The notes beneath the pieces were generated by a model. The model was not told the DNA's origin. It saw only the letters and a program-made list of their open reading frames with translations, and did not search any database. A stretch of 64,000 nucleotides of DNA from Pseudanabaena sp. UWO311. GTDB taxonomy: Bacteria > Cyanobacteriota > Cyanobacteriia > Pseudanabaenales > Pseudanabaenaceae. This document shows, piece by piece, positions 1-64,000 of this stretch (the stretch's first letter is position 1; every line of letters begins with the position of its first letter). The DNA lies in NCBI RefSeq assembly GCF_006937785.1, contig NZ_SJEE01000028.1, positions 1-64,000 of the forward strand. Direction: 5' to 3'. The position numbers and the translations under genes were made by a program.

Positions 1-71
1 CTCTCAAGTGACGCACATCTGACCAGTCACTGTATTGACTCCCAAATTTTATTAGTTCATTTTATAGATAC

Positions 72-764
72 GTGAGGCGTTTTGGGTCATTTGTCCTATG
101 CTCCTTTTTCTTCAAAAAACAGCATACGCCTCTTTTTTACTTAAATTCAATCTCTGTATACTTTCTCGCTACTTCTCTTACCTCTTTTGTCAGTCAATCA
201 GGTTATTGGGTGGTAGTCGTTTTTATGAGCGTGACTGGAACATTAATTACCGATTGTTTAATAGATATATTCGGAATTAGTTTGGTGACAACAACAATCG
301 CCTTTAGTGTCATCCTACTGCTAATTTTTTGGTTCTGGTATTTCACCGAAAAGACCCTAGCGATGCATTCGATTAACACGACGAAAAGAGAGCTTTTTTA
401 TTGGGCAGCAATTTTATTTACGTTTGCCTTGGGTACTGCAACAGGAGATCTTCTTGCTGAGACATTGAAACTGGGTTATACCCAAGCTGCAATTATATTT
501 GGCACGGCGATCGCGATTATTACCATCGCTTATAAATATTTACGCATGAATGGAATCTTAGCATTTTGACTAGCCTATATCTTGACTCGTCCACTCGGAG
601 CATCTATAGGTGATTTACTGTCTCAACCTGCTGCAAATGGTGGCTTTGGTTTAGGTACGGTCGTGACTAGCATTCTTTTTCTGGTTGTAATTGTGACTTT
701 TGTGACTTTGTTAACTCTTAAGCAAAAGCGGCAGAGAAACGGTAAAGCAACTACCAATTCCTAG
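72..764 (+). pseudogene. Broken COG4705-type multi-pass membrane protein gene
   Basis: From about 200 onward the frame reads as the C-terminal two thirds of an uncharacterised multi-pass inner-membrane protein of the COG4705 type, with the family motifs GTLITD, FTFALGTATGDL and LTRPLGASIGDLLSQP. The frame is cut by TGA at 567-569, exactly where relatives have tryptophan (LAF-W-LAYILTRP), so a single TGG to TGA change splits it; the same frame then continues to TAG at 762-764. Upstream of about 200 the reading does not resemble the family and the usual N-terminal helices are missing, so the 5' end is also decayed or frameshifted. Its last 54 bp overlap the tail of the convergent histidine kinase gene. 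The TGA could be a sequencing error, but the missing N-terminus argues for a true pseudogene. Confidence 0.7.
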
Positions 765-1952
765 TTCGCTGGTGACAGAAATTTCACCGCCATGCTGATT
801 AGCGATCGCCAGTGCGATCGTTAATCCCAAACCAAAGCTACCCGCATGATAAGTACGAGAGTTTTCCGATCGCCAAAAGCGCTCAAAAACCTTATCAACC
901 TGATCTGGCGCAAGGCCAATTCCATTATCGCGTACTGAAGTTAATACTCGCTGTCCAGTTATTTGACAATCTAGTTCAATCCTACCGTCCGCTAATGTGT
1001 ACTGAATAGCGTTTGCAATCAAATTAGCAAATAATCTTCTCAACTGGGCGCGATCGCCAAAAGTATCAATTGGCTTATCTGCTAAAAACTGCAATTTAAT
1101 TGATTTTGTCTCGGCTTGAGGTCTATAAAACTCGATAAGTTCGGTTAGTAACTCGTTTAAATTCACATCATGATAATGTTCTTTAAGTAAATTGTCAGTT
1201 CTCGCTAGCAGTAATAAATCTTCTGTTAAACGAGTCATCTGTTTGGTTGCATCTGCGATCGCCTCAAATTTTGCGATGTCTCCTATACGGATGCCCTCTG
1301 GGTATCGCAACGCCACCTGAGCATTACTGGAAATCACCATCAACGGACTGCGTAACTCATGAGATGCATCGGCAGTAAACTGCTTTAAAAGCTCAAAATT
1401 GCGCTCAATGGGCTGCATAAATTGTCGAGTCAGCCATAGTCCTCCGATCCCACTTAACAAAAGAGCCACAACCGCACCACCTGACATCCCCCAGTCCAGA
1501 TGTCGCACCGCTTCATCAAATTCCACCAACGACTGACTAGCACGCACATATCCTATAAGTTTCCCATCATCATTGCTAACCACAGGCAGAGTTATCGATT
1601 GAATGCGAGGACTCCCTGATTGGATTTGAACCGCATCTTGACCAGCAAATGGTAGATTGAAAACTAATTTTCCCTGACGAGAAATTAGATTGCCGCGAAT
1701 ATCAAACCATTCCAATGCTTGATCTTTGGCTACGAGGGCTTGCTGAGGAAAATCACTTTTAAATTTAATTTGACCATTCTCTGATTCCAGACTGCTAGAA
1801 GCTCCATGTCCCAACGTAGTAAGTTTTTCAGTCACCTGCTGACTTAAGCTATGCACAAACAGAAATCGTACAACTACACCAAGCGAAGTTAATATTGCCA
1901 TCAATACAAGCAGAAAAGACAACAGTAAACGGTAACGAATCTTGGTAAACAT
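711..1952 (-). CDS. Two-component sensor histidine kinase
   Basis: Membrane sensor kinase of 413 residues. One membrane helix spans about residues 8-33, then an extracytoplasmic sensor region of roughly 115 residues, and a second helix at about 156-177. The HisKA box has phospho-acceptor H198 (DASHELRSPL). The ATPase domain shows N314 (NLIANAIQYT), the G1 box DNGIG at 342-346 and the G2 box GSFGLGL at 371-377, so the catalytic set is complete. It lies 2 bp downstream of its response regulator on the same strand, so the two are surely co-transcribed. Organisation resembles the metal/redox-sensing RppB/NrsS type kinases of cyanobacteria, but the signal cannot be read from sequence. Confidence 0.93.
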   Translation of the reverse strand: MFTKIRYRLLLSFLLVLMAILTSLGVVVRFLFVHSLSQQVTEKLTTLGHGASSSLESENGQIKFKSDFPQQALVAKDQALEWFDIRGNLISRQGKLVFNLPFAGQDAVQIQSGSPRIQSITLPVVSNDDGKLIGYVRASQSLVEFDEAVRHLDWGMSGGAVVALLLSGIGGLWLTRQFMQPIERNFELLKQFTADASHELRSPLMVISSNAQVALRYPEGIRIGDIAKFEAIADATKQMTRLTEDLLLLARTDNLLKEHYHDVNLNELLTELIEFYRPQAETKSIKLQFLADKPIDTFGDRAQLRRLFANLIANAIQYTLADGRIELDCQITGQRVLTSVRDNGIGLAPDQVDKVFERFWRSENSRTYHAGSFGLGLTIALAIANQHGGEISVTSELGIGSCFTVSLPLLLKS

Positions 1953-1954
1953 AA

Positions 1955-2638
1955 CTAACCTTGATTCAAAGCAGCTAGCCGATAGCCAATCCCATACACA
2001 GTTTCAACCAAAGTATCTGAACTCCCAGCCTCTTTCAGCTTACGCCGCAAATTGGTAATGTGTGTTCTAATCGTATCTTCACCTGACTGCTTGTCAAATT
2101 CCCATATCCTATCCATTAGTGCGGTGCGCGTAAATACTTGAGTCGGATTTTGCAATAAGTGGTCTAAAATCATGAATTCTTTGGGTGTAAGCGAGAGAAT
2201 CTTTCCTTTATAACTAACTATCTGACTGCCAGAATCAAGACTCAATCCACCGTAGGCAAAAACTTTGGGTTTGAGATCGTGACTGCGCCTTGCCAATGCT
2301 CGAATTCGCGCTGAAAGTTCTTCTAAATCAAAGGGCTTAACTAAATAGTCATCAGCCCCAGCATCTAAACCTAACACCCGATCGGAAATGCTGTCACGGG
2401 CGGTTAGCATTAATATCTGCGCTTTACAGCCGCTAGAACGAAGTCGCCGACAAAGACTTACTCCATCTAGCTTCGGCAACATCACATCCAGTAGAATTAG
2501 GTCATAGACGATCAACTGCGCCCACTCCCAACCTTCTAAACCATCTCTAGCATAATCAATGCTATGCTTTTGCGCGCGTAAATCTTCAATCAAGGGTCGA
2601 GCAATGCGATCGTCATCTTCTACAAGTAAGATCTTCAT
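1955..2638 (-). CDS. OmpR/PhoB-family response regulator
   Basis: DNA-binding response regulator of about 227 residues, partner of the adjacent kinase. The receiver domain has the acidic pocket EDDD at residues 7-10, phospho-acceptor D51 (LILLDVMLP), the switch region LMLTARD and the lysine of YLVKPFD. The winged-helix output domain follows (SLTPKEFMILDHLL, then the RTHITNLRRKLK recognition helix and a VYGIGYRL wing). An upstream TTG would add four residues, but the ATG at 2638 gives the canonical MKILLVEDD start and is preferred. The gene comes first in the operon, ahead of the kinase. The divergent neighbour at 2785 encodes an exported protein, which may or may not be a target. Confidence 0.93.
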   Translation of the reverse strand: MKILLVEDDDRIARPLIEDLRAQKHSIDYARDGLEGWEWAQLIVYDLILLDVMLPKLDGVSLCRRLRSSGCKAQILMLTARDSISDRVLGLDAGADDYLVKPFDLEELSARIRALARRSHDLKPKVFAYGGLSLDSGSQIVSYKGKILSLTPKEFMILDHLLQNPTQVFTRTALMDRIWEFDKQSGEDTIRTHITNLRRKLKEAGSSDTLVETVYGIGYRLAALNQG

Positions 2639-2784
2639 AATTTGTTGCAAGCAAATGAACGAGAATTATTCCCGTCTTACCTAAATCGAGTTTAATTATA
2701 GAGGACACAGGTTGAAATGCATGATCTCCTCTCCTCTCCGCTTAGCCAATTTAGATGAAGTTTAAAGTGAGTTTATAAGCCGAT

Positions 2785-5139
2785 ATGAAAAAGCGATATC
2801 TATATATATTGACTATATTTGCCACTATTTTCTCGTTTGGCATAGCCATTAAAGCGACAGAAGTATTTCAATCACGGACAGTTAAAATACCTAGTCCATC
2901 TGAAATGTCAAAACTGGCGGATTCATTCAGTCCCCAAGAAATCTCACAACTAGAAATCGATGACATCCTACGCGATCGCCTTCGATTTGATCCCCAATGG
3001 CAAGAAATTGCTCAAGCAATCCGCCAAGATATTATTGTTGCCAAATGGGGAAAAGATCCTGTTGAGAATCCAGTCTGGAAAAAATATGGAGCCAAGGCAT
3101 ATCCATTACTGAGTTATTATGCTAGCTCCCGTGATGATACTCGCCAAAAATATGGTATCGAAGGAATTCGCAGTCTAGGAAAACCTTACACAACCCTATG
3201 GCTACGTGGACAGATTCAAAGGCGTTTGGCTTATCCTAACTTGTATAACATCGCTTCCTATTCATTTGAAGCTCAAAGCAAGGACTGGGAGAAAGAATTT
3301 GGCTTAGATGATCCAAAAGTACGGGAAGAGCTAATCAGTCTTGCCAAAGCAAATCTTGAGCCTCGGAATTCGCCGCAATATTACGACCAATTTAATCTAG
3401 AGTTTTTAACTCGATTGTTGGGATATGAAGCTGTGAATGGCAAAAATCCTTACCAGAAAGATAAGGATTTTGTGGGTCTATCGGAATGGTTACAGTACGA
3501 GCAGCTTCAACAACCGACAGATATTCAAGTTAAATCTGCGATCACCCTCTATCAAAAGTTGTCTAGCGATGCCCAAGAGCATATTTTAGTTGAGCGATTA
3601 GGTGCAATCAAAGCAGGACAAATTAAGCCCTTCGCTCGCTCTTTCTTTCTTTCTTTGGCTAATGATCGCTCTGCTAGCGATCGCATTTGGGCGATCGCAG
3701 AATTAGATCGTCATGGAGATGCCCAAGGGACAAAAATCCTCAAAAATATTTTGAATAACGATCTATCTCAACTACATTCGCTCTCACGGATTGTCAGTTA
3801 CGAAAATTTTGCGTCAAAAGGCGACTATGCCTACTACCTGCTGCTGGGCATGGTAGAGAAATATCCGCAATCAAAATTTGCGATCGGCTGTCGTGAATAT
3901 GGGGATTTAACTGGGCGCTCTTATTTTGATGGTCAGCCTCGTAATGAGGCAATTCTGGCTAGTAATGCCAAACGAACTGAGAAAGAACGCCTCAATGCTT
4001 GGCAAGGATGGTTACAACGATATTCAAATCATTCTGGAGCCGATGATGCCCATCACTTTCTTGCCCTCAGTCTCCAAGACAACAATGATATTGTCGGAGC
4101 TATGCGTGTCTGGATCAAAATCATGGCTCAACCAATGGGCGATCGAGATGCTATTTACCTCGCTTTCCCCCATGTACGAACTCTCCTAGATGTCGGCTTG
4201 TCCATCGACCAGATGCAAACCCTCCTTCAAGAGCCAGAAAACAAACCCCTAGCGCCTCTCTTGCAATATGCGATCGCCATCCAATATGCGCGATCGCACA
4301 ACTACGCAAAAGCTTTAGAGGTATCCGCAAATGTGCAACTAGAAGCAATGCCTGATGCTCTTCTCGAAGCTTATTATTATCCACAAGGACGGCCGCGTTG
4401 GTCATGGCAATATAATCAGGTCGAAAATTTTAAGAAAGAAGCTCAATCATTATTGAGCGAACAAAAATTACGGTGGCAAAAACTCCGCCAATGGCAAATC
4501 GAAAATACTCCCGAATCGCGATATCAAATCGCATCCAATTGGGCAGGCATAGGAGGATGGAAAAACGGCTATTTACCAATCTGGGATGGTAGTCGTCTTT
4601 ATCGCTTGCCGACGGATTGGGGTTGTCGCGAGTGGTGGGTATGCGATGAATCTAAGCGCAGTGCATTGGAAATTCTTGCTAAATATCAAGCTGGCAGTCA
4701 AAATGCGATCGCTCTCTCCCTCTATCAAAACTTGATTGAAGATCCCAATCTCTCCACCGACCTTCGCGAAAAATCTCTGTACATGGTAGCAATGACCCTG
4801 CTTGCCCAGTGGGAAAACCACACTTTCTCAGAAACCCAACGTATCCATCCACCCGCAGGAGTAACTGCTACTAAGCAATCACCGATGAGCAGACGTAATT
4901 ATTCTTACCAAGATTACGAGCAACGCGAAAAGAATATGCGTTCTGACTACCAAAGGCGCATTGATGGCATCATCACTGAATTACAGGTGAAGTTTCCTCA
5001 GAGCCAATATATTGATGATTTGCTATTTTCTAGCTTCTTTCTCAGTGAGCAATCTAATTATTTACAAAAATTGCTAGAGCGGTATCCCAACAGCGATCGG
5101 GCTGTCGAAGCAAGGTTTCTCCTAGACTTAAAAAAATAG
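2785..5139 (+). CDS. Exported or membrane-anchored alpha-solenoid protein of unknown function
   Basis: A 784-residue protein with a hydrophobic N-terminal signal or anchor at about residues 4-22, after the basic start MKKR. The rest is largely helical and repetitive, with pieces such as KYPQSKFA, RYSNHSGADDAHHFL, KFPQSQYIDDLLF and RYPNSDRAVEARFLL that have the look of TPR/outer-membrane-lipoprotein-like helical repeats. The last repeat type recalls the periplasmic tetratricopeptide proteins that read cell-wall or transport status. I see no enzymatic motif. It is a single-gene unit: divergent from the two-component operon and closed by a very strong palindrome. HIP1 octamers and normal codon use mark it as a resident gene. 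Confidence 0.8.
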   Translation: MKKRYLYILTIFATIFSFGIAIKATEVFQSRTVKIPSPSEMSKLADSFSPQEISQLEIDDILRDRLRFDPQWQEIAQAIRQDIIVAKWGKDPVENPVWKKYGAKAYPLLSYYASSRDDTRQKYGIEGIRSLGKPYTTLWLRGQIQRRLAYPNLYNIASYSFEAQSKDWEKEFGLDDPKVREELISLAKANLEPRNSPQYYDQFNLEFLTRLLGYEAVNGKNPYQKDKDFVGLSEWLQYEQLQQPTDIQVKSAITLYQKLSSDAQEHILVERLGAIKAGQIKPFARSFFLSLANDRSASDRIWAIAELDRHGDAQGTKILKNILNNDLSQLHSLSRIVSYENFASKGDYAYYLLLGMVEKYPQSKFAIGCREYGDLTGRSYFDGQPRNEAILASNAKRTEKERLNAWQGWLQRYSNHSGADDAHHFLALSLQDNNDIVGAMRVWIKIMAQPMGDRDAIYLAFPHVRTLLDVGLSIDQMQTLLQEPENKPLAPLLQYAIAIQYARSHNYAKALEVSANVQLEAMPDALLEAYYYPQGRPRWSWQYNQVENFKKEAQSLLSEQKLRWQKLRQWQIENTPESRYQIASNWAGIGGWKNGYLPIWDGSRLYRLPTDWGCREWWVCDESKRSALEILAKYQAGSQNAIALSLYQNLIEDPNLSTDLREKSLYMVAMTLLAQWENHTFSETQRIHPPAGVTATKQSPMSRRNYSYQDYEQREKNMRSDYQRRIDGIITELQVKFPQSQYIDDLLFSSFFLSEQSNYLQKLLERYPNSDRAVEARFLLDLKK

Positions 5140-5191
5140 CAACGCTTTTTTTAAACCCACAAATTTTTATTGAATGATAGTTCGGGTTAAG

Positions 5192-5252
5192 CTCTCAGAG
5201 CCAAAAAACAAAAGTCTCGCTAAGCGAGACTTTTGTTTTTTGGCTCTGAGAG
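5192..5252. terminator. 30-bp perfect palindrome, bidirectional terminator-like
   Basis: Perfect arms 5192-5221 and 5223-5252 around a one-base centre (biologically a loop of a few bases around CGCTAAGCG). The stem contains an A-tract and a T-tract, so it can terminate transcription from both sides. A second hairpin, 5247-5256 with 5270-5279 (GAGAGAGAG against CTCTCTCTC), overlaps its right foot and could compete with it. Confidence 0.8.
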
Positions 5253-5279
5253 AGAGTTTGCGCATAGCACTCTCTCTCA

Positions 5280-5652
5280 GCAATATTTAAATTAGCCTGA
5301 ATAGACTTTATGCCAATTCAAAAAAAGAGGTGAAGGAATTTCTTTGAGCCTAAAAACCTTGCAGGATATAGGTTTAAACTCTATGAGGTGTCGGTCATAC
5401 TTCACGGAATTGGTAGTATTTAGCTTGAATTAGGGTGCTTCTTATGAACTTATACAACAGGGAAAAAAGAGACGATGCATATCCCTCTTTCTTCTAAAAA
5501 AAATAAAATGGTGAGAATTCTGTCTAAACTATTGCGAGTTCTCTCAAAACGTGATAGAACGAAATGATGAGTTTCTTCCATCATAAGCAAAAGTATGAAG
5601 AAACAAGCTAATCTAATCAATCAATCATTATTATCTTTTTGGTTTCCGTAAT
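5280..5652 (+). other. Long non-coding stretch ahead of the winged-helix gene
   Basis: About 370 bp without a convincing gene. It is AT-rich and contains only short reading frames. I could not pick out a clear promoter, operator or known riboswitch; it probably contains the promoter and a leader of the gene starting at 5653. Confidence 0.4.
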
Positions 5653-6831
5653 ATGACTATAGATCTACCTGTAACTCTACAGCCAGATGGCTTTGGTGCG
5701 ACTTTACAAGCTTTGCATAGCAGTTTGCAAGGCTTCCTCTCTGAATATGAAGATAAAGTGGCTCAAGCCCGCGCCCAACTCGCTCATGTTGAAGCACTCC
5801 TAGGCACATTACCAGCCGAAGATCCTAAGACCAAAGCCAAAAAGAAAGAAGTCGTAGCTGTTGCTCCTGTTGTTGCTCCCGACGTCATTGCTGAAGTTCC
5901 ACCAGCCCCTACTAAAGGTCGCAAACCTAAAGCCACTGCTAAGCCTGAAGTTGCTCCTGCCGCTAAAGGAAGAGGAAGAGGACATCGTCGTGGTTCTTTG
6001 ACAACTCGTCCTGCGTATGATGGTCTTACCCTCACAGAAGCGATCGAAAAGATTTTGAATGAACGCCAAGGTCAAGCTGTAAATGCTGATGATGTAGTCA
6101 ATATCCTTTATGGTGATCTAACTGAGTCAGTATTCCGAGTCGCTAAAGAGCGCGTCACCAAAAACCTCTCCAAGGGTAAGGGCGAAGATAGATGGAAGCG
6201 TGTTCCTAACCAACTTGGTTACTACACATTATCTTTGGAAACCTTGAAGACTGTCCCTACCTCTACCATCAAGAGAGGTAGAGCTGCATCCGTGAAGACT
6301 GAAGCTCCTGCTCCTAAGGCAGCCAAAGCTCCTAAAGTAGCTCCTAAAACTGCTGCTAAAGCTGCTCCTGCTCCTAAAGCAACCAAAGCAACCAAAGCTC
6401 CTAAGGCAGTAGCAACCAAAGCTCCTAAGGCAGTAGCAACCAAAGCTCCTAAGGCAGTAGCAACCAAAGCTCCTAAAGCGACCCCTGTAAAGGCAGCTCC
6501 TAAGGCTTCAAAAAAGGCTGAAGCAGAATCATCTAAGACTTCACAGCCTAAGAAGTCTGGTCGTATGAGTTCTCTGGTGATGCGTCCTCTCTATCAGGGT
6601 AATACCTTGACTGATGCGATCGAGAAGGTTTTGCAAGAGCGTAAAGGTGAGTTTGTCAATGCTGATAGCGTTGTCAAAGCTCTCTATGGCGATCTCTCGG
6701 CAGAAAACTTCCGTCAAGCGAAGGATCGCGTTACCAAAAACTTGTCTAAGGGCAAGTTGGATGGCAAATGGGAGAGAGTTCCTAACCAGTTGGGTTACTA
6801 CACCTTGTCGATGTCTGCGGTCAAGGCATAG
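5653..6831 (+). CDS. Duplicated winged-helix (HARE-HTH-like) protein with histone-H1-like K/A/P linker
   Basis: A 392-residue, very basic protein. Residues about 1-55 are a helical/coiled-coil-like head. Two copies of an about 85-residue domain follow, at roughly 120-205 and 305-390: each runs LTxAIEKxLxERxG, VNADxVV, LYGDL, then RVTKNLSKGK and VPNQLGYYTLS, a pattern consistent with a HARE-HTH type winged helix. Between them is a linker of about 100 residues made almost only of Lys, Ala, Pro, Thr and Val, like the tails of eukaryotic histone H1 or bacterial H1-like proteins. The likely role is DNA binding or nucleoid organisation; the target is unknown. Single gene, with its own terminator. 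An enzymatic role seems unlikely, as no catalytic motif is visible. Confidence 0.8.
   Translation: MTIDLPVTLQPDGFGATLQALHSSLQGFLSEYEDKVAQARAQLAHVEALLGTLPAEDPKTKAKKKEVVAVAPVVAPDVIAEVPPAPTKGRKPKATAKPEVAPAAKGRGRGHRRGSLTTRPAYDGLTLTEAIEKILNERQGQAVNADDVVNILYGDLTESVFRVAKERVTKNLSKGKGEDRWKRVPNQLGYYTLSLETLKTVPTSTIKRGRAASVKTEAPAPKAAKAPKVAPKTAAKAAPAPKATKATKAPKAVATKAPKAVATKAPKAVATKAPKATPVKAAPKASKKAEAESSKTSQPKKSGRMSSLVMRPLYQGNTLTDAIEKVLQERKGEFVNADSVVKALYGDLSAENFRQAKDRVTKNLSKGKLDGKWERVPNQLGYYTLSMSAVKA
6394..6465 (+). repeat. Three perfect 24-bp tandem repeats in the H1-like linker
   Basis: Units at 6394-6417, 6418-6441 and 6442-6465 are identical at DNA level and encode KAPKAVAT three times; partial copies flank them. 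Perfect identity points to recent slippage expansion, so the copy number may vary between strains. Confidence 0.95.
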
Positions 6832-6934
6832 GTAATTGATTAGGTAGCCTGTAAGGATTTTTATTCTGCCTAAGACATTGGATTGATTTTAGGATTACAA
6901 ATGAGCACACACTCATTTGTAACCTACTACCTCT

Positions 6935-6971
6935 AAAAAATAAAGACTCGCTATGCGAGTCTTTATTTTTT
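6935..6971. terminator. Palindromic terminator
   Basis: Perfect 17-bp arms 6935-6951 and 6955-6971 with loop TAT. A-tract on the left and T-tract on the right make it bidirectional. It ends the 5653-6831 gene. A smaller hairpin lies just before it (ACAAATGAG at 6897-6905 with CTCATTTGT at 6912-6920). Confidence 0.8.
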
Positions 6972-7010
6972 GCTTGTGTTAGGTGTAATCATGCTTTAGA
7001 ATATCCAACG

Positions 7011-7095
7011 GGAGAGATGGCAGAGTGGTCGAATGCGTTCGACTTGAAATCGAATGTTGTGAAAGCAACCGAGGGTTCGAATCCCTCTCTCTCCG
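7011..7095 (+). tRNA. tRNA-Ser (anticodon TGA)
   Basis: An 85-nt class II tRNA. Acceptor arms GGAGAGA (7011-7017) and TCTCTCC (7088-7094) pair fully, with G73 as discriminator. The T arm is GAGGG-TTCGAAT-CCCTC. The anticodon loop CTTGAAA (7043-7049) gives TGA at 7045-7047, reading UCN serine codons. A long variable arm (TGTTGTGAAAGCAACCG), typical of tRNA-Ser, is present. CCA is not encoded. Confidence 0.96.
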
Positions 7096-7146
7096 TAAAT
7101 ACAAAAAGATGGGCTACCCAGTGGGTAGCCCATCTTTTTGTATTTA
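7096..7146. terminator. 25-bp palindromic terminator between tRNA-Ser and dedA
   Basis: Perfect arms 7096-7120 and 7122-7146. It starts one base after the tRNA and contains the stop codon of the convergent DedA gene at its right foot, so it serves both transcripts. The rightward stem ends in a run of T. Confidence 0.85.
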
Positions 7147-7890
7147 ATCTTGTTCGATTTTTACCATCACCTTATCTTCAGTGATTGATAAGAGGACTGA
7201 TGGCTCTTGAGCAGATTTGAGATTAGGATGACTAGCCTTAGAGGATTGAGGTCTATTTACATTGCGCCAATTGATAAACCTTTCTTTAAGCCATCGGAAT
7301 GCAGGGGGTATGGCAAACCATAACACCACACCGCTTAAAATAATTGAACTAATCCTCACAACTCCAGACACTAGAGTTTCTAGGGGAATTAATGTACCTG
7401 CGTAATAAGCGACCCCTGTCGTGACTGTTGCCCAGACGATCGCTCCTGTAGCATTAAAAAATAGAAATCGAGGATAGGACATCCCTGACAACCCTGCCAT
7501 TGGGCCTGCAAAGATTCGTAAGATAGCGATAAAGCGTCCAAAAAAGACAGCCCGATCAGCGCTACCACGAAATTTTTCGCGAGCGATCGCAATTTCATCA
7601 CTAGGCATCCGAAATAGCTTGCCGATTTTCTCTAATGCTGGCAAGCCTCCCCAACGTCCTAACCAGTAGCCCGCACTGTCTCCCAAGATAGCTCCAGCGA
7701 CTGTGCAGAGTAAAACTAATGGATAGCGCAATTCTCCATTTCCAGCTAAAAATCCACCAACTAAGGTGATCGTTTCCCCTGGCAATGGGATACCTGCATT
7801 CTCAAGCATGATGCCTAAGAAAACAATCCAGTATCCATACTGCTGTATCCATTCTTGAATAATTTCTAGCGAAAAAAACTCAAAATGCAT
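7144..7890 (-). CDS. DedA-family membrane protein
   Basis: A 248-residue integral membrane protein of the DedA (SNARE-associated, PF09335) family, which act as phospholipid/undecaprenyl-phosphate flippases or related transporters in the inner membrane. Family signatures are ENAGIPLPGETI near residue 30, GDSAGYWLGRWGG near 70 and GRFIAILRIFAGPMAGLSGM near 120-140, the last with the essential arginines. Four to five hydrophobic segments are visible; the C-terminal 40 residues are a polar tail rich in Lys and Ser. Monocistronic; the stop codon sits inside the shared terminator. The start ATG at 7890 is good. Confidence 0.93.
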   Translation of the reverse strand: MHFEFFSLEIIQEWIQQYGYWIVFLGIMLENAGIPLPGETITLVGGFLAGNGELRYPLVLLCTVAGAILGDSAGYWLGRWGGLPALEKIGKLFRMPSDEIAIAREKFRGSADRAVFFGRFIAILRIFAGPMAGLSGMSYPRFLFFNATGAIVWATVTTGVAYYAGTLIPLETLVSGVVRISSIILSGVVLWFAIPPAFRWLKERFINWRNVNRPQSSKASHPNLKSAQEPSVLLSITEDKVMVKIEQD

Positions 7891-8049
7891 GAGTTATGAC
7901 TCAAAGTTTGATTGATTAAAGGGTTTATGAAAAATTGTTACTTTTTGTATCATTATAGGCGGTTATCGCGATCACAAATCGGTTGTTGCTGATTTGTATC
8001 TTAAGCAATACCTCTCTTGAGCTTACAATGCTTTGCGCTCAAACCTGAA

Positions 8050-8102
8050 GCAATAAATTTTTTGAAAGTGTTGCTTTGCAAGACTTTCAAAAAATTTATT
8101 GC
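8050..8102. repeat. Long inverted repeat in the dedA / ferredoxin gap
   Basis: Arms 8050-8069 and 8083-8102 are perfect over 20 bp, and an inner TTGC-TTT-GCAA stem extends the pairing with one mismatch. It lies just beyond the 3' end of the gene at 8135-8539 and could terminate it. The 15-mer TGCTTTGCGCTCAAA just to its left (8029-8043) recurs at 16197-16211 beside another palindrome. Confidence 0.75.
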
Positions 8103-8134
8103 GGTTCGTTCAATCATAAAATTGCGAAAAAAAG

Positions 8135-8539
8135 CTATAGGTTGATGGATATAGCGTTAACAGGACATGCAGTAATGCATTGTTCGCATACAACACAGCG
8201 CGATCTCAAAAAGTTGAGTTGAAAAGTCTTTGGATCAAGGGTCAGGGCTTCCGTGGGGCAGACACCTGTACATAAGCCACAATCAACACAAGCAGTATCG
8301 TCGATCACAATTTCGCGTCCATGTAATGAAACCTCGATATCTTGCGATCGCATCCAGTCCATCGATTCTTCCAGTTGATCAATATCGCCTGATAGCTCCA
8401 GCACCATTTTGCCCACTTTATTGGGGGCAACTTGAGCGCGAATGATATTGGCAGCAATATTAAAATCTTTGGCAAGCCGATAGGTAATCGGAATGCTGAT
8501 TGCTCGCTTGGGAAAGGTAAGATTAACTCTTTTTTTCAT
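8135..8539 (-). CDS. NIL domain plus 2[4Fe-4S] ferredoxin
   Basis: A small soluble protein of 134 residues joining an N-terminal NIL domain (about residues 1-75, the ligand-binding fold also found at the C-terminus of MetN-type ABC ATPases) to a bacterial-type ferredoxin. Two cluster motifs are complete: CVDCGLCTGVCP and CVVCEQCITACP, each Cys-x2-Cys-x2-Cys-x3-Cys-Pro. Relatives in cyanobacteria are implicated in electron delivery or sulfur/methionine-related metabolism. The open frame extends 31 residues upstream, but that stretch is hydrophobic filler with no homology and MKKRVNLTFP at 8539 is the natural start. Confidence 0.9.
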   Translation of the reverse strand: MKKRVNLTFPKRAISIPITYRLAKDFNIAANIIRAQVAPNKVGKMVLELSGDIDQLEESMDWMRSQDIEVSLHGREIVIDDTACVDCGLCTGVCPTEALTLDPKTFQLNFLRSRCVVCEQCITACPVNAISINL

Positions 8540-8636
8540 AATTGGTGCTTTTTGAAGATTCCCGCCCTGATAAATCAGCAATACATCGTTTTGGATTTTG
8601 CCTGTAGCAAAATCCAAAACCCAAAATCTCACTGAG

Positions 8637-8693
8637 ATTAATACAGCACTTTACGAATGTGGACTGAACACATTCGTAAAGTGCTGTATTAAT
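8637..8693. repeat. 25-bp perfect inverted repeat in the divergent gap 8540-8855
   Basis: Perfect arms 8637-8661 and 8669-8693, loop GACTGAA. It lies upstream of both flanking genes, so a terminator role is not obvious. A further hairpin, 8589-8600 with 8608-8619 (TTTTGGATTTTG against CAAAATCCAAAA), lies to its left. The 316-bp gap otherwise holds no gene. Confidence 0.85.
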
Positions 8694-8737
8694 TATGAAA
8701 CCAATTTTGATGTTTTTACGATCAAATCCTAAGCAAA

Positions 8738-8772
8738 AAAAATAGAATGGCGCTTCTCACCATTCTATTTTT
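8738..8772. terminator. Terminator-like hairpin in front of the amidase gene
   Basis: Arms 8738-8750 and 8760-8772 (AAAAATAGAATGG with CCATTCTATTTTT), loop 9 nt, ending in a T run in the rightward direction. As it precedes a gene start by about 85 bp it may be a leader attenuator or simply block read-through. Confidence 0.6.
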
Positions 8773-8855
8773 AATAATAAAAAGTCAAACAGGACAAAAG
8801 CTGATAGACTTACGAAGACTTTTTTGGTTGCTGAAATTGGCTGGCAGATAGAGAT

Positions 8856-10244
8856 ATGGGTAAAATATTTATTTCCGCAGGTCACGGTGGTTTTGAGGGT
8901 TCATTTCGCGATCTGAGTGAGATGACGGGTGGAGCGATGGAAACTGCTGAATTAGCTGCCACCAGAGACTTAGTGATTGCCGAATTGCGATCGCGGGGCA
9001 TTTCGATCAGCATCCCTAGCGATGATTTAAATTTAACTGAGGCGATCGCATGGATTAATGCGAGAGCTACACCTCAAGATGTGGCTTTGTCCTTGCAAAT
9101 AGATATTGCCAATACTAGTGAATTACGCGGTACAACTGCCTATTACATTACAAATAATGCCTTACGTAAACGGCAAGCAGAAATACTTACCAGTGCTTTA
9201 ACCAAGCGTGTACCTGAAATAATCAATCGTGGTGCAAAAGCAGATACGATCGCGAGCATTGGTAGTTTGAGTTTTTGCCGCCAAATTTCAGTTCCTTCTA
9301 TTTTGCTAGAGTTAGTATTTTCTAACAATTCGCAAGATAAGTTACTAATGCAAACAAGGCGACGTGACTATGCGATCGGAATTGCCGATGGTTTGCAAGC
9401 ATGGATTAATGAAACTGCGACAACGATTCCTGTTTATACTCCATCCAATCGTCCCACAACTATTAAGCCCGTAACTTATCCAGAGATTAACATTAATCTC
9501 AACGGTCAAAGTTATGAAGAAAAAGGGATTCTAGTTTCAGGCAATGTTTTTGTGCCTGCGGATTTAGTCGATCGCCTTGGCTTCGATCTCAACCAAATTC
9601 CTTTAACCTGTCGTCTCCGTTATCAAAGTATCGTCTACATACAAGCGATCGCACTGCGCGAGCTAAATACTTCTGTATCTTGGGACAGCACGACACGCAC
9701 CCTTCATTTGAAAACAATTTTCAAGGTTTTTACTGGTCAAATCGATCAGATCATGGGTGTAGGAAATACGTCAGAAGTACAGATGTTAATGTTTCTTAAA
9801 AATAATAATGAAACAGTTCTCACCAACTATAGCGATCTACCCCATATATATCGTGAAGAAGCCGAAATTGAAGGTGTAAATCACGATATTGCTTTTTGCC
9901 AAATGTGTATCGAAACAGGATTTCTCAGATTTGTCAAAGGTATTGAGCCTGAGCAAAATAATTTCGCTAGTTTGGGTGCAGCAGCCAGTTCTAAAACAAA
10001 TGGAGCAGGGGCAAGTTTTGCCGATCAGCGAACAGGAGTGAGAGCACATATCCAACAGCTTAAAGCTTATGCCAGTAATGCTCCGCTATTTCAACCTCTA
10101 GTTGCACCCAGATTCAATTTGGTAGCGAGAGGAATTGCTCCTGTCTTACATCAACTAACAGGACGTTGGGCAATCGATCCTCTCTACGATCGCAAAATCC
10201 TCTCGCTCATTCGCCGCCTCTACGAATCCGCAGGTATTTTTTAA
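8856..10244 (+). CDS. N-acetylmuramoyl-L-alanine amidase-like protein with glucosaminidase-like C-terminus
   Basis: A 462-residue protein. Residues 1-190 match the Amidase_3 fold (SAGHGG at 7-12, GGAMETAE near 25-32, SILLELVFSNN near 150). Residues about 205-290 resemble a copper-amine-oxidase-like stalk domain (GNVFVPADLVDRLGFDL). Residues about 300-400 look like a glucosaminidase/GH73 domain (EAEIEGVNHDIAFCQMCIE and NNFASLGA). Together this suggests peptidoglycan remodelling. Odd points: there is no signal peptide, and the third zinc ligand of the amidase motif, normally His in S-[IL]-H, is Q81 (ALSLQIDI), so amidase activity may be weak or lost. The Glu of the C-terminal domain is retained. 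Monocistronic or followed by the Uma2 gene 44 bp later. Confidence 0.83.
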   Translation: MGKIFISAGHGGFEGSFRDLSEMTGGAMETAELAATRDLVIAELRSRGISISIPSDDLNLTEAIAWINARATPQDVALSLQIDIANTSELRGTTAYYITNNALRKRQAEILTSALTKRVPEIINRGAKADTIASIGSLSFCRQISVPSILLELVFSNNSQDKLLMQTRRRDYAIGIADGLQAWINETATTIPVYTPSNRPTTIKPVTYPEININLNGQSYEEKGILVSGNVFVPADLVDRLGFDLNQIPLTCRLRYQSIVYIQAIALRELNTSVSWDSTTRTLHLKTIFKVFTGQIDQIMGVGNTSEVQMLMFLKNNNETVLTNYSDLPHIYREEAEIEGVNHDIAFCQMCIETGFLRFVKGIEPEQNNFASLGAAASSKTNGAGASFADQRTGVRAHIQQLKAYASNAPLFQPLVAPRFNLVARGIAPVLHQLTGRWAIDPLYDRKILSLIRRLYESAGIF

Positions 10245-10288
10245 AATTAGTATGAGCTAAGATTTAGTCTAGGCATATATGGTTTTAT

Positions 10289-10930
10289 ATGACAGTTCAA
10301 TTAGCTTTACGTCAGCTAGAGATTCCCGAAGGGCAAAGATTGCGCTTGCACGATCTTAATTGGCAAGAATTTGAAGCAATTTTGGGAGAGCTTGGTGAAC
10401 ATCGTGCTTCTCGGATCGCTTATTTTGACGGGATATTAGAGGTGCGAATGCCTTTGCCAGAACATGAAGTTGACAAGGAATTGATTGGAGATATTGTCAA
10501 ACTGATTTTAGATACTTTTGGTATTGAGTTTGAATGCTTCGGCTCAACGACATTTAAGCGTCAAGAAATGAAAAGTGGTATCGAGCCAGATACTTGTTTT
10601 TATATTGCCAATCATCACAGGATGGTTGGTAAACGGAGGCTCAATCTCGCCATCGATCCACCGCCTGATTTATCTATAGAAATAGATGTCACTTCGTTTA
10701 CTCAACTAAAAGCTTATGAAGCTTTGCAGGTTGCTGAACTATGGTGCTACAGCAATCACCAGTTATCTATTTATATTTTGCATGGCGATCGCTACATTGA
10801 CTCCGATGTTAGTCCTACCTTCCCAAATCTAAAAATTACCGAAGCAATCCCAAACTTTGTAGCGATCGCTATCAATCAAGGTAGAAGCGCCGCTATGAGA
10901 GCTTGTCGTCAATGGCTTTCAGAAGAATGA
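10289..10930 (+). CDS. Uma2-family (DUF820) putative endonuclease
   Basis: A 213-residue member of the Uma2/DUF820 family, expanded in cyanobacteria and predicted to have a PD-(D/E)xK restriction-endonuclease-like fold. Visible core: IEPDTCFYI, then IDPPPDLSIEID, followed by AELWCYS. The lysine of the classical ExK...Y signature is not cleanly placed. Cellular role is unknown. Its last 22 bp overlap the end of convergent sdhB. A second Uma2 protein of the same subgroup is at 52746-53402 and a different subgroup at 15185-15760. Confidence 0.88.
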   Translation: MTVQLALRQLEIPEGQRLRLHDLNWQEFEAILGELGEHRASRIAYFDGILEVRMPLPEHEVDKELIGDIVKLILDTFGIEFECFGSTTFKRQEMKSGIEPDTCFYIANHHRMVGKRRLNLAIDPPPDLSIEIDVTSFTQLKAYEALQVAELWCYSNHQLSIYILHGDRYIDSDVSPTFPNLKITEAIPNFVAIAINQGRSAAMRACRQWLSEE

Positions 10931-11901
10931 TCGCTTTTCGAAGCAGCGATCGCCTCAATCAAAGCTTTAGCTTCAGATGCTCCTTCTGATTTCTGAAACT
11001 CCCAAGGGTAGGGCATTTTGCCGCTTAAAACCATACGAATGCCGAGGGGAAAAATGCTGAGTAATCCTTTGATATCCCGAAAGTTATCGCCAACCACCCG
11101 CACACCAAATTTACTTTCATCGATCCAGCCGTCTTCTTTGACTAGTTCAACCATCGCGTGACGATGGCGCTGAGCGGTAGATTCTGGCAGATTAGTATTA
11201 GCAAGAATCTCATGTTTGATTTTGGAAATTCGATCAAGTGGTTGTACTTCCACTGGACAGACTTCGTTGCAGTTATAGCAGCGCGTACAGTCCCAGACAA
11301 ATCCTGATTCGTTATATTTCTCTACTCGCTCCTCGGTGCGATCGTCGCGATTGTCTGCCATGACTCGATATGCTTTTGCTAAAGCATGGGGGCCAACAAA
11401 GCGATCGCTGACAGCCGCAGCATTACATTCGGAATAGCAAGAACCGCAGAGTATGCAATTGGCGGCGGCTTGGAGTTTGGCGCGTTGTTCGGGAGTTTGG
11501 AGGTATTCAGTTTTGCTAATTTGCCGTGATGCAGTAGAGACATAGGGATCGACTTTGGCGAGATTATCCCAAAACTTAGTCATGTCCACGATCAAGTCCT
11601 TGATCACGGGTAGATTTTGCATCGGTTCGATGACTAGTTCGGTATCCTGCTCTCCCATTACTTCGCTGATATGTTTCTGACAAGCTAAGCCCGATCGCCC
11701 ATTAATTCGCATGGAGCAAGATCCACAAATTGCATTGCGACAGTTGCGCCGAAAGCCGATGGAGCCATCCTGTTCGCCTTGAATTTTGATTAATGCATCA
11801 AGGACTGTGGTGCGATCGGGGTCGGCTTCGATTTGATAGGTTTGATAGGTGGGTTCGCTGGTGCGCGATGTTTGGCGGCGAAGCTTGACTGTAATATTCA
11901 T
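10909..11901 (-). CDS. sdhB: Succinate dehydrogenase/fumarate reductase iron-sulfur subunit
   Basis: A 330-residue electron-transfer subunit of succinate dehydrogenase, which passes electrons from the flavoprotein to quinone in the thylakoid/plasma membrane. All three cluster motifs are present: the plant-type [2Fe-2S] set CRNAICGSC plus a later Cys (GLAC), the CILCGSCYSEC set near the middle and CTRCYNCNEVCP near residue 210, ligating the [4Fe-4S] and [3Fe-4S] clusters. The C-terminus carries about 60 extra residues beyond the enterobacterial SdhB. sdhA is not in this window, as is usual for cyanobacteria where sdh genes are scattered. It lies 75 bp downstream of the Septu-like pair on the same strand. 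Confidence 0.95.
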   Translation of the reverse strand: MNITVKLRRQTSRTSEPTYQTYQIEADPDRTTVLDALIKIQGEQDGSIGFRRNCRNAICGSCSMRINGRSGLACQKHISEVMGEQDTELVIEPMQNLPVIKDLIVDMTKFWDNLAKVDPYVSTASRQISKTEYLQTPEQRAKLQAAANCILCGSCYSECNAAAVSDRFVGPHALAKAYRVMADNRDDRTEERVEKYNESGFVWDCTRCYNCNEVCPVEVQPLDRISKIKHEILANTNLPESTAQRHRHAMVELVKEDGWIDESKFGVRVVGDNFRDIKGLLSIFPLGIRMVLSGKMPYPWEFQKSEGASEAKALIEAIAASKSDHSSESH

Positions 11902-11976
11902 GGGTGATTATTGGCGATCGGGCTTTGTGCAGTAAGTTTAACTTTAACGCAATGTTTGATGGATGAGGCGATCAAC

Positions 11977-12762
11977 CTATCCAATTACATACTGGAATTT
12001 TGAATCAATCGCACAACGAGCAACCGATGCAAATTCGGCACTATCCAAAATGGCATTTTCTAGAATGTCTTTTGCTTCCTTTGCTAATTCTTGAAATTCT
12101 TGGTCATTCTGTCTTTGCATAGCTAACAACAAAACTTGGTTTAATCCCCGTAATGGTTGCAGCTTTTCGAGTCTTGCTTCTGGTAGCGATCGAGCATTAA
12201 GTTTTAGTGAATCAATTGTAATTTGTCCTCTCTGGTTTCCTTGAATCGCATAAGCAATCACGCCTCTAAATCCGATAAACTCTTCAGGATTTTCTTTCCC
12301 AAAATCAATAAATAACGGTTGCTCTTGCTCAATTTTTTCTTTGTGGTTAGTAGCTCTTTCGGCTGGATTTTGAAGAGGGAATAAATTTTGTTTGTGTCTT
12401 TGGTTGCAACCAGTACAGGCAAGATAGAGGTTGTCCCATTCGTAAGCTAGCCAGTAGTAAGCTGGATATTTTAGAGCTTTGCCAGTTGCTTGTTTATAAG
12501 CTTGTTTCGGGCGAAAATGCTCGACATCGCCATCAGTGCCGATTAAGCGTTCGCAAAACCAGCATTTTTGGTGTTGTGCTTGAATTAGTGCTTGCTTGAC
12601 GGTTTTATGGGCGTAGATTGAACTATCAAATTCAAACTTTTTTGTCCCCGTTTCGTAGGCTGATGGATTACGAGAATATGAGGTGCAATGAGATCGCCGT
12701 TTTTGTTTACCATCTTTAGCGAGTTTTTCTGGCGGCGTTTGGGGTTTGTGAATCCGAATCAC
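11977..12762 (-). CDS. HNH endonuclease of the PtuB / retron-associated TIGR02646 type
   Basis: A 261-residue nuclease-like protein. The HNH core is clear: CWFCERLIG with DVEHFRPK (first His), then YEWDNLYLACTGCNQRHK (Asn and last His); the two CxxC pairs bind the structural zinc. This arrangement matches PtuB, the effector of Septu anti-phage systems, also found with Ec78-type retrons. The N-terminus is basic (KDGKQKRRSH). Its start overlaps the stop of the upstream ATPase gene by 4 bp (12759-12762), so translation is coupled. No reverse transcriptase or retron RNA is nearby, favouring stand-alone Septu. The family call is by motif recall; function is inferred. Confidence 0.85.
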   Translation of the reverse strand: MIRIHKPQTPPEKLAKDGKQKRRSHCTSYSRNPSAYETGTKKFEFDSSIYAHKTVKQALIQAQHQKCWFCERLIGTDGDVEHFRPKQAYKQATGKALKYPAYYWLAYEWDNLYLACTGCNQRHKQNLFPLQNPAERATNHKEKIEQEQPLFIDFGKENPEEFIGFRGVIAYAIQGNQRGQITIDSLKLNARSLPEARLEKLQPLRGLNQVLLLAMQRQNDQEFQELAKEAKDILENAILDSAEFASVARCAIDSKFQYVIG

Positions 12763-14258
12763 TCAACTGCCTCCGCACCAGATTTTTCTAATAATTTGGC
12801 AGCACGTCGAATGATGTCCATCGCTTTGATATCGTCTGGGTTTTCGGCAGTAGGCAAAGTGCCAATTTTTTCCTCTAATTCTTTCAGTTTTGCTTTATCG
12901 GCTTTTGAAATCTTTGGTTTTGAGAGAATCTCTTGTCTTTCAGCTAACAATTTCTCAATTTGAGGAGGTCGTGCTGAGGGGATTTCAAAAACACTGGTTA
13001 GAACTTGATCGACTCGCCAATTGTCAATAATCTCAGGATTGTTATCAATTACGACGCGATCGCCTTCTCGTCGTAATAAAACAATATTTGCATCTTGAGC
13101 AGCTTGCACCACTAGCGGACTATGGGCAGTAACAATAAATTGTGTATTGGGAAATCTCTCTGTCAGAAATTCCATAATTGTCCTTTGCCACTGTGGATGC
13201 ATATGCAAGTCAATCTCATCAACCAAAACAATCGCTGGTTCGGCAAGCGGATCTTCACTATCAGGATAACGTTTAAACAATCTCACTGCTAGATCGACCA
13301 TCCAAGCGATCATAGTACGATATCCCAATCCTAAACTAGATAATCGCACCCATCCATAAGGTGTTAAAAATTCTGCTGTTGGACGATCTCGCTCTTCATC
13401 TACTGGAGCAATACGAACATCTTCAACATCTGGTAAAACTCTCTTTAGCACTTCAATAATATGAGTTAACTGATATTGCAGTTGATCTTTTACCTTTCCC
13501 GAAGCAGATTTTATAGCATAATCGATTTGTAACATCCAATCTTCAGCATTAATAAGTAACGGACTATCTAAGAATATATTGCCAGTATTATCTTCAAAGT
13601 CAGGATAGCTTATAGATGAATTAGACATTTTTCTATTTGCGCTATAACCGTAACATATTGCGCCATTCAATAAATTAAGTGCTAATTTTGAGGCTTCTTC
13701 TTCAGCAGACTTACTCGAAGAATTTGGAAATAAAAATCTATTTAACTTTTGGGACTCAATAGGAAACCCTATCCTAGGCGAATAAGTCTGCATGTCTACT
13801 TTAATATGCACAACTTTGATCTCTGGAGAATTTTTTATGTCATTTTCAAGTATTCGCAAGGACTGCAGGTTTGCATTACAGATGTATTTAGTATTAATCT
13901 CACCCATAGTTCGCTGCATTGTCTGTAGTTCGGTTCTCCAATCTTTAAAATCATCTGAAACCCCTAAAAGAGTTATTAATGGATATGCTTGATAAGGTGA
14001 CTCTAAATCTTGTCTTATTGGGATTATCTCCATACCAGCTAAACACTTGAGCAATGTTGTTTTCCCAACTCCATTATTTCCTAAAATGACTGTCCATTGC
14101 GCTGGATGACCATTCTTATCTGAGAGATTGAGTTCTTGCTTACCCTTAAAACAGAGAATATTTTCTACTTCCAGAGAGAGGAAATACACAGGAGGAACTT
14201 TGCTTTTTAAAGCCGCAGGTTTACGTCTGGTTATATTTTTCTTGTGTTGGTTGGTCAT
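12759..14258 (-). CDS. AAA/ABC-type ATPase, PtuA-like
   Basis: A 499-residue SMC/ABC-like ATPase. Walker A is GNNGVGKTTLL near residue 62, the signature-like loop is RLSSLGLGYRTMI near 305, Walker B is VLVDEIDLHMHPQW near 350 and the switch His is in VTAHSPLVVQA. The middle part carries a long insertion, and the C-terminus has a helical, charged segment (SKPKISKADKAKLKELEEK) that may dimerise or contact the nuclease. It precedes and overlaps the HNH gene, the order ptuA-ptuB of Septu defence systems, in which ATP binding holds the nuclease in check until phage infection. Regulatory sequences upstream (14259-14320) are not obvious. Confidence 0.85.
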   Translation of the reverse strand: MTNQHKKNITRRKPAALKSKVPPVYFLSLEVENILCFKGKQELNLSDKNGHPAQWTVILGNNGVGKTTLLKCLAGMEIIPIRQDLESPYQAYPLITLLGVSDDFKDWRTELQTMQRTMGEINTKYICNANLQSLRILENDIKNSPEIKVVHIKVDMQTYSPRIGFPIESQKLNRFLFPNSSSKSAEEEASKLALNLLNGAICYGYSANRKMSNSSISYPDFEDNTGNIFLDSPLLINAEDWMLQIDYAIKSASGKVKDQLQYQLTHIIEVLKRVLPDVEDVRIAPVDEERDRPTAEFLTPYGWVRLSSLGLGYRTMIAWMVDLAVRLFKRYPDSEDPLAEPAIVLVDEIDLHMHPQWQRTIMEFLTERFPNTQFIVTAHSPLVVQAAQDANIVLLRREGDRVVIDNNPEIIDNWRVDQVLTSVFEIPSARPPQIEKLLAERQEILSKPKISKADKAKLKELEEKIGTLPTAENPDDIKAMDIIRRAAKLLEKSGAEAVE

Positions 14259-14437
14259 GACTTTTGGGCGAGAAACCCTTGCGCGATCTAACTATGTAGT
14301 ATTGGTATATTAACAGATGCTCGATCTAGCGGAAAATTGATGACTAAAAAGATAGGCAAGCATCATTGATTTTTGATTTTTTGCGATTCTGATCGCTTTG
14401 CAATTGTTTGATCATGAAGATTTCTAACCAAATTAAC

Positions 14438-14502
14438 AGATCCCCGACTTTTTCTGTGAATTTGTGAATCCCCTTTGATTGAGCCGAAAAAGTCGGGGAT
14501 CT
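14438..14502. repeat. Dispersed cyanobacterial repeat with 17-bp inverted arms, in the gap 14259-14562
   Basis: Arms AGATCCCCGACTTTTTC (14438-14454) and its complement (14486-14502), loop 31 nt. AGATCCCCGACTT-type repeats are known to be spread through many cyanobacterial genomes and are REP/MITE-like. The rest of this 304-bp gap, between the divergent PtuA-like and DUF29 genes, shows nothing else I can name. Confidence 0.75.
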
Positions 14503-14562
14503 CAACCTCGCTATTGATAAATCTCATTGTAAAATAGAAACATCGTAAATGGAGCAACCCCG

Positions 14563-15021
14563 ATGACAGTCATAAAGGCAAAACCCTCTTTAAAGACAAT
14601 CTATGAAGAAGATTACTTGCAGTGGTTGGAAATGACTACCGAACAACTCCGCACGGGGAAACTAGAAAATTTAGACATTGAGAACCTTTTAGAAGAAATT
14701 GAAGCAATGGCGCGAAAAGAAAAAGTTGCTTTAGAAAGTAACTTAGAAGTTTTATTGATGCATTTACTCAAATATCAATATCAAGTCAATAAACGTACTT
14801 CGAGTTGGCGATATACCATTGACGAACATCGTAGCCGCATTGTTAAAGCCCTAAAAGTAAGTCCTAGTCTAAAACCATACTTAAAACAAGTCTTTGACGA
14901 CTGTTATCAAGAAGGTCGAAGAAAAGCCGCGATTGAAACAGGGTTAAATATCTCTAGTTTCCCAATGCGATCGCCTTTTAGTCAAGAAGAAACTCTAAAT
15001 CCCGATTTTTTACCTGAATAA
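14563..15021 (+). CDS. DUF29 family protein
   Basis: A 152-residue, mostly helical, soluble protein of DUF29 (PF01724). Typical pieces are YEEDYLQWLEMTTEQLR at the start, then LDIENLLEEIEAM and LLMHLLKYQYQ, followed by SWRYTIDEHR. DUF29 genes are multi-copy in filamentous cyanobacteria and often neighbour Uma2 genes and mobile DNA; the function is not known. The ATG at 14563 gives the standard N-terminus. Monocistronic. Confidence 0.9.
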   Translation: MTVIKAKPSLKTIYEEDYLQWLEMTTEQLRTGKLENLDIENLLEEIEAMARKEKVALESNLEVLLMHLLKYQYQVNKRTSSWRYTIDEHRSRIVKALKVSPSLKPYLKQVFDDCYQEGRRKAAIETGLNISSFPMRSPFSQEETLNPDFLPE

Positions 15022-15184
15022 TCCAAATTCTCACCATTGACTCAGACTTTTTGTTTTATCGGATTAGCGATCCGAGATAGCTTGGCGATTATCCAAGTTT
15101 CAGGATTTTGCGATCGCTAACCAAATGATTTAGGCAATCAATCGCATCTTCTAACACATTCGACTCATTCATGTGAATATTTTG

Positions 15185-15760
15185 CTAAGCGTTAAAAATT
15201 TGTGATGGCGTTAACTTCAGTTCAGGAAACAGCAAGGATTTAATCAACTCATCGCCTCGATAAACTATTTCCTCATATAGCCCATCTTCCAGCAGTAAAA
15301 CTGTCACCTTGCGATCGCTAAAATCAATAATCCAATATTCAGGAATCTCGATCGCGTTATATTCTGCTCGCTTCTTGCGATAGTCAATATTGCGCGTACT
15401 ATCACTAACGATTTCTACAACTAATAAGGGAACAGAATCCGTTAATACCGCCTCTCGAAATCGCATCTCCTGCCACTGTTCCGATGTAATCACTACTACG
15501 TCGGGGACTCGACAAGTGATTTTCCCTCTTACTTGACCCGTTTGTACTGCTATCAAATCCTGCTTAGAAATTAATGGCAACTGCAACCGTTGAATCTCGA
15601 CACGGAAAGAATCATTGACAAATTCACTCATGCCGCCATGAATTCCCGTAGGCTGTGCCATCGCCAATAACTCTCCATTAACTAGCTCATAGCGCGTATC
15701 TGTCCCATCATCATAGGCAAGATATTCCGCAAGTGTCAGCAAAGGACTTGCAACAATCAT
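15185..15760 (-). CDS. Uma2-family (DUF820) putative endonuclease, classical subgroup
   Basis: A 191-residue Uma2 protein with the full PD-(D/E)xK-like core: YELVNGEL near residue 25, RVPDVVVIT near 95, [11 protein letters not shown] near 115, the lysine of DYRKKRAEY and the terminal EYWIIDF. This is the subgroup expected to be a Mg-dependent nuclease if any is; the biological substrate is unknown. The stretch 15022-15184 between it and the DUF29 gene holds no gene I can support, only a 27-codon frame on the minus strand. Confidence 0.9.
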
Positions 15761-15786
15761 GACTGAATCCTCCTAAAAATGGAAAT

Positions 15787-16050
15787 TTAACAACGCAATT
15801 TACACATTTTATAACAACTTATCCATCCCTTACGCGCCCAAGCTACAGCATCCGCAATATCCTGTTCGCTTAAATCCAAAGCAGCCAGCTTAGAACGTAC
15901 CACATCATTACGCTGCATCTTTAACAAGGGTAAGAATATTTTGCCCACCTTCCACCTTCACATCAAAGTACTCAGAATCTCCGATCTCCCTTGTAATACT
16001 TTTAGGAAGAGTAAGCTGATTTTTGGAAGTTAACCGAGCCAGTATGGTAA
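15787..16050 (-). pseudogene. Frameshifted AbrB/MazE-type antitoxin relic
   Basis: Reading the minus strand from about 16047, one frame gives ILARLTSKNQLTLPKSI, then GDSEYFDVKVEGGQNILTLV, a textbook swapped-hairpin AbrB/MazE-like DNA-binding antitoxin as found in cyanobacteria. That frame stops (TAA) at the QR boundary near 15912, while the next frame continues RSKLAALDLSEQDIADAVAWARKG, the expected C-terminal tail, to TAA at 15787-15789. A +1 shift is therefore needed, and no ATG precedes the N-terminal part (ACC-ATA stands where it should be). No toxin gene remains next to it. This relic fills much of the 502-bp gap 15761-16262. Confidence 0.75.
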
Positions 16051-16204
16051 ATTTCCTAAGTTTGCAAAATGCAGAATGTAAGATTTCCTTACTTTATTTT
16101 ACTCTTATCTTGTTTTTGGACTGTAAAGCTATCAGGATAGCTTTGCGATCGCTCAAGCTTAAAAGTTAGGTGATCGCTGATCATAATAATTCACAGTGCT
16201 TTGC

Positions 16205-16252
16205 GCTCAAATGAACCAAGAACTTTTTGGAAAGTTCTTGGTTCATTTGAGC
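16205..16252. repeat. 22-bp perfect inverted repeat
   Basis: Arms 16205-16226 and 16231-16252 with a 4-nt loop. It lies 10 bp beyond the 3' end of ldcA and can act as its terminator on the minus strand. Its left flank holds TGCTTTGCGCTCAAA (16197-16211), the same 15-mer as at 8029-8043. Confidence 0.85.
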
Positions 16253-16262
16253 AGAAATTGCT

Positions 16263-17327
16263 TTAAATAACCGCACTTTCGTTAATCACTAATTTTTTAG
16301 CAGTAGCATCAAGCGTGGCATTTACTCCTAGAGGGAGTACTGCATTTTCAGTGATGTGACCAAACATCAAATTATATAAGGTTGGCTTACCCAATGGCTC
16401 AAAGCGATCGCGTAGGACTTCTTCTAGACTAAAACTTCGCAATCCTCCATCTTTGGCTTGGCAATCCACGAAATGTCCCAACGCAAAACCTGAAGCTGCT
16501 TGTAATTTCCCAGCCAAAAATAATTGCGTTAACATGCGATCGATGCGATAGGGTTCTTCTCCAATATCTTCTAGAAATAGAATCTTATCTTTAGTGTCGA
16601 TTTCATAGGGAGTACCCAAAAGATTGACCACTAAACTGAGATTCCCGCCTACAAGCTGACCATTAGCCTGTCCCGAAACTATGGTAATTAGGCGATGCTT
16701 ACGAGCTTCATCATCCGTACCACTGTAGGGAGACTTAGCAATTTCTCCAATATTCTGAGTAGCCATGACCGCACGCCGAAAATGGGCGATCGCATAGTTC
16801 CCGACATTGCTTAAGCCAGATGAACCATGAAAGGTAATTAGCCCAGTTTTTTGATGGATTGCTAGCACCAAAGCCGTAATATCGCTATGTCCAATAATTA
16901 CTTTAGGATTTTGGCGAATCAGTTCGTAATCTAGTAAATGTAACAATCGGCCGCTGCCATAGCCACCAGAAAAGGTAAAAATACCACGAATATCAGGGCG
17001 ACGGAACATCTCGTTGATGTCAGAAGCTCTTTCTACATCTTTTCCTGCTAAATATCCATATTGAGAGGCAATGTGAGCTCCAAGTTCTACTTCAAAGCCA
17101 TATTGTTCGATCACTTCCTTGGCAATTTTAATATCCTCTGGCTCAAAGCTATAACTAGCAGGAGCTACCATTCCTACCTTGTCACCTTTCTTCAATACTG
17201 CGGGTTTAATGATGCTTTTATTTGATGAGTGGGCAACAGTCTCGTCGGCTCTAGCTAGACTAGCTGCTAAAGCGATCGCTCCAGAAGCACCTGCTAGAAA
17301 TTGGCGGCGAGAGGGTTGGTAGTTCAT
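16263..17327 (-). CDS. ldcA: LD-carboxypeptidase (S66 family, muramoyltetrapeptide carboxypeptidase)
   Basis: A 354-residue serine peptidase that trims the terminal D-Ala from peptidoglycan tetrapeptides during wall recycling. The N-terminus has a twin-arginine signal (SRRQFLAGASGAIALAASLA), predicting export of the folded protein. The S66 landmarks follow: GMVAPAS near 55, FRRPDIRGIFTFSGGYGS near 115, nucleophile Ser in IIGHSDITAL, the Glu of LFLEDIGEEPYRIDRML and the His of ALGHFVDC, completing the Ser-Glu-His triad. It lies 23 bp downstream of lpxB, so an envelope-related operon lpxB-ldcA is likely. The export signal distinguishes it from cytoplasmic LdcA of enterobacteria. Confidence 0.92.
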   Translation of the reverse strand: MNYQPSRRQFLAGASGAIALAASLARADETVAHSSNKSIIKPAVLKKGDKVGMVAPASYSFEPEDIKIAKEVIEQYGFEVELGAHIASQYGYLAGKDVERASDINEMFRRPDIRGIFTFSGGYGSGRLLHLLDYELIRQNPKVIIGHSDITALVLAIHQKTGLITFHGSSGLSNVGNYAIAHFRRAVMATQNIGEIAKSPYSGTDDEARKHRLITIVSGQANGQLVGGNLSLVVNLLGTPYEIDTKDKILFLEDIGEEPYRIDRMLTQLFLAGKLQAASGFALGHFVDCQAKDGGLRSFSLEEVLRDRFEPLGKPTLYNLMFGHITENAVLPLGVNATLDATAKKLVINESAVI

Positions 17328-17350
17328 AACAAGATTTCTTATCTATCTTT

Positions 17351-18532
17351 TTATAGATAATCAAGAATCGAATCAGCAACACGGTTAATCGCTCCTTTTT
17401 CGCCCAAACTCTCTCTCACTCTAGAGTATCCATCGAGCATAGTTTGTCTTGCTTGAGGGTTAATTAATAGGTCTAGGGCACATTCCGCGATCGCTTCAGG
17501 AATCGCGTCAGTTTGCACAAACTCAGGTACGACTGATTCCATATTGACTAAATTCACAGGTGAAATAAATGGTAGTTTTAGCTTTAGCACATGACGCGCG
17601 ATCCAAGCCGTAACATTACTGACTCGATATAAAATTACCTGTGGCACATTGAGAAGAGCTGTCTCTAAATTCACAGTTCCAGATTTGCTAAGCACCAAGT
17701 CGGCCGCGCTAATTGCAATCTGAGACTTTGCGGAAATGATTGTGGCTTTAATGTCATATTCCTCAAGCAACTTCTCAACTTCGGGACGATAGCGTTCTAG
17801 AGATAGCGGCAACCAAAATTTGACATGGGGCAACTTGGTTTGGATGATTTTAGCGGCGGCAAGAATAATTGGCATAACCGATCGCAATTCTTGCGTTCGA
17901 GAAGCTGGAAGTAAAGTCACCACCAAATCATCATCAGCGATACCAAGTTGCTTACGGGCTTCCATGCGATCGGGAATCCTTGCCATTAAATCCACAAATG
18001 GATGCCCGACCCATTGCACGTTTGTGCCTTGCTTCTCGTAAAAAATTGCTTCTTGCGGGAAAATCGCCAATAATTTATCGGTAAAATCAGCGATCGCCCG
18101 AGTGTTTTTGTCGTTATATGACCAAACCCATTCTTGAGGAGCGATGTAATAGATGACGGGAATTTTTAACGTGTGTTTAGCATAATGCCCCATACTTTGA
18201 TTGGGCATCATGTAATCGATTAGTACTACCACATCTGGCGGAGCAGTTTTTAACCATTGTTTGGCATCTCGCTGCACCTTGAGGGTTGGCAAAACATAGG
18301 GCAATGCTTCAACTATCCCAATTGACCCAATTCCAACTGTATTTCCTAGAACCTTTATCCCTGTCGCCGCCATGCGATCGCCACCAAGCCCGACGATTTC
18401 TAATTCGATCCCTCTTAGGGCAGCCCGTTCACGCAAACCCTCAATCAAAATCGCTCCATGCCAATCACCTGAAACTTCCCCTGTACTAATAAACACGCGG
18501 CGTTTTATCTTGGTTTCTGAGCTAGATTTCAT
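17351..18532 (-). CDS. lpxB: Lipid-A-disaccharide synthase
   Basis: A 393-residue GT-B glycosyltransferase (GT19) of lipid A synthesis, joining UDP-2,3-diacylglucosamine and lipid X on the inner face of the membrane. Family motifs: STGEVSGDWHGA near residue 15, GLGGDRMAATG near 48, LIDYMMPN near 105, the PQEWVWSYN segment, LLPASRTQELRS near 210 and the KSGTVNLETAL acceptor/donor loop near 285. First gene of a probable lpxB-ldcA unit. The AT-rich ATPase/DUF3226 pair lies 83 bp upstream on the same strand. A related but distinct protein is encoded at 24183-25460. Confidence 0.95.
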   Translation of the reverse strand: MKSSSETKIKRRVFISTGEVSGDWHGAILIEGLRERAALRGIELEIVGLGGDRMAATGIKVLGNTVGIGSIGIVEALPYVLPTLKVQRDAKQWLKTAPPDVVVLIDYMMPNQSMGHYAKHTLKIPVIYYIAPQEWVWSYNDKNTRAIADFTDKLLAIFPQEAIFYEKQGTNVQWVGHPFVDLMARIPDRMEARKQLGIADDDLVVTLLPASRTQELRSVMPIILAAAKIIQTKLPHVKFWLPLSLERYRPEVEKLLEEYDIKATIISAKSQIAISAADLVLSKSGTVNLETALLNVPQVILYRVSNVTAWIARHVLKLKLPFISPVNLVNMESVVPEFVQTDAIPEAIAECALDLLINPQARQTMLDGYSRVRESLGEKGAINRVADSILDYL

Positions 18533-18615
18533 ATCGCTAAAAATTATCCTAGTTGAAAAAATATCGCTAATTGTGATTGCTATTTGTGAGAATATGCCAG
18601 AAATAAATGTATCTC

Positions 18616-19311
18616 TTAGTTAAATAGACCCAAGAATTGGTTTAAATTATCCAAGGTTGGATGCTCTAAGTCCCAAATCTCGACCTTGTTCTCCATTACA
18701 TAATCAAATGCTCTCATACTACATTTACGCCCCGCTTGTTTTTTATCATTATTTGAGCAAGTATCGAATCTAACGTAAATATCGACCCAGAATTTATCAA
18801 AATCTTTGTCTTTGATGGTTTTACCATTACTTACCAAACAATTTTTCCAGCTTTCTAAGCAATCCGCATGAATAGATTCTTCTTTTTTAATTGCTTTTAA
18901 AACTGTTTCAAGTTCTCCTTGTCCATCGAGATTTGTAAAATAACAAGCTAATTGAATATTAAAATCTTCAAAATTTAGATTAATAAACTCATTAACTTTA
19001 ATAAGAAATTCTGAATTTGAAAATACCTCTTGGATACATTCATTAACAAACTTGATCCTATCCTCTTCTCGGCAGTTATCAATATCAATAATTACACCTA
19101 CCTTTTCAATTTCACCTTTTTGGATACTAGCTTTTAAATTTCCAAGAGCTGCTTTTAGCTTTTGATGATTTAATCCATCCATTTCTCGATAATCTTCATC
19201 TGAAATACGAATTGGTGTAGTGATTTCTATGTCAATATTAAGTTTGCGAATGATTGCTTGAAAAAAGTGTTTATCATTCTTGCTTTCCACTATCAAAATA
19301 TTCCTACCCAC
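18616..19311 (-). CDS. DUF3226 protein, Toprim-like nuclease candidate
   Basis: A 231-residue protein with the DUF3226 opening ILIVESKNDKHFFQAII; the Glu of VES and a later DxD (VIIDIDNCREED, near residue 95) are the spacing expected of a Toprim metal site as in OLD-family nucleases. Its start overlaps the stop of the upstream ATPase by 8 bp (19304-19311), so they form one unit. Pairs of an AAA ATPase and a stand-alone Toprim protein act as anti-phage systems in other settings (PARIS, split OLD/Gabija-like). Both genes look clearly more AT-rich than lpxB and rpmI beside them, which suggests acquisition. The defence role is inference. Confidence 0.8.
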   Translation of the reverse strand: MGRNILIVESKNDKHFFQAIIRKLNIDIEITTPIRISDEDYREMDGLNHQKLKAALGNLKASIQKGEIEKVGVIIDIDNCREEDRIKFVNECIQEVFSNSEFLIKVNEFINLNFEDFNIQLACYFTNLDGQGELETVLKAIKKEESIHADCLESWKNCLVSNGKTIKDKDFDKFWVDIYVRFDTCSNNDKKQAGRKCSMRAFDYVMENKVEIWDLEHPTLDNLNQFLGLFN

Positions 19312-20404
19312 CTCTCACCTCTTCATTGTGGCTAATACCATAATCTAAAGCATCTAAGTCTCGCTTGATCGCGACTATTTTATCGGTTTTAGCTTGTCTC
19401 GCCAGTTCAAAATGAACACCTAAATTTCGGTACTGCAACCCAGCTTTTAGAAAAGCTTGAGTCATTTCTAAACTATGCGTTGTCGCAAATATCTGTACAT
19501 TTAACTCATCGGCTAATTTATAAAGAACATTCCAAAAATAGACTTGATTGGAGTGATGAATCCCATTCTCAATTTCATCAATAATCAGGATACTGTTTTC
19601 ATTATTGACTAGTTTTAAGATAATATCGGCAATACGATTAATTGCATCGCCAAAAAGAGACAGAGGCAATCTACTCTTTCCATCTCTTTTTAAATAAATA
19701 GTAGGTTCACCAATACTAAAACTTTCCACCTCAGTAATAGAATTATCGATAGACTTAAAAGCTTTTAGAACTTCGTCATCCCTTTCACTTAAACGCGCTT
19801 TATCAAATTCACTTGTTAAGTCTCTATTAGAAACCCTTAAAAACGAAGGGATAAATGAAACGTTTCTACTTTCAGGAATTTTAATATCTCTCGCTATCAG
19901 ACCTTTAGCACTTGAAACAATTTGCGTTTCAAAAGATTCTTTGTTATTTATTGTTGTTTTAAGATGAATTACTGATACTGAAGATTCGCTGCCTGAGAAA
20001 AGGCTTGTAATATCTTCTTTTACTTCATCTTCTTGCCCTTCATTTTCTTGAGAAGTATTCACTAAAAAATTTTTTAATGATTCATCAACAGAAATCTCAA
20101 CTACTTTTGACTCATCATTATCTAGGACTGATTTAATTTGTATTATATCGCCCTTGTTTTGCTGGAAGAAAAAATTAATCCAAGTTCTTTCTGGCAAAGT
20201 TTTACTAAAACTTACTTGCTCTCGCCTTACTTGTCTTAGTGAAAAAATCGTGTCGGGTCTGGGAGCGCTATTTAAGAATATGGCTTCTAGTAATGCAGTC
20301 TTACCAACATTATTTTTACCGCTAATCAGATTAACTCTTTCAAAGCCAAATACTTTTAGGTTGTCAAAACACCTAAAGTTTTTAATTTCAATATTTTTAA
20401 TCAT
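19304..20404 (-). CDS. OLD/AAA_15-like ATPase partner of the DUF3226 protein
   Basis: A 366-residue ABC/SMC-type ATPase. Start MIKNIEIKNFRCF is the standard opening of RecF/OLD-like ATPases; Walker A is SGKNNVGKTALLEA near residue 33, a signature-like LSLFGDAINRI lies near 245, Walker B is LIIDEIENGIHHSNQ near 275 and the switch His is in ATTHSLEMTQ near 307. An acidic insertion of about 60 residues (residues 115-150) is unusual. The gene overlaps the DUF3226 gene and probably regulates that nuclease by ATP state. Codon use and base composition are AT-rich relative to neighbours. Confidence 0.85.
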   Translation of the reverse strand: MIKNIEIKNFRCFDNLKVFGFERVNLISGKNNVGKTALLEAIFLNSAPRPDTIFSLRQVRREQVSFSKTLPERTWINFFFQQNKGDIIQIKSVLDNDESKVVEISVDESLKNFLVNTSQENEGQEDEVKEDITSLFSGSESSVSVIHLKTTINNKESFETQIVSSAKGLIARDIKIPESRNVSFIPSFLRVSNRDLTSEFDKARLSERDDEVLKAFKSIDNSITEVESFSIGEPTIYLKRDGKSRLPLSLFGDAINRIADIILKLVNNENSILIIDEIENGIHHSNQVYFWNVLYKLADELNVQIFATTHSLEMTQAFLKAGLQYRNLGVHFELARQAKTDKIVAIKRDLDALDYGISHNEEVRGG

Positions 20405-20465
20405 CGGGATATTCTAACTTTTTTAAGTCAGCCTTCCAAAATATTCGATATATCGCACATTCTTA

Positions 20466-20474
20466 TGGTACACT
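20466..20474 (+). promoter_or_regulatory. Possible extended -10 promoter of rpmI-rplT
   Basis: TGGTACACT matches an extended -10 (TG-n-TACACT); a transcript would start near 20481, 25 nt ahead of rpmI. No good -35 is visible. Confidence 0.35.
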
Positions 20475-20505
20475 CGTAAAGGTCAAAAATTTGGACTAGA
20501 AAGAA

Positions 20506-20703
20506 GTGCCTAAGCTCAAAACTCGTAAATCTGCCGCCAAGCGATTCAAGGTGACGGGTAGCGGCAAGTTTGCTCGCCGCCACGCTGGTCGCAATCACCT
20601 ACTAGAGCATAAACCAACTGTTCGTAAGAGCAGATTGGGTAAAATGGCTATAGTTGATGAGACTGATAATGACAGAGTAAGTGCAATGATGCCTTACGCC
20701 TAG
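20506..20703 (+). CDS. rpmI: 50S ribosomal protein L35
   Basis: A 65-residue basic ribosomal protein. Sequence [20 protein letters not shown] and the HLLEHKP segment are diagnostic for bL35. The start is GTG at 20506, preceded by GAAAG; no in-frame ATG would give the conserved N-terminus. It is followed 72 bp later by rplT. infC, often linked in other bacteria, is not in front of it here. Confidence 0.97.
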
Positions 20704-20775
20704 TGATTGCTATCGATGAGATAGACATTGCTAGAAGTGAAAATAACCGACTTTAACGATAATTAACGAACTGCC

Positions 20776-21129
20776 ATGACGAGAGTAAAACGCGGTAACG
20801 TAGCTAGGAAGCGCCGCAACAAAGTACTAAAATTAGCCAAGGGCTTTCGCGGATCGCACTCTAAGCTGTTCCGCACTGCTAACCAGCAGGTAATGAAAGC
20901 TCTGCGTAATGCCTACCGCGATCGCCGCAAGAAGAAGCGCGATTTTCGTAGTCTCTGGATTACCCGCATTAATGCTGCGGCTCGCCAACAAGGTTTGAGC
21001 TACAGCAAGTTTGCTGGGTTGCTGAAGAAATCTAATATTGAGATCAATCGTAAGATGCTTTCTCAGATTGCGATTCTTGATCCTGATGCTTTTACCGCGA
21101 TCGTGGAAAAAGCAAAAGCGATCGCATAA
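20776..21129 (+). CDS. rplT: 50S ribosomal protein L20
   Basis: A 117-residue basic 23S rRNA-binding protein needed for early 50S assembly. Start [19 protein letters not shown] and the middle [14 protein letters not shown] are characteristic of bL20. Length is normal. In other bacteria L20 represses its own operon by binding the leader; whether that happens here cannot be seen. The unit is closed by a strong GC-rich terminator. Confidence 0.98.
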
Positions 21130-21134
21130 ACAAA

Positions 21135-21173
21135 AAAAGAAAAAAGCGGCGCTGAGCGCCGCTTTTTTCTTTT
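21135..21173. terminator. Terminator of rpmI-rplT
   Basis: Perfect 19-bp arms 21135-21153 and 21155-21173 with GCGGCGCT-G-AGCGCCGC at the centre and A/T tracts on the outside. Confidence 0.9.
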
Positions 21174-21194
21174 GCGAGATTTTAGGGAGGCTGT

Positions 21195-22031
21195 GTGAAA
21201 AAGATTCAGATTGGGACTTTTGCCTTAGCAACGATCGCAATGATTTCCTTATTTGATGGAGGAAATCATTTCAAGTTTCTTCAGCCAAGTCATTTAGCAA
21301 ATCTAGCGATCGCCGCAGAGACAAACTCAGCTATCACTCCAGAAATAAATACTCTTGATAAAATCAGAAAACGGGGCAAGCTAATTATTGGGGTTAAAGA
21401 TAATTTGTCTCCCTTAGGATTTCGAGATCGCAGTGGCAACTTATCAGAGCTAGAAATTGATATTGCCCGTGAATTGGCGAAGGAACTAAACATTCCGATA
21501 GAGTTAGTCCCGTTAAAAAATCGTGATCGCCTATCCGCATTACAAAACAATCAAGTAGACCTAGCGATCGCCCAAATCACAGTCACCACAAATCGTTCGC
21601 GCCTAGTCGATTTTTCTTTGCCCTATTACACCGACAGCACGATCGCGATCGCGAGGCGTGGCATAACTTCTCAAGAATTAAGGCTCCCATTAGCCATTGG
21701 GGTTCTTAAGAACTCTTCAGCGATCGCCGTGATCCAATCCCAATTTCCCAAAGCTGCGATTATTGGTGCAAGCTCCTATTCAGATGGCTTAGAAGCTCTG
21801 CAATCTGGCAAAGTCAAGGCTTTTGTTGGCGATCGCACCAGTCTCATGCAATGGTTAAAAGATCATCCTGATTTCGCCATCATTGGACAACCTTTAGCGG
21901 TTCATAGTTTAGCGATCGCATTACCGCGTGGTTTACAACATCTAGACTTACGCGATCGAGTATTTGATATTGTCGAGAAATGGCGAAGAAATGGCTGGCT
22001 CAAAGAACGAGCAAATTATTGGGGCTTATAA
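21195..22031 (+). CDS. Amino-acid ABC transporter substrate-binding protein
   Basis: A 278-residue exported binding protein of the SBP_bac_3 family (polar amino acids, as GlnH/FliY). Signal peptide at about residues 1-36. The ligand-binding module starts LDKIRKRGKLIIGVKDNLSPLGFRD and contains LEIDIARELAKELN, then DLAIAQITVTTNRSRLVDFSLPYY, a hallmark stretch. The ligand-contacting Arg/Asp positions of the family are kept. Start is GTG at 21195 with a fine AGGGAGG site at 21184-21190. No permease or ATPase genes are adjacent, so it is an orphan component. Confidence 0.92.
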   Translation: MKKIQIGTFALATIAMISLFDGGNHFKFLQPSHLANLAIAAETNSAITPEINTLDKIRKRGKLIIGVKDNLSPLGFRDRSGNLSELEIDIARELAKELNIPIELVPLKNRDRLSALQNNQVDLAIAQITVTTNRSRLVDFSLPYYTDSTIAIARRGITSQELRLPLAIGVLKNSSAIAVIQSQFPKAAIIGASSYSDGLEALQSGKVKAFVGDRTSLMQWLKDHPDFAIIGQPLAVHSLAIALPRGLQHLDLRDRVFDIVEKWRRNGWLKERANYWGL

Positions 22032-22062
22032 AAAAAAGAGAGTGCAAAGCACTCTCTTTTTT
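22032..22062. terminator. Convergent terminator between the binding protein and VKOR genes
   Basis: Perfect 14-bp arms 22032-22045 and 22049-22062, loop AAA, with A and T tracts on the two feet. It lies directly between two convergent stop codons. Confidence 0.88.
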
Positions 22063-22064
22063 GT

Positions 22065-22964
22065 TTATTTGCGATCGCCTGTATAGCCAGATTCATTTGC
22101 TAATTCATCTAAAGTACGCTCACCTGAAAGCATTTTGCCATTGATCTCCCATGTAGGAAATCCCTTAATTCCTTTTTGCTCACATAACGCAGTCTCTGAC
22201 TTCACTCCTTTCGGTGGATTAGGAGCACATTCGACATAAGGAATTAACTTTTGTGCCTCACCAAACTTTTTCTTTTGATCTAAACAATGCGGACACCAAT
22301 ATGCACCATACATTTTTGCATTGGTTGCAGTTAAGTGCAGAGCTAAACGTCCCGCAAACGTGTTGCTCTGAGCTGCGATTTTACCTTGGCTACCATAAAT
22401 AACTAAAGTTCCCGTGAGCGTCACGATCGCTACAATCGCACCTGTGAAGAAGAGATTGCCCACATCTTTCCAAGCATTACCAAATACTGTGAGTAACCAA
22501 ATTGTCGTCATGGTCACAGCGGAAGATATGCAATAGAGACACACCTGAGGCTGTCCCCCAATCTGTCCCGATGCTAGTAGATACATCAGGTAGCCGCTAA
22601 AGACAAAAGTTGACGAGGACACCATGAACAGCAAGAAATTTGCTACTTCCTTGATTTGAGCTTGCTCCTTGGGAACATCTTTCTTGAGAATCAAGGGCAA
22701 TCCCGCCAAGAGTCCTATGGTGAGATAGCCCAAACCACCAAAAATTGTCAGAGGAATACCAAAAATCTTGGCGTATTCACTACTGAGCACTAAGTCACAG
22801 CCACTGCCTTGGACATCGCAGAGTGCGACTTTTTGCCCAAAAAAGTGAGTTACAGTCAAATAAGTTACCAGAGAAAAGCCAAATAGAGACAAAGCGACGA
22901 TCGCAGGGCGCGACCACCGATGCAACCAAGGCTCAGATCGTTTTCTTGTAGCTGTTCCTGACAA
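22065..22964 (-). CDS. Vitamin K epoxide reductase-thioredoxin fusion protein
   Basis: A 299-residue membrane oxidoreductase making disulfide bonds in the thylakoid lumen/periplasm, the cyanobacterial counterpart of plant LTO1. The VKOR part (about residues 15-195) has four to five membrane helices, the loop cysteines CDVQGSGC and the quinone-facing CLYC (QVCLYCISS). The thioredoxin-like part (about 205-299) carries YWCPHCLDQKK. Start appears to be TTG at 22964; there is no in-frame ATG before the first helix and the residues WLHRWSRP just before it are family-conserved. Monocistronic; it faces the binding-protein gene across a shared terminator. Confidence 0.93.
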   Translation of the reverse strand: MSGTATRKRSEPWLHRWSRPAIVALSLFGFSLVTYLTVTHFFGQKVALCDVQGSGCDLVLSSEYAKIFGIPLTIFGGLGYLTIGLLAGLPLILKKDVPKEQAQIKEVANFLLFMVSSSTFVFSGYLMYLLASGQIGGQPQVCLYCISSAVTMTTIWLLTVFGNAWKDVGNLFFTGAIVAIVTLTGTLVIYGSQGKIAAQSNTFAGRLALHLTATNAKMYGAYWCPHCLDQKKKFGEAQKLIPYVECAPNPPKGVKSETALCEQKGIKGFPTWEINGKMLSGERTLDELANESGYTGDRK

Positions 22965-23034
22965 TTTGTACCTGCCTACTAAATAGATTTGTAACTAGAG
23001 GCGTTATGCGCATCTAGTTTTTATTTTATAGATT

Positions 23035-23901
23035 TTATCCAATCGATATCGGCGGCGATCGCAATATTTGCTCTTCAGCAATATGTTTATTTTTTTTATT
23101 AGCAATATCTAACCGTACAGCATCGACAAAGCGGCTGACTCTGATCGGATCGATCGCCTGTTGGATCTGGCCATTACGCTTGAGAGAGCTAGAGACAATT
23201 ACGCCGTCAGCGTATTCCATCAATTGCGATACATTATCCCATGTTGCGCCAGAGCCAACAAATAGAGAAGTATCACCACAGGCTATTTTTGCTTCCTTAA
23301 GATCTTCTGATGTCGGCGGATGTCCAGTCGCCCATCCAGACAAGATCACCGCATCGGCAAGTCCTCGATGAATCGTATCGTGGACTGCGGCGGAAATCTG
23401 TGGAACTGAAATGGGTTGAGCGTGCTTCACCAAAACATCAGCAAAGATTTTTACATCTGAGCCAAGTTCACGGCGATAGCGCAAAAGTTTGTAAGCATCA
23501 CCTTCGATAATGCCTTGATCAGTTGCCATTACGCCCATCAGGACATTGACCCGAATAAACTTAGCACCAACACAGGAGGCGATCGCTAAGGCACTATGAC
23601 CATCATTCCTTAAGACATTGATGCCTACAGGAACGCCAACCATCTGCTTGACGCGATGGACAACTAGACTCATGGAACTCACCACCGCAGGATCAACGCG
23701 ATCTTTCGTAAACGGAGCATCAAAAAAATTTTCTACGATGATTCCATGCACACCGCCAGCGGCGAGTGCTGTCGCCTCCTGCTCAGCACGATCAATAACC
23801 TCTTTAAGGCTGCTCCCCCAACGCGGCGAAGTAGGCAACGGCAAAAGATGGATGACCCCAATTACGGGTTTGGGCGTATCAAATAAACTACTTAAATCCA
23901 C
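23035..23901 (-). CDS. btpA: Photosystem I biogenesis protein BtpA
   Basis: A 288-residue member of the BtpA family (TIM-barrel-like), needed in Synechocystis for stable accumulation of photosystem I reaction-centre proteins, peripheral on the thylakoid membrane. Characteristic stretches: PVIGVIHLLPLP near residue 12, GIIVENFFDAPF near 58, GINVLRNDG near 98, FIRVNVLMGV near 115 and LFVGSGATWDN near 215. Start is GTG at 23901. Base composition and a HIP1 near the end are resident-like. Single gene. Confidence 0.93.
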   Translation of the reverse strand: MDLSSLFDTPKPVIGVIHLLPLPTSPRWGSSLKEVIDRAEQEATALAAGGVHGIIVENFFDAPFTKDRVDPAVVSSMSLVVHRVKQMVGVPVGINVLRNDGHSALAIASCVGAKFIRVNVLMGVMATDQGIIEGDAYKLLRYRRELGSDVKIFADVLVKHAQPISVPQISAAVHDTIHRGLADAVILSGWATGHPPTSEDLKEAKIACGDTSLFVGSGATWDNVSQLMEYADGVIVSSSLKRNGQIQQAIDPIRVSRFVDAVRLDIANKKNKHIAEEQILRSPPISIG

Positions 23902-24030
23902 ATGCGTGACGTTTATAAAAATTTGAGTAAAAAGCTGAGTGACTAGCTCTTAATTTAACTTGATTATGAGTGCATAATTTTATCGTGAATTCGATCCCGT
24001 CATTTCAATTTCTGGCAATGAGTAACCTTA

Positions 24031-24112
24031 CACAATTAAAAAACTAGAAGCAAAATCTGTACCGCCCGCTACGCGGGCGGTACAGATTTTGCTTTTTTTA
24101 TATTTAATTGTG
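24031..24112. repeat. Dispersed palindromic element, copy 1
   Basis: Inner perfect arms 24049-24069 and 24073-24093 (21 bp, loop TAC), outer arms CACAATTAAA (24031-24040) and TTTAATTGTG (24103-24112). The core GCAAAA-TCTGTACCG-CCGC and the right flank AATTGTGCCTAGCTAC closely match the element at 61041-61125, showing the two are copies of one repeat family. It sits between the starts of btpA and a glycosyltransferase gene. Confidence 0.88.
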
Positions 24113-24121
24113 CCTAGCTAC

Positions 24122-24176
24122 GTAAACCCATAAAGTAGAGAACGTGAGAAACTTTCTGTCTACTTTATGGGTTTAC
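24122..24176 (+). promoter_or_regulatory. 18-bp hairpin ending 6 bp before a start codon
   Basis: Perfect arms 24122-24139 and 24159-24176 (GTAAACCCATAAAGTAGA and its complement), loop 19 nt, end just ahead of the ATG at 24183. Any ribosome-binding site would lie in or against this stem, so it may limit translation. This is inference from position. Confidence 0.5.
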
Positions 24177-24182
24177 TGAACA

Positions 24183-25460
24183 ATGGCTAACATTTCTCAA
24201 ACCAATGGTATTTCCACAGATATTTTAATTCTGTCGAATGCTCCTGGGGAGTTAACTACATGGGTATTTCCGTTTCTTAAAGCATTGGAAGCAGCACAGC
24301 GATCGCAGCCAGACTTAAGCAATTCTCAAAAAATACGCATTTCAATCGCCCTCTCACCAGACCAGAATGCCAGTGGGCGGGAAGCTCAACTCGCCCAAGG
24401 TTTTCCGAATGTAGATCGGGTATTGTCACAGGATCAGTTTTTTGATTTTTTATTGTGGGGCAGAACCCCTAACTGGGAATGGGCGAAGCAAGGGATCGTA
24501 ATTTTTTTGGGTGGAGATCAGCTTTTTGCGATCGCGATCGCCAAGCGCCTTGGCTACAAAACTTTGATTTATGCAGAATGGGAAGCACGATGGTCTCGCT
24601 GGGCAGATTTGTTCGCAGTACGCAATCAGGCAGTTTTCGATAAGATCCCAACAGAATTTCGAGCAAAAGCAACAGTAATTGGGGATTTGATGATTGATCA
24701 ATCAAATCAAGAAGAGACATTGAGCAACTCATTACCTGCTAATAGAATTTGCTTTATGCCTGGTTCCAAAGGACATAAACTACAGGTCGGTGCACCTCTA
24801 GTTGTTGCGATCGCTGATATTCTCCATCAAAAACGCCCTGATTTGGAATTAGCAATCATTCTAGCCCCTACGACTACCCCCGAAACCTTAGCTCAATATA
24901 CTCAAATTAGCTTTCCTACTGCAGATAGTGATGGGGCGACAGCCAATATATTTGATGGAAATTTAGTAACTGCCAAAGGTACTGTAATTAAGATACATCG
25001 CGAATTCCCCGCCCATAAATTCATCAAAAGCAATCAACTCTGCATTACCACTGTCGGCGCTAATACTGCTGAGCTAGCAGCGCTCAATCAGCCGATGCTA
25101 GTTCTTCTACCCACAAATTTTGCAGACACCAAAGTGGGATGGGATGGTTTGCTGGGACTAATTGCATCTGCACCACTTTTAGGTAAGGTTTTGGGCATTG
25201 TAATTAACGCAGTGCTAATTTCACAAATTCAAAAAAAAGGTCAATTGCTAGCTTGGCCAAATATCTGGGCTGGTGAAGCAATTGTCCCTGAGCTTTGGGG
25301 AAAGCTCATACCAACTCAAGTTGCTACCGAAATTTTGTCTTATCTCGATCGCCCAGATGAACTTAGTAAAATGCGCGATCGCTTAAAAGCTGTATGTGGT
25401 GAAACGGGAGCAGCAAATAAACTTGCAAAAATGGTAATCAGTGCTTTGGAGAATAATTGA
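24183..25460 (+). CDS. LpxB-related glycosyltransferase-like protein
   Basis: A 425-residue soluble protein resembling the cyanobacterial lipid-A-disaccharide-synthase-related family (GT-B fold). The start ILILSNAPGELTTWVFPFL matches the SNGPGE-type opening of LpxB-like proteins; later pieces are IVIFLGGDQLFAIAIAKRLG, ICFMPGSKGHKLQ (nucleotide-sugar loop) and TTVGANTAELAAL (the acceptor motif, compare KSGTVNLETAL of LpxB). The true lpxB is at 17351-18532, so this is a paralogue with unknown substrate. Monocistronic, preceded by the start-proximal hairpin and closed by a palindromic terminator. Confidence 0.8.
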   Translation: MANISQTNGISTDILILSNAPGELTTWVFPFLKALEAAQRSQPDLSNSQKIRISIALSPDQNASGREAQLAQGFPNVDRVLSQDQFFDFLLWGRTPNWEWAKQGIVIFLGGDQLFAIAIAKRLGYKTLIYAEWEARWSRWADLFAVRNQAVFDKIPTEFRAKATVIGDLMIDQSNQEETLSNSLPANRICFMPGSKGHKLQVGAPLVVAIADILHQKRPDLELAIILAPTTTPETLAQYTQISFPTADSDGATANIFDGNLVTAKGTVIKIHREFPAHKFIKSNQLCITTVGANTAELAALNQPMLVLLPTNFADTKVGWDGLLGLIASAPLLGKVLGIVINAVLISQIQKKGQLLAWPNIWAGEAIVPELWGKLIPTQVATEILSYLDRPDELSKMRDRLKAVCGETGAANKLAKMVISALENN

Positions 25461-25480
25461 TCCGTCCCGAAATACAGCTT

Positions 25481-25525
25481 TAAAAAAAGGCAATGCAGCG
25501 CAAAGCGCTGCATTGCCTTTTTTTA
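25481..25525. terminator. 21-bp palindromic terminator, convergent
   Basis: Perfect arms 25481-25501 and 25505-25525, loop AAA, A/T tracts outside. It lies between two convergent genes and touches the msrA stop codon. Confidence 0.9.
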
Positions 25526-26173
25526 GACTGCGACAGGTGGATAACAAACATTTGTACCACCTAGCCCGCAATATCCACCAGGATTTTTGGCGAGATATTG
25601 CTGGTGGTAGCCCTCAGCGTAATAAAACTCACCAGCATCACGAATTTCCGTCGTAATGCCTTGCTTCATCCCTGAAGCCTTGAGAGCATCCTGATAAACT
25701 TCCCGCGAATCCTCGGCAAGTTTTCTTTGCACATCGTTGTAAACATAGATCCCTGAACGGTACTGGGTTCCTTTATCATTACCCTGCTGCATTCCTTGGG
25801 TAGGGTTATGAGATTCCCAAAAAACCTTGAGTAAATCTGTATAACTTATTGCTTTGGGATCGTACACAACTAGCACAACCTCATTATGTCCAGTCATGCC
25901 CGAACAAACTTCTTCATAAGTCGGATTAGGTGTTAAGCCTGCGGCATAGCCAACAGCGGTAACATAAATACCTTTTTGCTGCCAAAACTTACGTTCCGCT
26001 CCCCAAAAGCATCCTAAACCAAAAATAGCGGTTTCCATACCTTCAGGGAAAGGTGGTTTCAGGGCATTACCATTTACAAAATGATGTGATGCAGTAGGAA
26101 TTGCCGAAGATCTTCCCGCAAGAGCATCTGATGCGGTGGGAAGAGTTAACTTTTTGCCAAGACCAAATAACAT
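25523..26173 (-). CDS. msrA: Peptide methionine-S-sulfoxide reductase
   Basis: A 216-residue repair enzyme reducing methionine-S-sulfoxide in proteins and free Met. Catalytic motif [13 protein letters not shown] near residue 52, then [20 protein letters not shown] and [22 protein letters not shown] and YRSGIYVY. The resolving cysteines are in the tail ([13 protein letters not shown]). An extra about 40 residues precede the catalytic domain, typical for cyanobacterial and plastid forms. Start ATG at 26173. Confidence 0.96.
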
Positions 26174-26246
26174 ATATTCGCTTAAATATTCGCTTAAAAA
26201 AACAATAAATCTCTCATTAGATATTTATTATGCATTTATCTCACAA

Positions 26247-26269
26247 AAAATTAGGGGCTTCAGCCCCTC
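26247..26269 (-). terminator. Intrinsic terminator of the DUF1816 gene
   Basis: On the minus strand a stem AGGGGCT-GA-AGCCCCT is followed by AATTTTTTG, 23 bp after the DUF1816 stop codon. Confidence 0.7.
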
Positions 26270-26291
26270 AATTCATTCATCAGTGTAGTGA

Positions 26292-26588
26292 TTACAGAGT
26301 CTGACCGCTAAATGCAAAAAAACGGTCAAGCTTAAAATCCAGTGAATCATCATAAATGGTCAGTTTTTCAGGTTTGCATCGCTTAACCATTACAGAAACC
26401 CCCTTAGAGCCTTCTGTTTCTAGATCTTCGATGTAACCAGTTTTTGCAGCTTCAGCTTCAGACTCACTCAAGAAAGGGCCAAAGTAGTATGTGCAATGTG
26501 GTGAATCGGTAACAATTTCGATCCACACAGCTAACCCAACAGTTTCGAGAATTGATGTAAATATGTTCTTAAACAAGTTACCACCCAT
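26292..26588 (-). CDS. DUF1816 domain protein
   Basis: A 98-residue small soluble protein of DUF1816, nearly confined to cyanobacteria. Diagnostic stretch: AVWIEIVTDSPHCTYYFGPF, then SEAEAAKTGYIEDLETEG and VKRCKPEKLTIYDD. Some family members associate with phycobilisome linker-like roles (the CpcD/DUF1816 pairing), but no function can be deduced here. Single gene with its own terminator. Confidence 0.9.
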   Translation of the reverse strand: MGGNLFKNIFTSILETVGLAVWIEIVTDSPHCTYYFGPFLSESEAEAAKTGYIEDLETEGSKGVSVMVKRCKPEKLTIYDDSLDFKLDRFFAFSGQTL

Positions 26589-26683
26589 GATTTTACATAG
26601 TTAAAGTGAATGGTTTAGGTGAATGAGAAAGCTTTAAGGTTAAAGTTTTCTTCCTATATCTTTATATAACTTAAAACATGACT

Positions 26684-28201
26684 TCAAGACAAATTGTTCA
26701 GGTTTAACGTATTCACCCAACGTTGCCTGAAAATCTCGTACAGCGCCATTCCTGTGGCAACTGAGGCATTCAAGCTTTCCACTTTTCCTTCTAAAGGAAT
26801 AGAAACGAGGAAGTCACAATTTTTTTGTACTGACAGACTCAAACCTTCATCTTCTGCGCCAATGACCAAGGCGATCGCGCCAGAGAATTTGGCTTTGTGA
26901 ATAGCTTCGCTTGCACCTGCCATAGTTCCATAAACCCAGAAACCTGCTTCCTTGATTTTCTCAAGGGCTCGATTGAGGTTCACTACGCGAGCGACTGGAA
27001 GGATTTCTAATGTGCCTGCGGCAACTTTGGCTACTGTAGCAGTAATTCCTGCTGCACGACGTTGGGGAATCACTAAAGCATGTGCGCCAAGGGCAGCAGC
27101 ACTGCGAATAATCGCTCCTAAATTATGGGGATCAGTGATTCCATCAGCGATGACAATTACTGGCTGTGCCGATTTTGATTTGGCACTGGCAATTAATTCG
27201 TCAAGGTCAGCATATTCATAAGCAGAGACTTGAACAGCAATGCCTTGATGTCTGCCATTGTCAGTAATGCGATCAAGTCTTGTATTGTCAACTTCATCGA
27301 CGACTGCTCCAGCGCTCTTAGCCTCGTTAATCAATGGCAAGAAGTCTGGAGCATAGCGCATTCGAGCAGTTACCCATACACGATTAATACTGCGATCGCT
27401 ACTTAGCACAGCTTCAACTGCATGACGACCATAAACAATGTCAGGATTTTCGGGATTATGCACTGGTGCAGTGATTCCTAGTTCGCCGTCGGGATCAACG
27501 TTTCGCGAGACTGGGGGAAGAGAGCGGCGTTCAAAATTAGGAATAGAGGTACGATCGCGATCCCCAAAATTACGATCACGATCAAATTTGCGATCGCCGA
27601 AATCACGATCCCCAAAATTACGATCAGCGCCCCGATCAGATCTCTCAGGGCGATCGCTCCGTTCAAATTTCTTGTCGCCGAATTTTTTATCACCGAACTT
27701 CTTGTCACCAAACTTCTTATCGCCAAATTTCTTTTCAGCGAATTTGTCACCAAATTTTTTGCCAATGGGTTTGTCAAACTTGCGCTCAAATCTTGGCTCA
27801 GCAAATGATTCAGCCCGCTTCTCAAATGGCTTGTCAAAACTTTTCTCAGGACGACGATCTGAGTACTTGTCTGATTTTCCTGAATATTTAGAGTCAGTAC
27901 GGCTATCAGAGCGCTTCTCAAAATTTCTATCTGATGACTTGTAGGGCTTATCAGATTTGTAGGGTTTGTCAAAGGATCGCTCAGCACTTCTCTCTGGACG
28001 ACTATCGGAGCGACTATCAGAGCGATTGTCAGTGCGTTTATCGGTATATTTGCCAGTGCTGCGATCGGGGCGGCTGTCAGAGCGATTATCCGAACGTTTG
28101 TCTGAATATTTATCAAAGGACTTGTCGGAGCGTTTTTCGTAGCTTCTAACTCCGTCTTTATCGGAATTCTTGTCGGATTTTAGTCTAGGTTGCGTTGTCA
28201 T
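26684..28201 (-). CDS. rlmB: 23S rRNA 2'-O-ribose methyltransferase (SpoU/TrmH, RlmB type) with long basic/acidic tail
   Basis: A 505-residue protein. Residues about 255-500 are the SpoU methyltransferase: substrate-binding start VYGRHAVEAVLSS, motif 1 DPHNLGAIIRSAAALG, motif 2 VIGAEDEGLS and motif 3 IPLEGKVESLNASVA, forming the trefoil knot that binds SAM; RlmB methylates G2251 of 23S rRNA. The first about 250 residues are a low-complexity tail of Ser, Asp, Lys, Arg and Phe with DR/SD runs and a KKFGD pentapeptide repeated four to five times near 155-180, unusually long for the family. The start overlaps the mrnC stop by 4 bp (ATGA), coupling rRNA methylation with rRNA processing. Confidence 0.92.
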   Translation of the reverse strand: MTTQPRLKSDKNSDKDGVRSYEKRSDKSFDKYSDKRSDNRSDSRPDRSTGKYTDKRTDNRSDSRSDSRPERSAERSFDKPYKSDKPYKSSDRNFEKRSDSRTDSKYSGKSDKYSDRRPEKSFDKPFEKRAESFAEPRFERKFDKPIGKKFGDKFAEKKFGDKKFGDKKFGDKKFGDKKFERSDRPERSDRGADRNFGDRDFGDRKFDRDRNFGDRDRTSIPNFERRSLPPVSRNVDPDGELGITAPVHNPENPDIVYGRHAVEAVLSSDRSINRVWVTARMRYAPDFLPLINEAKSAGAVVDEVDNTRLDRITDNGRHQGIAVQVSAYEYADLDELIASAKSKSAQPVIVIADGITDPHNLGAIIRSAAALGAHALVIPQRRAAGITATVAKVAAGTLEILPVARVVNLNRALEKIKEAGFWVYGTMAGASEAIHKAKFSGAIALVIGAEDEGLSLSVQKNCDFLVSIPLEGKVESLNASVATGMALYEIFRQRWVNTLNLNNLS

Positions 28202-28593
28202 GGCGGCGCTGGGGTATCGATGTGGCTAAGTAGCTGTATGAAAATTTGGTCGAGGCGATTGCGATCGGTTAAGTAAAGATAACCAATCAAAGCTTCAAAT
28301 CCTGTAGCACTTTGGTAAATCTTGGGATCAACTTTACGTGGGGCTGATCCTGCAGCATTGCGTCCGCGTCTTACTAGATCGGACTCAAAATCTGTGAGAT
28401 CAAGTTTTTCGAGAAGTTTTGCTTGTTGCTCAGCCCTAACTTGACTAACTACAAGCTGGTGATACTGTTTGGCTGTGCGTGGCGGCAGTAAATAATGCAA
28501 CCGCATTTGCATTTCATACACAGCATCGCCAATATAGGCAAGTGCAGAGGCTGGGATCTCAGCGATATTTTCAACGATTGGGCTAAGAGACAT
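28198..28593 (-). CDS. mrnC: Mini-ribonuclease III
   Basis: A 131-residue RNase III catalytic domain lacking the dsRNA-binding domain, which in Bacillus and cyanobacteria matures 23S rRNA. Family motifs: ALAYIGDAVYEMQMRLH near residue 18 with the acidic residue of GDAVYE, VRRGRNAAGSAPRKVDP near 75 and GFEALIGYLYL near 98 with the second Glu/Asp set. It precedes rlmB in a two-gene unit with ATGA overlap, an arrangement common in many bacteria. Start ATG at 28593. Confidence 0.94.
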   Translation of the reverse strand: MSLSPIVENIAEIPASALAYIGDAVYEMQMRLHYLLPPRTAKQYHQLVVSQVRAEQQAKLLEKLDLTDFESDLVRRGRNAAGSAPRKVDPKIYQSATGFEALIGYLYLTDRNRLDQIFIQLLSHIDTPAPP

Positions 28594-29198
28594 TACAGGA
28601 TAATGCCATTACAGAATAATTTGATTACTTTCGTTGGGGTTGGACAAAATGTTTAGGTATTTATCAGACGTTTAATATTTACATTTACTTCAGACATTGA
28701 TGGGCAAGCATAGCTTGCCCATCAATGTATATAAATTTTGTCTTAGAAACATCATAGCAGTACTTCCAATTACTGAGAATAGGTTTTAGTGGCTGCAACT
28801 AAAAACATGTGCCACAACTATTGGTATTACAGCACTTCGAGCTTAAATCAGAACTAATAAATTCTTGAGATGGCAGCCAATCAACACTCTCAAAAATTCA
28901 TTGATTCGTTTGATATCCGAGGAGATTCCACAAAAAACAAATCTTTTGCGAAAAACAGCAAAGATGAGTTACAGCAAAAGATTTAGATTTACTAATGACT
29001 AATGAGTGATTTGTGCTGCATCAGGTTCATAAAGTGAACAATTTTATTTCGATGTTTACATCAGATTTAGAAAATTTGCCCCCTAAACTTTCCTCATCTT
29101 TAGATAATGCAAAATATCATCAAGTTAAAATTGAGTGCCTACACTTTCTGAGCTTGATCAAGAGGTTGATTTATTTGCTTGGTTTACTGACTTTTAAC
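28594..29198. other. 605-bp stretch with a hairpin and no supportable gene
   Basis: A palindrome (28694-28709 with 28713-28728, ACATTGATGGGCAAGC arms, loop ATA) is the only firm element. Two short plus-strand frames exist: 28869-28985 (38 codons, MAANQHSQKFIDSF start) and 29013-29273 (86 codons, overlapping the STAS gene antisense). Neither has a recognisable domain, and I do not call them as genes. Confidence 0.5.
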
Positions 29199-29588
29199 TT
29201 AGTCTTTTCTAGTTTGGTCAAGCTTGGCAAGCGCTGCATCAATAGATGTCTGAAGAGACAAAAACTGATCTAATCGAACCAGTTTGACAGTTTGCGTGAC
29301 TCTAGCATTGGTAATAATTTGGAGAGTGCCACTCAAAGTTTGAGTTTTTTTTGCCATTTGCACTAAAACCCCAAGTCCAGAACTATCGACAAAATCAATG
29401 GTTGACAGATCTAAAATCACGTTAAATGGTCCATCCTCGACGCATTTGCCAATCACCTTTTTAAAGGCTGGCTCCGAAAAAGCGTCCAGAAGACCTGTGA
29501 GGCGGATCAATTGATAGGTGTCCTTGACTTCGCGGCTGCCTCGTAAACTCACAGTCAGGGTTAGCGGTTCAGGAATAATGACCTCCAA
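29199..29588 (-). CDS. STAS-domain anti-sigma factor antagonist-like protein
   Basis: A 129-residue STAS protein of the SpoIIAA/RsbV type, which reports phosphorylation state to a kinase/anti-sigma partner. The phosphorylatable Ser lies in DFVDSSGLGVLV near residue 67. The frame begins at TTG 29588 with no in-frame ATG; the segment LTVSLRGSREVKDTYQLIRLTG precedes the core strand. No partner kinase is adjacent, but a SpoIIE-type phosphatase is encoded at 59516-60901. Start codon choice is uncertain by a few residues. Confidence 0.88.
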   Translation of the reverse strand: MEVIIPEPLTLTVSLRGSREVKDTYQLIRLTGLLDAFSEPAFKKVIGKCVEDGPFNVILDLSTIDFVDSSGLGVLVQMAKKTQTLSGTLQIITNARVTQTVKLVRLDQFLSLQTSIDAALAKLDQTRKD

Positions 29589-29676
29589 GCGGTGCGAACG
29601 TACCTTAATTTGCGGATATATTGTATTTGCTTTCTCCGCACTTGTCCAGAAAATTATTTGTTTTTAGTCCAAAGGC

Positions 29677-29729
29677 TATAACGAAAAAGTAGAGCGGTTG
29701 CTTGATACCCTCTCTACTTTTTCGCTATA
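29677..29729. repeat. 18-bp inverted repeat before gatA
   Basis: Arms 29677-29694 and 29712-29729 (TATAACGAAAAAGTAGAG against CTCTACTTTTTCGCTATA; one mismatch), loop 17 nt. It lies in the divergent gap between the STAS gene and gatA, 38 bp before the gatA start. Confidence 0.75.
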
Positions 29730-29766
29730 TACTTAAAATTCCGTCCACTAACGTACTAGATTCTTT

Positions 29767-31227
29767 ATGCTTTCGATCGCCCAAATTCGCCAAACCTTAA
29801 TCAATAAAGAGCGATCAGCAACCGAAATTGCTCAAGAGTTTTTAGATCGCATTGATCGGCTAGAGCCGAAATTACATAGCTTTGTTACTGTTACGCCAGA
29901 AGTGGCGATCGCTCAAGCCAAAGTCATCGATGCCGCGATCGCAGCAGGTGAAACTATACCATCGCTGGCAGGCGTGCCGCTTGGCATGAAAGACAATATG
30001 TGTGTCATGGGGATGCCCACTACTTGCGGCTCCAAAATGCTGAAAAATTTTGTTCCACCCTACGAAGCGACAATTACAGCAAAATTGCGATCGGCTGGAG
30101 CCGTGATGGTTGGCAAAACGAATCTTGATGAGTTTGCCATGGGCAGCTCCACTGAAAACTCGGCGATCGCGTTAACAGCAAATCCTTGGGATACGGAATA
30201 TGTCCCTGGTGGCTCTTCGGGTGGTTCGGCAGCATCCGTCTCCAGTGGTGAATGTGTAATAGCAACAGGTTCTGATACTGGTGGATCGATTCGCCAACCC
30301 GCTTCATATTGTGGCGTAGTTGGTCTAAAGCCAACTTACGGATTAGTTTCACGATTTGGTTTAGTTGCTTTTGCTTCGTCTTTGGATCAAATAGGACCTT
30401 TTGCCAATACTGTCGAAGATGCGGCGATATTTTTGGGCGCGATCGCAGGCTATGACCCCAAAGACTCCACCAGTATCAACGCCGCAGTTCCTGATTATGC
30501 AGCTTTGTTAACACCAGATTTAACTCAGTCACTTAAGGGTAAAAAAGTTGGCGTAATTACAGAAACCTTTGGTGAAGGTTTGGATAGTGAAGTTGAAGTT
30601 GCCGTAAGAAAGGCGATCGCGCATTTCGAGCGCATGGGCGCAGAAGTCTATGAAATTTCCTGTCCTCGATTTCGCTATGGACTACCCACCTATTACATCA
30701 TCGCTCCCTCCGAGGCATCCGCTAACCTCGCCCGCTATGATGGCGTGAAGTATGGCTTCCGTGACGAGAGCGCTGAGAGCCTGTTAAGTATGTATGAAAA
30801 TACCCGCGAGCAGGGTTTTGGGGCTGAAGTAAAGCGACGGATCATGATTGGTACATATGTCCTGTCAGCTGGATACTATGATGCCTATTACCTGAAAGCT
30901 CAGAAAGTTAGAACTTTAATCGTTCAAGATTTCCAAAAAGCCTTTGAGCAAGTGGATGTTTTAGTTTGTCCAACAGCACCAACTACAGCTTTTAAGGCAG
31001 GTAGTAAAACTGAAGATCCGCTTGGGATGTATCTATCGGATTTGATGACAATCCCTGTAAACCTTGCGGGGTTACCAGGGATTAGTATTCCCTGTGGTTT
31101 TGATTCCAAGGGAATGCCAATCGGGTTGCAAATGATCTCAAATGTACTGAGAGAAGATGTGCTGCTGCAAGTTGCATATGGCTACGAGCAATCAACGGAA
31201 TGGCACAAACAACAGCCTTCTATATAA
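29767..31227 (+). CDS. gatA: Asp-tRNA(Asn)/Glu-tRNA(Gln) amidotransferase subunit A
   Basis: A 486-residue amidase of the GatCAB complex that converts mischarged Glu-tRNA(Gln) and Asp-tRNA(Asn) to the cognate forms. The amidase-signature triad is intact: K75 (GMKDN), cis-Ser S150 in [11 protein letters not shown] and nucleophile S174 in [10 protein letters not shown]. The N-terminal helical part ([19 protein letters not shown]) and C-terminal region are full length. gatB/gatC are elsewhere. Ends in a strong terminator shared with glgC. Start ATG at 29767. Confidence 0.97.
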
Positions 31228-31229
31228 AC

Positions 31230-31264
31230 AAAAAAAAAGCCTTGCTTTGCAAGGCTTTTTTTTG
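31230..31264. terminator. Convergent terminator gatA / glgC
   Basis: Stem around GCCTTGC-TTT-GCAAGGC at 31239-31255, extended by matching A and T runs of 8-9 bases (about 31230-31264). It serves both convergent genes. Confidence 0.9.
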
Positions 31265-31301
31265 TTTGTACAAGAGTCGGCACAAATTGCCAACTCCTTT
31301 T

Positions 31302-32591
31302 TTAGATGATGGTGTTATCGGGAATAACTGCATTTTTGACGACGACGACAATGCCATTACAGATGCAATAGCCTTGCTCTTCACGGTTTACATCTTGCAC
31401 CCGATCTTTATTGATGATCTGCACATTCTTACCAATACGGGCATTCTTGTCGATGATTGCGTGACGAATAATTGTATTTTCTCCAATTCCCATTGGCACT
31501 TTGTTGGTTTCGAGATCTGACTCACGCTCTTCTTGAGGTTGATAGAAATCACAACCCATTAACAATGTGTCTTCGATAGTGCAATCAGCATCAATATGCA
31601 TCCGAATACCAACAACTGAATTGGTGACCGTTGATTTGTTAAGAAGGCATCCTTCACCAATAATTGAATCCTTAACTTTACAGTCATGAACTTTGCTGGG
31701 TGGCAAATAACGAGCGCGGGTGTAAATTGGTTTTTTGGTTTCGTAGAAATTGAAGCCAGTGGAAGGATGACGGGTCAAATCTAGATTTGCTTGATAGAAA
31801 GACTCAATGGTTCCAATATCTTCCCAATATCCCTTATATAAGTAAGCCTGAACATTCAAATTGTGAATTGCATCAGGAATAATTTCTTTACCAAAATCTG
31901 TGTGTTCGGGATTCTCACTGAGCAGCTTTAACATAGCCTGCTTATTAAACACATAGATTCCCATCGAAGCAATGAAAGGATTCGCGATCGCTGAAGCCTG
32001 ATCTAAGCCAAGTTTAGTTGTATCAACACGCATTCCCTCAAGTGCTTCACCTTTAGGCTTTTCTAGGAAGTTAATTACTTTGCCAGTACTGTCTGTTTTG
32101 AGCAAGCCAAAGGCTGAGGCTTTTTTCTGATCAACAGGCAATACTGACAGGGTGATATCTGCCCCAGTTTCGCGATGATGCTCTACGAATTTCTCGTAGT
32201 CCATGTTATACAGATGATCGCCAGATAGAATCAAGTATTCACTGACATCCCAAGACTCTAACAGCCATGCATAACGGCGAACAGCGTCGGCTGTACCTTG
32301 AAACCAATCTGGACTATCGGGTGTTTGCTGAGCGGCAAGAATTTCCACAAAGCCATCAGAATAGGAGGCGGGGCGATAGGCTTGATTGACATGACGATTA
32401 AGTGATGCGGAGTTAAACTGCGTCAGGATATAAATTTTTTCAATACCTGAGTTGATACAGTTACTCACAGGAATGTCGATCAGTCGATATTTGCCTGCTA
32501 CAGGGACGGCGGGCTTAGCGCGTGTTTTAGTGAGGGGATATAGTCGGCTTCCCTGTCCACCGCCCAGAATGATAGCCAGTACGTTTTTCAT
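31302..32591 (-). CDS. glgC: Glucose-1-phosphate adenylyltransferase (ADP-glucose pyrophosphorylase)
   Basis: A 429-residue enzyme making ADP-glucose, the committed glycogen/starch step, allosterically activated by 3-phosphoglycerate in cyanobacteria. Opening [23 protein letters not shown] is the nucleotide-binding signature; catalytic Asp in [21 protein letters not shown] binds glucose-1-phosphate; the C-terminal beta-helix contains [13 protein letters not shown] with the activator-binding lysines. Length 429 agrees with the cyanobacterial form. Its stop is 37 bp from the shared terminator. Confidence 0.97.
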
Positions 32592-32860
32592 AAATTCTTC
32601 GGATTATCTTGGCTTTTTTATTTGCATATTTTTTCTGAATGCAAACATTGTCTATCTTTGCGGGGATCGTTGCAAGTAATGTAAGAACACAAACTCAGAA
32701 ATTTCTAGCGGGTGTGAAGTGCCACACAGATTTTTTTAAGCTTTACGACTATTTGTGGTTTTAAAAATTAGCTAAAATTAGCTTTTGTTAGGAACAATAT
32801 GAGTGGTAAGTATGTCTATTGCTGCGGAAGCTTAAGCCTAACGCGATTTAAGGAGATTTT

Positions 32861-34204
32861 ATGATGCTTGTGAAAAAAAGCCTGGCTAATTCATGTTTCG
32901 CTTTATTGAGTTTGGGCGCGATCGCTATCTCTGCCATCTCTTCACCACAGGCAGTTATCGCTTCAGAGCAACCGAGTTTGGATAGCCTAGTTCAACAAGC
33001 AGTTTCCAAAGATCAAGTAACATCGCAGCAAGCGATCGCGAAGTTACGAGAATTTAAAAATACTGGTGTGGATGCATTTTGGAATGCTTATCAAAAAGAT
33101 TTACCTAATAATCCGCAATTACGGGCAACTTTAGATGCGATTTGTCAGCAAAAAGACTGCGATGCTTCGAGATTATATTGGTATAAAGATTTAGAAGCAG
33201 CCAAGACTGAATCAAAAGAATCTGGTAAACCGATTTTGTCATTGCGATTGCTTGGCAACCTTAATGATGAGTTGAGTTGTGCTAATAGTCGATTTTTCCG
33301 CACAGCGCTTTATCCTAATGCGGGAGTCTCACAATTGCTGCGCGATCGCTTTATTTTGCACTGGCAGTCAGAGCGTCCAGTACCTAAGGTGACGATTGAT
33401 TTTGGGGATGGTCGTAAGCTAGAGCAAACCCTGACAGGTAATAGCATTCACTATGTACTTGATAGTGATGGTCGCCCGATCGATGCCATCCCAGGTTTGT
33501 ACAGCCCCCAAGCATTTATCGAAAATCTTAAAGATGCTGAGGGCGCAGAGCAACTACTTAACAATACTAACGATGTAAAGTTACGCCGCGAAATTTTGGT
33601 GAAATATCATCGTGATCGCTTAGCCAAAATCGAAAGAAACTGGCAATCAGATCTCAAGCGCTTAAACTTACCTGCACAAAGGTTACTTGAACCTATAGCG
33701 ATGAGATCTTTGGCAAATGTTGATGCTACGATTGCTAGCCGTCTGACTGTTGGGAAAATGGCAGTTGAGCTACCAACCCTGACTCGCACACCTAGTGCGC
33801 CTATCTCTGAAGTTATTCCACCTTCGCCTTTTGCCAAGCTTAGTGATGCCAATTGGGCAAGGTTAGCAAGACTTTATCAAAATCGGGTATATCTCGATCA
33901 AGGTAGTCTGAAGCTGATGGAACGTAAGTTGTCACCGAGTGCTTCAATGCCAACGGTGGTCAATAGTTTTGAAAGAGCGATCGCTCAAGATACTGTACGT
34001 AACGAATATGTATTTCATGCACAGATTCACAGTTGGTTTGCTAATGGTGAATTTCTTGGCAATGAAAACCTCAATGGCAATTCAATGGCTCTAAACTCCC
34101 TTAATCGCCGAGTTTATGATCAATTGTTTCTCACTCCAGCTAGTGATCCTTGGTTGGGATTAGTAAATGAGAATGTTTATACGGGAATCAGTAAGGTAAA
34201 TTAA
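32861..34204 (+). CDS. Exported thioredoxin-fold-like protein of unknown function
   Basis: A 447-residue protein with a clear signal peptide (about residues 1-36, cleavage near SPQAVIA). The segment at about 112-250 reads LEAAKTESKESGKPILSLRL, then SCANSRFFRTALYPNAGVS and DGRPIDAIPGLYSPQAFI, a thioredoxin-like fold lacking the CxxC pair, with just one Cys in ELSCANS; a nearby QQKDCD carries another. A helical C-terminal 200 residues follows. Relatives occur in cyanobacteria as hypothetical periplasmic proteins. The stop codon lies in a palindrome that also precedes the next gene by 6 bp, so the two may be partly coupled. Confidence 0.8.
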   Translation: MMLVKKSLANSCFALLSLGAIAISAISSPQAVIASEQPSLDSLVQQAVSKDQVTSQQAIAKLREFKNTGVDAFWNAYQKDLPNNPQLRATLDAICQQKDCDASRLYWYKDLEAAKTESKESGKPILSLRLLGNLNDELSCANSRFFRTALYPNAGVSQLLRDRFILHWQSERPVPKVTIDFGDGRKLEQTLTGNSIHYVLDSDGRPIDAIPGLYSPQAFIENLKDAEGAEQLLNNTNDVKLRREILVKYHRDRLAKIERNWQSDLKRLNLPAQRLLEPIAMRSLANVDATIASRLTVGKMAVELPTLTRTPSAPISEVIPPSPFAKLSDANWARLARLYQNRVYLDQGSLKLMERKLSPSASMPTVVNSFERAIAQDTVRNEYVFHAQIHSWFANGEFLGNENLNGNSMALNSLNRRVYDQLFLTPASDPWLGLVNENVYTGISKVN

Positions 34205-34237
34205 TATAAACAGCGCTTTACGCTGTTTATATTAATT
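34199..34237. repeat. 17-bp palindrome between two co-directional genes
   Basis: Perfect arms 34199-34215 and 34221-34237, loop CTTTA. It contains the stop codon of the upstream gene and ends 5 bp ahead of the next ATG, a tight spot for either attenuation or mRNA processing. No T tract follows, so it is not a classical terminator. Confidence 0.85.
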
Positions 34238-34242
34238 TCAGA

Positions 34243-35460
34243 ATGTTTATGGCAAATCGAAATATTCGCGATCGCATTTATCAATTTAATCTCAGTCAAC
34301 CGCGAGATCCCGATTTGCTCAAGGCAAAATATCAGTACATGCGTGAGGAAAAAGAAAACCCCTTTATCTTTTTTCGATCCACCTGCCATCTATTTTATGA
34401 AGATTTGCCGATTAAGTCATGGTTTAAAAAAGCTCCTCTAGTCTGGATTTGTGGCGATCTTCATGTAGAAAATTTTGGGAATTACAAGGCTGATAATCGT
34501 CACGTTTATTTTGATATTAACGATTTTGATGAAGCTATGCTTGCTCCCTGTACTTGGGAAATCGCCCGTTTATTGACCAGCATTTTTGTGTCTACTGAGA
34601 CCTATTCGGTTGGTTTACAAGTTGCAGAAAAACTCTGCAAGAAATTCCTCAATTCATATCTTCAGACTATCTCTGATGAGAAAGCTTATTGGATGGGCGA
34701 AGATATGGCTCCTCCAGTGATCGAGGATTTGCTGGCGCGTAAAAATCAGGTCAAGCGCAGAGAGTTATTAGAGGAAAGAACTGTTTTAGATCAAGAAAAG
34801 CAAAGGCGATCGTTAAAAATTGATTTCAAAAAGGCGCAACCAATAACTGACCAACAAAGACAAAAATTGGAGAGTTGGATAGAGGATTTTGCAGCACAGC
34901 AGCCAAATCCCAAGTTTTTTAAATTATTGGACGTAGCACAACGCATTGCTGGCAAGGGAAGTTTAGGGATAGAGCGTTATGTCTTATTAGTGGAAGGTAA
35001 AGGCTCACCCGATGGTAACTACCTTCTCGACCTAAAAAGAGCACTACCTTCTTCGCTGGCAGTGCGTAACGTTTGGGCTCAACCAACATGGAAAAGTGAA
35101 AGCGATCGCATTGTGTCAATTCAAAAGCGATTACAAGCAATTCCTATCGCTTTTCTACACTCTGTGACTATTGGTAAAGATTCATTTGTGTTGAGAGAAC
35201 TTCAGTCTACTCAAAGTCCAACCGATCATTTAAAGATCGAGAAATGGGATGACAAATTGGAGAAGTCCGAACAATTAATGTTGGCATTAGGGGAAGTTGT
35301 AGCTTGGTCACATTTGCGAAGTAGTGCTATACAAGGCTCTGCGACCATCGATCAATTGATCGATTTTGCTGGTAAATCTAAATGGAAAACTGAAGTAATG
35401 GAATATGCCAAGGCATATAGCCAAAGAGTACATCAAGATTGGAAAGACTTTTGTCAATAG
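34243..35460 (+). CDS. DUF2252 family protein
   Basis: A 405-residue protein of DUF2252 (PF10009), a family distantly related to aminoglycoside/choline-kinase-like folds. Diagnostic parts: FIFFRSTCHLFYEDL, then VWICGDLHVENFGNYKA (a HxN catalytic-loop-like motif) and YFDINDFDEAMLAPCTWEIARL (a D-containing metal-site-like motif), and LRELQSTQSPTDHL. Two ATGs are possible, 34243 and 34249; the second gives MANRNIRDRI and may be the real start. Function in cyanobacteria is not known. Confidence 0.9.
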   Translation: MFMANRNIRDRIYQFNLSQPRDPDLLKAKYQYMREEKENPFIFFRSTCHLFYEDLPIKSWFKKAPLVWICGDLHVENFGNYKADNRHVYFDINDFDEAMLAPCTWEIARLLTSIFVSTETYSVGLQVAEKLCKKFLNSYLQTISDEKAYWMGEDMAPPVIEDLLARKNQVKRRELLEERTVLDQEKQRRSLKIDFKKAQPITDQQRQKLESWIEDFAAQQPNPKFFKLLDVAQRIAGKGSLGIERYVLLVEGKGSPDGNYLLDLKRALPSSLAVRNVWAQPTWKSESDRIVSIQKRLQAIPIAFLHSVTIGKDSFVLRELQSTQSPTDHLKIEKWDDKLEKSEQLMLALGEVVAWSHLRSSAIQGSATIDQLIDFAGKSKWKTEVMEYAKAYSQRVHQDWKDFCQ

Positions 35461-35621
35461 TAGAACTCACTCAAGACCAACCAATTTATTGGATCTTGGG
35501 CAGACATGGACTAAATTTCTAGAAGCTTTGCTTTTGGGGCTCCATTTATGACCAAATTTGTCCATAGTATTGCTAATATATTGCAAAAATACAGTACATC
35601 TTCTGACATCTTGAGCTTGAC

Positions 35622-37232
35622 ATGTTAAAAACTTTCGTTATCATTCGCCAAACCGTAATTGTAACTATTTGTTCGTTTACACTTACGGCAGGCGAACTTG
35701 TGCAAGCTCAAACAGAATCAGATCCTATTCTTAAAATTGGTATTGTCCAACGTTTTGGGGAAAGACCGCAGGATCGGCTTACACTAAAGGCTCCCTCAGG
35801 TGGCAAACTGACCCTTTCTTTTCCATCTGCTGACGGGAAAAGCACACAAACCTTAAGCAGCGATCGCCTAGTTATTGAAATTGCCTCACAGCAATTAACG
35901 CAACCCATACTTGAAGAGAAGTTAGTCCTCAGTAATCATCGCAGTTTTGAGAATGCGGCAGCAAGTGCTTTCCATTGGAATGAGAAGGGTATACAGACTG
36001 AAATTGCTCAACCGAGACGTTGGCAAGTCTGGGCAAAGCGCGATATATATGCCTCGATGTTATTGCGCTATTTGCTTTTTTATACTCTACGATCGCAAGG
36101 CAATCTGACAGTTCAGCTTGATCGTCGGATACTGCCCCAAAAAGCGATCGCTTCATGGACAGTGGGAGATTTTCGGTATAACCGCGATCGCCTTGATGTC
36201 ATTAGCAGTAATGGTATTGTCGAAGTGAGCTATCAAAGAGAGAATAAGGCTGAGATTAGCAATCGAGCTTATGCGGGTAGCTTGAGATTACAACCTAATG
36301 CTCATCAAAGTTTTACCTTAGTCAATAACGTTCCTTTAGAAACTTATGTGCGCGGTGTAGTTCCCCATGAAATTGGTTACAAGGCTCCCTATGCGTCTGT
36401 ACAAGCCCAAGCTATCTTGGCGCGTACTTATGTGCTGGCCAGTTTGCACCGCTTTAAGGTCGATGAATACGAACTTTGTGCTGATACACAATGCCAAGTA
36501 TATCGAGGTTTAGAGGATACGACTGAAGTCGCCGATCGCGCGATCGCCGATACCAGAGGCTTGGTTCTCACCTATAACAATCGGGTGATCGATGCACTCT
36601 ATTCGTCAACGACTGGTGGTATTACCGCAGACTATAACGACATTTGGGATGGAACTGCACGCCCCTATTTGCAATCGGTACTAGATCTTGCCAATCGTCC
36701 TGAAAATCTGCGATCGGCAAATATTGCTGATGATAAAAATCTCAAAGCATTTTTAGAACGTCAACAGGGATTTAATGAAGATGGGTGGAAAAATCTGCGT
36801 TGGCGGAGAGTTGGCTCATTAGAAGAATTACAGACTTCCTTGAAAAAGTTTTTACGATTCTCTGGAGACAGTACAACCAATTTTAGTGCGATTAAACAAT
36901 TGCAAGTCTCAAAAAGAGCTGCGTCAGGACGAGTTTTGGAATTAGAAGTAACAACTGATACTGGCAAAATCCTCGTCAAAAAAGATGAAATTATCGATGC
37001 TTTCGATCCACCTGACAGCACTTTCTTTAAACTAGATCCGATTTATCAAGATAAAGTTTTGAGTGGTTATGCTTTTGTTGGTGGTGGCTTAGGACATGGC
37101 GTGGGCATGAGTCAAACAGGTTCTTATAATTTAGCTCGCATGGGTTGGTCTTACGATCGCATTCTCAACTTTTATTACACGAATGCGCAGTTACAAAAAC
37201 TACGTCCCGAACATTACACGCCTCGACAATAA
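35622..37232 (+). CDS. SpoIID/LytB-domain exported protein
   Basis: A 536-residue protein with an N-terminal signal (about 1-28, ending TAGELVQAQ). The SpoIID domain is at about 215-500: VPLETYVRGVVPHEIGYKAP, then VQAQAILARTYVLAS, DALYSSTTGGITADYNDIWDG and the C-terminal GLGHGVGMSQTGSYNLARMG. SpoIID proteins are peptidoglycan lytic transglycosylases acting on denuded glycans; the catalytic Glu (VPHEIGY) and GHGVGMSQ loop are kept. In cyanobacteria the family is linked to cell-wall remodelling, including septal pores in filamentous forms (inference). Followed by a convergent terminator shared with chlD. Confidence 0.92.
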   Translation: MLKTFVIIRQTVIVTICSFTLTAGELVQAQTESDPILKIGIVQRFGERPQDRLTLKAPSGGKLTLSFPSADGKSTQTLSSDRLVIEIASQQLTQPILEEKLVLSNHRSFENAAASAFHWNEKGIQTEIAQPRRWQVWAKRDIYASMLLRYLLFYTLRSQGNLTVQLDRRILPQKAIASWTVGDFRYNRDRLDVISSNGIVEVSYQRENKAEISNRAYAGSLRLQPNAHQSFTLVNNVPLETYVRGVVPHEIGYKAPYASVQAQAILARTYVLASLHRFKVDEYELCADTQCQVYRGLEDTTEVADRAIADTRGLVLTYNNRVIDALYSSTTGGITADYNDIWDGTARPYLQSVLDLANRPENLRSANIADDKNLKAFLERQQGFNEDGWKNLRWRRVGSLEELQTSLKKFLRFSGDSTTNFSAIKQLQVSKRAASGRVLELEVTTDTGKILVKKDEIIDAFDPPDSTFFKLDPIYQDKVLSGYAFVGGGLGHGVGMSQTGSYNLARMGWSYDRILNFYYTNAQLQKLRPEHYTPRQ

Positions 37233-37264
37233 AAAATGCCCGCATAGCGGGCGTTTTTTTATTG
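37227..37264. terminator. Convergent terminator SpoIID gene / chlD
   Basis: Stem GCCCGC-ATA-GCGGGC with CAATAAAAAA and TTTTTTATTG outer arms, one mismatch. It overlaps the stop codon of the SpoIID gene and ends 5 bp before the chlD stop. Confidence 0.88.
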
Positions 37265-37268
37265 AGTT

Positions 37269-39317
37269 TTATTGACGCAGATCGGCGATCGCACTGAGCG
37301 CAACATTTGCGATCGCCTGATCGGTCGCTTTGGGCAAATGGTAATACTTCCCACCACCTGCGGCAGCAAGTTCCTTTGCAAAGCCAGTAGACACGAATTT
37401 GTTTTCTGTATCAATTACCAATAGCCCTAAATTTAAAGCGCGAACTTTGCGACAAATATCGATCAATTCCGCTTTAATATCAGGCTTGTTTTCAGGATCA
37501 ATCGGTTCACCCATCGATCGCGCTAGAGGCACATTGCCACGACCATCCGTAATCGCCACAATCGTCACCGAGCCAACATCACCTGACTGGCGAGCATTCA
37601 TGGCAACACGCACCGCTTGAGTTAAGCCATGCGCCAAAGGAGAACCACCTCCGCAAGGCATTGTATCCAAACGACGACGCGCCGCTTCAATGGAGCGGGT
37701 TGGGGGTAGTAATACATCTGCTTTTTCACCGCGAAAGGGAATCAGAGAAATCTGATCGCGATTTTGATAGCTATCGGTTAACATCCGTAAAGCCGCACCC
37801 TTAGCTGATTGCATCCGATTCAATGCCATCGATCCAGACGCATCCACCAAGAAAATCGTCAACGCTCCTGCCTTACGAGCCAGCTTCTTCGCTCTGATAT
37901 CCACATCTTCAACGATGACTTTACGATGCGGTTGGCGCAATCTTCTCGCTTTTTGATAGGGAGCCGAGGCTCGAAGTGTGGCATCTACTGCTATGCGATC
38001 GCTCTTTCCTTGAGGCAAAATTGGCTTGATATAACGCCCTCGCTCTTGGGAGTAGATAACATTGCGTGTACCCGATCGCCCTTGCTTCTGCATTGACTGA
38101 GCAAAGAAGAGAACTTCTGGATCAAGAATTACTCCTTCAGGATCAAAGACAAACTCTTCAGGGATTTCAGGAGATTCATCCTGCTCTTGTTCTTGTTCCT
38201 GATCCTCTTGATCTTCATTCTGTTCTTGTTCGCCATCATCTTGATCTGGCGGTGGAGGTGGTGCTTGCTGCTGTTGCTGCTGTTCGGGTTGTTGTTGCTC
38301 AGGAGAAAGCGGCGATCGCGGCACGATTACCAATTCCACTGCTTGACGCAAATCATCGGCATTAACTTGAGTCCGACTTTCCAACGCCGCCGCCGCTTTA
38401 GCTACTCGCAGAGCGAATAACTCAGCCCGATGTCCTTGGACTCCACCCCGCACTGCTTCCGCAACAAGATACTGAATCTGCGCTCTCGAAATTGTGATAT
38501 CTTTTAGCCATTCTCGCGCCAAAATAATCTGTGTTCGCAGATCATCAATATCCGAGTCATAACTACTCAAAAATGCTTCAGGGGAATTGGCATAACCCAA
38601 CACCATATCTACTGCTTCCACTCGTTGATCGAGGGAGAGAACTCCATCTGCCGAGAGATTAATTGCAATACGATCCATCAAATGCTCGCCTAATGTCCCC
38701 TCTTCTGGGTTATAGGTAGCAATTAGCAAAGGTTGACAGGGATGTTGATAACTAATGCCTTCTCGTTCGACTTGGTTGTAGCCTGTGGAGAGAACTGAAA
38801 GCAATAAATTAGAAATCTGCGGATCGAGTAAATTAATCTCATCGATATAGAGAACGCCGCGATGAGCTTCTGCTAAAATCCCTGGTTGAAATATGGTCTG
38901 TCCCTCACGTACCGACCGACTCACATCCACCGAACCGATCAGCCGATCTTCAGTAATTCCTAAAGGGATCTGAATAAATGGCGCAGGGATAACTTTAGTT
39001 TCGATTTCGCTAAGCTCTTTGCCCTGCATCGCTTCAACCAAGGCATCATCCCATTCATCAGGATTAGTAGGATCACAGTTACTCAGAGAGGCGATCGCGA
39101 CTTCAATGGGAGGTAGCAAGGCATGAATACCACGCGCAAGTACGGATTTAGCTGTGCCGCGTCTACCTGCGAGGGCAATGCCCCCGAGGCAAGGATCGAT
39201 CGCTGCAAGTAGTAAAGCGGTTTTAATCGCTTCTTGACCGACCACAGCCGCAAGGGGAAATGTGATAGGGGTATAGGAGATGTTTGTTGTTGAAGGGGCG
39301 GGCGGCGAAAAGACCAT
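37269..39317 (-). CDS. chlD: Magnesium chelatase subunit D
   Basis: A 682-residue subunit of the Mg-chelatase (ChlH-ChlI-ChlD) that inserts Mg into protoporphyrin IX. The N-terminal AAA+ half has [13 protein letters not shown] (Walker A-like, degenerate as usual for D) and [11 protein letters not shown]. The linker is an acidic/proline-rich stretch with Q/P/E/D runs at about residues 355-400. The C-terminal von Willebrand A domain has the MIDAS motif [13 protein letters not shown] and TDGRGN. Length and sequence are of the cyanobacterial ChlD type, in contrast to the purple-type BchNBL at 53664-57663. Monocistronic. Confidence 0.96.
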
Positions 39318-39500
39318 GCGATCGAGTTATATAAAAGTTTTAGAAATTATAAATATTTTCCCAATTATAGCGGTTTGTCGGTCAGCAAGCCTAGCGCTGT
39401 TTGATTTAGGATAATAGACTGCATTATTAGATACTTAAAGGTTGCTACAATAGTATTTGCGTGAATTATTCACGTATTTTTGCCTTTTGAGTAAAAAATT

Positions 39501-40793
39501 ATGCTTTTAGATTTTACTGTAGAGAACTTTCGCTCGATTAAGGGTGCGGAAACGCTTAGTGCTGTGGCGGCGAGTAAGAGCAAATCTAAAGCCAGTAATA
39601 GTGAGAGCGGTCGTCGAATTAAGTCTGATGATGAAATTGCCGAGCCTTTTCACGTTGAGGGTTGGGATATTGATGTTTTGCCAGTAATCGCAATCTTTGG
39701 CGCTAATGCTTCAGGTAAAAGCAATGTCTTAAAAGCTCTTAATTATTTGCTCAAGTTTATGTCAGAGGGAAATTATGATCGTGGAGCAGAATTAATACCT
39801 TTTAAGCTAAATCAACAAAGTAGGGAAAGTCCAAGTTCTTTTAAGCTTCGTATTTTATTTGATGGAACGATATATATTTATTCTTTAATCTTGAATAGTA
39901 ATCGGATACTTTCAGAAAAGCTAGAATATGCCCTAGTCTCTACAAAACGATATCGACTCTTGTATTCTCGATTTTGGAATGAAGAACATCAAAAATTTGA
40001 GTGGAAAAATGGTTCGGATTTTTCAGGCGCACATATTCAACTCGAAAAAAACTTGCAGGAACGTGAGCCTTTCACAAGTCTTTTCTCGAAGCTAGAAATT
40101 CAAGTAATTGATGCTTTTACGTTATGGTTTAGCGCAAGTTTTATGGCTAACGCTTTAAGTAATACTATGTATATCAATGTTATGTGGAATCTTAGTCAAA
40201 CTTCAAATCCAGAATTTTCTCCATTTTTAGAAAGAGCAAAAAAACTTTTAATTAAATTTGATACTGGCTTACATGATATTCAAATTAAAAAATCAAAAGA
40301 TAATGAAATGGATATAGAAGTTACAGCATTCCATAAAACTGAGCAGGGAGAAATACTTTCTTGGAAATTTGAAGAAGAATCTACAGGTACTCAAAGTTTA
40401 TTCAATTTGGCTGCTAGCATAGAATTTATACTTCAAGGATATTTACCCTTGGTAATTGATGAGTTAGGTTCAAATCTTCATCCAAATATAGTTCACAATA
40501 TTGTTCAACTTTTTCAAGACAAACAAACAAACCCTAAACGCGCTCAATTAATCTTTACGAGTCACGATAATACTTTACAGAGAAATAATTTATTGCGGCG
40601 AGATCAGATTTGGTTTACACAGAAGCGTCCTGACCAAAGTACAGAGCTATATTCACTTAGCGATTTTAAAGTGCGTAATGATTTAGCAATTGACAAAGCA
40701 TATCTAGATGGAAGATTTGGAGCAGTTCCATTTATTTCTGATGAAGATGAGGAGCCAACAAATTCAGAGGAGAAGGATAAAGACAATGGCTAA
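39501..40793 (+). CDS. RloA-like AAA ATPase
   Basis: A 430-residue ABC/SMC-like ATPase. Start LLDFTVENFRSIKGAETLSA is the standard opening of this group; Walker A FGANASGKSNVLKAL near residue 76, signature region EEESTGTQSLFNLAASI near 290, Walker B LPLVIDELGSNLHP near 317 and switch His in FTSHDNTLQRN near 352. The gene overlaps the RloB gene by 8 bp (40786-40793). RloA/RloB are a two-gene pair first noted inside restriction-modification loci; here they stand alone between chlD and a porin. The C-terminus is highly acidic. Function as a defence module is inference. Confidence 0.87.
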   Translation: MLLDFTVENFRSIKGAETLSAVAASKSKSKASNSESGRRIKSDDEIAEPFHVEGWDIDVLPVIAIFGANASGKSNVLKALNYLLKFMSEGNYDRGAELIPFKLNQQSRESPSSFKLRILFDGTIYIYSLILNSNRILSEKLEYALVSTKRYRLLYSRFWNEEHQKFEWKNGSDFSGAHIQLEKNLQEREPFTSLFSKLEIQVIDAFTLWFSASFMANALSNTMYINVMWNLSQTSNPEFSPFLERAKKLLIKFDTGLHDIQIKKSKDNEMDIEVTAFHKTEQGEILSWKFEEESTGTQSLFNLAASIEFILQGYLPLVIDELGSNLHPNIVHNIVQLFQDKQTNPKRAQLIFTSHDNTLQRNNLLRRDQIWFTQKRPDQSTELYSLSDFKVRNDLAIDKAYLDGRFGAVPFISDEDEEPTNSEEKDKDNG

Positions 40794-41418
40794 ATCTTCT
40801 CTCAAAAGAAATGCTCCCACAAAAACAGTTGGCAAAAAGATTTTGATAGCCTGTGAAGGAAAGCAGACAGAGCCAAAATATTTCAATGCAATTCGTCAAG
40901 ATCTACGCCTTACCACCGTACAAGTTTTGATACTTCCCCACGATGGAACCGATCCGCTTAGCGTTGTCAACGCAGTATTAGAAGCCAGAAAAGATAAAAA
41001 ACGCGAAAAGACTTGGTTTGACGATCAAGATTCAGCTTGGGCAGTCTTTGATGGTGATGAACATATCGCCAATAATCGCCCCAACTGGTGTCAAGCCATT
41101 CAGATTGCTAAACATCAAAAAATTAATCTTGCAATCACCAATCCTAGTATCGAATTTTGGTATCTCATTCATTTTCAAGCTCACTCAGCGATTATTGCAC
41201 GAGATAAAGCAAAAGACCGCTTAAAACAGCATATTCCTAACTACGACAAAGCCCGATGCTATTATCCAGAAAAGCTAAAGGAGCTGACTCAAGATGCGAT
41301 CGCAAGAGCAAAAGATCTTGATAACTTAGCCAAACAAAATAAACTAGCTGAATATGCAAATCCCTGCTGTAGCGGTATCTCTCAATTAGTCGATATGCTT
41401 TTGGGAATGGGCAACTGA
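40786..41418 (+). CDS. RloB-like protein, Toprim-like nuclease candidate
   Basis: A 210-residue RloB (PF13707) protein. Opening KILIACEGKQTEPKYFNAI holds the metal Glu (CEG) and the later WAVFDGDEH holds a DxD pair, the layout of a Toprim-type active site; TNPSIEFWYLIHF is the family signature. The open frame extends upstream, but ATG at 40786, preceded by AGGAGAAGG, starts MAKSSLKRNAP and overlaps the ATPase gene end, so this start is preferred. It is likely the effector controlled by the adjacent ATPase. Confidence 0.87.
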   Translation: MAKSSLKRNAPTKTVGKKILIACEGKQTEPKYFNAIRQDLRLTTVQVLILPHDGTDPLSVVNAVLEARKDKKREKTWFDDQDSAWAVFDGDEHIANNRPNWCQAIQIAKHQKINLAITNPSIEFWYLIHFQAHSAIIARDKAKDRLKQHIPNYDKARCYYPEKLKELTQDAIARAKDLDNLAKQNKLAEYANPCCSGISQLVDMLLGMGN

Positions 41419-41429
41419 TTTTTCTTATT

Positions 41430-41467
41430 CCCCTCTCCTTTGCAAGGAGAGGGGCTAGGGGTGAGGT
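41430..41467. repeat. Common cyanobacterial hairpin repeat
   Basis: CCCCTCTCCTT-TGC-AAGGAGAGGGG followed by CTAGGGGTGAGG. This sequence is a widespread dispersed repeat in cyanobacterial genomes; here it sits in the 55-bp gap between the convergent rloB and porin genes and may help termination. Confidence 0.75.
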
Positions 41468-41473
41468 TTTTAT

Positions 41474-43081
41474 CTAGAACGAGAATACAGTTCTCAATGT
41501 ACCGACAGTGATGGTACTATTGCCACTGTTGTTATTGGGATTGAAAATGAACTGCAAGTCAGGAGTGATGCTGATATTGCTAGAGATTGGGAAACGATAG
41601 AACATCTCCACATTAGTTTGAGTGGCATTGCCCACATTGCTCTCGATGAAAGGTTGTCCAACTGCGATCGCAGCCATCGCACCTTCCTTAAATAAATCAG
41701 GAAATGCGAAACCCGCAGACCAAGTTTGAGGGCTAAGAGAGGTATTACCTGAAACTGTGTAGCTGGGGAGTGCTGCGGAAATAGCATTGCTGCGATTACT
41801 GATGTTGCCAAATCCATAGCGGCCAAAAAGCGCCACAGATTTATTAAAAGCCCACTCAAGGTTTACCCCGCCCGTGTTGTAGTCCAGATTATTCACTGAA
41901 GCACGAGTATATTGCAAACGGATTGCAAACGGACTCTCATCATTCGCATTTTTTGGCGCAAATTCTAGCTCAAGCGTACCTTGATAGGGATCGCCAAATA
42001 AACCTCGATTGATGGTTCCGTTAGAAGTAGGGCTATTAGCATTTTGGGCTACATAGCCTGCTCTTAAAGTAAAAGCACTACCACCAAAGTTCCATGCGAT
42101 CGCAGCACCAGCACCATCATTCACAGGCAAAATCAGGGGGTTATTTATAAACATTCCACTGGAAAAATCGGCTGACTCATCATTAGCAAAGCTATTGGCA
42201 TCAAGATGATCATTCAGCGACATATTTGTCCCAATCGAAGCGCGGATATCTTTGCCAATCGGGAAATCGTAACGCAAGCGATTTAATGTTGCAGTCGTAC
42301 CAGCGCCACTGTAATCAAATTTAGAACTGTTCCCAAATCCTGTAAAACCTAATAAGCTAGCAGGGGCATCTAGCTGATTATTAAGCCCTGTTCCGCCATT
42401 GCCAAGTTCGATTCGGGTTAACAACAAATCTTCGCCAGTGAAACTAGTTTTAAAGTTCAGGCGTACACGGCTGATTACAGTTGCATTGACTTTGCCAGCA
42501 TTGGTTGTCGCCGATCCAGTTGAGTCCAGCAGAAAATCATTACCTGAGCTTCCCGCAGAGACAGCCGCGATCACTTGACCTTCAAGCTTAGTCGTAGTTG
42601 AAAATTGCTGCGCTTCGAGCTTGGCAATTTTGGTATCAAGAGTATCGACACGACCGCGCAAAGTGGCAAGTTCAGCCGCAAATTCTTCTTGCAATTTTTG
42701 TAAAGTGGCAAGATCTTCTTTGCTAACCTTATCAGCTAGCCCTGCGGAAATAATTTCATTGATTTTATCGAGACAAGCATTTAAACCTGCGGCAAATTCA
42801 TAGCGACTGGTTGCCTGCTTACCGCGAAAGGTTCTATCAGGGTAACCTGCGATACATCCATAGCGCTCAACTAGGGACTGCAAGGCGGTAAAAGCCCAAT
42901 CAGTCGGACGTACATCACTGAGTTGTGAAACGGATGTGACATTTTGCGTTAGGACATCTTTAGTTGGTGGTAACGACTGAGCCGCTGCACTAGACATGCT
43001 GCTGGGCAATACTCCGATCGCAGAACAGGCGATCGCGCCAACTAGAGACTTTTGTACCTGGTCAAACCAAATTTTCGACAT
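41474..43081 (-). CDS. SLH-domain iron uptake porin (OprB-like)
   Basis: A 535-residue outer-membrane beta-barrel. Signal peptide about 1-34; then an SLH module near 55-110 (VRPTDWAFTALQSLVERYG and TFRGKQATSRYEFAAGLNA), which binds the pyruvylated wall polymer; a coiled coil at 125-160; then the OprB-type barrel ending in Phe (LRTVFSF). Such porins in cyanobacteria were shown to pass inorganic iron. Ribosome site GAGGAG precedes the ATG at 43081. A Fur box stands about 205 bp upstream, consistent with iron control. Confidence 0.93.
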   Translation of the reverse strand: MSKIWFDQVQKSLVGAIACSAIGVLPSSMSSAAAQSLPPTKDVLTQNVTSVSQLSDVRPTDWAFTALQSLVERYGCIAGYPDRTFRGKQATSRYEFAAGLNACLDKINEIISAGLADKVSKEDLATLQKLQEEFAAELATLRGRVDTLDTKIAKLEAQQFSTTTKLEGQVIAAVSAGSSGNDFLLDSTGSATTNAGKVNATVISRVRLNFKTSFTGEDLLLTRIELGNGGTGLNNQLDAPASLLGFTGFGNSSKFDYSGAGTTATLNRLRYDFPIGKDIRASIGTNMSLNDHLDANSFANDESADFSSGMFINNPLILPVNDGAGAAIAWNFGGSAFTLRAGYVAQNANSPTSNGTINRGLFGDPYQGTLELEFAPKNANDESPFAIRLQYTRASVNNLDYNTGGVNLEWAFNKSVALFGRYGFGNISNRSNAISAALPSYTVSGNTSLSPQTWSAGFAFPDLFKEGAMAAIAVGQPFIESNVGNATQTNVEMFYRFPISSNISITPDLQFIFNPNNNSGNSTITVGTLRTVFSF

Positions 43082-43285
43082 AGATTAACTCCTCACTTGC
43101 GTATTACGTAAACCTTAATAGTAACTAATATCATTAAAGAGAACTAATATAAATATTTTTATAACTTTTAGACCCAAATAAATCATGCTTTCAATAAAAA
43201 GATTTGACTATTAATTGCAATAATATTTGCGTTAAGCCTACTCAAACTCTTACACCAGAAATTATATTTATCTGACTATTATTCC

Positions 43286-43304
43286 AAGAATGATAATCAT
43301 TATC
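43286..43304. promoter_or_regulatory. Fur box
   Basis: The 19-mer ending ATGATAATCATTATC agrees with the classical Fur consensus at 17 of 19 positions and is nearly palindromic. It lies in the 393-bp divergent gap 43082-43474 between the iron porin and zwf. Its distance (about 205 bp to the porin start, 170 bp to zwf) leaves room for long leaders on either side. No other gene or clear motif is visible in the gap. Confidence 0.85.
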
Positions 43305-43474
43305 ATACACGATGCGAGGATTTGAACAGTGCTTTCCCTAATTTGGAGGGTATTTAGACCCGCGATGCTGTAAATCCCCAAACTAAGACAAGTGATCCTA
43401 AAGGAAAACAGACGATATTGTTAGAAAAATGAATATATTGGCTAGAATCTACCTAGCGTTCAACAAACGAGCCT

Positions 43475-45004
43475 GTGGTACAAATACTCGAAAATCCCTT
43501 ACGGGTTGGTTTACAGCAAGAAAGAACACCTGAACCTCTGATCCTTGTGATCTTTGGTGCGTCTGGTGATTTGACTATTCGCAAGCTAGTTCCAGCGATC
43601 TATCATCTCAAACAGCAGCGTCGGTTGCCGCCAGAACTCACAATCGTGGGTGTGGCTCGAAGACCTTGGAGTCACGACTACTTTCGTGAACAAATGCGCG
43701 AGGGCGTAGAAAAGTTCTCCGTAGGTATTGGCGCTGAAGCAATTTGGCAAGATTTTGCTGAAGGCTTATATTATCAATCCCTTGATATGAGCAATCTTGA
43801 GGATTATAAAAAGCTTGATGAATTTCTAAATCAAATTGACAAAGAAAGGGGTACTCGCGGTAATCGAGTCTTTTATTTAGCCGTTTCACCCAATTACTTT
43901 ACCGATGCGATCGAGAAGTTGGGGCAAGCTGGGATGATCAAGAATGCTGACAAGACTCGGCTTGTGATTGAGAAACCCTTTGGTCGAGATTTGTCATCAT
44001 GTCAAGATCTCAACCGAGTAGTTCAGAAAGCTTGTGACGAAAAACAGATTTATCGGATTGATCATTATTTAGGAAAAGAGACCGTTCAGAATCTTTTGGT
44101 GCTGCGATTTGCCAATGCGATTTTTGAACCACTATGGAATCGTCAGTTTATCGACCATATCCAAATTACGGTCGCCGAAACCGTTGGTGTTGAGGATCGA
44201 GCTGGCTATTATGAAAACTCTGGGGCGCTCAGAGATATGCTGCAAAATCATTTGATGCAACTTTTCTGCTTGACAGCGATGGAACCACCTAACGCCATGG
44301 ATGCAGACTCTCTGCGAAATGAAAAAGTTAAGGTGATCCAAGCAACCCGACTCGCCGATACACGCCGCCTAGAGCGATCATGTGTACGAGCGCAATATGG
44401 ACAGGGCTGGATGAAGGGTAAACAGGTAGAAGGCTATCGCCTTGAACCTAATGTTAATCCTGATTCTTTAGTGCCAACCTATGTAGCCATGAAATTTGAA
44501 GTAAACAACTGGCGTTGGCAAGGTGTTCCTTTCTATTTACGAACTGGCAAACGGATGCCAAAAAAAGTCAGCGAAATTGCGATTCAGTTTCGTGATGTGC
44601 CTTATTTACTATTTCAGTCAGCCGCAAAGCAGGTTTCACCTAACGTGCTGACACTCAGAATCCAGCCTAATGAGGGCGTAGCTCTGAAATTTGAGGCAAA
44701 GATGCCAGGAGCCGACCTGCGATCGCGATCGGTAGAAATGGACTTCGGCTATGGTAAAACCTTTGGTATCGAAGGCTCCGACGCTTATGATCGTCTATTG
44801 CTAGACTGTATGTTGGGCGATCAGACGCTATTTACGCGCGGTGACGAAGTGGAAGCCGCGTGGAAAGTGGTGACACCCGCGCTTACTGCATGGGAAATGC
44901 CTAATGATCCCAGCGTCGTGCCTCAATACGAAGCAGGAACTTGGGGCCCATCTGAAGCCGAACAACTGATCGAACGTGATGGACGACAGTGGCGACGGCT
45001 TTGA
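43475..45004 (+). CDS. zwf: Glucose-6-phosphate 1-dehydrogenase
   Basis: A 509-residue enzyme oxidising glucose-6-phosphate with NADP, entry to the oxidative pentose phosphate pathway used in the dark. NADP-binding [12 protein letters not shown] near residue 28; active-site signature [12 protein letters not shown] near 200; EKPFGRDL near 165. Start is GTG at 43475. It precedes opcA, its allosteric activator, with 149 bp of tandem AATTCGT-type repeats in between. In cyanobacteria the enzyme is redox-regulated via OpcA and thioredoxin. Confidence 0.97.
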
Positions 45005-45008
45005 TCAA

Positions 45009-45153
45009 TTAGGAATTACGAATTACGAATTACGATCTAATTTCCTTAAATTTATAATTTGTAATTCCCAATTCCCTACTCGTAATTCGTAATTCGTAAT
45101 TTGCAATTTGCAATTCGTAATTCCCAATTCGTAATTCGTAATTTATAATTCCC
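45009..45153. repeat. AATTACGA/AATTCGT short tandem repeat tract
   Basis: About 145 bp formed mostly of heptamer-like units GAATTAC, TAATTCG and TAATTTG in both orientations. It fills nearly all the gap between zwf and opcA. Similar GTAATTC-based short repeats are common in cyanobacterial intergenic DNA. Possible hairpins among inverse units could weaken read-through. Confidence 0.85.
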
Positions 45154-46275
45154 ATGAATACCCAAGCAACTTCCGTTGTATCTTTGCAAGCTCCCAAAGA
45201 TGTCTCGGTATCTCAAGTCGAAGCGGAGCTAAGCAAAATCTGGCAGTCTTATGGTGAAAATTCGGCTGCTCGCGCCACAACTTTTAATCTTTTGGTGTAT
45301 GAACCAGAAAATATGGATGTAGTATCGCGGATGACTTCCGTTGATGCTATCGTTTCTCAGAGTCCTTGTCGCGTAGTCGATTTGGTAACTCTTGATGAAG
45401 AAGATCAAGGCATATCTGCACAGGTCGCCGCTTATTGCCCGATCCAAAAAAGTCGTAGCTCCTTAGTTTGTGGTGAATATATCACTCTAACTGGGGCGAA
45501 ACGTGCCTTTGATCGCGTTCATAGTATTCTGCCAGAATTACTGATCCCCGACCTACCTGTATTTTTGTGGTGGAAAGACAGCCCTGCACCAAATACACGC
45601 ATGTTTGAGAAGCTGGTAAATTTAAGCGATCGCTTAATTATGGACTCAGCGACGTTTGCCAATTCTGAGTCAGATTTACTTAAAGTACAGGGAATGATCC
45701 AAGCAAGTACGCAAATTGCGGACTTGAATTGGCAACGCCTTGCACCTTGGCAAGAACTGACTGCGCAGGCTTTTGACCAACCCGATCGCCGTTCGGCTGT
45801 TTGGGAAATTGATGGGATCACCATAGACTACGAACGTGGCAACAGCACCCAAGCTCTAATGTTTCTCGGCTGGATCGCCAGTCGTCTCGAATGGGAACCA
45901 ATCGAACGTAGCTCTGAGGGTGGTGATTACGATATTCAGCATATTATTTTTGAAGGTCGAAACCACATCAAAGTTAAGGCTGAATTAGCAGCAATTCCCA
46001 TTGGCGATGTTGGTGAGGTAGTTGGAGATCTCATTGGTTTACGCTTGACAGCCTCTAATCAAAATACGGACGCTTGTAACGTATTTTGCTCAGAATCTAC
46101 AGGCTGTATGCGGATGGAAGCTGGTGGCGGAGCACAAAACTATCGTGTTCATCAAGTATCACCTTTGTCAGATCAAAGTGCTGATACGCTTCTTGGGCAA
46201 CAATTGCAGCGCTGGGGACGTGAAGCTCTCTACGAAGAAAGTCTTGCGCTCGTATCGAAAATACTAGCACTATAA
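45154..46275 (+). CDS. opcA: Glucose-6-phosphate dehydrogenase assembly protein OpcA
   Basis: A 373-residue cyanobacterial allosteric effector of Zwf, required for full glucose-6-phosphate dehydrogenase activity and for redox response. Characteristic: RATTFNLLVYEPEN near residue 40, LPELLIPDLPVFLWWKDSP near 128, FLGWIASRLEWEP near 230. Cysteines in ACNVFC and STGCMR are the kind of sites reached by thioredoxin. Directly downstream of zwf on the same strand; ends in a palindromic terminator. Confidence 0.96.
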   Translation: MNTQATSVVSLQAPKDVSVSQVEAELSKIWQSYGENSAARATTFNLLVYEPENMDVVSRMTSVDAIVSQSPCRVVDLVTLDEEDQGISAQVAAYCPIQKSRSSLVCGEYITLTGAKRAFDRVHSILPELLIPDLPVFLWWKDSPAPNTRMFEKLVNLSDRLIMDSATFANSESDLLKVQGMIQASTQIADLNWQRLAPWQELTAQAFDQPDRRSAVWEIDGITIDYERGNSTQALMFLGWIASRLEWEPIERSSEGGDYDIQHIIFEGRNHIKVKAELAAIPIGDVGEVVGDLIGLRLTASNQNTDACNVFCSESTGCMRMEAGGGAQNYRVHQVSPLSDQSADTLLGQQLQRWGREALYEESLALVSKILAL

Positions 46276-46306
46276 AAAAAGGCTCGCCATGGCGAGCTTT
46301 TTTTAT
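46271..46306. terminator. Terminator of zwf-opcA
   Basis: TATAAAAAAAGGCTCGCC-AT-GGCGAGC-TTTTTTTATA, one bulged base, overlapping the opcA stop codon. Confidence 0.88.
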
Positions 46307-46308
46307 AG

Positions 46309-46347
46309 CTATTCTCATTATAAAAATTGGTTTCATAATGAGAATAG
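46309..46347. repeat. 13-bp inverted repeat beside the opcA terminator
   Basis: Arms CTATTCTCATTAT (46309-46321) and ATAATGAGAATAG (46335-46347), loop 13 nt. It lies at the 3' end of the next minus-strand gene. Confidence 0.8.
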
Positions 46348-46356
46348 GCACTTTTT

Positions 46357-46677
46357 TTAAAATTCTTCGATTTCTAGTTGCCCGACAATAAAGGCAACAC
46401 AGCCAAAAGCACAGGTAATTGGTAGCGGATTTTTTAAAATAAAACTAAATATTGATGCTAGGCAGGAAATAGCGATCGCAGCAAATGTCCAAGATTTTTC
46501 ATCATCACTCATTCCTTTGGCATTTTTAATCGCCCGCAGCGTCTTGTCTGGTATCGGCAATGGCATCACAGAGCTTGGTGGAAATGCCCAGTAATTGCAG
46601 CAACGTTCAACAAATAGGTCAGTCCAACCATTTTCCTGACACCATTCATCAATCCATTCATCCCGAAAACGCTTCAT
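46357..46677 (-). CDS. Conserved hypothetical membrane protein
   Basis: A 106-residue protein. The N-terminal 55 residues are soluble and aromatic-rich (WIDEWCQENGWTDLFVERCC, WAFPPSSVMPLPIP); two hydrophobic segments follow at about 63-81 and 85-102. I recognise the general pattern from cyanobacterial hypothetical proteins but know no function. It reads well as a gene: an ATG start, no low-complexity, and hairpins at both ends. Monocistronic. Confidence 0.75.
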   Translation of the reverse strand: MKRFRDEWIDEWCQENGWTDLFVERCCNYWAFPPSSVMPLPIPDKTLRAIKNAKGMSDDEKSWTFAAIAISCLASIFSFILKNPLPITCAFGCVAFIVGQLEIEEF

Positions 46678-46802
46678 ATGCCCAAATTATCAGTAGTTCT
46701 GTAAAAGAGAAACATGAGCGGCGCTTTGAGTGCTACTCATGTTTCTTTTACCTAGATTAACAGGAGTTCCTGTTAATTGGGGCATACGTTACAAAAACTT
46801 AA

Positions 46803-46843
46803 AGTAAACAAAAGGAGTCGTTAAGCGACTCCTTTTGTTTACT
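46803..46843. terminator. 18-bp palindrome, terminator-like
   Basis: Perfect arms 46803-46820 and 46826-46843, loop TTAAG. It contains the stop codon of the minus-strand gene 46839-47135. The gap to its left also holds an imperfect hairpin of GTAAAAGAGAAACATGAG type near 46699-46752. Confidence 0.85.
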
Positions 46844-47135
46844 GTCTTGCTTCAACATTTACGAATGAACTATCACACATGTCAAAAGAAGTAGTTTTAC
46901 CAGCAGCTAAAGAATCAATTAGATAGTTCTGAAAGATTTCACCTTTGCTATTGCGGCGGTTGACTTGAACATCTCTTACCGTCCTCCCTGTAGAATTTTT
47001 AGCTGTGTAACTGATGCAATTTTGACGAGTTGATTGTGTGGTGGAGATTGATAGATAGACAGTCGAAGCTTGCGCTTGAGCAATAGTTTGAACTTGGGCA
47101 GTTTGAACTGGCAAGCTTAGAAATAAATCGAACAT
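46839..47135 (-). CDS. Small hypothetical protein, possibly exported
   Basis: A 98-residue frame. The first about 25 residues are hydrophobic and Gln/Ala-rich, perhaps a short signal, then VYLSISTTQSTRQNCISYTAKNS and DVQVNRRNSKGEIFQNYLIDSL with two cysteines that could pair (C39 and C87 region). No family recognised. A true gene is likely since the frame ends exactly in a shared terminator-type palindrome; the start could be elsewhere. Confidence 0.55.
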   Translation of the reverse strand: MFDLFLSLPVQTAQVQTIAQAQASTVYLSISTTQSTRQNCISYTAKNSTGRTVRDVQVNRRNSKGEIFQNYLIDSLAAGKTTSFDMCDSSFVNVEARQ

Positions 47136-47275
47136 TGTTTTTAGAATATCTTGAGCTAATTAATAGATATTCCCCTCTAAAAATTAATCTTAGCTTTATT
47201 TTGATAATAAATATCTATATAGGTGGAATTTATATGTTTTTCGCGAGCAATTAAAGAGAAAAGCCTACAAAAAGT

Positions 47276-47320
47276 ACACCCTTAGAGTTGCTCCCTTGCG
47301 GGGAGCAACTCTAAGGGTGT
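47276..47320. repeat. 20-bp perfect palindrome
   Basis: Arms 47276-47295 and 47301-47320 (ACACCCTTAGAGTTGCTCCC and complement), loop TTGCG. It lies 52 bp past the stop of the AI-2E-type gene and may be its terminator; the interval 47136-47371 has nothing else. Confidence 0.85.
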
Positions 47321-47371
47321 GGGAATTTATTTTGCGTAAATCCTCATAAAAATTTCCTTGGTGGTTCTGTG

Positions 47372-48460
47372 TCATTTAATAGTAACTTCGGTATGGGCTT
47401 CGGCGATCGCCTCAACTTTACTGGAACCATTCACACCGCGAATTGTGTCAAAAGTACCTTTGATAAAACCTGCGATCGGCACAGCAACTAATAGCCCTAA
47501 AACTCCATTTAGCTTAAAGCCAATATCGAGGGAAATTAACATCCATACTGGATTTAGCCCTGTTAACTCTCCGACAATACGCGGCCCAAGTACATTTTCA
47601 ACAATTTGAATAATTGCCACTGCAACTAGTAAAACCTTTACACCAAGCCAGAAATTCTGTAGAGCAATCAATAGGCTAACGGTGATAATCGTGCTAGAGC
47701 CACCAAGGGGAATTAAACTCGCAAGCCCTATGCCGAAGCCAAACAGCTGAGCAAGGGGAACACCTAAAATCAGCATGGCTGTGGTTTGGGAAATACCGAG
47801 GATTGTCGCTAAAGTCACCTGTCCGACAATAAAGCGCTCAAAATTGCGGGGCAGTAAATTCCGAACCTGATCGTTCCATTTTTGAGGTAGCCAACTAAGC
47901 AAGCCATTCCACAGAAATGAGCCACGCAGGACGAGAAAAATCGAGAATATCAACGTCAAAAAGATATTGACCAGACTACCGATCGCTCCAAAGACAATAC
48001 TAAAAAGCTGGCTGGTTAGCGATCTTAAGACACCCGTTAACTTTTCGATTACTTGATTGAATGTGCTACTAATATCAATCGGTAATTGCTGCGCGATCGC
48101 CCAAGTCTCAAAAATTTGCAACTGTTGCTGCCCTGACTTAATCCATTCAGGTAGACGGACTATGAGTTCATTTGCCTGCGCCAAAATCAAAGGCACTAGA
48201 AAAATTGCTAATGTCCCCAGTACCATGAAAAATATCAGAATTACCAATCCCGCCGCAATACCCCGCTTGACCTTCAATTTGATCAGAAAGCGGATGGGAT
48301 AATCTAGCAAAAACGAAATCACTGTCGCTGTGATCAGGATGCTGACTAATGGTTGCAATTCTCGACCAAGCAATAGCAATAACCAACCGTTCAGAAAAAT
48401 TAACGGGAAAGTTAAGCCCAGAGAAAACCAACGAGGCAACTTATTGAGGGTCTCAATCAT
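47372..48460 (-). CDS. AI-2E family transporter (PerM/YdgG-like)
   Basis: A 362-residue polytopic inner-membrane protein of the AI-2 exporter superfamily (PF01594), involved in quorum-signal or sodium/proton-linked export in other bacteria. Seven to eight hydrophobic segments; family stretches ISFLLDYPIRFLI, FEIRFIVGQ-like RNFERFIVGQVTLATILG near 210 and GIGLASLIPLGGSSTIITV near 245, LTGLNPVWMLISLDIGFKL near 300. A TTG nine bases upstream (48469) would add three residues; the ATG at 48460 is preferred. Monocistronic. Confidence 0.9.
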   Translation of the reverse strand: MIETLNKLPRWFSLGLTFPLIFLNGWLLLLLGRELQPLVSILITATVISFLLDYPIRFLIKLKVKRGIAAGLVILIFFMVLGTLAIFLVPLILAQANELIVRLPEWIKSGQQQLQIFETWAIAQQLPIDISSTFNQVIEKLTGVLRSLTSQLFSIVFGAIGSLVNIFLTLIFSIFLVLRGSFLWNGLLSWLPQKWNDQVRNLLPRNFERFIVGQVTLATILGISQTTAMLILGVPLAQLFGFGIGLASLIPLGGSSTIITVSLLIALQNFWLGVKVLLVAVAIIQIVENVLGPRIVGELTGLNPVWMLISLDIGFKLNGVLGLLVAVPIAGFIKGTFDTIRGVNGSSKVEAIAEAHTEVTIK

Positions 48461-48561
48461 ACAAAACAATTTGACGCGCTAGGTATCTACTTAAAATTGT
48501 GCGCTAAAAGTGTTGGTTAAAACACAAATTCACTAAAAGTTTCCCACAAAGCTTAAAAAAC

Positions 48562-48597
48562 AAACGACTAGTGGCGATGCATCACCACTAGTCGTTT
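48562..48597. repeat. Palindrome between livF and the transporter gene
   Basis: Arms AAACGACTAGTGG (48562-48574) and complement (48585-48597), loop 10 nt. It ends at the livF stop codon and may serve as the livF terminator. Confidence 0.8.
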
Positions 48598-49298
48598 CAT
48601 CCTAGATAAGCCTGACGAACTCTTTCATCAACTAATAAATCCGATGCTTGCCCTGCGATCGTAATTACTCCCGATTCCATTACATAGCCGCGATTAGCAT
48701 GTTGTAAAGCTAATGTGGCATTTTGTTCAACCAATAAAATTGTTACTCCATCTTCATTAAGGCTAACAATGGTTTTAAAGATTTCTTTCACAATTTGCGG
48801 TGCTAGTCCCAAGCTAGGCTCATCTAGTAATAGCAACTTGGGGCGACTCATCACTGCACGGGCGATCGCTAGCATTTGCTGTTCGCCACCACTCAATGTC
48901 CCTGCTAATTGATCGCGCCGTTCACCGAGCCTCGGAAAAATCTGAAATTGCTTTTCGATATCTGCTTTAATCCCCCAGCGATCGCTTCGCAAAAATGCTC
49001 CTAGCTCCAAATTATCCAGCACAGTTTGTCTTGCTAATACTCGCCGCCCCTCTGGGCTATGGGCAATCCCAATTTTGACTATTTGATCTGGTCGTAGATT
49101 GGTAACGTTTTTGCCGTTATAAATAATCTGCCCCGATCGCTGTGAAACAAGACGAGAAATAGTGCGTAAAGTGGTCGTCTTACCTGCGCCATTAGAGCCA
49201 ATCAAAGTCACGATTTCGCCTTCATTTATGGTTAAACTCACGTCTTGCAGAGCCTGAATTCCTCCATAGTTAACGCTTAGATTGTTAATGTCTAACAC
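48597..49298 (-). CDS. livF: Branched-chain amino acid ABC transporter ATP-binding protein (LivF type)
   Basis: A 233-residue ABC ATPase of the HAAT/LivF type, which powers import of branched-chain or other neutral amino acids (NatE in cyanobacteria) or urea. Walker A GSNGAGKTTT near residue 33, the LivF-typical SPEGRRVLARQTVLDNLELGA, signature LSGGEQQMLAIAR near 133, Walker B LLLDEPSLGLAP near 155. No permease or LivG gene is adjacent, so its partners are elsewhere. Start ATG at 49298. Confidence 0.92.
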   Translation of the reverse strand: MLDINNLSVNYGGIQALQDVSLTINEGEIVTLIGSNGAGKTTTLRTISRLVSQRSGQIIYNGKNVTNLRPDQIVKIGIAHSPEGRRVLARQTVLDNLELGAFLRSDRWGIKADIEKQFQIFPRLGERRDQLAGTLSGGEQQMLAIARAVMSRPKLLLLDEPSLGLAPQIVKEIFKTIVSLNEDGVTILLVEQNATLALQHANRGYVMESGVITIAGQASDLLVDERVRQAYLG

Positions 49299-49413
49299 TT
49301 AATAATTACCTCCTACGCTGTAAAATCTTACCTATAAATCGACATTAACTCTAATTTCCTATTTAAAGTCATCCTAAATTAAACATCACTTCAAAGTTCA
49401 ATTTATACCATTA

Positions 49414-50739
49414 ATGAAATTCAGTATATTTTTAACATCAATTTTTATCATATTAGGATTTATTCTTTGTACAGCCATTGCCATCATTATAAATCCACAT
49501 ATTTTCACAAGCTTTTTCTCTAACTCCGCCACTAAACTTTTTTATGATATTGAGCATTATTCAAATTTAGCAATACATCAAACTTGTAATGCATTTTATC
49601 CCCTATGGTCGTGGCTAATTAATAGATTAGTAAAACCTCAAACAGTAGATGATGCTGCATTATATTTTCGTGTTTTTGGTAGCTTATTATCTTTGATGAG
49701 TATTCCCCTATTTCTATTTCTGCTATTACAAAATATCAAAAGCTATAAAATAATATCTTTAGTTGCAGCACTCTATGCAATGAATCCTCTTTCAGTCTTC
49801 AGAATGATTGGTTATACAGAAGGGGGTTTTTCTTTTTTAAGCCTGCTTTTTTTAATTATTCTAAGCAATTTTAAATCAACCTCAAAAACACCTGTTAAAC
49901 AGGTTAAATCAATTTATCTATTGATACTTATATTTATTTTGTCTTTGTTGCTTTCATTAACAAGACCTTTTCTTATACAAGCAGCATTTGCTTGTGTATT
50001 TGCATTGGTCTCAATTTTAGTAATAAATAGATTTCAGAATAGTACAGACTCTTTAAAAATACTTAAAACCTATGGCATAGCAACCCTAGTAATTTGCCTT
50101 GGTTCTGCTGTTGGTTATTGTATCTATGGATATTATTGCTTAGAATCAAGAGGCGATTTTTTCGCCCCTTTTCATGATCAAAAAAATTGGGGTAAGCAAT
50201 TAGGACTTTATCCTCATTTATTTTTTATTCCATTAACTTATGCTGATTTTATATCAATATATTTGCCATTTATATTATTAATTACATCATGGCTAATTTC
50301 TATCTCTACTAATATTAGAAAGCTAACTTTTGTCATTCCAAAGGTTTGGCAATGGATATTGCTTTTTGCCTATCCACCAGCTTTTTTAGCATTCTATGGC
50401 TCTGACTTTAAAAGAGGAAATTTTTCAAACAAAACAAATAATTTAAGTGGTATTAACTTAACTCATACAGCCAACAATCTATCCACTAGTTATACATTTT
50501 GGTTTTGTGTATATTTTGCTCTAATACATACAGTTATTATTGTTTTTAGTGACCAAAAGTTAACTAGCTTAAGACGTTTTATATTTGGAACTCCTTATTT
50601 CTTTTTTGCGATCGCCTATATAAGTCAATGTTTTCCATCGCGAAAAGTGAGTAAATTGCTTTTGTGGATACTAGGAATATCAAGTATATGGTTAGTGCAG
50701 TATTGGTTAGACTATGCTAACGGTATTTGGATTGGCTGA
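49414..50739 (+). CDS. Polytopic membrane protein, PIG-V/GT-C mannosyltransferase-like
   Basis: A 441-residue, very hydrophobic protein with about nine to ten membrane segments. Early loop FYDIEHYSNLAIHQTCNAFYPLW, with an aspartate after the first helix, and the stretch AALYAMNPLSVFRMIGYTEG, recall the GT-C/PIG-V (PF04188) mannosyltransferase-like family, which use polyprenyl-phosphate sugars. Base composition is visibly AT-rich against hemF and livF, and HIP1-type sequence is nearly absent, suggesting acquisition. Function is uncertain; it may glycosylate lipids or surface polymers. Monocistronic, closed by a palindrome shared with hemF. Confidence 0.72.
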   Translation: MKFSIFLTSIFIILGFILCTAIAIIINPHIFTSFFSNSATKLFYDIEHYSNLAIHQTCNAFYPLWSWLINRLVKPQTVDDAALYFRVFGSLLSLMSIPLFLFLLLQNIKSYKIISLVAALYAMNPLSVFRMIGYTEGGFSFLSLLFLIILSNFKSTSKTPVKQVKSIYLLILIFILSLLLSLTRPFLIQAAFACVFALVSILVINRFQNSTDSLKILKTYGIATLVICLGSAVGYCIYGYYCLESRGDFFAPFHDQKNWGKQLGLYPHLFFIPLTYADFISIYLPFILLITSWLISISTNIRKLTFVIPKVWQWILLFAYPPAFLAFYGSDFKRGNFSNKTNNLSGINLTHTANNLSTSYTFWFCVYFALIHTVIIVFSDQKLTSLRRFIFGTPYFFFAIAYISQCFPSRKVSKLLLWILGISSIWLVQYWLDYANGIWIG

Positions 50740-50745
50740 TTAATC

Positions 50746-50781
50746 AATAAAAAAGCACCCCGTGCGGGGTGCTTTTTTATT
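50746..50781. terminator. Convergent terminator with hemF
   Basis: Perfect 16-bp arms 50746-50761 and 50766-50781 (AATAAAAAAGCACCCC and complement), loop GTGC, overlapping the hemF stop codon. Confidence 0.9.
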
Positions 50782-51802
50782 AGGCTTTCCAGTTAACCCA
50801 GTCTTGAGGCTTCAAGAAGGTCTCATTTAGTTCAGCTTCAGGAGTATTTGGCTCAGGGTGATAGTCATAGTCCCAACGAACTAGGGGAGGTAAAGACATC
50901 AGAATTGATTCGGTGCGCCCATTTGTTTGTAGACCAAAGATAGTACCGCGATCGTAGACGAGGTTGAATTCTACATAACGTCCACGACGATATAGTTGCC
51001 ATTGCTTCTCACGATCGCCATATTCCATATTGCGGCGACGATTAGCGATCGGGGTATAGGCTGGCAAGAAGGAATTACCACAACTATTGACAAAGGCAAA
51101 AATTTCTTCCCAAGTACGAGGTACATCTCCGACTTCGTCACTCATTACTTGAGCAGTTGTTGAGTCATTACTATTTTTGTAAAGTCCGTCTTCGCCATTT
51201 TGATAGTCAAAGAAAATGCCGCCTACGCCGCGAGTTTCGCCGCGATGCTTGAGGTAAAAGTAATCATCACACCATTGTTTGAACACAGGATAGTAGTGAG
51301 GATTGTGGCGATCGCAAGCAGCTTTAAGTGTGGTGTGTAAGTGTTTTGCATCTTCGCCAAAGCCATAGTAAGGGGTGAGGTCAAGCCCGCCGCCAAACCA
51401 CCAGATTGGACCTGCTTCAAAATAGCGATAGTTAAGGTGAACTGTCGGCGCGTAAGGATTTTTAGGATGTAGCACCATCGAAGTCCCAGTTGCATAAAAT
51501 GTTTCGCCTGCAACTTCTGGGTGATGGCGCAAAATAGCTGGGGGCAACTGGGAGCCAAATACCTCAGAAAAATTTACGCCGCCCTTATCAAAATAGTCAC
51601 CATCGGTAATTACACGAGATCGTCCGCCGCCGCCTTCGGGTCTCTCCCATTGATCTTGCTTAAACGTTGCTTTGCCGTCTAGTTCTTCTAAACCTTGGCA
51701 AATGTTGTCTTGCAAGCCCTGCATGAACTGTTTCACACGAGTCTTAGAGTCAACAGGAACTTTGAGTAAAACCTTACTAGGAGCGACAGGGGCGATAGTC
51801 AT
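50780..51802 (-). CDS. hemF: Aerobic coproporphyrinogen III oxidase
   Basis: A 340-residue oxygen-dependent enzyme decarboxylating coproporphyrinogen III to protoporphyrinogen IX, upstream of the heme/chlorophyll branch. Motifs: GTSMVLHPKNPYAPTVHLNYR with the catalytic His/Asp region, WWFGGGLDLTPYYGF, then KQWCDDYFYLKHRGETRG and FNLVYDRGTIFGLQTNGR at the C-terminal side. Length typical. This oxygen-dependent enzyme and the oxygen-sensitive DPOR encoded at 53664-57663 lie close in the same genome. Start ATG at 51802. Confidence 0.97.
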   Translation of the reverse strand: MTIAPVAPSKVLLKVPVDSKTRVKQFMQGLQDNICQGLEELDGKATFKQDQWERPEGGGGRSRVITDGDYFDKGGVNFSEVFGSQLPPAILRHHPEVAGETFYATGTSMVLHPKNPYAPTVHLNYRYFEAGPIWWFGGGLDLTPYYGFGEDAKHLHTTLKAACDRHNPHYYPVFKQWCDDYFYLKHRGETRGVGGIFFDYQNGEDGLYKNSNDSTTAQVMSDEVGDVPRTWEEIFAFVNSCGNSFLPAYTPIANRRRNMEYGDREKQWQLYRRGRYVEFNLVYDRGTIFGLQTNGRTESILMSLPPLVRWDYDYHPEPNTPEAELNETFLKPQDWVNWKA

Positions 51803-51856
51803 AATCGTTTCGTATTAGTTTTCAGAGGTTGGACTTAAAATTTTTATAAGAGTTTG

Positions 51857-51901
51857 TGAGCTTAAGGAGTCTCAGCCTACTGGTGAGATTCCTTAAGCTC
51901 A
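51857..51901. repeat. 18-bp inverted repeat upstream of hemF
   Basis: Arms 51857-51874 and 51884-51901 with one mismatch, loop GCCTACTGG. It sits 55 bp ahead of the hemF start, so it lies in the promoter/leader rather than at a gene end. Confidence 0.75.
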
Positions 51902-52006
51902 TTAAGAATTGCTATATCACTGTTAAATACTTTACATTTAGTCTGTGTTGCCTGGGGCAAATGTAAAGCATTGTGTAGCAAAATATCGCGATCGCTAACT
52001 CGTATC

Positions 52007-52035
52007 ATAAAGTCAGCGCTTCGCGCTGACTTTAT
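52007..52035. repeat. 13-bp palindrome in front of the GNAT gene
   Basis: Perfect arms 52007-52019 and 52023-52035 (ATAAAGTCAGCGC and complement), loop TTC; followed 13 bp later by the ATG of the GNAT gene. Confidence 0.85.
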
Positions 52036-52048
52036 TAAAATCCCAACG

Positions 52049-52624
52049 ATGCTAGATCTGCCAGAACAATTTCTAACTTTGCAAACACCACGATTGATTC
52101 TTCGTAAATTGGATATTACTGATGCTGCGGATATTTTTGCCTATGCCCATGATCCAGAAGTAAGTACCTACACTTTATGGGAAGCGCATCAGTCAATTAA
52201 TGAGACTTATGAATATTTAAACAATTTTGTTTTTAAAATGTATCGCGATGGGACAGGAATGACTTGGGGAATAGTAGAAAAGGGAAGCAGCAAATTAATT
52301 GGAACTTGTGGCTTGCATGTTACACCTGTTCATCGAAGGGCAGAACTAGGATACACTCTGTCAAAGGATTATTGGGGGCAAGGCTTGATGACTGAAGCAG
52401 TAAATGTAGCGATCGCATTCGGCTTTCATGTGATGCAATTACTCAGGATTCAAGCTTATTGTGCTGTAGAAAATATAAGTTCGGCAAGAGTTCTAGAGAA
52501 ATCAGGAATGCAGTTTGAAGGGATTTTGCATAATTATGTTTTCACTAAAGAACGTCCTTGGGATGTAAAGATGTATGCAATTACGCGATCGCATACATCT
52601 TTACATCCAGATTTTTTAATGTAA
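52049..52624 (+). CDS. GNAT-family N-acetyltransferase
   Basis: A 191-residue RimJ/RimL-like acetyltransferase (Acetyltransf_3). Landmarks: LTLQTPRLILRKLDITDAADIF at the start, GMTWGIVEKGSSKLIGTCGLH in the middle, RRAELGYTLSKDYWGQGLMTEA (the acetyl-CoA pyrophosphate loop in this type) and RIQAYCAVENISSARVLEKSGM. The frame is open 26 codons upstream through the palindrome, but MLDLPEQFLTL at 52049 is the natural start. Substrate unknown: ribosomal protein N-termini or a small amine. Confidence 0.9.
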   Translation: MLDLPEQFLTLQTPRLILRKLDITDAADIFAYAHDPEVSTYTLWEAHQSINETYEYLNNFVFKMYRDGTGMTWGIVEKGSSKLIGTCGLHVTPVHRRAELGYTLSKDYWGQGLMTEAVNVAIAFGFHVMQLLRIQAYCAVENISSARVLEKSGMQFEGILHNYVFTKERPWDVKMYAITRSHTSLHPDFLM

Positions 52625-52635
52625 CCTTTTATTGG

Positions 52636-52742
52636 TTAGTGTCATGAATTATTCGCGCTCGCCCAAAGCTCAAAAAATGATAGCCTCCGCGTAAAGGTTT
52701 CAGACAGCCAAAATCTGGAGCGCGAATAAATAAAGACACTAA
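52636..52742. mobile_element. Candidate MITE-like element with 25-bp terminal inverted repeats
   Basis: Left end 52636-52660 (TTAGTGTC, 5 variable bases, TTATTCGCGCTC) and right end 52718-52742 are inverted copies, 20 of 25 bases matching, with a 57-bp non-coding centre. It occupies almost the entire gap between the GNAT and Uma2 genes. It is too short to code for a transposase. No clear target-site duplication is visible. Could be a relic of an IS or just a long imperfect hairpin. Confidence 0.5.
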
Positions 52743-52745
52743 TTT

Positions 52746-53402
52746 TTATTGATTAATCTGTTGTCTCAACCAAACTCTAAACTCACGGATCAGTTTATTG
52801 TCATCTATTGATTCAGTCTGTTGTAAAAACTGATCGAGGATCTTATGAGAAACCATTGGAAAAGACAAACTAAATTCACTTTCCAAATATTCATTTTCCT
52901 GCAATTTGTAGATACCTATTCCCGAACTACTGTATCTCCATATTTCTGGCACACCTAAATCTCTGTAAATTGGGAACCTACGGCTGCTAGGACTAGTAAT
53001 ATCGACTTCAACGACTAAATCTGGAGGGGGATCAATTTCTAAATTTATCTCGCGTCCACGTATGCGATCGCTATTTTGAATATAAAAACAACAGTCTGGC
53101 TCAACTCCTACGCCTAAGTCTTCTCGGTTTAACGTTGTAGAACCAAATCCTCGAATGCTTAAATTTAATTCTTCAGTTAGAGTAATAATTATCCTTTCTA
53201 AAATGCAGTTAATTGTTTCATGCAATCCTAAAGGCATTTTTATTTCTAAAACTCCATGATGATAGGCTAGACGGGTAGAGCGATGGCTGCCCATATCAGT
53301 AAGCATCGCTTGATAAGTTTGCCAACTAATATTAGTTAGCACAGCTTTACCATTAGGTGATTCTACATCTTTTTTTTTGTAAGGGAAGGAAGTCGTAATC
53401 AT
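52746..53402 (-). CDS. Uma2-family (DUF820) putative endonuclease
   Basis: A 218-residue Uma2 protein of the same subgroup as the one at 10289-10930: NISWQTYQAMLTDMGSHRSTRLAY, then GVLEIKMPLGLHE, VEPDCCFYIQNSDRIRG, IDPPPDLVVEVDITSPS and EIWRYSSSGIGIY. The lysine of the classical active site is replaced by Arg-rich sequence (SSRRFPIYRDL), so catalysis is uncertain. It ends 4 bp from the MITE-like element. Monocistronic. Confidence 0.88.
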   Translation of the reverse strand: MITTSFPYKKKDVESPNGKAVLTNISWQTYQAMLTDMGSHRSTRLAYHHGVLEIKMPLGLHETINCILERIIITLTEELNLSIRGFGSTTLNREDLGVGVEPDCCFYIQNSDRIRGREINLEIDPPPDLVVEVDITSPSSRRFPIYRDLGVPEIWRYSSSGIGIYKLQENEYLESEFSLSFPMVSHKILDQFLQQTESIDDNKLIREFRVWLRQQINQ

Positions 53403-53528
53403 CTAATCAATCTCCTGGCAACGTTATCCACAAATCATACTTTAAGATTTTGCTTCAGAACTTATACCAATAGTTTTAGCATATGAATAAGTCTATTTAC
53501 AGCGTTTTGCGATAAAATCCAAACCAAT

Positions 53529-53571
53529 AAAAGCTGTGAAAGTATTACAAGGCAACACTTTCACAGCTTTT
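53529..53571. repeat. 15-bp inverted repeat
   Basis: Arms AAAAGCTGTGAAAGT (53529-53543) and complement (53557-53571), loop 13 nt, in the 261-bp gap between the Uma2 gene start and the bchL stop. It may belong to the bchL 3' end or be an independent repeat. Confidence 0.7.
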
Positions 53572-53627
53572 AAGAAATTTATCGTGTTTCATCTGATCGG
53601 AAATTCCTGTAGGATTCTCCTGAATAC

Positions 53628-53658
53628 AAAAAAGCCCTCGCTAAGCGAGGGCTTTTTT
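53628..53658. terminator. Terminator of the bchNBL operon
   Basis: Perfect 14-bp arms 53628-53641 and 53645-53658, loop TAA, A/T tracts at both feet, 5 bp from the bchL stop codon. Confidence 0.9.
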
Positions 53659-53663
53659 GATGA

Positions 53664-54575
<912 letters not shown>

Positions 54576-54635
54576 CTATTAAAAATAATTGTTTATTTGA
54601 AGCTTGGTACATCGCACCAAACTTCATTTCTGTTT

Positions 54636-56318
54636 CTATTGACCAATCTGGGCTTTTGCATCGTAGAGAGTTTCTACGGTGATCGAAGTGATGCCGCGAT
54701 CGCTAGCAAATTTCTCAGTATTACGCCTGATTTTGCCGCGAACAAAGAAGGGAATCTTCTTCAACTCAGCTTCACCATCAGCACTCCAAGTAATGCCCTC
54801 AATTGCTTGAGCAACAGGTGTGAGAACGGCTTGATTAGAGTTGTTTGTTAAGGCGATCGCATGATCAGTAGCGACTGATTCACTAGGTAGATCACGACGA
54901 GATTCTTGTGATGGTGCAGTATGCAAATGGCTCATATGACCTTCTGCAAACTCGAAGTCCTCTTTGAACATTCCAATCAAATGCTCTTCTAGACCCATCA
55001 TCAAAGGATGTATCCAGCTATCAAAAATCACATTTGCGCCTTCCCAGCCCATTTGTGGTGAGTAACGAGCAGGTACATCTTGAACATGGATTGGTGCAGA
55101 AATTACCGCGCAAGGGATACCCAAGCGTTTGGCAATATGTCGTTCCATCTGAGTGCCAAGCACTAGTTCTGGAGCGGCTTCCGCAATTTTGGCTTCCACG
55201 GCAAGATAGTCATCACTAATCACAGCTTCAATTCCGTGCTTCTTGGCAACTTCGCGTACTTCCCGCGCGAACTCTCGGCTATAGGTTCCAATACCAACGA
55301 GGGTAAAGCCTAATTCTTCAGTTGCCATCCTTGCTGCCGCCAGAACATGGGTCGCATCACCAAAGATGAATACACGCTTGCCTGTGAGATAGGTGGAGTC
55401 AACTGATCTGGAATACCAAGGTAGTCTCGAAGCGCCCACTTCTGCTGCCGATGATACCCGCGCTGCATCCCAATTACCCAGAGTATCAGCATGCGATCGC
55501 GCTAGTGCTTGACTAACATCGATATCAGCAACTTTACCAATTTCAGCAATAAAGTCGCGAGTCGCTCCGACTCCGATAGGCACGGTTTTAATAATTGGTT
55601 GTCCAAAGCTACGGCTGAGCCAAGTACAAGTTGTCAGTGCTATTTCAGGGTAGAGACAAATATTAAAATCTGCATTTGGAATCCGCAGCAAGTCATCGGG
55701 TGTTGATCCCATCGGCGCAACGACATTTACGTCTACGCCGATCTCCGCCAATAACTTGATCACTTCGCGAATATCATCACGGCATCGGAAGCCTAATGCA
55801 GTTGGTCCTATTATGTTCGCTTTCGGACGGATATTAGGATCGCGTTTAGGACGTGGCGTATTTGGGGCTGGGACAACTGGTAATAGGAGTGTCCGAACTA
55901 GATGATACAGAGTTTCGCTTGCTCCCCAATTTTCTTTCTTAGAATAAGCAGGCAGCTCCAAACTTACAACTGGGATCGGCAGCCCCATGCTCTTGGCCAA
56001 GCCACCTGGTTGATCTTGAATTAACTCAGCTGTGCAACTTTCTCCAACGAGCATGACTTGAGGCTTAAATCTGTCATAGGCTTCGCGCACAGAAGTTTTA
56101 ACCATTTCAGCCGTGTCACCACCAAGATCGCGAGCTTGAAAGGTGGTGTAAGTTACAGGCGGACGGCGATCGCGACGCTCAATCATCGTAAACAGCAAGT
56201 CGGCGTATGTATCGCCCTGCGGCGCATGAAGAACATAATGGACACCTTCCATTGCAGTGGCAATTCGCATTGCCCCCACATGGGGAGGGCCTTCGTAAGT
56301 CCAGAGAGTCAATTCCAT
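54636..56318 (-). CDS. bchB: Dark-operative protochlorophyllide reductase subunit B, purple-bacterial (BchB) type
   Basis: A 560-residue catalytic subunit of the NB core, where protochlorophyllide is bound and reduced at C17=C18 without light. D36 (APQGDTYAD) matches the aspartate that, with three Cys of BchN, ligates the NB [4Fe-4S] cluster. The start [18 protein letters not shown], then [29 protein letters not shown] and [13 protein letters not shown] follow Rhodobacter BchB closely and differ from cyanobacterial ChlB (which opens LAYWMYAGPAHIGTLR). The C-terminal about 60 residues ([20 protein letters not shown]) are the usual DPOR tail. Middle gene of the operon; 69 bp after bchL-side gap and 67 bp from bchN. 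Confidence 0.95.
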
Positions 56319-56351
56319 AAGTTACTTCGATGAGTTTAGGTTACAAAAGCA

Positions 56352-56385
56352 TAGTTAAGTAGGAGCGCTTCGCGCTCCTACTTAA

Positions 56386-56388
<3 letters not shown>
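56352..56388. repeat. 17-bp palindrome between bchN and bchB
   Basis: Perfect arms 56352-56368 and 56372-56388, loop TTC, containing the bchN stop codon. It lacks an outer T tract, so it is more likely an mRNA-stabilising or processing hairpin within the operon than a full terminator. Confidence 0.85.
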
Positions 56389-57966
<1,578 letters not shown>

Positions 57967-58707
57967 ATGCTAGATTTTTGGACAAAAACCAGTGGGACTT
58001 GGATTAATGTTTTGGCGATCGCCTTCGGAACATTTTTAGGGCTAATCTTGCGTGGACGATTCCTGTCTCAGGTTTTACCAATTCTCAAACAAGCGATCGG
58101 GCTAATCACTATTTTTGTCAGTATTAATATGGCAAATAGTTTGCTCAAAGTCAAAGCTGGCGCTCTTGATGGTGTGATATTGTCTCTTGTTTCGTTAATT
58201 GTTGGCGGTGTAATTGGTGAATTAGGACAGATCGAGAAGCGTTTAGAATCGATTGGTGATTGGCTAAAAGCGAAATTCAAGGGCAAAGGGAAATTTACTG
58301 AAGGGTTTGTGGCGGCAAGTTTATTATTTTGTATTGGTCCCATGGCAATTATCGGCAGTCTCAATAATGGGCTGAGAGGTGATGATAATCTTTTGGCGCT
58401 CAAGTCGGCTCTAGATGGGTTTATCTCAATTGTATTTGCCAGCACTTACGGGATCGGTGTTGGTTTCTCCGCTTTGCCAGTTGCCCTATATCAAGGCAGT
58501 TTGTCACTTTTAGCAGGAAATTTAGCTCAAAGCTTACCTGATCCAGCTAATGCCCCATCGGTGTTAATTATTACTGGTGTCGGTGGCTTGATGTTGTTAG
58601 GGCTGGGCTTGAATTTATTAGAACTAGCCAAGGTAAGGGTTGCGTCTTTTTTGCCTGCTTTAGCGATCGCGCCTTTAGTGTACTGGCTAGCCGATAGTCT
58701 CAAATAA
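57967..58707 (+). CDS. DUF554 family membrane protein
   Basis: A 246-residue polytopic inner-membrane protein of DUF554 (PF04474). About six to seven hydrophobic segments; the family start WINVLAIAFGTFLGLILRGRF, then GGVIGELGQIEKRLESIGDWLK, then GFVAASLLFCIGPMAIIGSLNNGLRGD (the diagnostic motif), then LALKSALDGFISIVFASTYGIGVGFSALPVALYQGSL. Function unknown, transport suspected. Divergent from bchN; ends at a long palindrome. Confidence 0.93.
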   Translation: MLDFWTKTSGTWINVLAIAFGTFLGLILRGRFLSQVLPILKQAIGLITIFVSINMANSLLKVKAGALDGVILSLVSLIVGGVIGELGQIEKRLESIGDWLKAKFKGKGKFTEGFVAASLLFCIGPMAIIGSLNNGLRGDDNLLALKSALDGFISIVFASTYGIGVGFSALPVALYQGSLSLLAGNLAQSLPDPANAPSVLIITGVGGLMLLGLGLNLLELAKVRVASFLPALAIAPLVYWLADSLK

Positions 58708-58716
58708 TTTAACAGG

Positions 58717-58777
58717 ATCTAAAGCATAAAAAGTAGGCATGTCGCGGAGCGACATGCCTACTTTTTATGCTTTAGAT
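58717..58777. repeat. 29-bp palindrome, terminator-like
   Basis: Arms 58717-58745 and 58749-58777, perfect over 29 bp, loop GGA. It ends the DUF554 gene and lies immediately before the promoter of the following small RNA. Confidence 0.88.
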
Positions 58778-58786
58778 TGCTATAAT
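58778..58786 (+). promoter_or_regulatory. Extended -10 promoter of the 6S-like RNA
   Basis: TGCTATAAT matches the extended -10 consensus perfectly; a transcript would start near 58793. No standard -35 is clear, the upstream DNA being the palindrome. Confidence 0.6.
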
Positions 58787-58792
58787 TAGTTC

Positions 58793-58987
58793 AAGCTCCT
58801 CTGTGGCGTGCGTGACTACCGATAATGTGTCTTGATCGATAATTGTTTTCTAGGAGTCTTTGGCAGTCTTCGCCGCAGTATACCAGACCAGCATCTGGGA
58901 ACTTAAGTTAGGCGTTGCGCCTCGGCTCCACCTGGTTTTACCGGGTCAAACAACTGAGGTAAGACGGCGTTGCGGAGGGGTGAAACC
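58793..58987 (+). ncRNA. Structured RNA, probably 6S RNA (SsrS/SsaA)
   Basis: About 195 nt with no reading frame, bounded by a strong promoter and a terminator palindrome. The ends pair (CTCCTCTGTG near 58796 with GCGGAGGGG near 58970, including G-U pairs), followed by CGT-GACT-ACC against GGT-AAG-ACG, a long rod with an internal bubble and a terminal hairpin region (CCAGACCAGCATCTGGG, CCTGGTTTTACCGGG). That is the layout of 6S RNA, which sequesters RNA polymerase. I identify it by architecture, not by a covariance search, so other long rod-like RNAs are possible. The SRP signature GGAAGG-AGCAGC is absent. Confidence 0.6.
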
Positions 58988-59044
58988 CTAAGTTTTTTAA
59001 AAGCGTCTCTGTGCAAGGCACAGAGACGCTTTTAAAAAACTTAG
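58988..59044. terminator. 27-bp perfect palindromic terminator of the RNA gene
   Basis: Perfect arms 58988-59014 and 59018-59044, loop AAG, with A and T tracts inside the stem. It separates the 6S-like RNA from the initiator tRNA. Confidence 0.88.
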
Positions 59045-59053
59045 CGCAAATGC

Positions 59054-59081
59054 TTGCAATTATATGAAACCATGCTATAGT
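59054..59081 (+). promoter_or_regulatory. Promoter of initiator tRNA-Met
   Basis: -35-like TTGCAA (59054-59059), 16-bp spacer, -10 TATAGT (59076-59081); start expected near 59088. Confidence 0.6.
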
Positions 59082-59096
59082 AGCTAAGCGAAACAA

Positions 59097-59170
<74 letters not shown>

Positions 59171-59180
59171 TTCAACAATC

Positions 59181-59233
59181 CTAATGCATGAAAGATAAGC
59201 CGCAAATATTGCGGCTTATCTTTCATGCATTAG
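59181..59233. terminator. 25-bp palindrome between tRNA-Met and the 59223 gene
   Basis: Perfect arms 59181-59205 and 59209-59233, loop ATA. It includes the stop codon and end of the minus-strand gene 59223-59498. Confidence 0.85.
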
Positions 59234-59498
59234 TAATACTTCTAAATAGGTAGCCAACAACTACGCCAATAATCAAAGCCCAAATTTGACCAGATTTTAC
59301 AAAATTATTCCAACCTTTGCCTAGGTCACCCATTACATCTTGCTTAAATTGTTGAGCAAGTAAATCCATATTTAAATGTGGATGTAAATCAGCAATATTG
59401 AAATGCAAATTCGCAGGAACATCTATTGCTGAAAGATGAGATAAGTCAGCGCTAGTCATACTAGTTACCAAAAGCTGGGCTTGGGATAAGTCAAACAT
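59223..59498 (-). CDS. Small hypothetical protein with a C-terminal membrane helix
   Basis: A 91-residue protein, soluble helical body then GQIWALIIGVVVGYLFRSITNA, one clear membrane helix at about residues 70-86. No family recognised. It lies 17 bp upstream... on the same strand the SpoIIE phosphatase gene ends 59901... the phosphatase gene (59516-60901) precedes it in transcription with 17 bp between, so they are likely one operon. It may anchor a regulatory complex; that is inference. Confidence 0.72.
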   Translation of the reverse strand: MFDLSQAQLLVTSMTSADLSHLSAIDVPANLHFNIADLHPHLNMDLLAQQFKQDVMGDLGKGWNNFVKSGQIWALIIGVVVGYLFRSITNA

Positions 59499-59515
59499 AA
59501 TATTTTAGTCTTAGG

Positions 59516-60901
59516 TTAATTTACTAGAGCTTGATCTTTGATATGCAGAACGACGAGGGTCATATCATCAGTATGAGTATGCCCTTCTCCAATAAAGTTT
59601 TGCACTTCTTGGAAGATGTAGTCAAGAATCATTTGTGGACGAGTTACATCATCAGAAAGAGGGAAACAATTTTGGCAAGCCCAGTCTAGAGCTTTACGAA
59701 GGTTTTCTTCGTCAAAGCGATCGCCTTCAGGACTTGCTGCCTCGGTGAAGCCATCAGTGTAATAGATGACGACATCGCCTGAATTGAGATGAGTGCTACT
59801 TTCTTCATATTTAGAGCCAGCTTCTAAGCCTATCAAAGCCCCCATCGTGTCAAGAGCATGTACTGATCGAGTCTTGGCTCGCCAATGTAATGCAGGAGTA
59901 TGAGCCGCATTACTAAAAGCAAGAATTTGGGTTGCGGGATCGTACTCTGAATAAAACATGGTCACAAAGCGATGGGATTTCTCAAGATCCTCATACATCA
60001 CCTCGTTGAGATGCTCCAAAATTTTACTGGGAGAATGATTATTTAATACTTCTGCTCGCAACATCCCCCTAGTCATGGTCATGATTAAGCCTGCGGGTAC
60101 ACCTTTACCCATAACATCACCGACGACAAAGCTCCAGCGATCGCCTTTTTGCATCGGGATAAAATCATAGTAGTCTCCACCAACTCGACTAGCAGTAGAA
60201 CACTTAGCAGAGATTTCAATACCTTGAATTTTAGGACAGTTGCGTGGTAAGAGTTGGCGTTGAATTTCTGCGCCGATCTCCATCTCACGATCTTGACGCT
60301 CTTTTTTGATTAGTTCAGTTGTGAGTTCATGATTTTCTAAACCCACAGAAGTTTGATCGGCGACTAGGCGCATCAAAGTGCGCTTATTATCTGTCCAGAT
60401 ATAATCTGGCTTGCGACTAAATATATAAAGACGACCGCGCACTGCATTTTTGACTAAAACCGATGTACCGTACAAATGTACATCTGCTCCTAGATAACGG
60501 CTAACCATCTCATCAAGAGCGGTTGGACTACCTGTTAATACTTGTTGGATGGCACGTTCGATCGCAGTTCTTACTTGTTGCGCTTTCATGCCGCCTTGAT
60601 TGCGCTCAGGACAATGCAGAGACTCTAGGCGCATTTGTCCACTAGCTTTAAACAAAATTAGCGCACCACCATCGGAGTCAGTAACACGGCTAGCGATTAG
60701 GGGGATTAATTCTAAAAATTGGTTGAGGTTACTAAAGCTGCGAAGAGCGTAACCCAAAAAGCTAAGCAGCTCATGGATTTTATTTTGATCCTGACTCATC
60801 CGTCTGAGCAGGTCTTTGAGATCCTTCATCACCATCACAGACGTATTGTCTATGTCTTGTGGTGGGAGTGATCTGTTTCTAGGTGGCAATGATAGAGACA
60901 T
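59516..60901 (-). CDS. SpoIIE-family (PP2C) phosphatase with GAF domain
   Basis: A 461-residue signalling protein. A GAF-like sensory domain occupies about residues 45-195 (LIPLIASRVTDSDGGALILF and LVADQTSVGLENHELT), a short coiled linker follows, then the PPM/SpoIIE phosphatase at about 220-455: GGDYYDFI, VGDVMGKGVPAGL, IYYTDGFTEA and the C-terminal HTDDMTLVVLHI, with the metal Asp residues present. RsbU-like enzymes dephosphorylate STAS antagonists; the STAS protein of 29199-29588 is a possible but unlinked substrate. Followed by the 91-residue gene. Confidence 0.92.
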   Translation of the reverse strand: MSLSLPPRNRSLPPQDIDNTSVMVMKDLKDLLRRMSQDQNKIHELLSFLGYALRSFSNLNQFLELIPLIASRVTDSDGGALILFKASGQMRLESLHCPERNQGGMKAQQVRTAIERAIQQVLTGSPTALDEMVSRYLGADVHLYGTSVLVKNAVRGRLYIFSRKPDYIWTDNKRTLMRLVADQTSVGLENHELTTELIKKERQDREMEIGAEIQRQLLPRNCPKIQGIEISAKCSTASRVGGDYYDFIPMQKGDRWSFVVGDVMGKGVPAGLIMTMTRGMLRAEVLNNHSPSKILEHLNEVMYEDLEKSHRFVTMFYSEYDPATQILAFSNAAHTPALHWRAKTRSVHALDTMGALIGLEAGSKYEESSTHLNSGDVVIYYTDGFTEAASPEGDRFDEENLRKALDWACQNCFPLSDDVTRPQMILDYIFQEVQNFIGEGHTHTDDMTLVVLHIKDQALVN

Positions 60902-61040
60902 ACCAATGCTGCAACGCTAGGTGGTTTGAACTAAAGCTAATTTAGTCAAACAGTGTAGCCTTAGTTGGACAAAAAATAACAATCGATTTCAGCAATTTTC
61001 TAAAAGAGTTTTAGTGGCGCTTTGCGCCGCTAAAAAACTC

Positions 61041-61125
61041 GGCATAATTAAAAGCAACAAGCAAAAAGCTGTACCGACCGCTGCGCGGTCGGTACAGCTT
61101 TTTGCTTGTTGCTTTTAATTATGCC
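61041..61125. repeat. Dispersed palindromic element, copy 2 (41-bp perfect arms)
   Basis: Perfect arms 61041-61081 and 61085-61125, loop TGC, the longest palindrome in the window. It begins 13 bp from the ftsY stop codon and may terminate ftsY. Core GCAAAAAGCTGTACCGACCGC and right flank AATTATGCCCAGCTACTTAAA match the element at 24031-24112. A smaller hairpin (TTTTAGTGGCGC type, 61007-61035) precedes it. Confidence 0.9.
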
Positions 61126-61138
61126 CAGCTACTTAAAA

Positions 61139-62893
61139 CTAGTTACTTAGTAATGCTTCGACAAATTCGTAGCTAGAGAATGGTCGTAAGTCTTCAATAC
61201 CTTCGCCAGCGCCGATAAATCTAATGGGCAGACCAAGTTGTTGCACTACTGCGATCGCTACACCACCCTTTGCTGTGCCATCTAATTTCGTCAGAATCAC
61301 ACCCGTAATCCCTGCGGATTGCGCAAAGATTTCCGCCTGTTTAAGTCCATTTTGTCCGAGTGTAGAGTCCAGAACCAGCAAAGATTCGATTTTGGAATCG
61401 GCAGATTTTTTATCAATAATACGGCGAATTTTGCTGAGTTCTTCCATCAAATTTTTCTTGTTTTGCAGTCTACCAGCAGTATCAACGAGTAAAAGTTCCG
61501 TACCTCTAGCTTGAGCAGAACTAATCGCATCAAAGACAACGGCTGCGGGATCAGCATTTTGGGCTGGGTTACAAATTACATCTACATTAGATCTTTGTCC
61601 CCAACTCTTGACTTGCTCAACAGCAGCAGCCCGAAATGTATCGGCTGCGGCTATGAGGGTTTTGTAGCCAGACTTAACACTGAGATGGGAAAGTTTACCA
61701 ATAGTCGTAGTTTTCCCAGCTCCATTTACACCTGTAATCAACCAAATATTCAGTTGGTTTTTTTCAGGGATAAGCATTGGAATCGGTTCGCCACCTTTTT
61801 GCGCTGACACATCAAGCATCTCACGCAAAATTTGTTTCAGATAGGCGATCGCCTCTTCTGGAGGTAAAACTTCTTTACGAAGTTTATCTTGCAGCTTGGA
61901 AATAATTTGGTCAGTTGCTTTTACCCCAACATCTGCCTGCAAGAGTAAGGCTTCAATATCATCAACAGAGTCAGCACTGAGGGGGCCCTGTCCAACAATT
62001 GCCTTTAGTTGATTGACTAGAGACAAACGAGTTTTGTCTAAGCCTTGACGTAGGCGATTGAGCCATGTGATTTCTTCGACGGAGATTTCTTCAGGACGAC
62101 GACCTTGTGATGCGAGAACTTCGGCTGACCAGATAAAATCATCATCAAATTTGATGGTCGCTTTGCGTCTGGATTGAACTGTGGGTTTAACTTCTGGCTC
62201 TGGCTCAACGATTGCGGTAGCTTCAAGGACAGCGATGCGGGCAAGGCGATCACTTTCTGACTGCATCCAAAAAGGCAATGCTTCAGACTCAGGGGTAATT
62301 GCTTCTGGGGAAACAACTCCGGAGATCGCAAGTTCAATCACAGGTTCAACTGATGCAGGAACTTTAGTGATTGTTTCTGGAGATATTTCTAAAGGAGACT
62401 CAGCCTCAATTAATGGATCTGGTGTTGCAAATGCCCCAGTAATGTCTAGCTGAGATTCAACAATTGCAGGTTCGACAACCTGCAATTCAGGGGCGATAAC
62501 TTCATGCTCACTAATTTCTAGAGTAACATCTGCTTCTATAATCTCTGGCTGATCAATTTCTGCCTCGGCAGCCTTGACCTCTGACTCACTAGTGTCTGGT
62601 ATAGATTCAACAATTTCAAGATCAGCAATCTTTGCTTCTGGCTCAGTAATTTCTGGCTCTGGGTTTTCTGCTTCAGATGCTTTTTCCTCAGCAACTTCTG
62701 CCTGTTGCTGCACATTGGCATAGGCTGCCTTAGCCCAATTTAATAAATCTTGAGATGCTGGCGATGCGATCGGGCTAGGCTCGTCAACAGTTTTAGATTC
62801 AGGCGCTTTTTCTTCAGTTTGGGCTGGCTCTACAGGTTGATTAGTTGCATCTTTGTCATCATCAAACTTTCGCCGAAACCAGTTAAACACCAT
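61139..62893 (-). CDS. ftsY: Signal recognition particle receptor FtsY
   Basis: A 584-residue SRP receptor GTPase directing ribosomes to the membrane. NG domain at about 290-584: TGVNGAGKTTTIGKLS (G1), DTFRAAAVEQVKSWG, VDTAGRLQNKKNLMEEL (G3), TKLDGTAKGG (G4) and the closing GAGEGIEDLRPF. The first about 230 residues form an acidic, repetitive Glu/Ala/Pro/Val A-domain, unusually long, with EIIEAEV-type repeats that also create many shadow frames. The ATG at 62893 with GAGG upstream is preferred to a TTG six codons earlier. Confidence 0.95.
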   Translation of the reverse strand: MVFNWFRRKFDDDKDATNQPVEPAQTEEKAPESKTVDEPSPIASPASQDLLNWAKAAYANVQQQAEVAEEKASEAENPEPEITEPEAKIADLEIVESIPDTSESEVKAAEAEIDQPEIIEADVTLEISEHEVIAPELQVVEPAIVESQLDITGAFATPDPLIEAESPLEISPETITKVPASVEPVIELAISGVVSPEAITPESEALPFWMQSESDRLARIAVLEATAIVEPEPEVKPTVQSRRKATIKFDDDFIWSAEVLASQGRRPEEISVEEITWLNRLRQGLDKTRLSLVNQLKAIVGQGPLSADSVDDIEALLLQADVGVKATDQIISKLQDKLRKEVLPPEEAIAYLKQILREMLDVSAQKGGEPIPMLIPEKNQLNIWLITGVNGAGKTTTIGKLSHLSVKSGYKTLIAAADTFRAAAVEQVKSWGQRSNVDVICNPAQNADPAAVVFDAISSAQARGTELLLVDTAGRLQNKKNLMEELSKIRRIIDKKSADSKIESLLVLDSTLGQNGLKQAEIFAQSAGITGVILTKLDGTAKGGVAIAVVQQLGLPIRFIGAGEGIEDLRPFSSYEFVEALLSN

Positions 62894-63059
62894 ACTAATA
62901 ACCTCGCGCAATGCCTCAATCTATAACAAATTTAATGCAAGTTTTAGAGAGCTCTAAGCTATATCTGAAACTACTATTAAATCTATTATCAGCTTACTAA
63001 GATAGTTTACGGTGTCTGGGTTATTAGCACTGAATCAGATCTAGACGGTTTTCCGAAGT

Positions 63060-63104
63060 CCATAAAAAAAGAAGCGACGCAAAGCGTCGCTTCTTTTTTT
63101 ATGG
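63060..63104. terminator. 21-bp palindromic terminator
   Basis: Perfect arms 63060-63080 and 63084-63104, loop AAA, just beyond the stop of the 63107-63460 gene. Confidence 0.9.
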
Positions 63105-63106
63105 GT

Positions 63107-63460
63107 TTACTTCTTTTTGATATCTTTTGCCATGTTTAAGAAGATATCCATGCTCGAATCTACACGAGTATTTAGTTTCTTGGGCTCAAATGTAGATTGA
63201 GGAGTTGGTTCAGAAGGCTGATTATTCGTTGGCTCTATTTTTGCATCTTCTACTTTTTCAGTTGCCGTGAAAGCGCTGGTAATGTCAGCCCCCTTGACCC
63301 CATTAATGGTAGGGAATGTTCTTCTAACAGCTTTTGGTGTGCGCATGTAGTCAATATCGCCAAGAGTTTTTGCCGAATCTTGATCTAGGAAGAAAGAAGA
63401 TTCCTTATTCTCAGATTCGTCTTTTTTATCCTTTTTGCCAAATAAGCCGAAAAGAGCCAT
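63107..63460 (-). CDS. Conserved small hypothetical protein
   Basis: A 117-residue, charged, hydrophilic protein: basic head ALFGLFGKKDKKD, then SSFFLDQDSAKTLGDIDYMR and TPKAVRRTFP, a Pro/Thr/Glu-rich middle and a short helical tail. No domain recognised; the pattern fits cyanobacterial hypothetical proteins near photosynthesis genes. Its downstream hairpin marks it as a real single-gene unit. No signal peptide. Confidence 0.7.
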   Translation of the reverse strand: MALFGLFGKKDKKDESENKESSFFLDQDSAKTLGDIDYMRTPKAVRRTFPTINGVKGADITSAFTATEKVEDAKIEPTNNQPSEPTPQSTFEPKKLNTRVDSSMDIFLNMAKDIKKK

Positions 63461-63565
63461 GTATTTATACCTATTTTTCTAAAATTTAGTCGAATTTGTT
63501 TTTATATTGCGTTATGTAACATTTTAGCAACATTCTGGGCATTAGCGATCGCAATGATTTTTAGC

Positions 63566-63600
63566 AATAAAAAAGCAGCACTAAGTGCTGCTTTTTTATT
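63566..63600. terminator. Terminator of psbU
   Basis: Perfect 16-bp arms 63566-63581 and 63585-63600 (AATAAAAAAGCAGCAC and complement), loop TAA, 25 bp past the psbU stop. Confidence 0.9.
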
Positions 63601-63624
63601 AACGGCGCAAAAGCGACTGTTTAC

Positions 63625-64000
63625 TTACAACCTGTAGTTAGCATTGTTAATGCGCTCACGTCCCATGGACTCATCAGGCTTTTTGAGAGTGAACTTGTCA
63701 GCATTTGCTTTGATCAGATCTTTTTGCGATTCGTTTAATCCAGCAATTTTTAGTACATCATCTAGCGAGTTGTAAGGCGAATTTTCAATGATGATGCGCC
63801 CCAAGGTGGGATACATGCCACGTACTTGGCGAAAAGTGTTGATGTTAGCGTTATTTAGGTCGATTTTGCTAAGATCCTGTGTGTAAAAATTGGTAGCAGG
63901 TAATTCTTCGGCAAATGCAGCGTTACTGCCAAAAGAACCTAAAAAGCCAGTTGTCAAAATTGACGCGATCGCCACTAATAAAACAGAAAAGCGTATAAGT
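63625..64000 (-). CDS. psbU: Photosystem II 12 kDa extrinsic protein PsbU (5' end beyond the window)
   Basis: The lumenal oxygen-evolving-complex subunit PsbU of cyanobacteria and red algae. Mature part starts near EELPATNFYTQD; helix-hairpin-helix-like repeats follow: KIDLNNANINTFRQVRGMYPTLG and IIIENSPYNSLDDVLKI, with tail NANYRL. The frame stays open to the right edge, reading LIRFSVLLVAIASILTTG in front, which is the hydrophobic part of the lumenal signal peptide; GTG at 63975 lies inside it, so the true start is past 64000. About 125 codons are visible. Confidence 0.95.
   Translation of the reverse strand, partial: LIRFSVLLVAIASILTTGFLGSFGSNAAFAEELPATNFYTQDLSKIDLNNANINTFRQVRGMYPTLGRIIIENSPYNSLDDVLKIAGLNESQKDLIKANADKFTLKKPDESMGRERINNANYRL

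Follow-up and report, generated by a model that had tools for sequence, protein, structure and literature searches.

A DUF3226 Toprim nuclease-like protein encoded together with an ABC ATPase in Pseudanabaena sp. UWO311: a probable split-OLD anti-phage module of the PDC-M38 type

In Pseudanabaena sp. UWO311, two overlapping genes between lpxB and rpmI encode an ABC ATPase and a DUF3226 protein, and we consider it probable that they constitute a dispensable split-OLD anti-phage module of the PDC-M38 type, consisting of a putative ATPase sensor and a DUF3226 nuclease. The pair was analysed within a stretch of 64,000 nucleotides from this 5.2 Mb genome (assembly GCF_006937785.1, contig NZ_SJEE01000028.1, positions 1 to 64,000), in the following termed the window. 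The computational evidence comprises the pair itself, its gene order, the conserved motifs, the predicted fold, the empty site in relatives, and a patchy spread.

The ATPase gene (19304..20404, minus strand, 366 aa, ATG start) precedes the gene of the DUF3226 Toprim nuclease-like protein (18616..19311, minus strand, 231 aa, GTG start), and the ORF coordinates give an overlap of 8 bp (19304..19311, minus strand), from which a translational coupling is likely. A first-pass annotation had described this overlapping arrangement from the sequence alone; the ORF list and Pfam bear out its coordinates, and the motifs that it quoted for the two proteins are both found in the sequence. In Pfam, the DUF3226 protein matches PF11536 (E 6.7e-21, 75.5 bits, cut-off 27) and the ATPase matches AAA_15 (E 1.1e-25) and AAA_21 (E 5.8e-15); the latter is an ABC ATPase of the AAA_15/AAA_21 (OLD/AriA/PtuA-like) group. 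The AT-richness that had been noticed for both genes is real: their GC contents are 0.307 and 0.331 with a GC3 of about 0.25, as compared to 0.443 for lpxB, 0.475 for rplT, and a mean of 0.424 (sd 0.044) for 47 window ORFs of 150 aa or more that do not overlap, with the pair among them. The number of promoter-like sites is five, with 8.4 expected.

Walker A, Walker B and the H-loop, which characterize OLD-family ATPases, are all present in the ATPase. In an alignment of 48 sequences that includes the window protein, the Walker A motif GKNNVGKT (residues 29-36; 20297..20320, minus strand) has G29, N31, N32, G34 and K35 in 48/48 and T36 in 47 sequences. The Walker B motif LIIDE (residues 273-277; 19574..19588, minus strand) is followed by ENGIH, and D276, E277, N280, G281 and H283 as well as H310 of the H-loop are found in all 48 sequences. 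The AlphaFold2 model (pLDDT 87.6) matches in VIA-align SMC/Rad50 heads with Z up to 20.1, GajA (8x5i) with Z 18.7, and AriA (8v46) and PtuA with Z 18.3 each. AriA models also match the ATPase sequence (4.6e-24), and together with the same split ATPase/Toprim layout this would fit a PARIS-like translation shut-off, in which the ATPase sequesters the Toprim protein until a phage trigger frees it for tRNA cleavage. The properties of the DUF3226 protein and the pattern of gene loss, which are described below, make such a mechanism unlikely.

The AlphaFold2 model of the DUF3226 protein (mean pLDDT 92.9, pTM 0.88) combines a core of alternating beta and alpha elements (residues 3-126) with a helical bundle (residues 134-230). 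In VIA-align, this model matches PH0156 (2p62), which we take to be a member of the DUF3226 family itself, with Z 13.3 (194 residues aligned, rmsd 3.7). The C-terminal regions of class 2 OLD proteins reach Z 9.1 (BpOLD 6nk8 over 169 and 6njv over 163 residues), retron-Eco2 reaches Z 7.1 over 168 residues, and GajA Z 7.0 over 154 residues. Unrelated Rossmann-like domains tie with OLD at Z 8.1-9.6, but over 92-121 residues only; AriB and RNase M5 chains are absent among the best 50 matches listed, which excludes nothing. With Foldseek alone, E <= 0.001 was not reached by any match, the first one being retron-Eco2 (9i2f_C, E 0.017), and Foldseek against viral models likewise gave none at this threshold. 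Sequence searches of solved structures with the window protein or with that of locus L002 returned nothing relevant, and a DUF3226 profile reached 2p62 at E 1.5 only. The assignment to the OLD-type Toprims is therefore based on the fold, the motif set and the Pfam links together, as the fold alone is insufficient. With respect to these links, the OLD-like Toprim model PF20469 matches a same-genus DUF3226 gene (L021/L174) at 24.0 bits (cut-off 23.2) and the annotated ORF of this gene alone at 22.3 bits, just below the cut-off, and a GajA model matches the same-genus L021 protein across the GajA Toprim stretch (E 7e-4). PF11536 in turn matches three proteins that carry ATPase and Toprim in a single chain (L194, L195, L197), in their Toprim part and at 19.9-25.5 bits, below its cut-off of 27; two of these proteins also match PF01751 Toprim, and two match the OLD-like Toprim model. 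Profile-profile comparisons of DUF3226 with OLD Toprims are weak (probability 35 and 2), and a control comparison of profile A4 with the OLD Toprim profile A5 gave E 0.58. Taken as a whole, DUF3226 is predicted to combine a Toprim core with a helical bundle, similar to class 2 OLD nucleases, and the structure prediction agrees with the first-pass annotation, which had proposed a Toprim core for this protein.

The candidate active-site residues are highly conserved. In an alignment of 54 DUF3226 sequences, the window protein included, E9, D13, D76, E135 and K173 are present in 54/54, D78 in 51 (N in three) and E133 in 52 (D in two), so that the proposed Glu...DxD site of a Toprim domain is indeed conserved. 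E9 and D13 lie in Toprim motif 1 (ESKND; 19273..19287, minus strand) and would be ligands of metal A and metal B, respectively; D76 and D78 form the DxD motif (19078..19086, minus strand); E133-L134-E135 (18907..18915, minus strand), with E133 and E135 as proposed metal B ligands, lie where the helical bundle begins (the model has a helix at 134-140); and K173 (18793..18795, minus strand), within helix 168-183 of the model, is a proposed catalytic lysine similar to K562 of BpOLD. In a deeper alignment of 18 sequences, down to 16% identity, E9, D76, D78, L134 and K173 are invariant and E135 nearly so, and position 13, as read by eye, is D or E. Likewise, 12 sequences from the commoner DUF3226 subtypes show no variation in the columns of E, D, D, E and K. 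According to the accessible parts of the respective reports, metal A of BpOLD is bound by E400, D455 and D457 and metal B by E404, T506 and E508, with K562 contributed by the helical domain (PMC6755086), the active site of TsOLD comprises E377, D381, D431, D433, S478, E480 and R487 (PMC7049728), and the Toprim residues of retron-Eco2 are E374, D378, D460, D462, S513, E515 and K562 (PMC12405507). The spacing of E9 and D13 is the same as that of E400 and E404 in BpOLD, as far as given there, and order and spacing of the DUF3226 residues fit all three of these sets, with the mapping being based on order, spacing and place in the fold, not on superposed coordinates. The place of the hydroxyl ligand reported for OLD enzymes (T506 in BpOLD, S478 in TsOLD) is occupied by E133 here and mostly by M in the wider DUF3226 family. 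By position, DUF3226 thus appears to conserve an OLD-type two-metal site of E9, D13, D76, D78 and E135 plus K173. As the Toprim-type protein with its OLD-type site is accompanied by an ATPase partner, the structural half of the earlier split-OLD reading holds.

With regard to a PARIS-like mechanism, the DUF3226 protein gives mixed signals. The profile-profile alignment with DUF4435 pairs both the E and the DxD (E 1.7e-4, probability 49, or 7 with profile A3), and the retron-Eco2 Toprim, which according to the accessible text is an RNase, has the same residue set. On the other hand, no AriB model of PADLOC matches DUF3226 at E <= 1, and PF14491 (DUF4435), searched in 58 genomes, matched no DUF3226 place and had its own-genome match at another locus only (G000:C1). 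Moreover, among the characterised nucleases, the highest scores belong to class 2 OLD C-terminal regions, which cut DNA.

PF11536 is patchily distributed. It occurs in 28/58 relatives and in 69/386 cyanobacterial genomes from 37/142 genera (own genome counted in each case), and the window protein as query finds matches in 27 of these 386 genomes. GTDB genome contigs, scanned with a profile as seed, yielded 114 DUF3226 relatives, and the best 80 of these, which were used in the following, are from cyanobacteria, Thiotrichales, Methylococcales, Desulfobacterota, Campylobacterota, Cloacimonadota and Bacteroidota; some of these taxon names may be wrong because many GTDB relatives are binned metagenomes. 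In 78 of these 80 loci, a separate ATPase ORF lies upstream of the DUF3226 ORF, in 76 cases within 100 bp, and 52 of the 78 have an overlap of exactly 8 bp. The gap is larger in L075 and L117 because the DUF3226 ORF is damaged there; L128 begins at a contig edge, and in L103 the DUF3226 gene lacks the first 24 model positions and has no ATPase. Among the further loci, duplicates included, an ATPase is found within the flank in 55/59 and is absent in L008, L024, L028 and L052, of which L028 and L052 are one place. The pair thus recurs across several phyla, and the pairing is beyond chance, given this gene order together with the conservation of the active-site residues in the aligned sequences. 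In viral contigs, no DUF3226 relative was found. Two "Acinetobacter phage" records match, but the one that was examined carries aroE, glyQ/glyS and ast genes and is plainly a bacterial chromosome; no true phage copy came from the viral collections. One matching "plasmid" record is 4.1 Mb long.

Both genes are also subject to decay. The survey covered 139 loci with duplicates; L081, L128 and L137 (contig edge) and L024 (doubtful) were set aside, ORFs were flagged as broken by an 85% rule, and L039/L075 were added although the rule did not flag them. DUF3226 is broken next to an intact ATPase in L007, in L039/L075 (one place, with a stop near the start), in L055/L058 (one genome) and in L117; the ATPase is broken or absent next to an intact DUF3226 in L008, L020, L126 and L134; and both genes are damaged or lost in L054/L059/L122, L028/L052, L103 and L148. 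Loss of a single gene is thus symmetric, with four cases against four in a small sample in which draft-assembly errors are possible. More broken copies, outside this tally, appear in the PF11536 searches of the 58 relatives and the 386 cyanobacterial genomes. If DUF3226 were a freely toxic Toprim protein that is held in check by the ATPase as antitoxin, as a PARIS-like mechanism implies, a loss of the ATPase only should be rare, and the equal loss of either gene gives no support to this.

At the site itself, the pair is flanked by housekeeping genes but is not part of their conserved context. Downstream lies lpxB (17351-18532, minus strand); upstream, rpmI runs in the opposite direction (start at about 20506, read by eye from the bases because the gene is too short to appear among the listed ORFs), and rplT (20776-21129) follows beyond rpmI. 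lpxB is present in 23/26 genomes of the genus (own genome counted), and the rpmI region directly adjoins it in 19 of the 22 other genomes with lpxB; in the remaining three (L159, L161, L162), the rpmI region is not next to lpxB within 1.5 kb. The lpxB-rpmI gap measures 1914 bp in the window versus 39-664 bp in the 19 relatives, and the segment 18533..20447 has no counterpart in them, which reflects either an insertion here or a loss elsewhere. In 18 of the 19 relatives that keep the junction, the site is empty (tblastn with both proteins, E <= 10), including the nearest relative by lpxB (L141, 98% amino acid identity); in the remaining one (L148), ATPase residues 1-123 are left in the gap at 68% identity, without DUF3226. 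There are no terminal repeats at the ends of the insert, and the inverted arms that were found (75-88%) lie away from the ends. In the tree, the window copy falls into a starred clade of eight with Nostocales and Chamaesiphon copies, which suggests but does not prove a transfer between lineages; a single clade that unites it with the other two Pseudanabaena copies of the set is not rejected by an AU test (p 0.165), and for this reason a recent transfer is unproven. The dispensability of the pair consequently is based on the empty site: at this housekeeping site the pair can be dispensed with, having been either gained in this genome or lost from the others.

This dispensability bears on two further explanations. 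As in the case of Cran1, an archaeal OLD protein reported to act in housekeeping or DNA maintenance (accessible part of PMC12796447), the pair could be an ATPase/nuclease system of DNA maintenance and not of defence, and many neighbours of the relatives are indeed ordinary. We regard this as quite improbable, since a core function hardly agrees with the patchy occurrence of PF11536, with the absence of the pair from the site in nearly all relatives and its broken state in the remaining one, and with the broken copies elsewhere. The pair in this genome could also be inactive or in the course of decay. The AT-richness and the truncated ATPase at the same site in L148, which shows that such pairs do decay, would agree with this, but both window ORFs are full length and retain the conserved motif residues, which renders a remnant very improbable.

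The neighbourhoods of the relatives mix ordinary and defence-type genes. In 36 of the 80 loci, hand-chosen for flank length, we compared by PADLOC at 1e-15 a near set, made up of the two ORFs closest to the pair on either side (130 ORFs of 110-750 aa), with a far set of ORFs more than 5.5 kb away (105 ORFs, after one of 106 had been dropped as already in the near set). The near ORFs matched 137 PADLOC models and the far ORFs 87; these figures refer to models, not to distinct proteins, and are no measure of enrichment in either direction. Among the matches listed (25 per set), all but two models match at most two proteins. The near matches listed include AriA, AbiLi, HEC-06, PDC-S01 and DNA methylases, and the far matches listed include DNA methylases, PDC-S02 and Cas12f/Csx1 models. 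Among the 25 of 98 Pfam families listed for the near ORFs are acetate kinase (6), histidine phosphatase (6), AAA_21 (4), AAA_15 (3), DNA methylase (2) and GmrSD (2), the others being ordinary, and in Acinetobacter a copy is flanked by glyS and a YCII gene. In the genome under study, a Septu pair lies 4.4 kb from the ATPase/DUF3226 pair inside the 64-kb window, an AbiL-type ATPase (AbiLi)/RloB (AbiLii-type) pair is found at 39501-41418, about 19 kb away, and an AriA-like/DUF4435 pair is encoded elsewhere (L183).

What is the relation to known systems? The closest one is the PADLOC candidate PDC-M38. The ATPase matches PDC-M38A (PDLC04611) at E 3.2e-56, with residues 1-364 aligned to positions 1-383 of 383, and the adjacent DUF3226 protein matches PDC-M38B (PDLC04623) at E 6.3e-15; these are model scores, without the coverage and system rules of PADLOC. 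The window DUF3226 protein belongs to a diverged subfamily with a VESKND start, and only its residues 1-109 of 231 align to PDC-M38B, whereas L021, which represents the more common type in the genus, reaches 7e-93 and 5e-64 with the two models. The window pair is thus a diverged member of a catalogued defence candidate and no new category of system. The first-pass annotation had called the pairing less described, which is correct, but the pair is not new, as PADLOC (2023) already models it as PDC-M38. In the open-access papers searched, a set without bioRxiv and most subscription papers, neither "DUF3226" nor "PDC-M38" occurs, and no experiment on the pair was found. According to the accessible parts of the reports, PDCs are phage defence candidates from guilt-by-embedding, mostly without experimental test (PMC12988326, PMC11514479), and PDC-M63AB and PDC-S04 gave no defence in one study (PMC12409345). 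Of the earlier proposal of a defence module, the defence half is plausible only, by the PDC-M38 candidate status and the nearby Septu pair. HEC-01B of the PADLOC system HEC-01 matches DUF3226 residues 6-87 at E 0.0031, far below PDC-M38B.

With class 2 OLD proteins (GajA, BpOLD), the pair shares an ABC ATPase and a predicted Toprim domain with helical bundle and, by position, appears to share the set E, E/D, DxD, E and K. The differences are that ATPase and Toprim are encoded by two overlapping genes and not as one chain, as in OLD classes 1-3, and that E133 (M in the wider family) takes the place of BpOLD T506. Gabija does not apply, as no GajB UvrD-like helicase is encoded next door, where lpxB and rpmI/rplT are found. 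PARIS, which is classified as the split class 4 of OLD (accessible parts of PMC10568477 and PMC12796447), likewise has ATPase and Toprim in separate adjacent genes, but its Toprim partner is DUF4435/AriB and not DUF3226; AriB is described as a tRNase that is sequestered by AriA (available text of PMC12409363). The two-gene layout and the match of the ATPase to the AbiLi model PDLC02336 (E 1e-53) resemble AbiL. No AbiLii model matches DUF3226 at E <= 1, and as positive control the same AbiLii model finds the RloB gene at 40708-41418 with E 1.3e-22. In the accessible part of PMC3985639, AbiLii of F. nucleatum is toxic in E. coli without relief by AbiLi, and AbiLii of L. lactis is non-toxic. The Toprim effector of retron-Eco2 has the same catalytic residue set by position, but is described in the available text as fused to a reverse transcriptase, associated with msDNA and active as RNase. 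IbfA and HEC-04, as far as covered by the accessible text of PMC12111858, are ATPase-Toprim fusions with reported anti-phage effect.

How might such a split-OLD module function? By analogy with OLD, Gabija, PARIS, AbiL and retron-Eco2, we infer that the two proteins form a complex, that the ATPase regulates its partner, that DUF3226 acts as a nuclease, and that the module serves defence. The ABC ATPase would bind the DUF3226 protein and act as an ATP-dependent sensor or scaffold, and upon a phage cue the Toprim domain would become an active two-metal nuclease, with metal A held by E9, D76 and D78, metal B by D13 and E133/E135, and K173 placed at the scissile phosphate. Cleavage of DNA or RNA would then bring the infection to an end, and growth would probably be arrested as well. 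Since class 2 OLD enzymes score highest among the characterised nucleases, DNA is the slightly more likely target, but RNA would be compatible as well, as the Eco2 RNase has the same residues. The ATPase could either restrain the effector, as in PARIS, or activate it, as in Cran1, whose nuclease domain is inactive without the ATPase domain according to the accessible part of PMC12796447.

It is conceivable, and we put this forward tentatively, that DUF3226 pairs represent a further split OLD distinct from PARIS, in which a class 2-type Toprim domain with helical bundle and lysine is a separate subunit next to a compact ATPase, with a role in the defence of cyanobacteria, sulphur bacteria, methanotrophs, Campylobacterota, Desulfobacterota and Bacteroidota. 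Such pairs would be another split ATPase/Toprim layout to be set beside PARIS and AbiL, and this layout bears on the question of how regulation works in OLD enzymes whose nuclease forms a subunit of its own. DUF3226 gains a concrete predicted activity, that of a Toprim nuclease with two metals, for which candidate catalytic residues can be named, and the PADLOC candidate PDC-M38 thereby now comes with a clear design for mutants.

Near the pair formed by the ABC ATPase and the DUF3226 protein, at a distance of about 4.4 kb, the window contains a complete Septu pair on the minus strand (11977-14258), in which the ORFs for PtuA (12759-14258, minus; PADLOC model, 3.7e-158) and PtuB (11977-12762, minus; 2e-92) overlap by 4 bp. 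In addition, the gene at 15185-15760 matches PDC-S03 (1.2e-71) and the one at 10289-10930 matches PDC-S17 (5.5e-39), both of them single-gene candidates in PADLOC; the two genes look like Uma2-type genes, and as such genes are common in cyanobacteria, these matches may carry little meaning.

With respect to the site itself, we observed between lpxB and rpmI of a relative from the same genus (L148, genome G014) a remnant of an ATPase of this kind (residues 1-123, 68% identity) in the position that the pair occupies in the window; DUF3226 is missing there. Two perfectly matching 19-bp inverted arms, separated by a 1-bp loop, lie 3' of rplT in the window (21135-21173), and long palindrome-like stretches were seen by eye in the lpxB-rpmI gaps of five same-genus regions (L141, L143, L149, L155 and L157), where they possibly represent a REP/MITE-like family.

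Among the DUF3226 matches were two contigs labeled 'Acinetobacter phage MD-2021a' (CAKLQH020000003.1 and CAKLQF020000004.1). The one inspected (L164) carries aroE, glyQ/glyS and ast genes and by this gene content looks like a bacterial chromosome; the DUF3226 homologue there adjoins a gene whose annotation reads 'chromosome segregation protein'.

Among the 47 non-overlapping window ORFs of at least 150 aa, the one with the highest AT content (49414-50739, plus; GC 0.298) encodes 441 aa and had no Pfam match at 0.001; its product appears hydrophobic by eye. An AbiL-type pair is located at 39501-41418 (plus), consisting of an AT-rich ATPase (39501-40793, plus; AbiLi model PDLC02335, 2.9e-83) followed by an RloB protein (40708-41418, plus, counted from the first start codon; PF13707, 1.1e-40; AbiLii model, 1.3e-22). 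Outside the window, the same genome encodes a PARIS-like pair (L183, G000:C1:93488-94081), in which the gene of an AriA-like ATPase overlaps by 4 bp with that of a DUF4435/AriB-like protein (AriB model, 1.4e-12).
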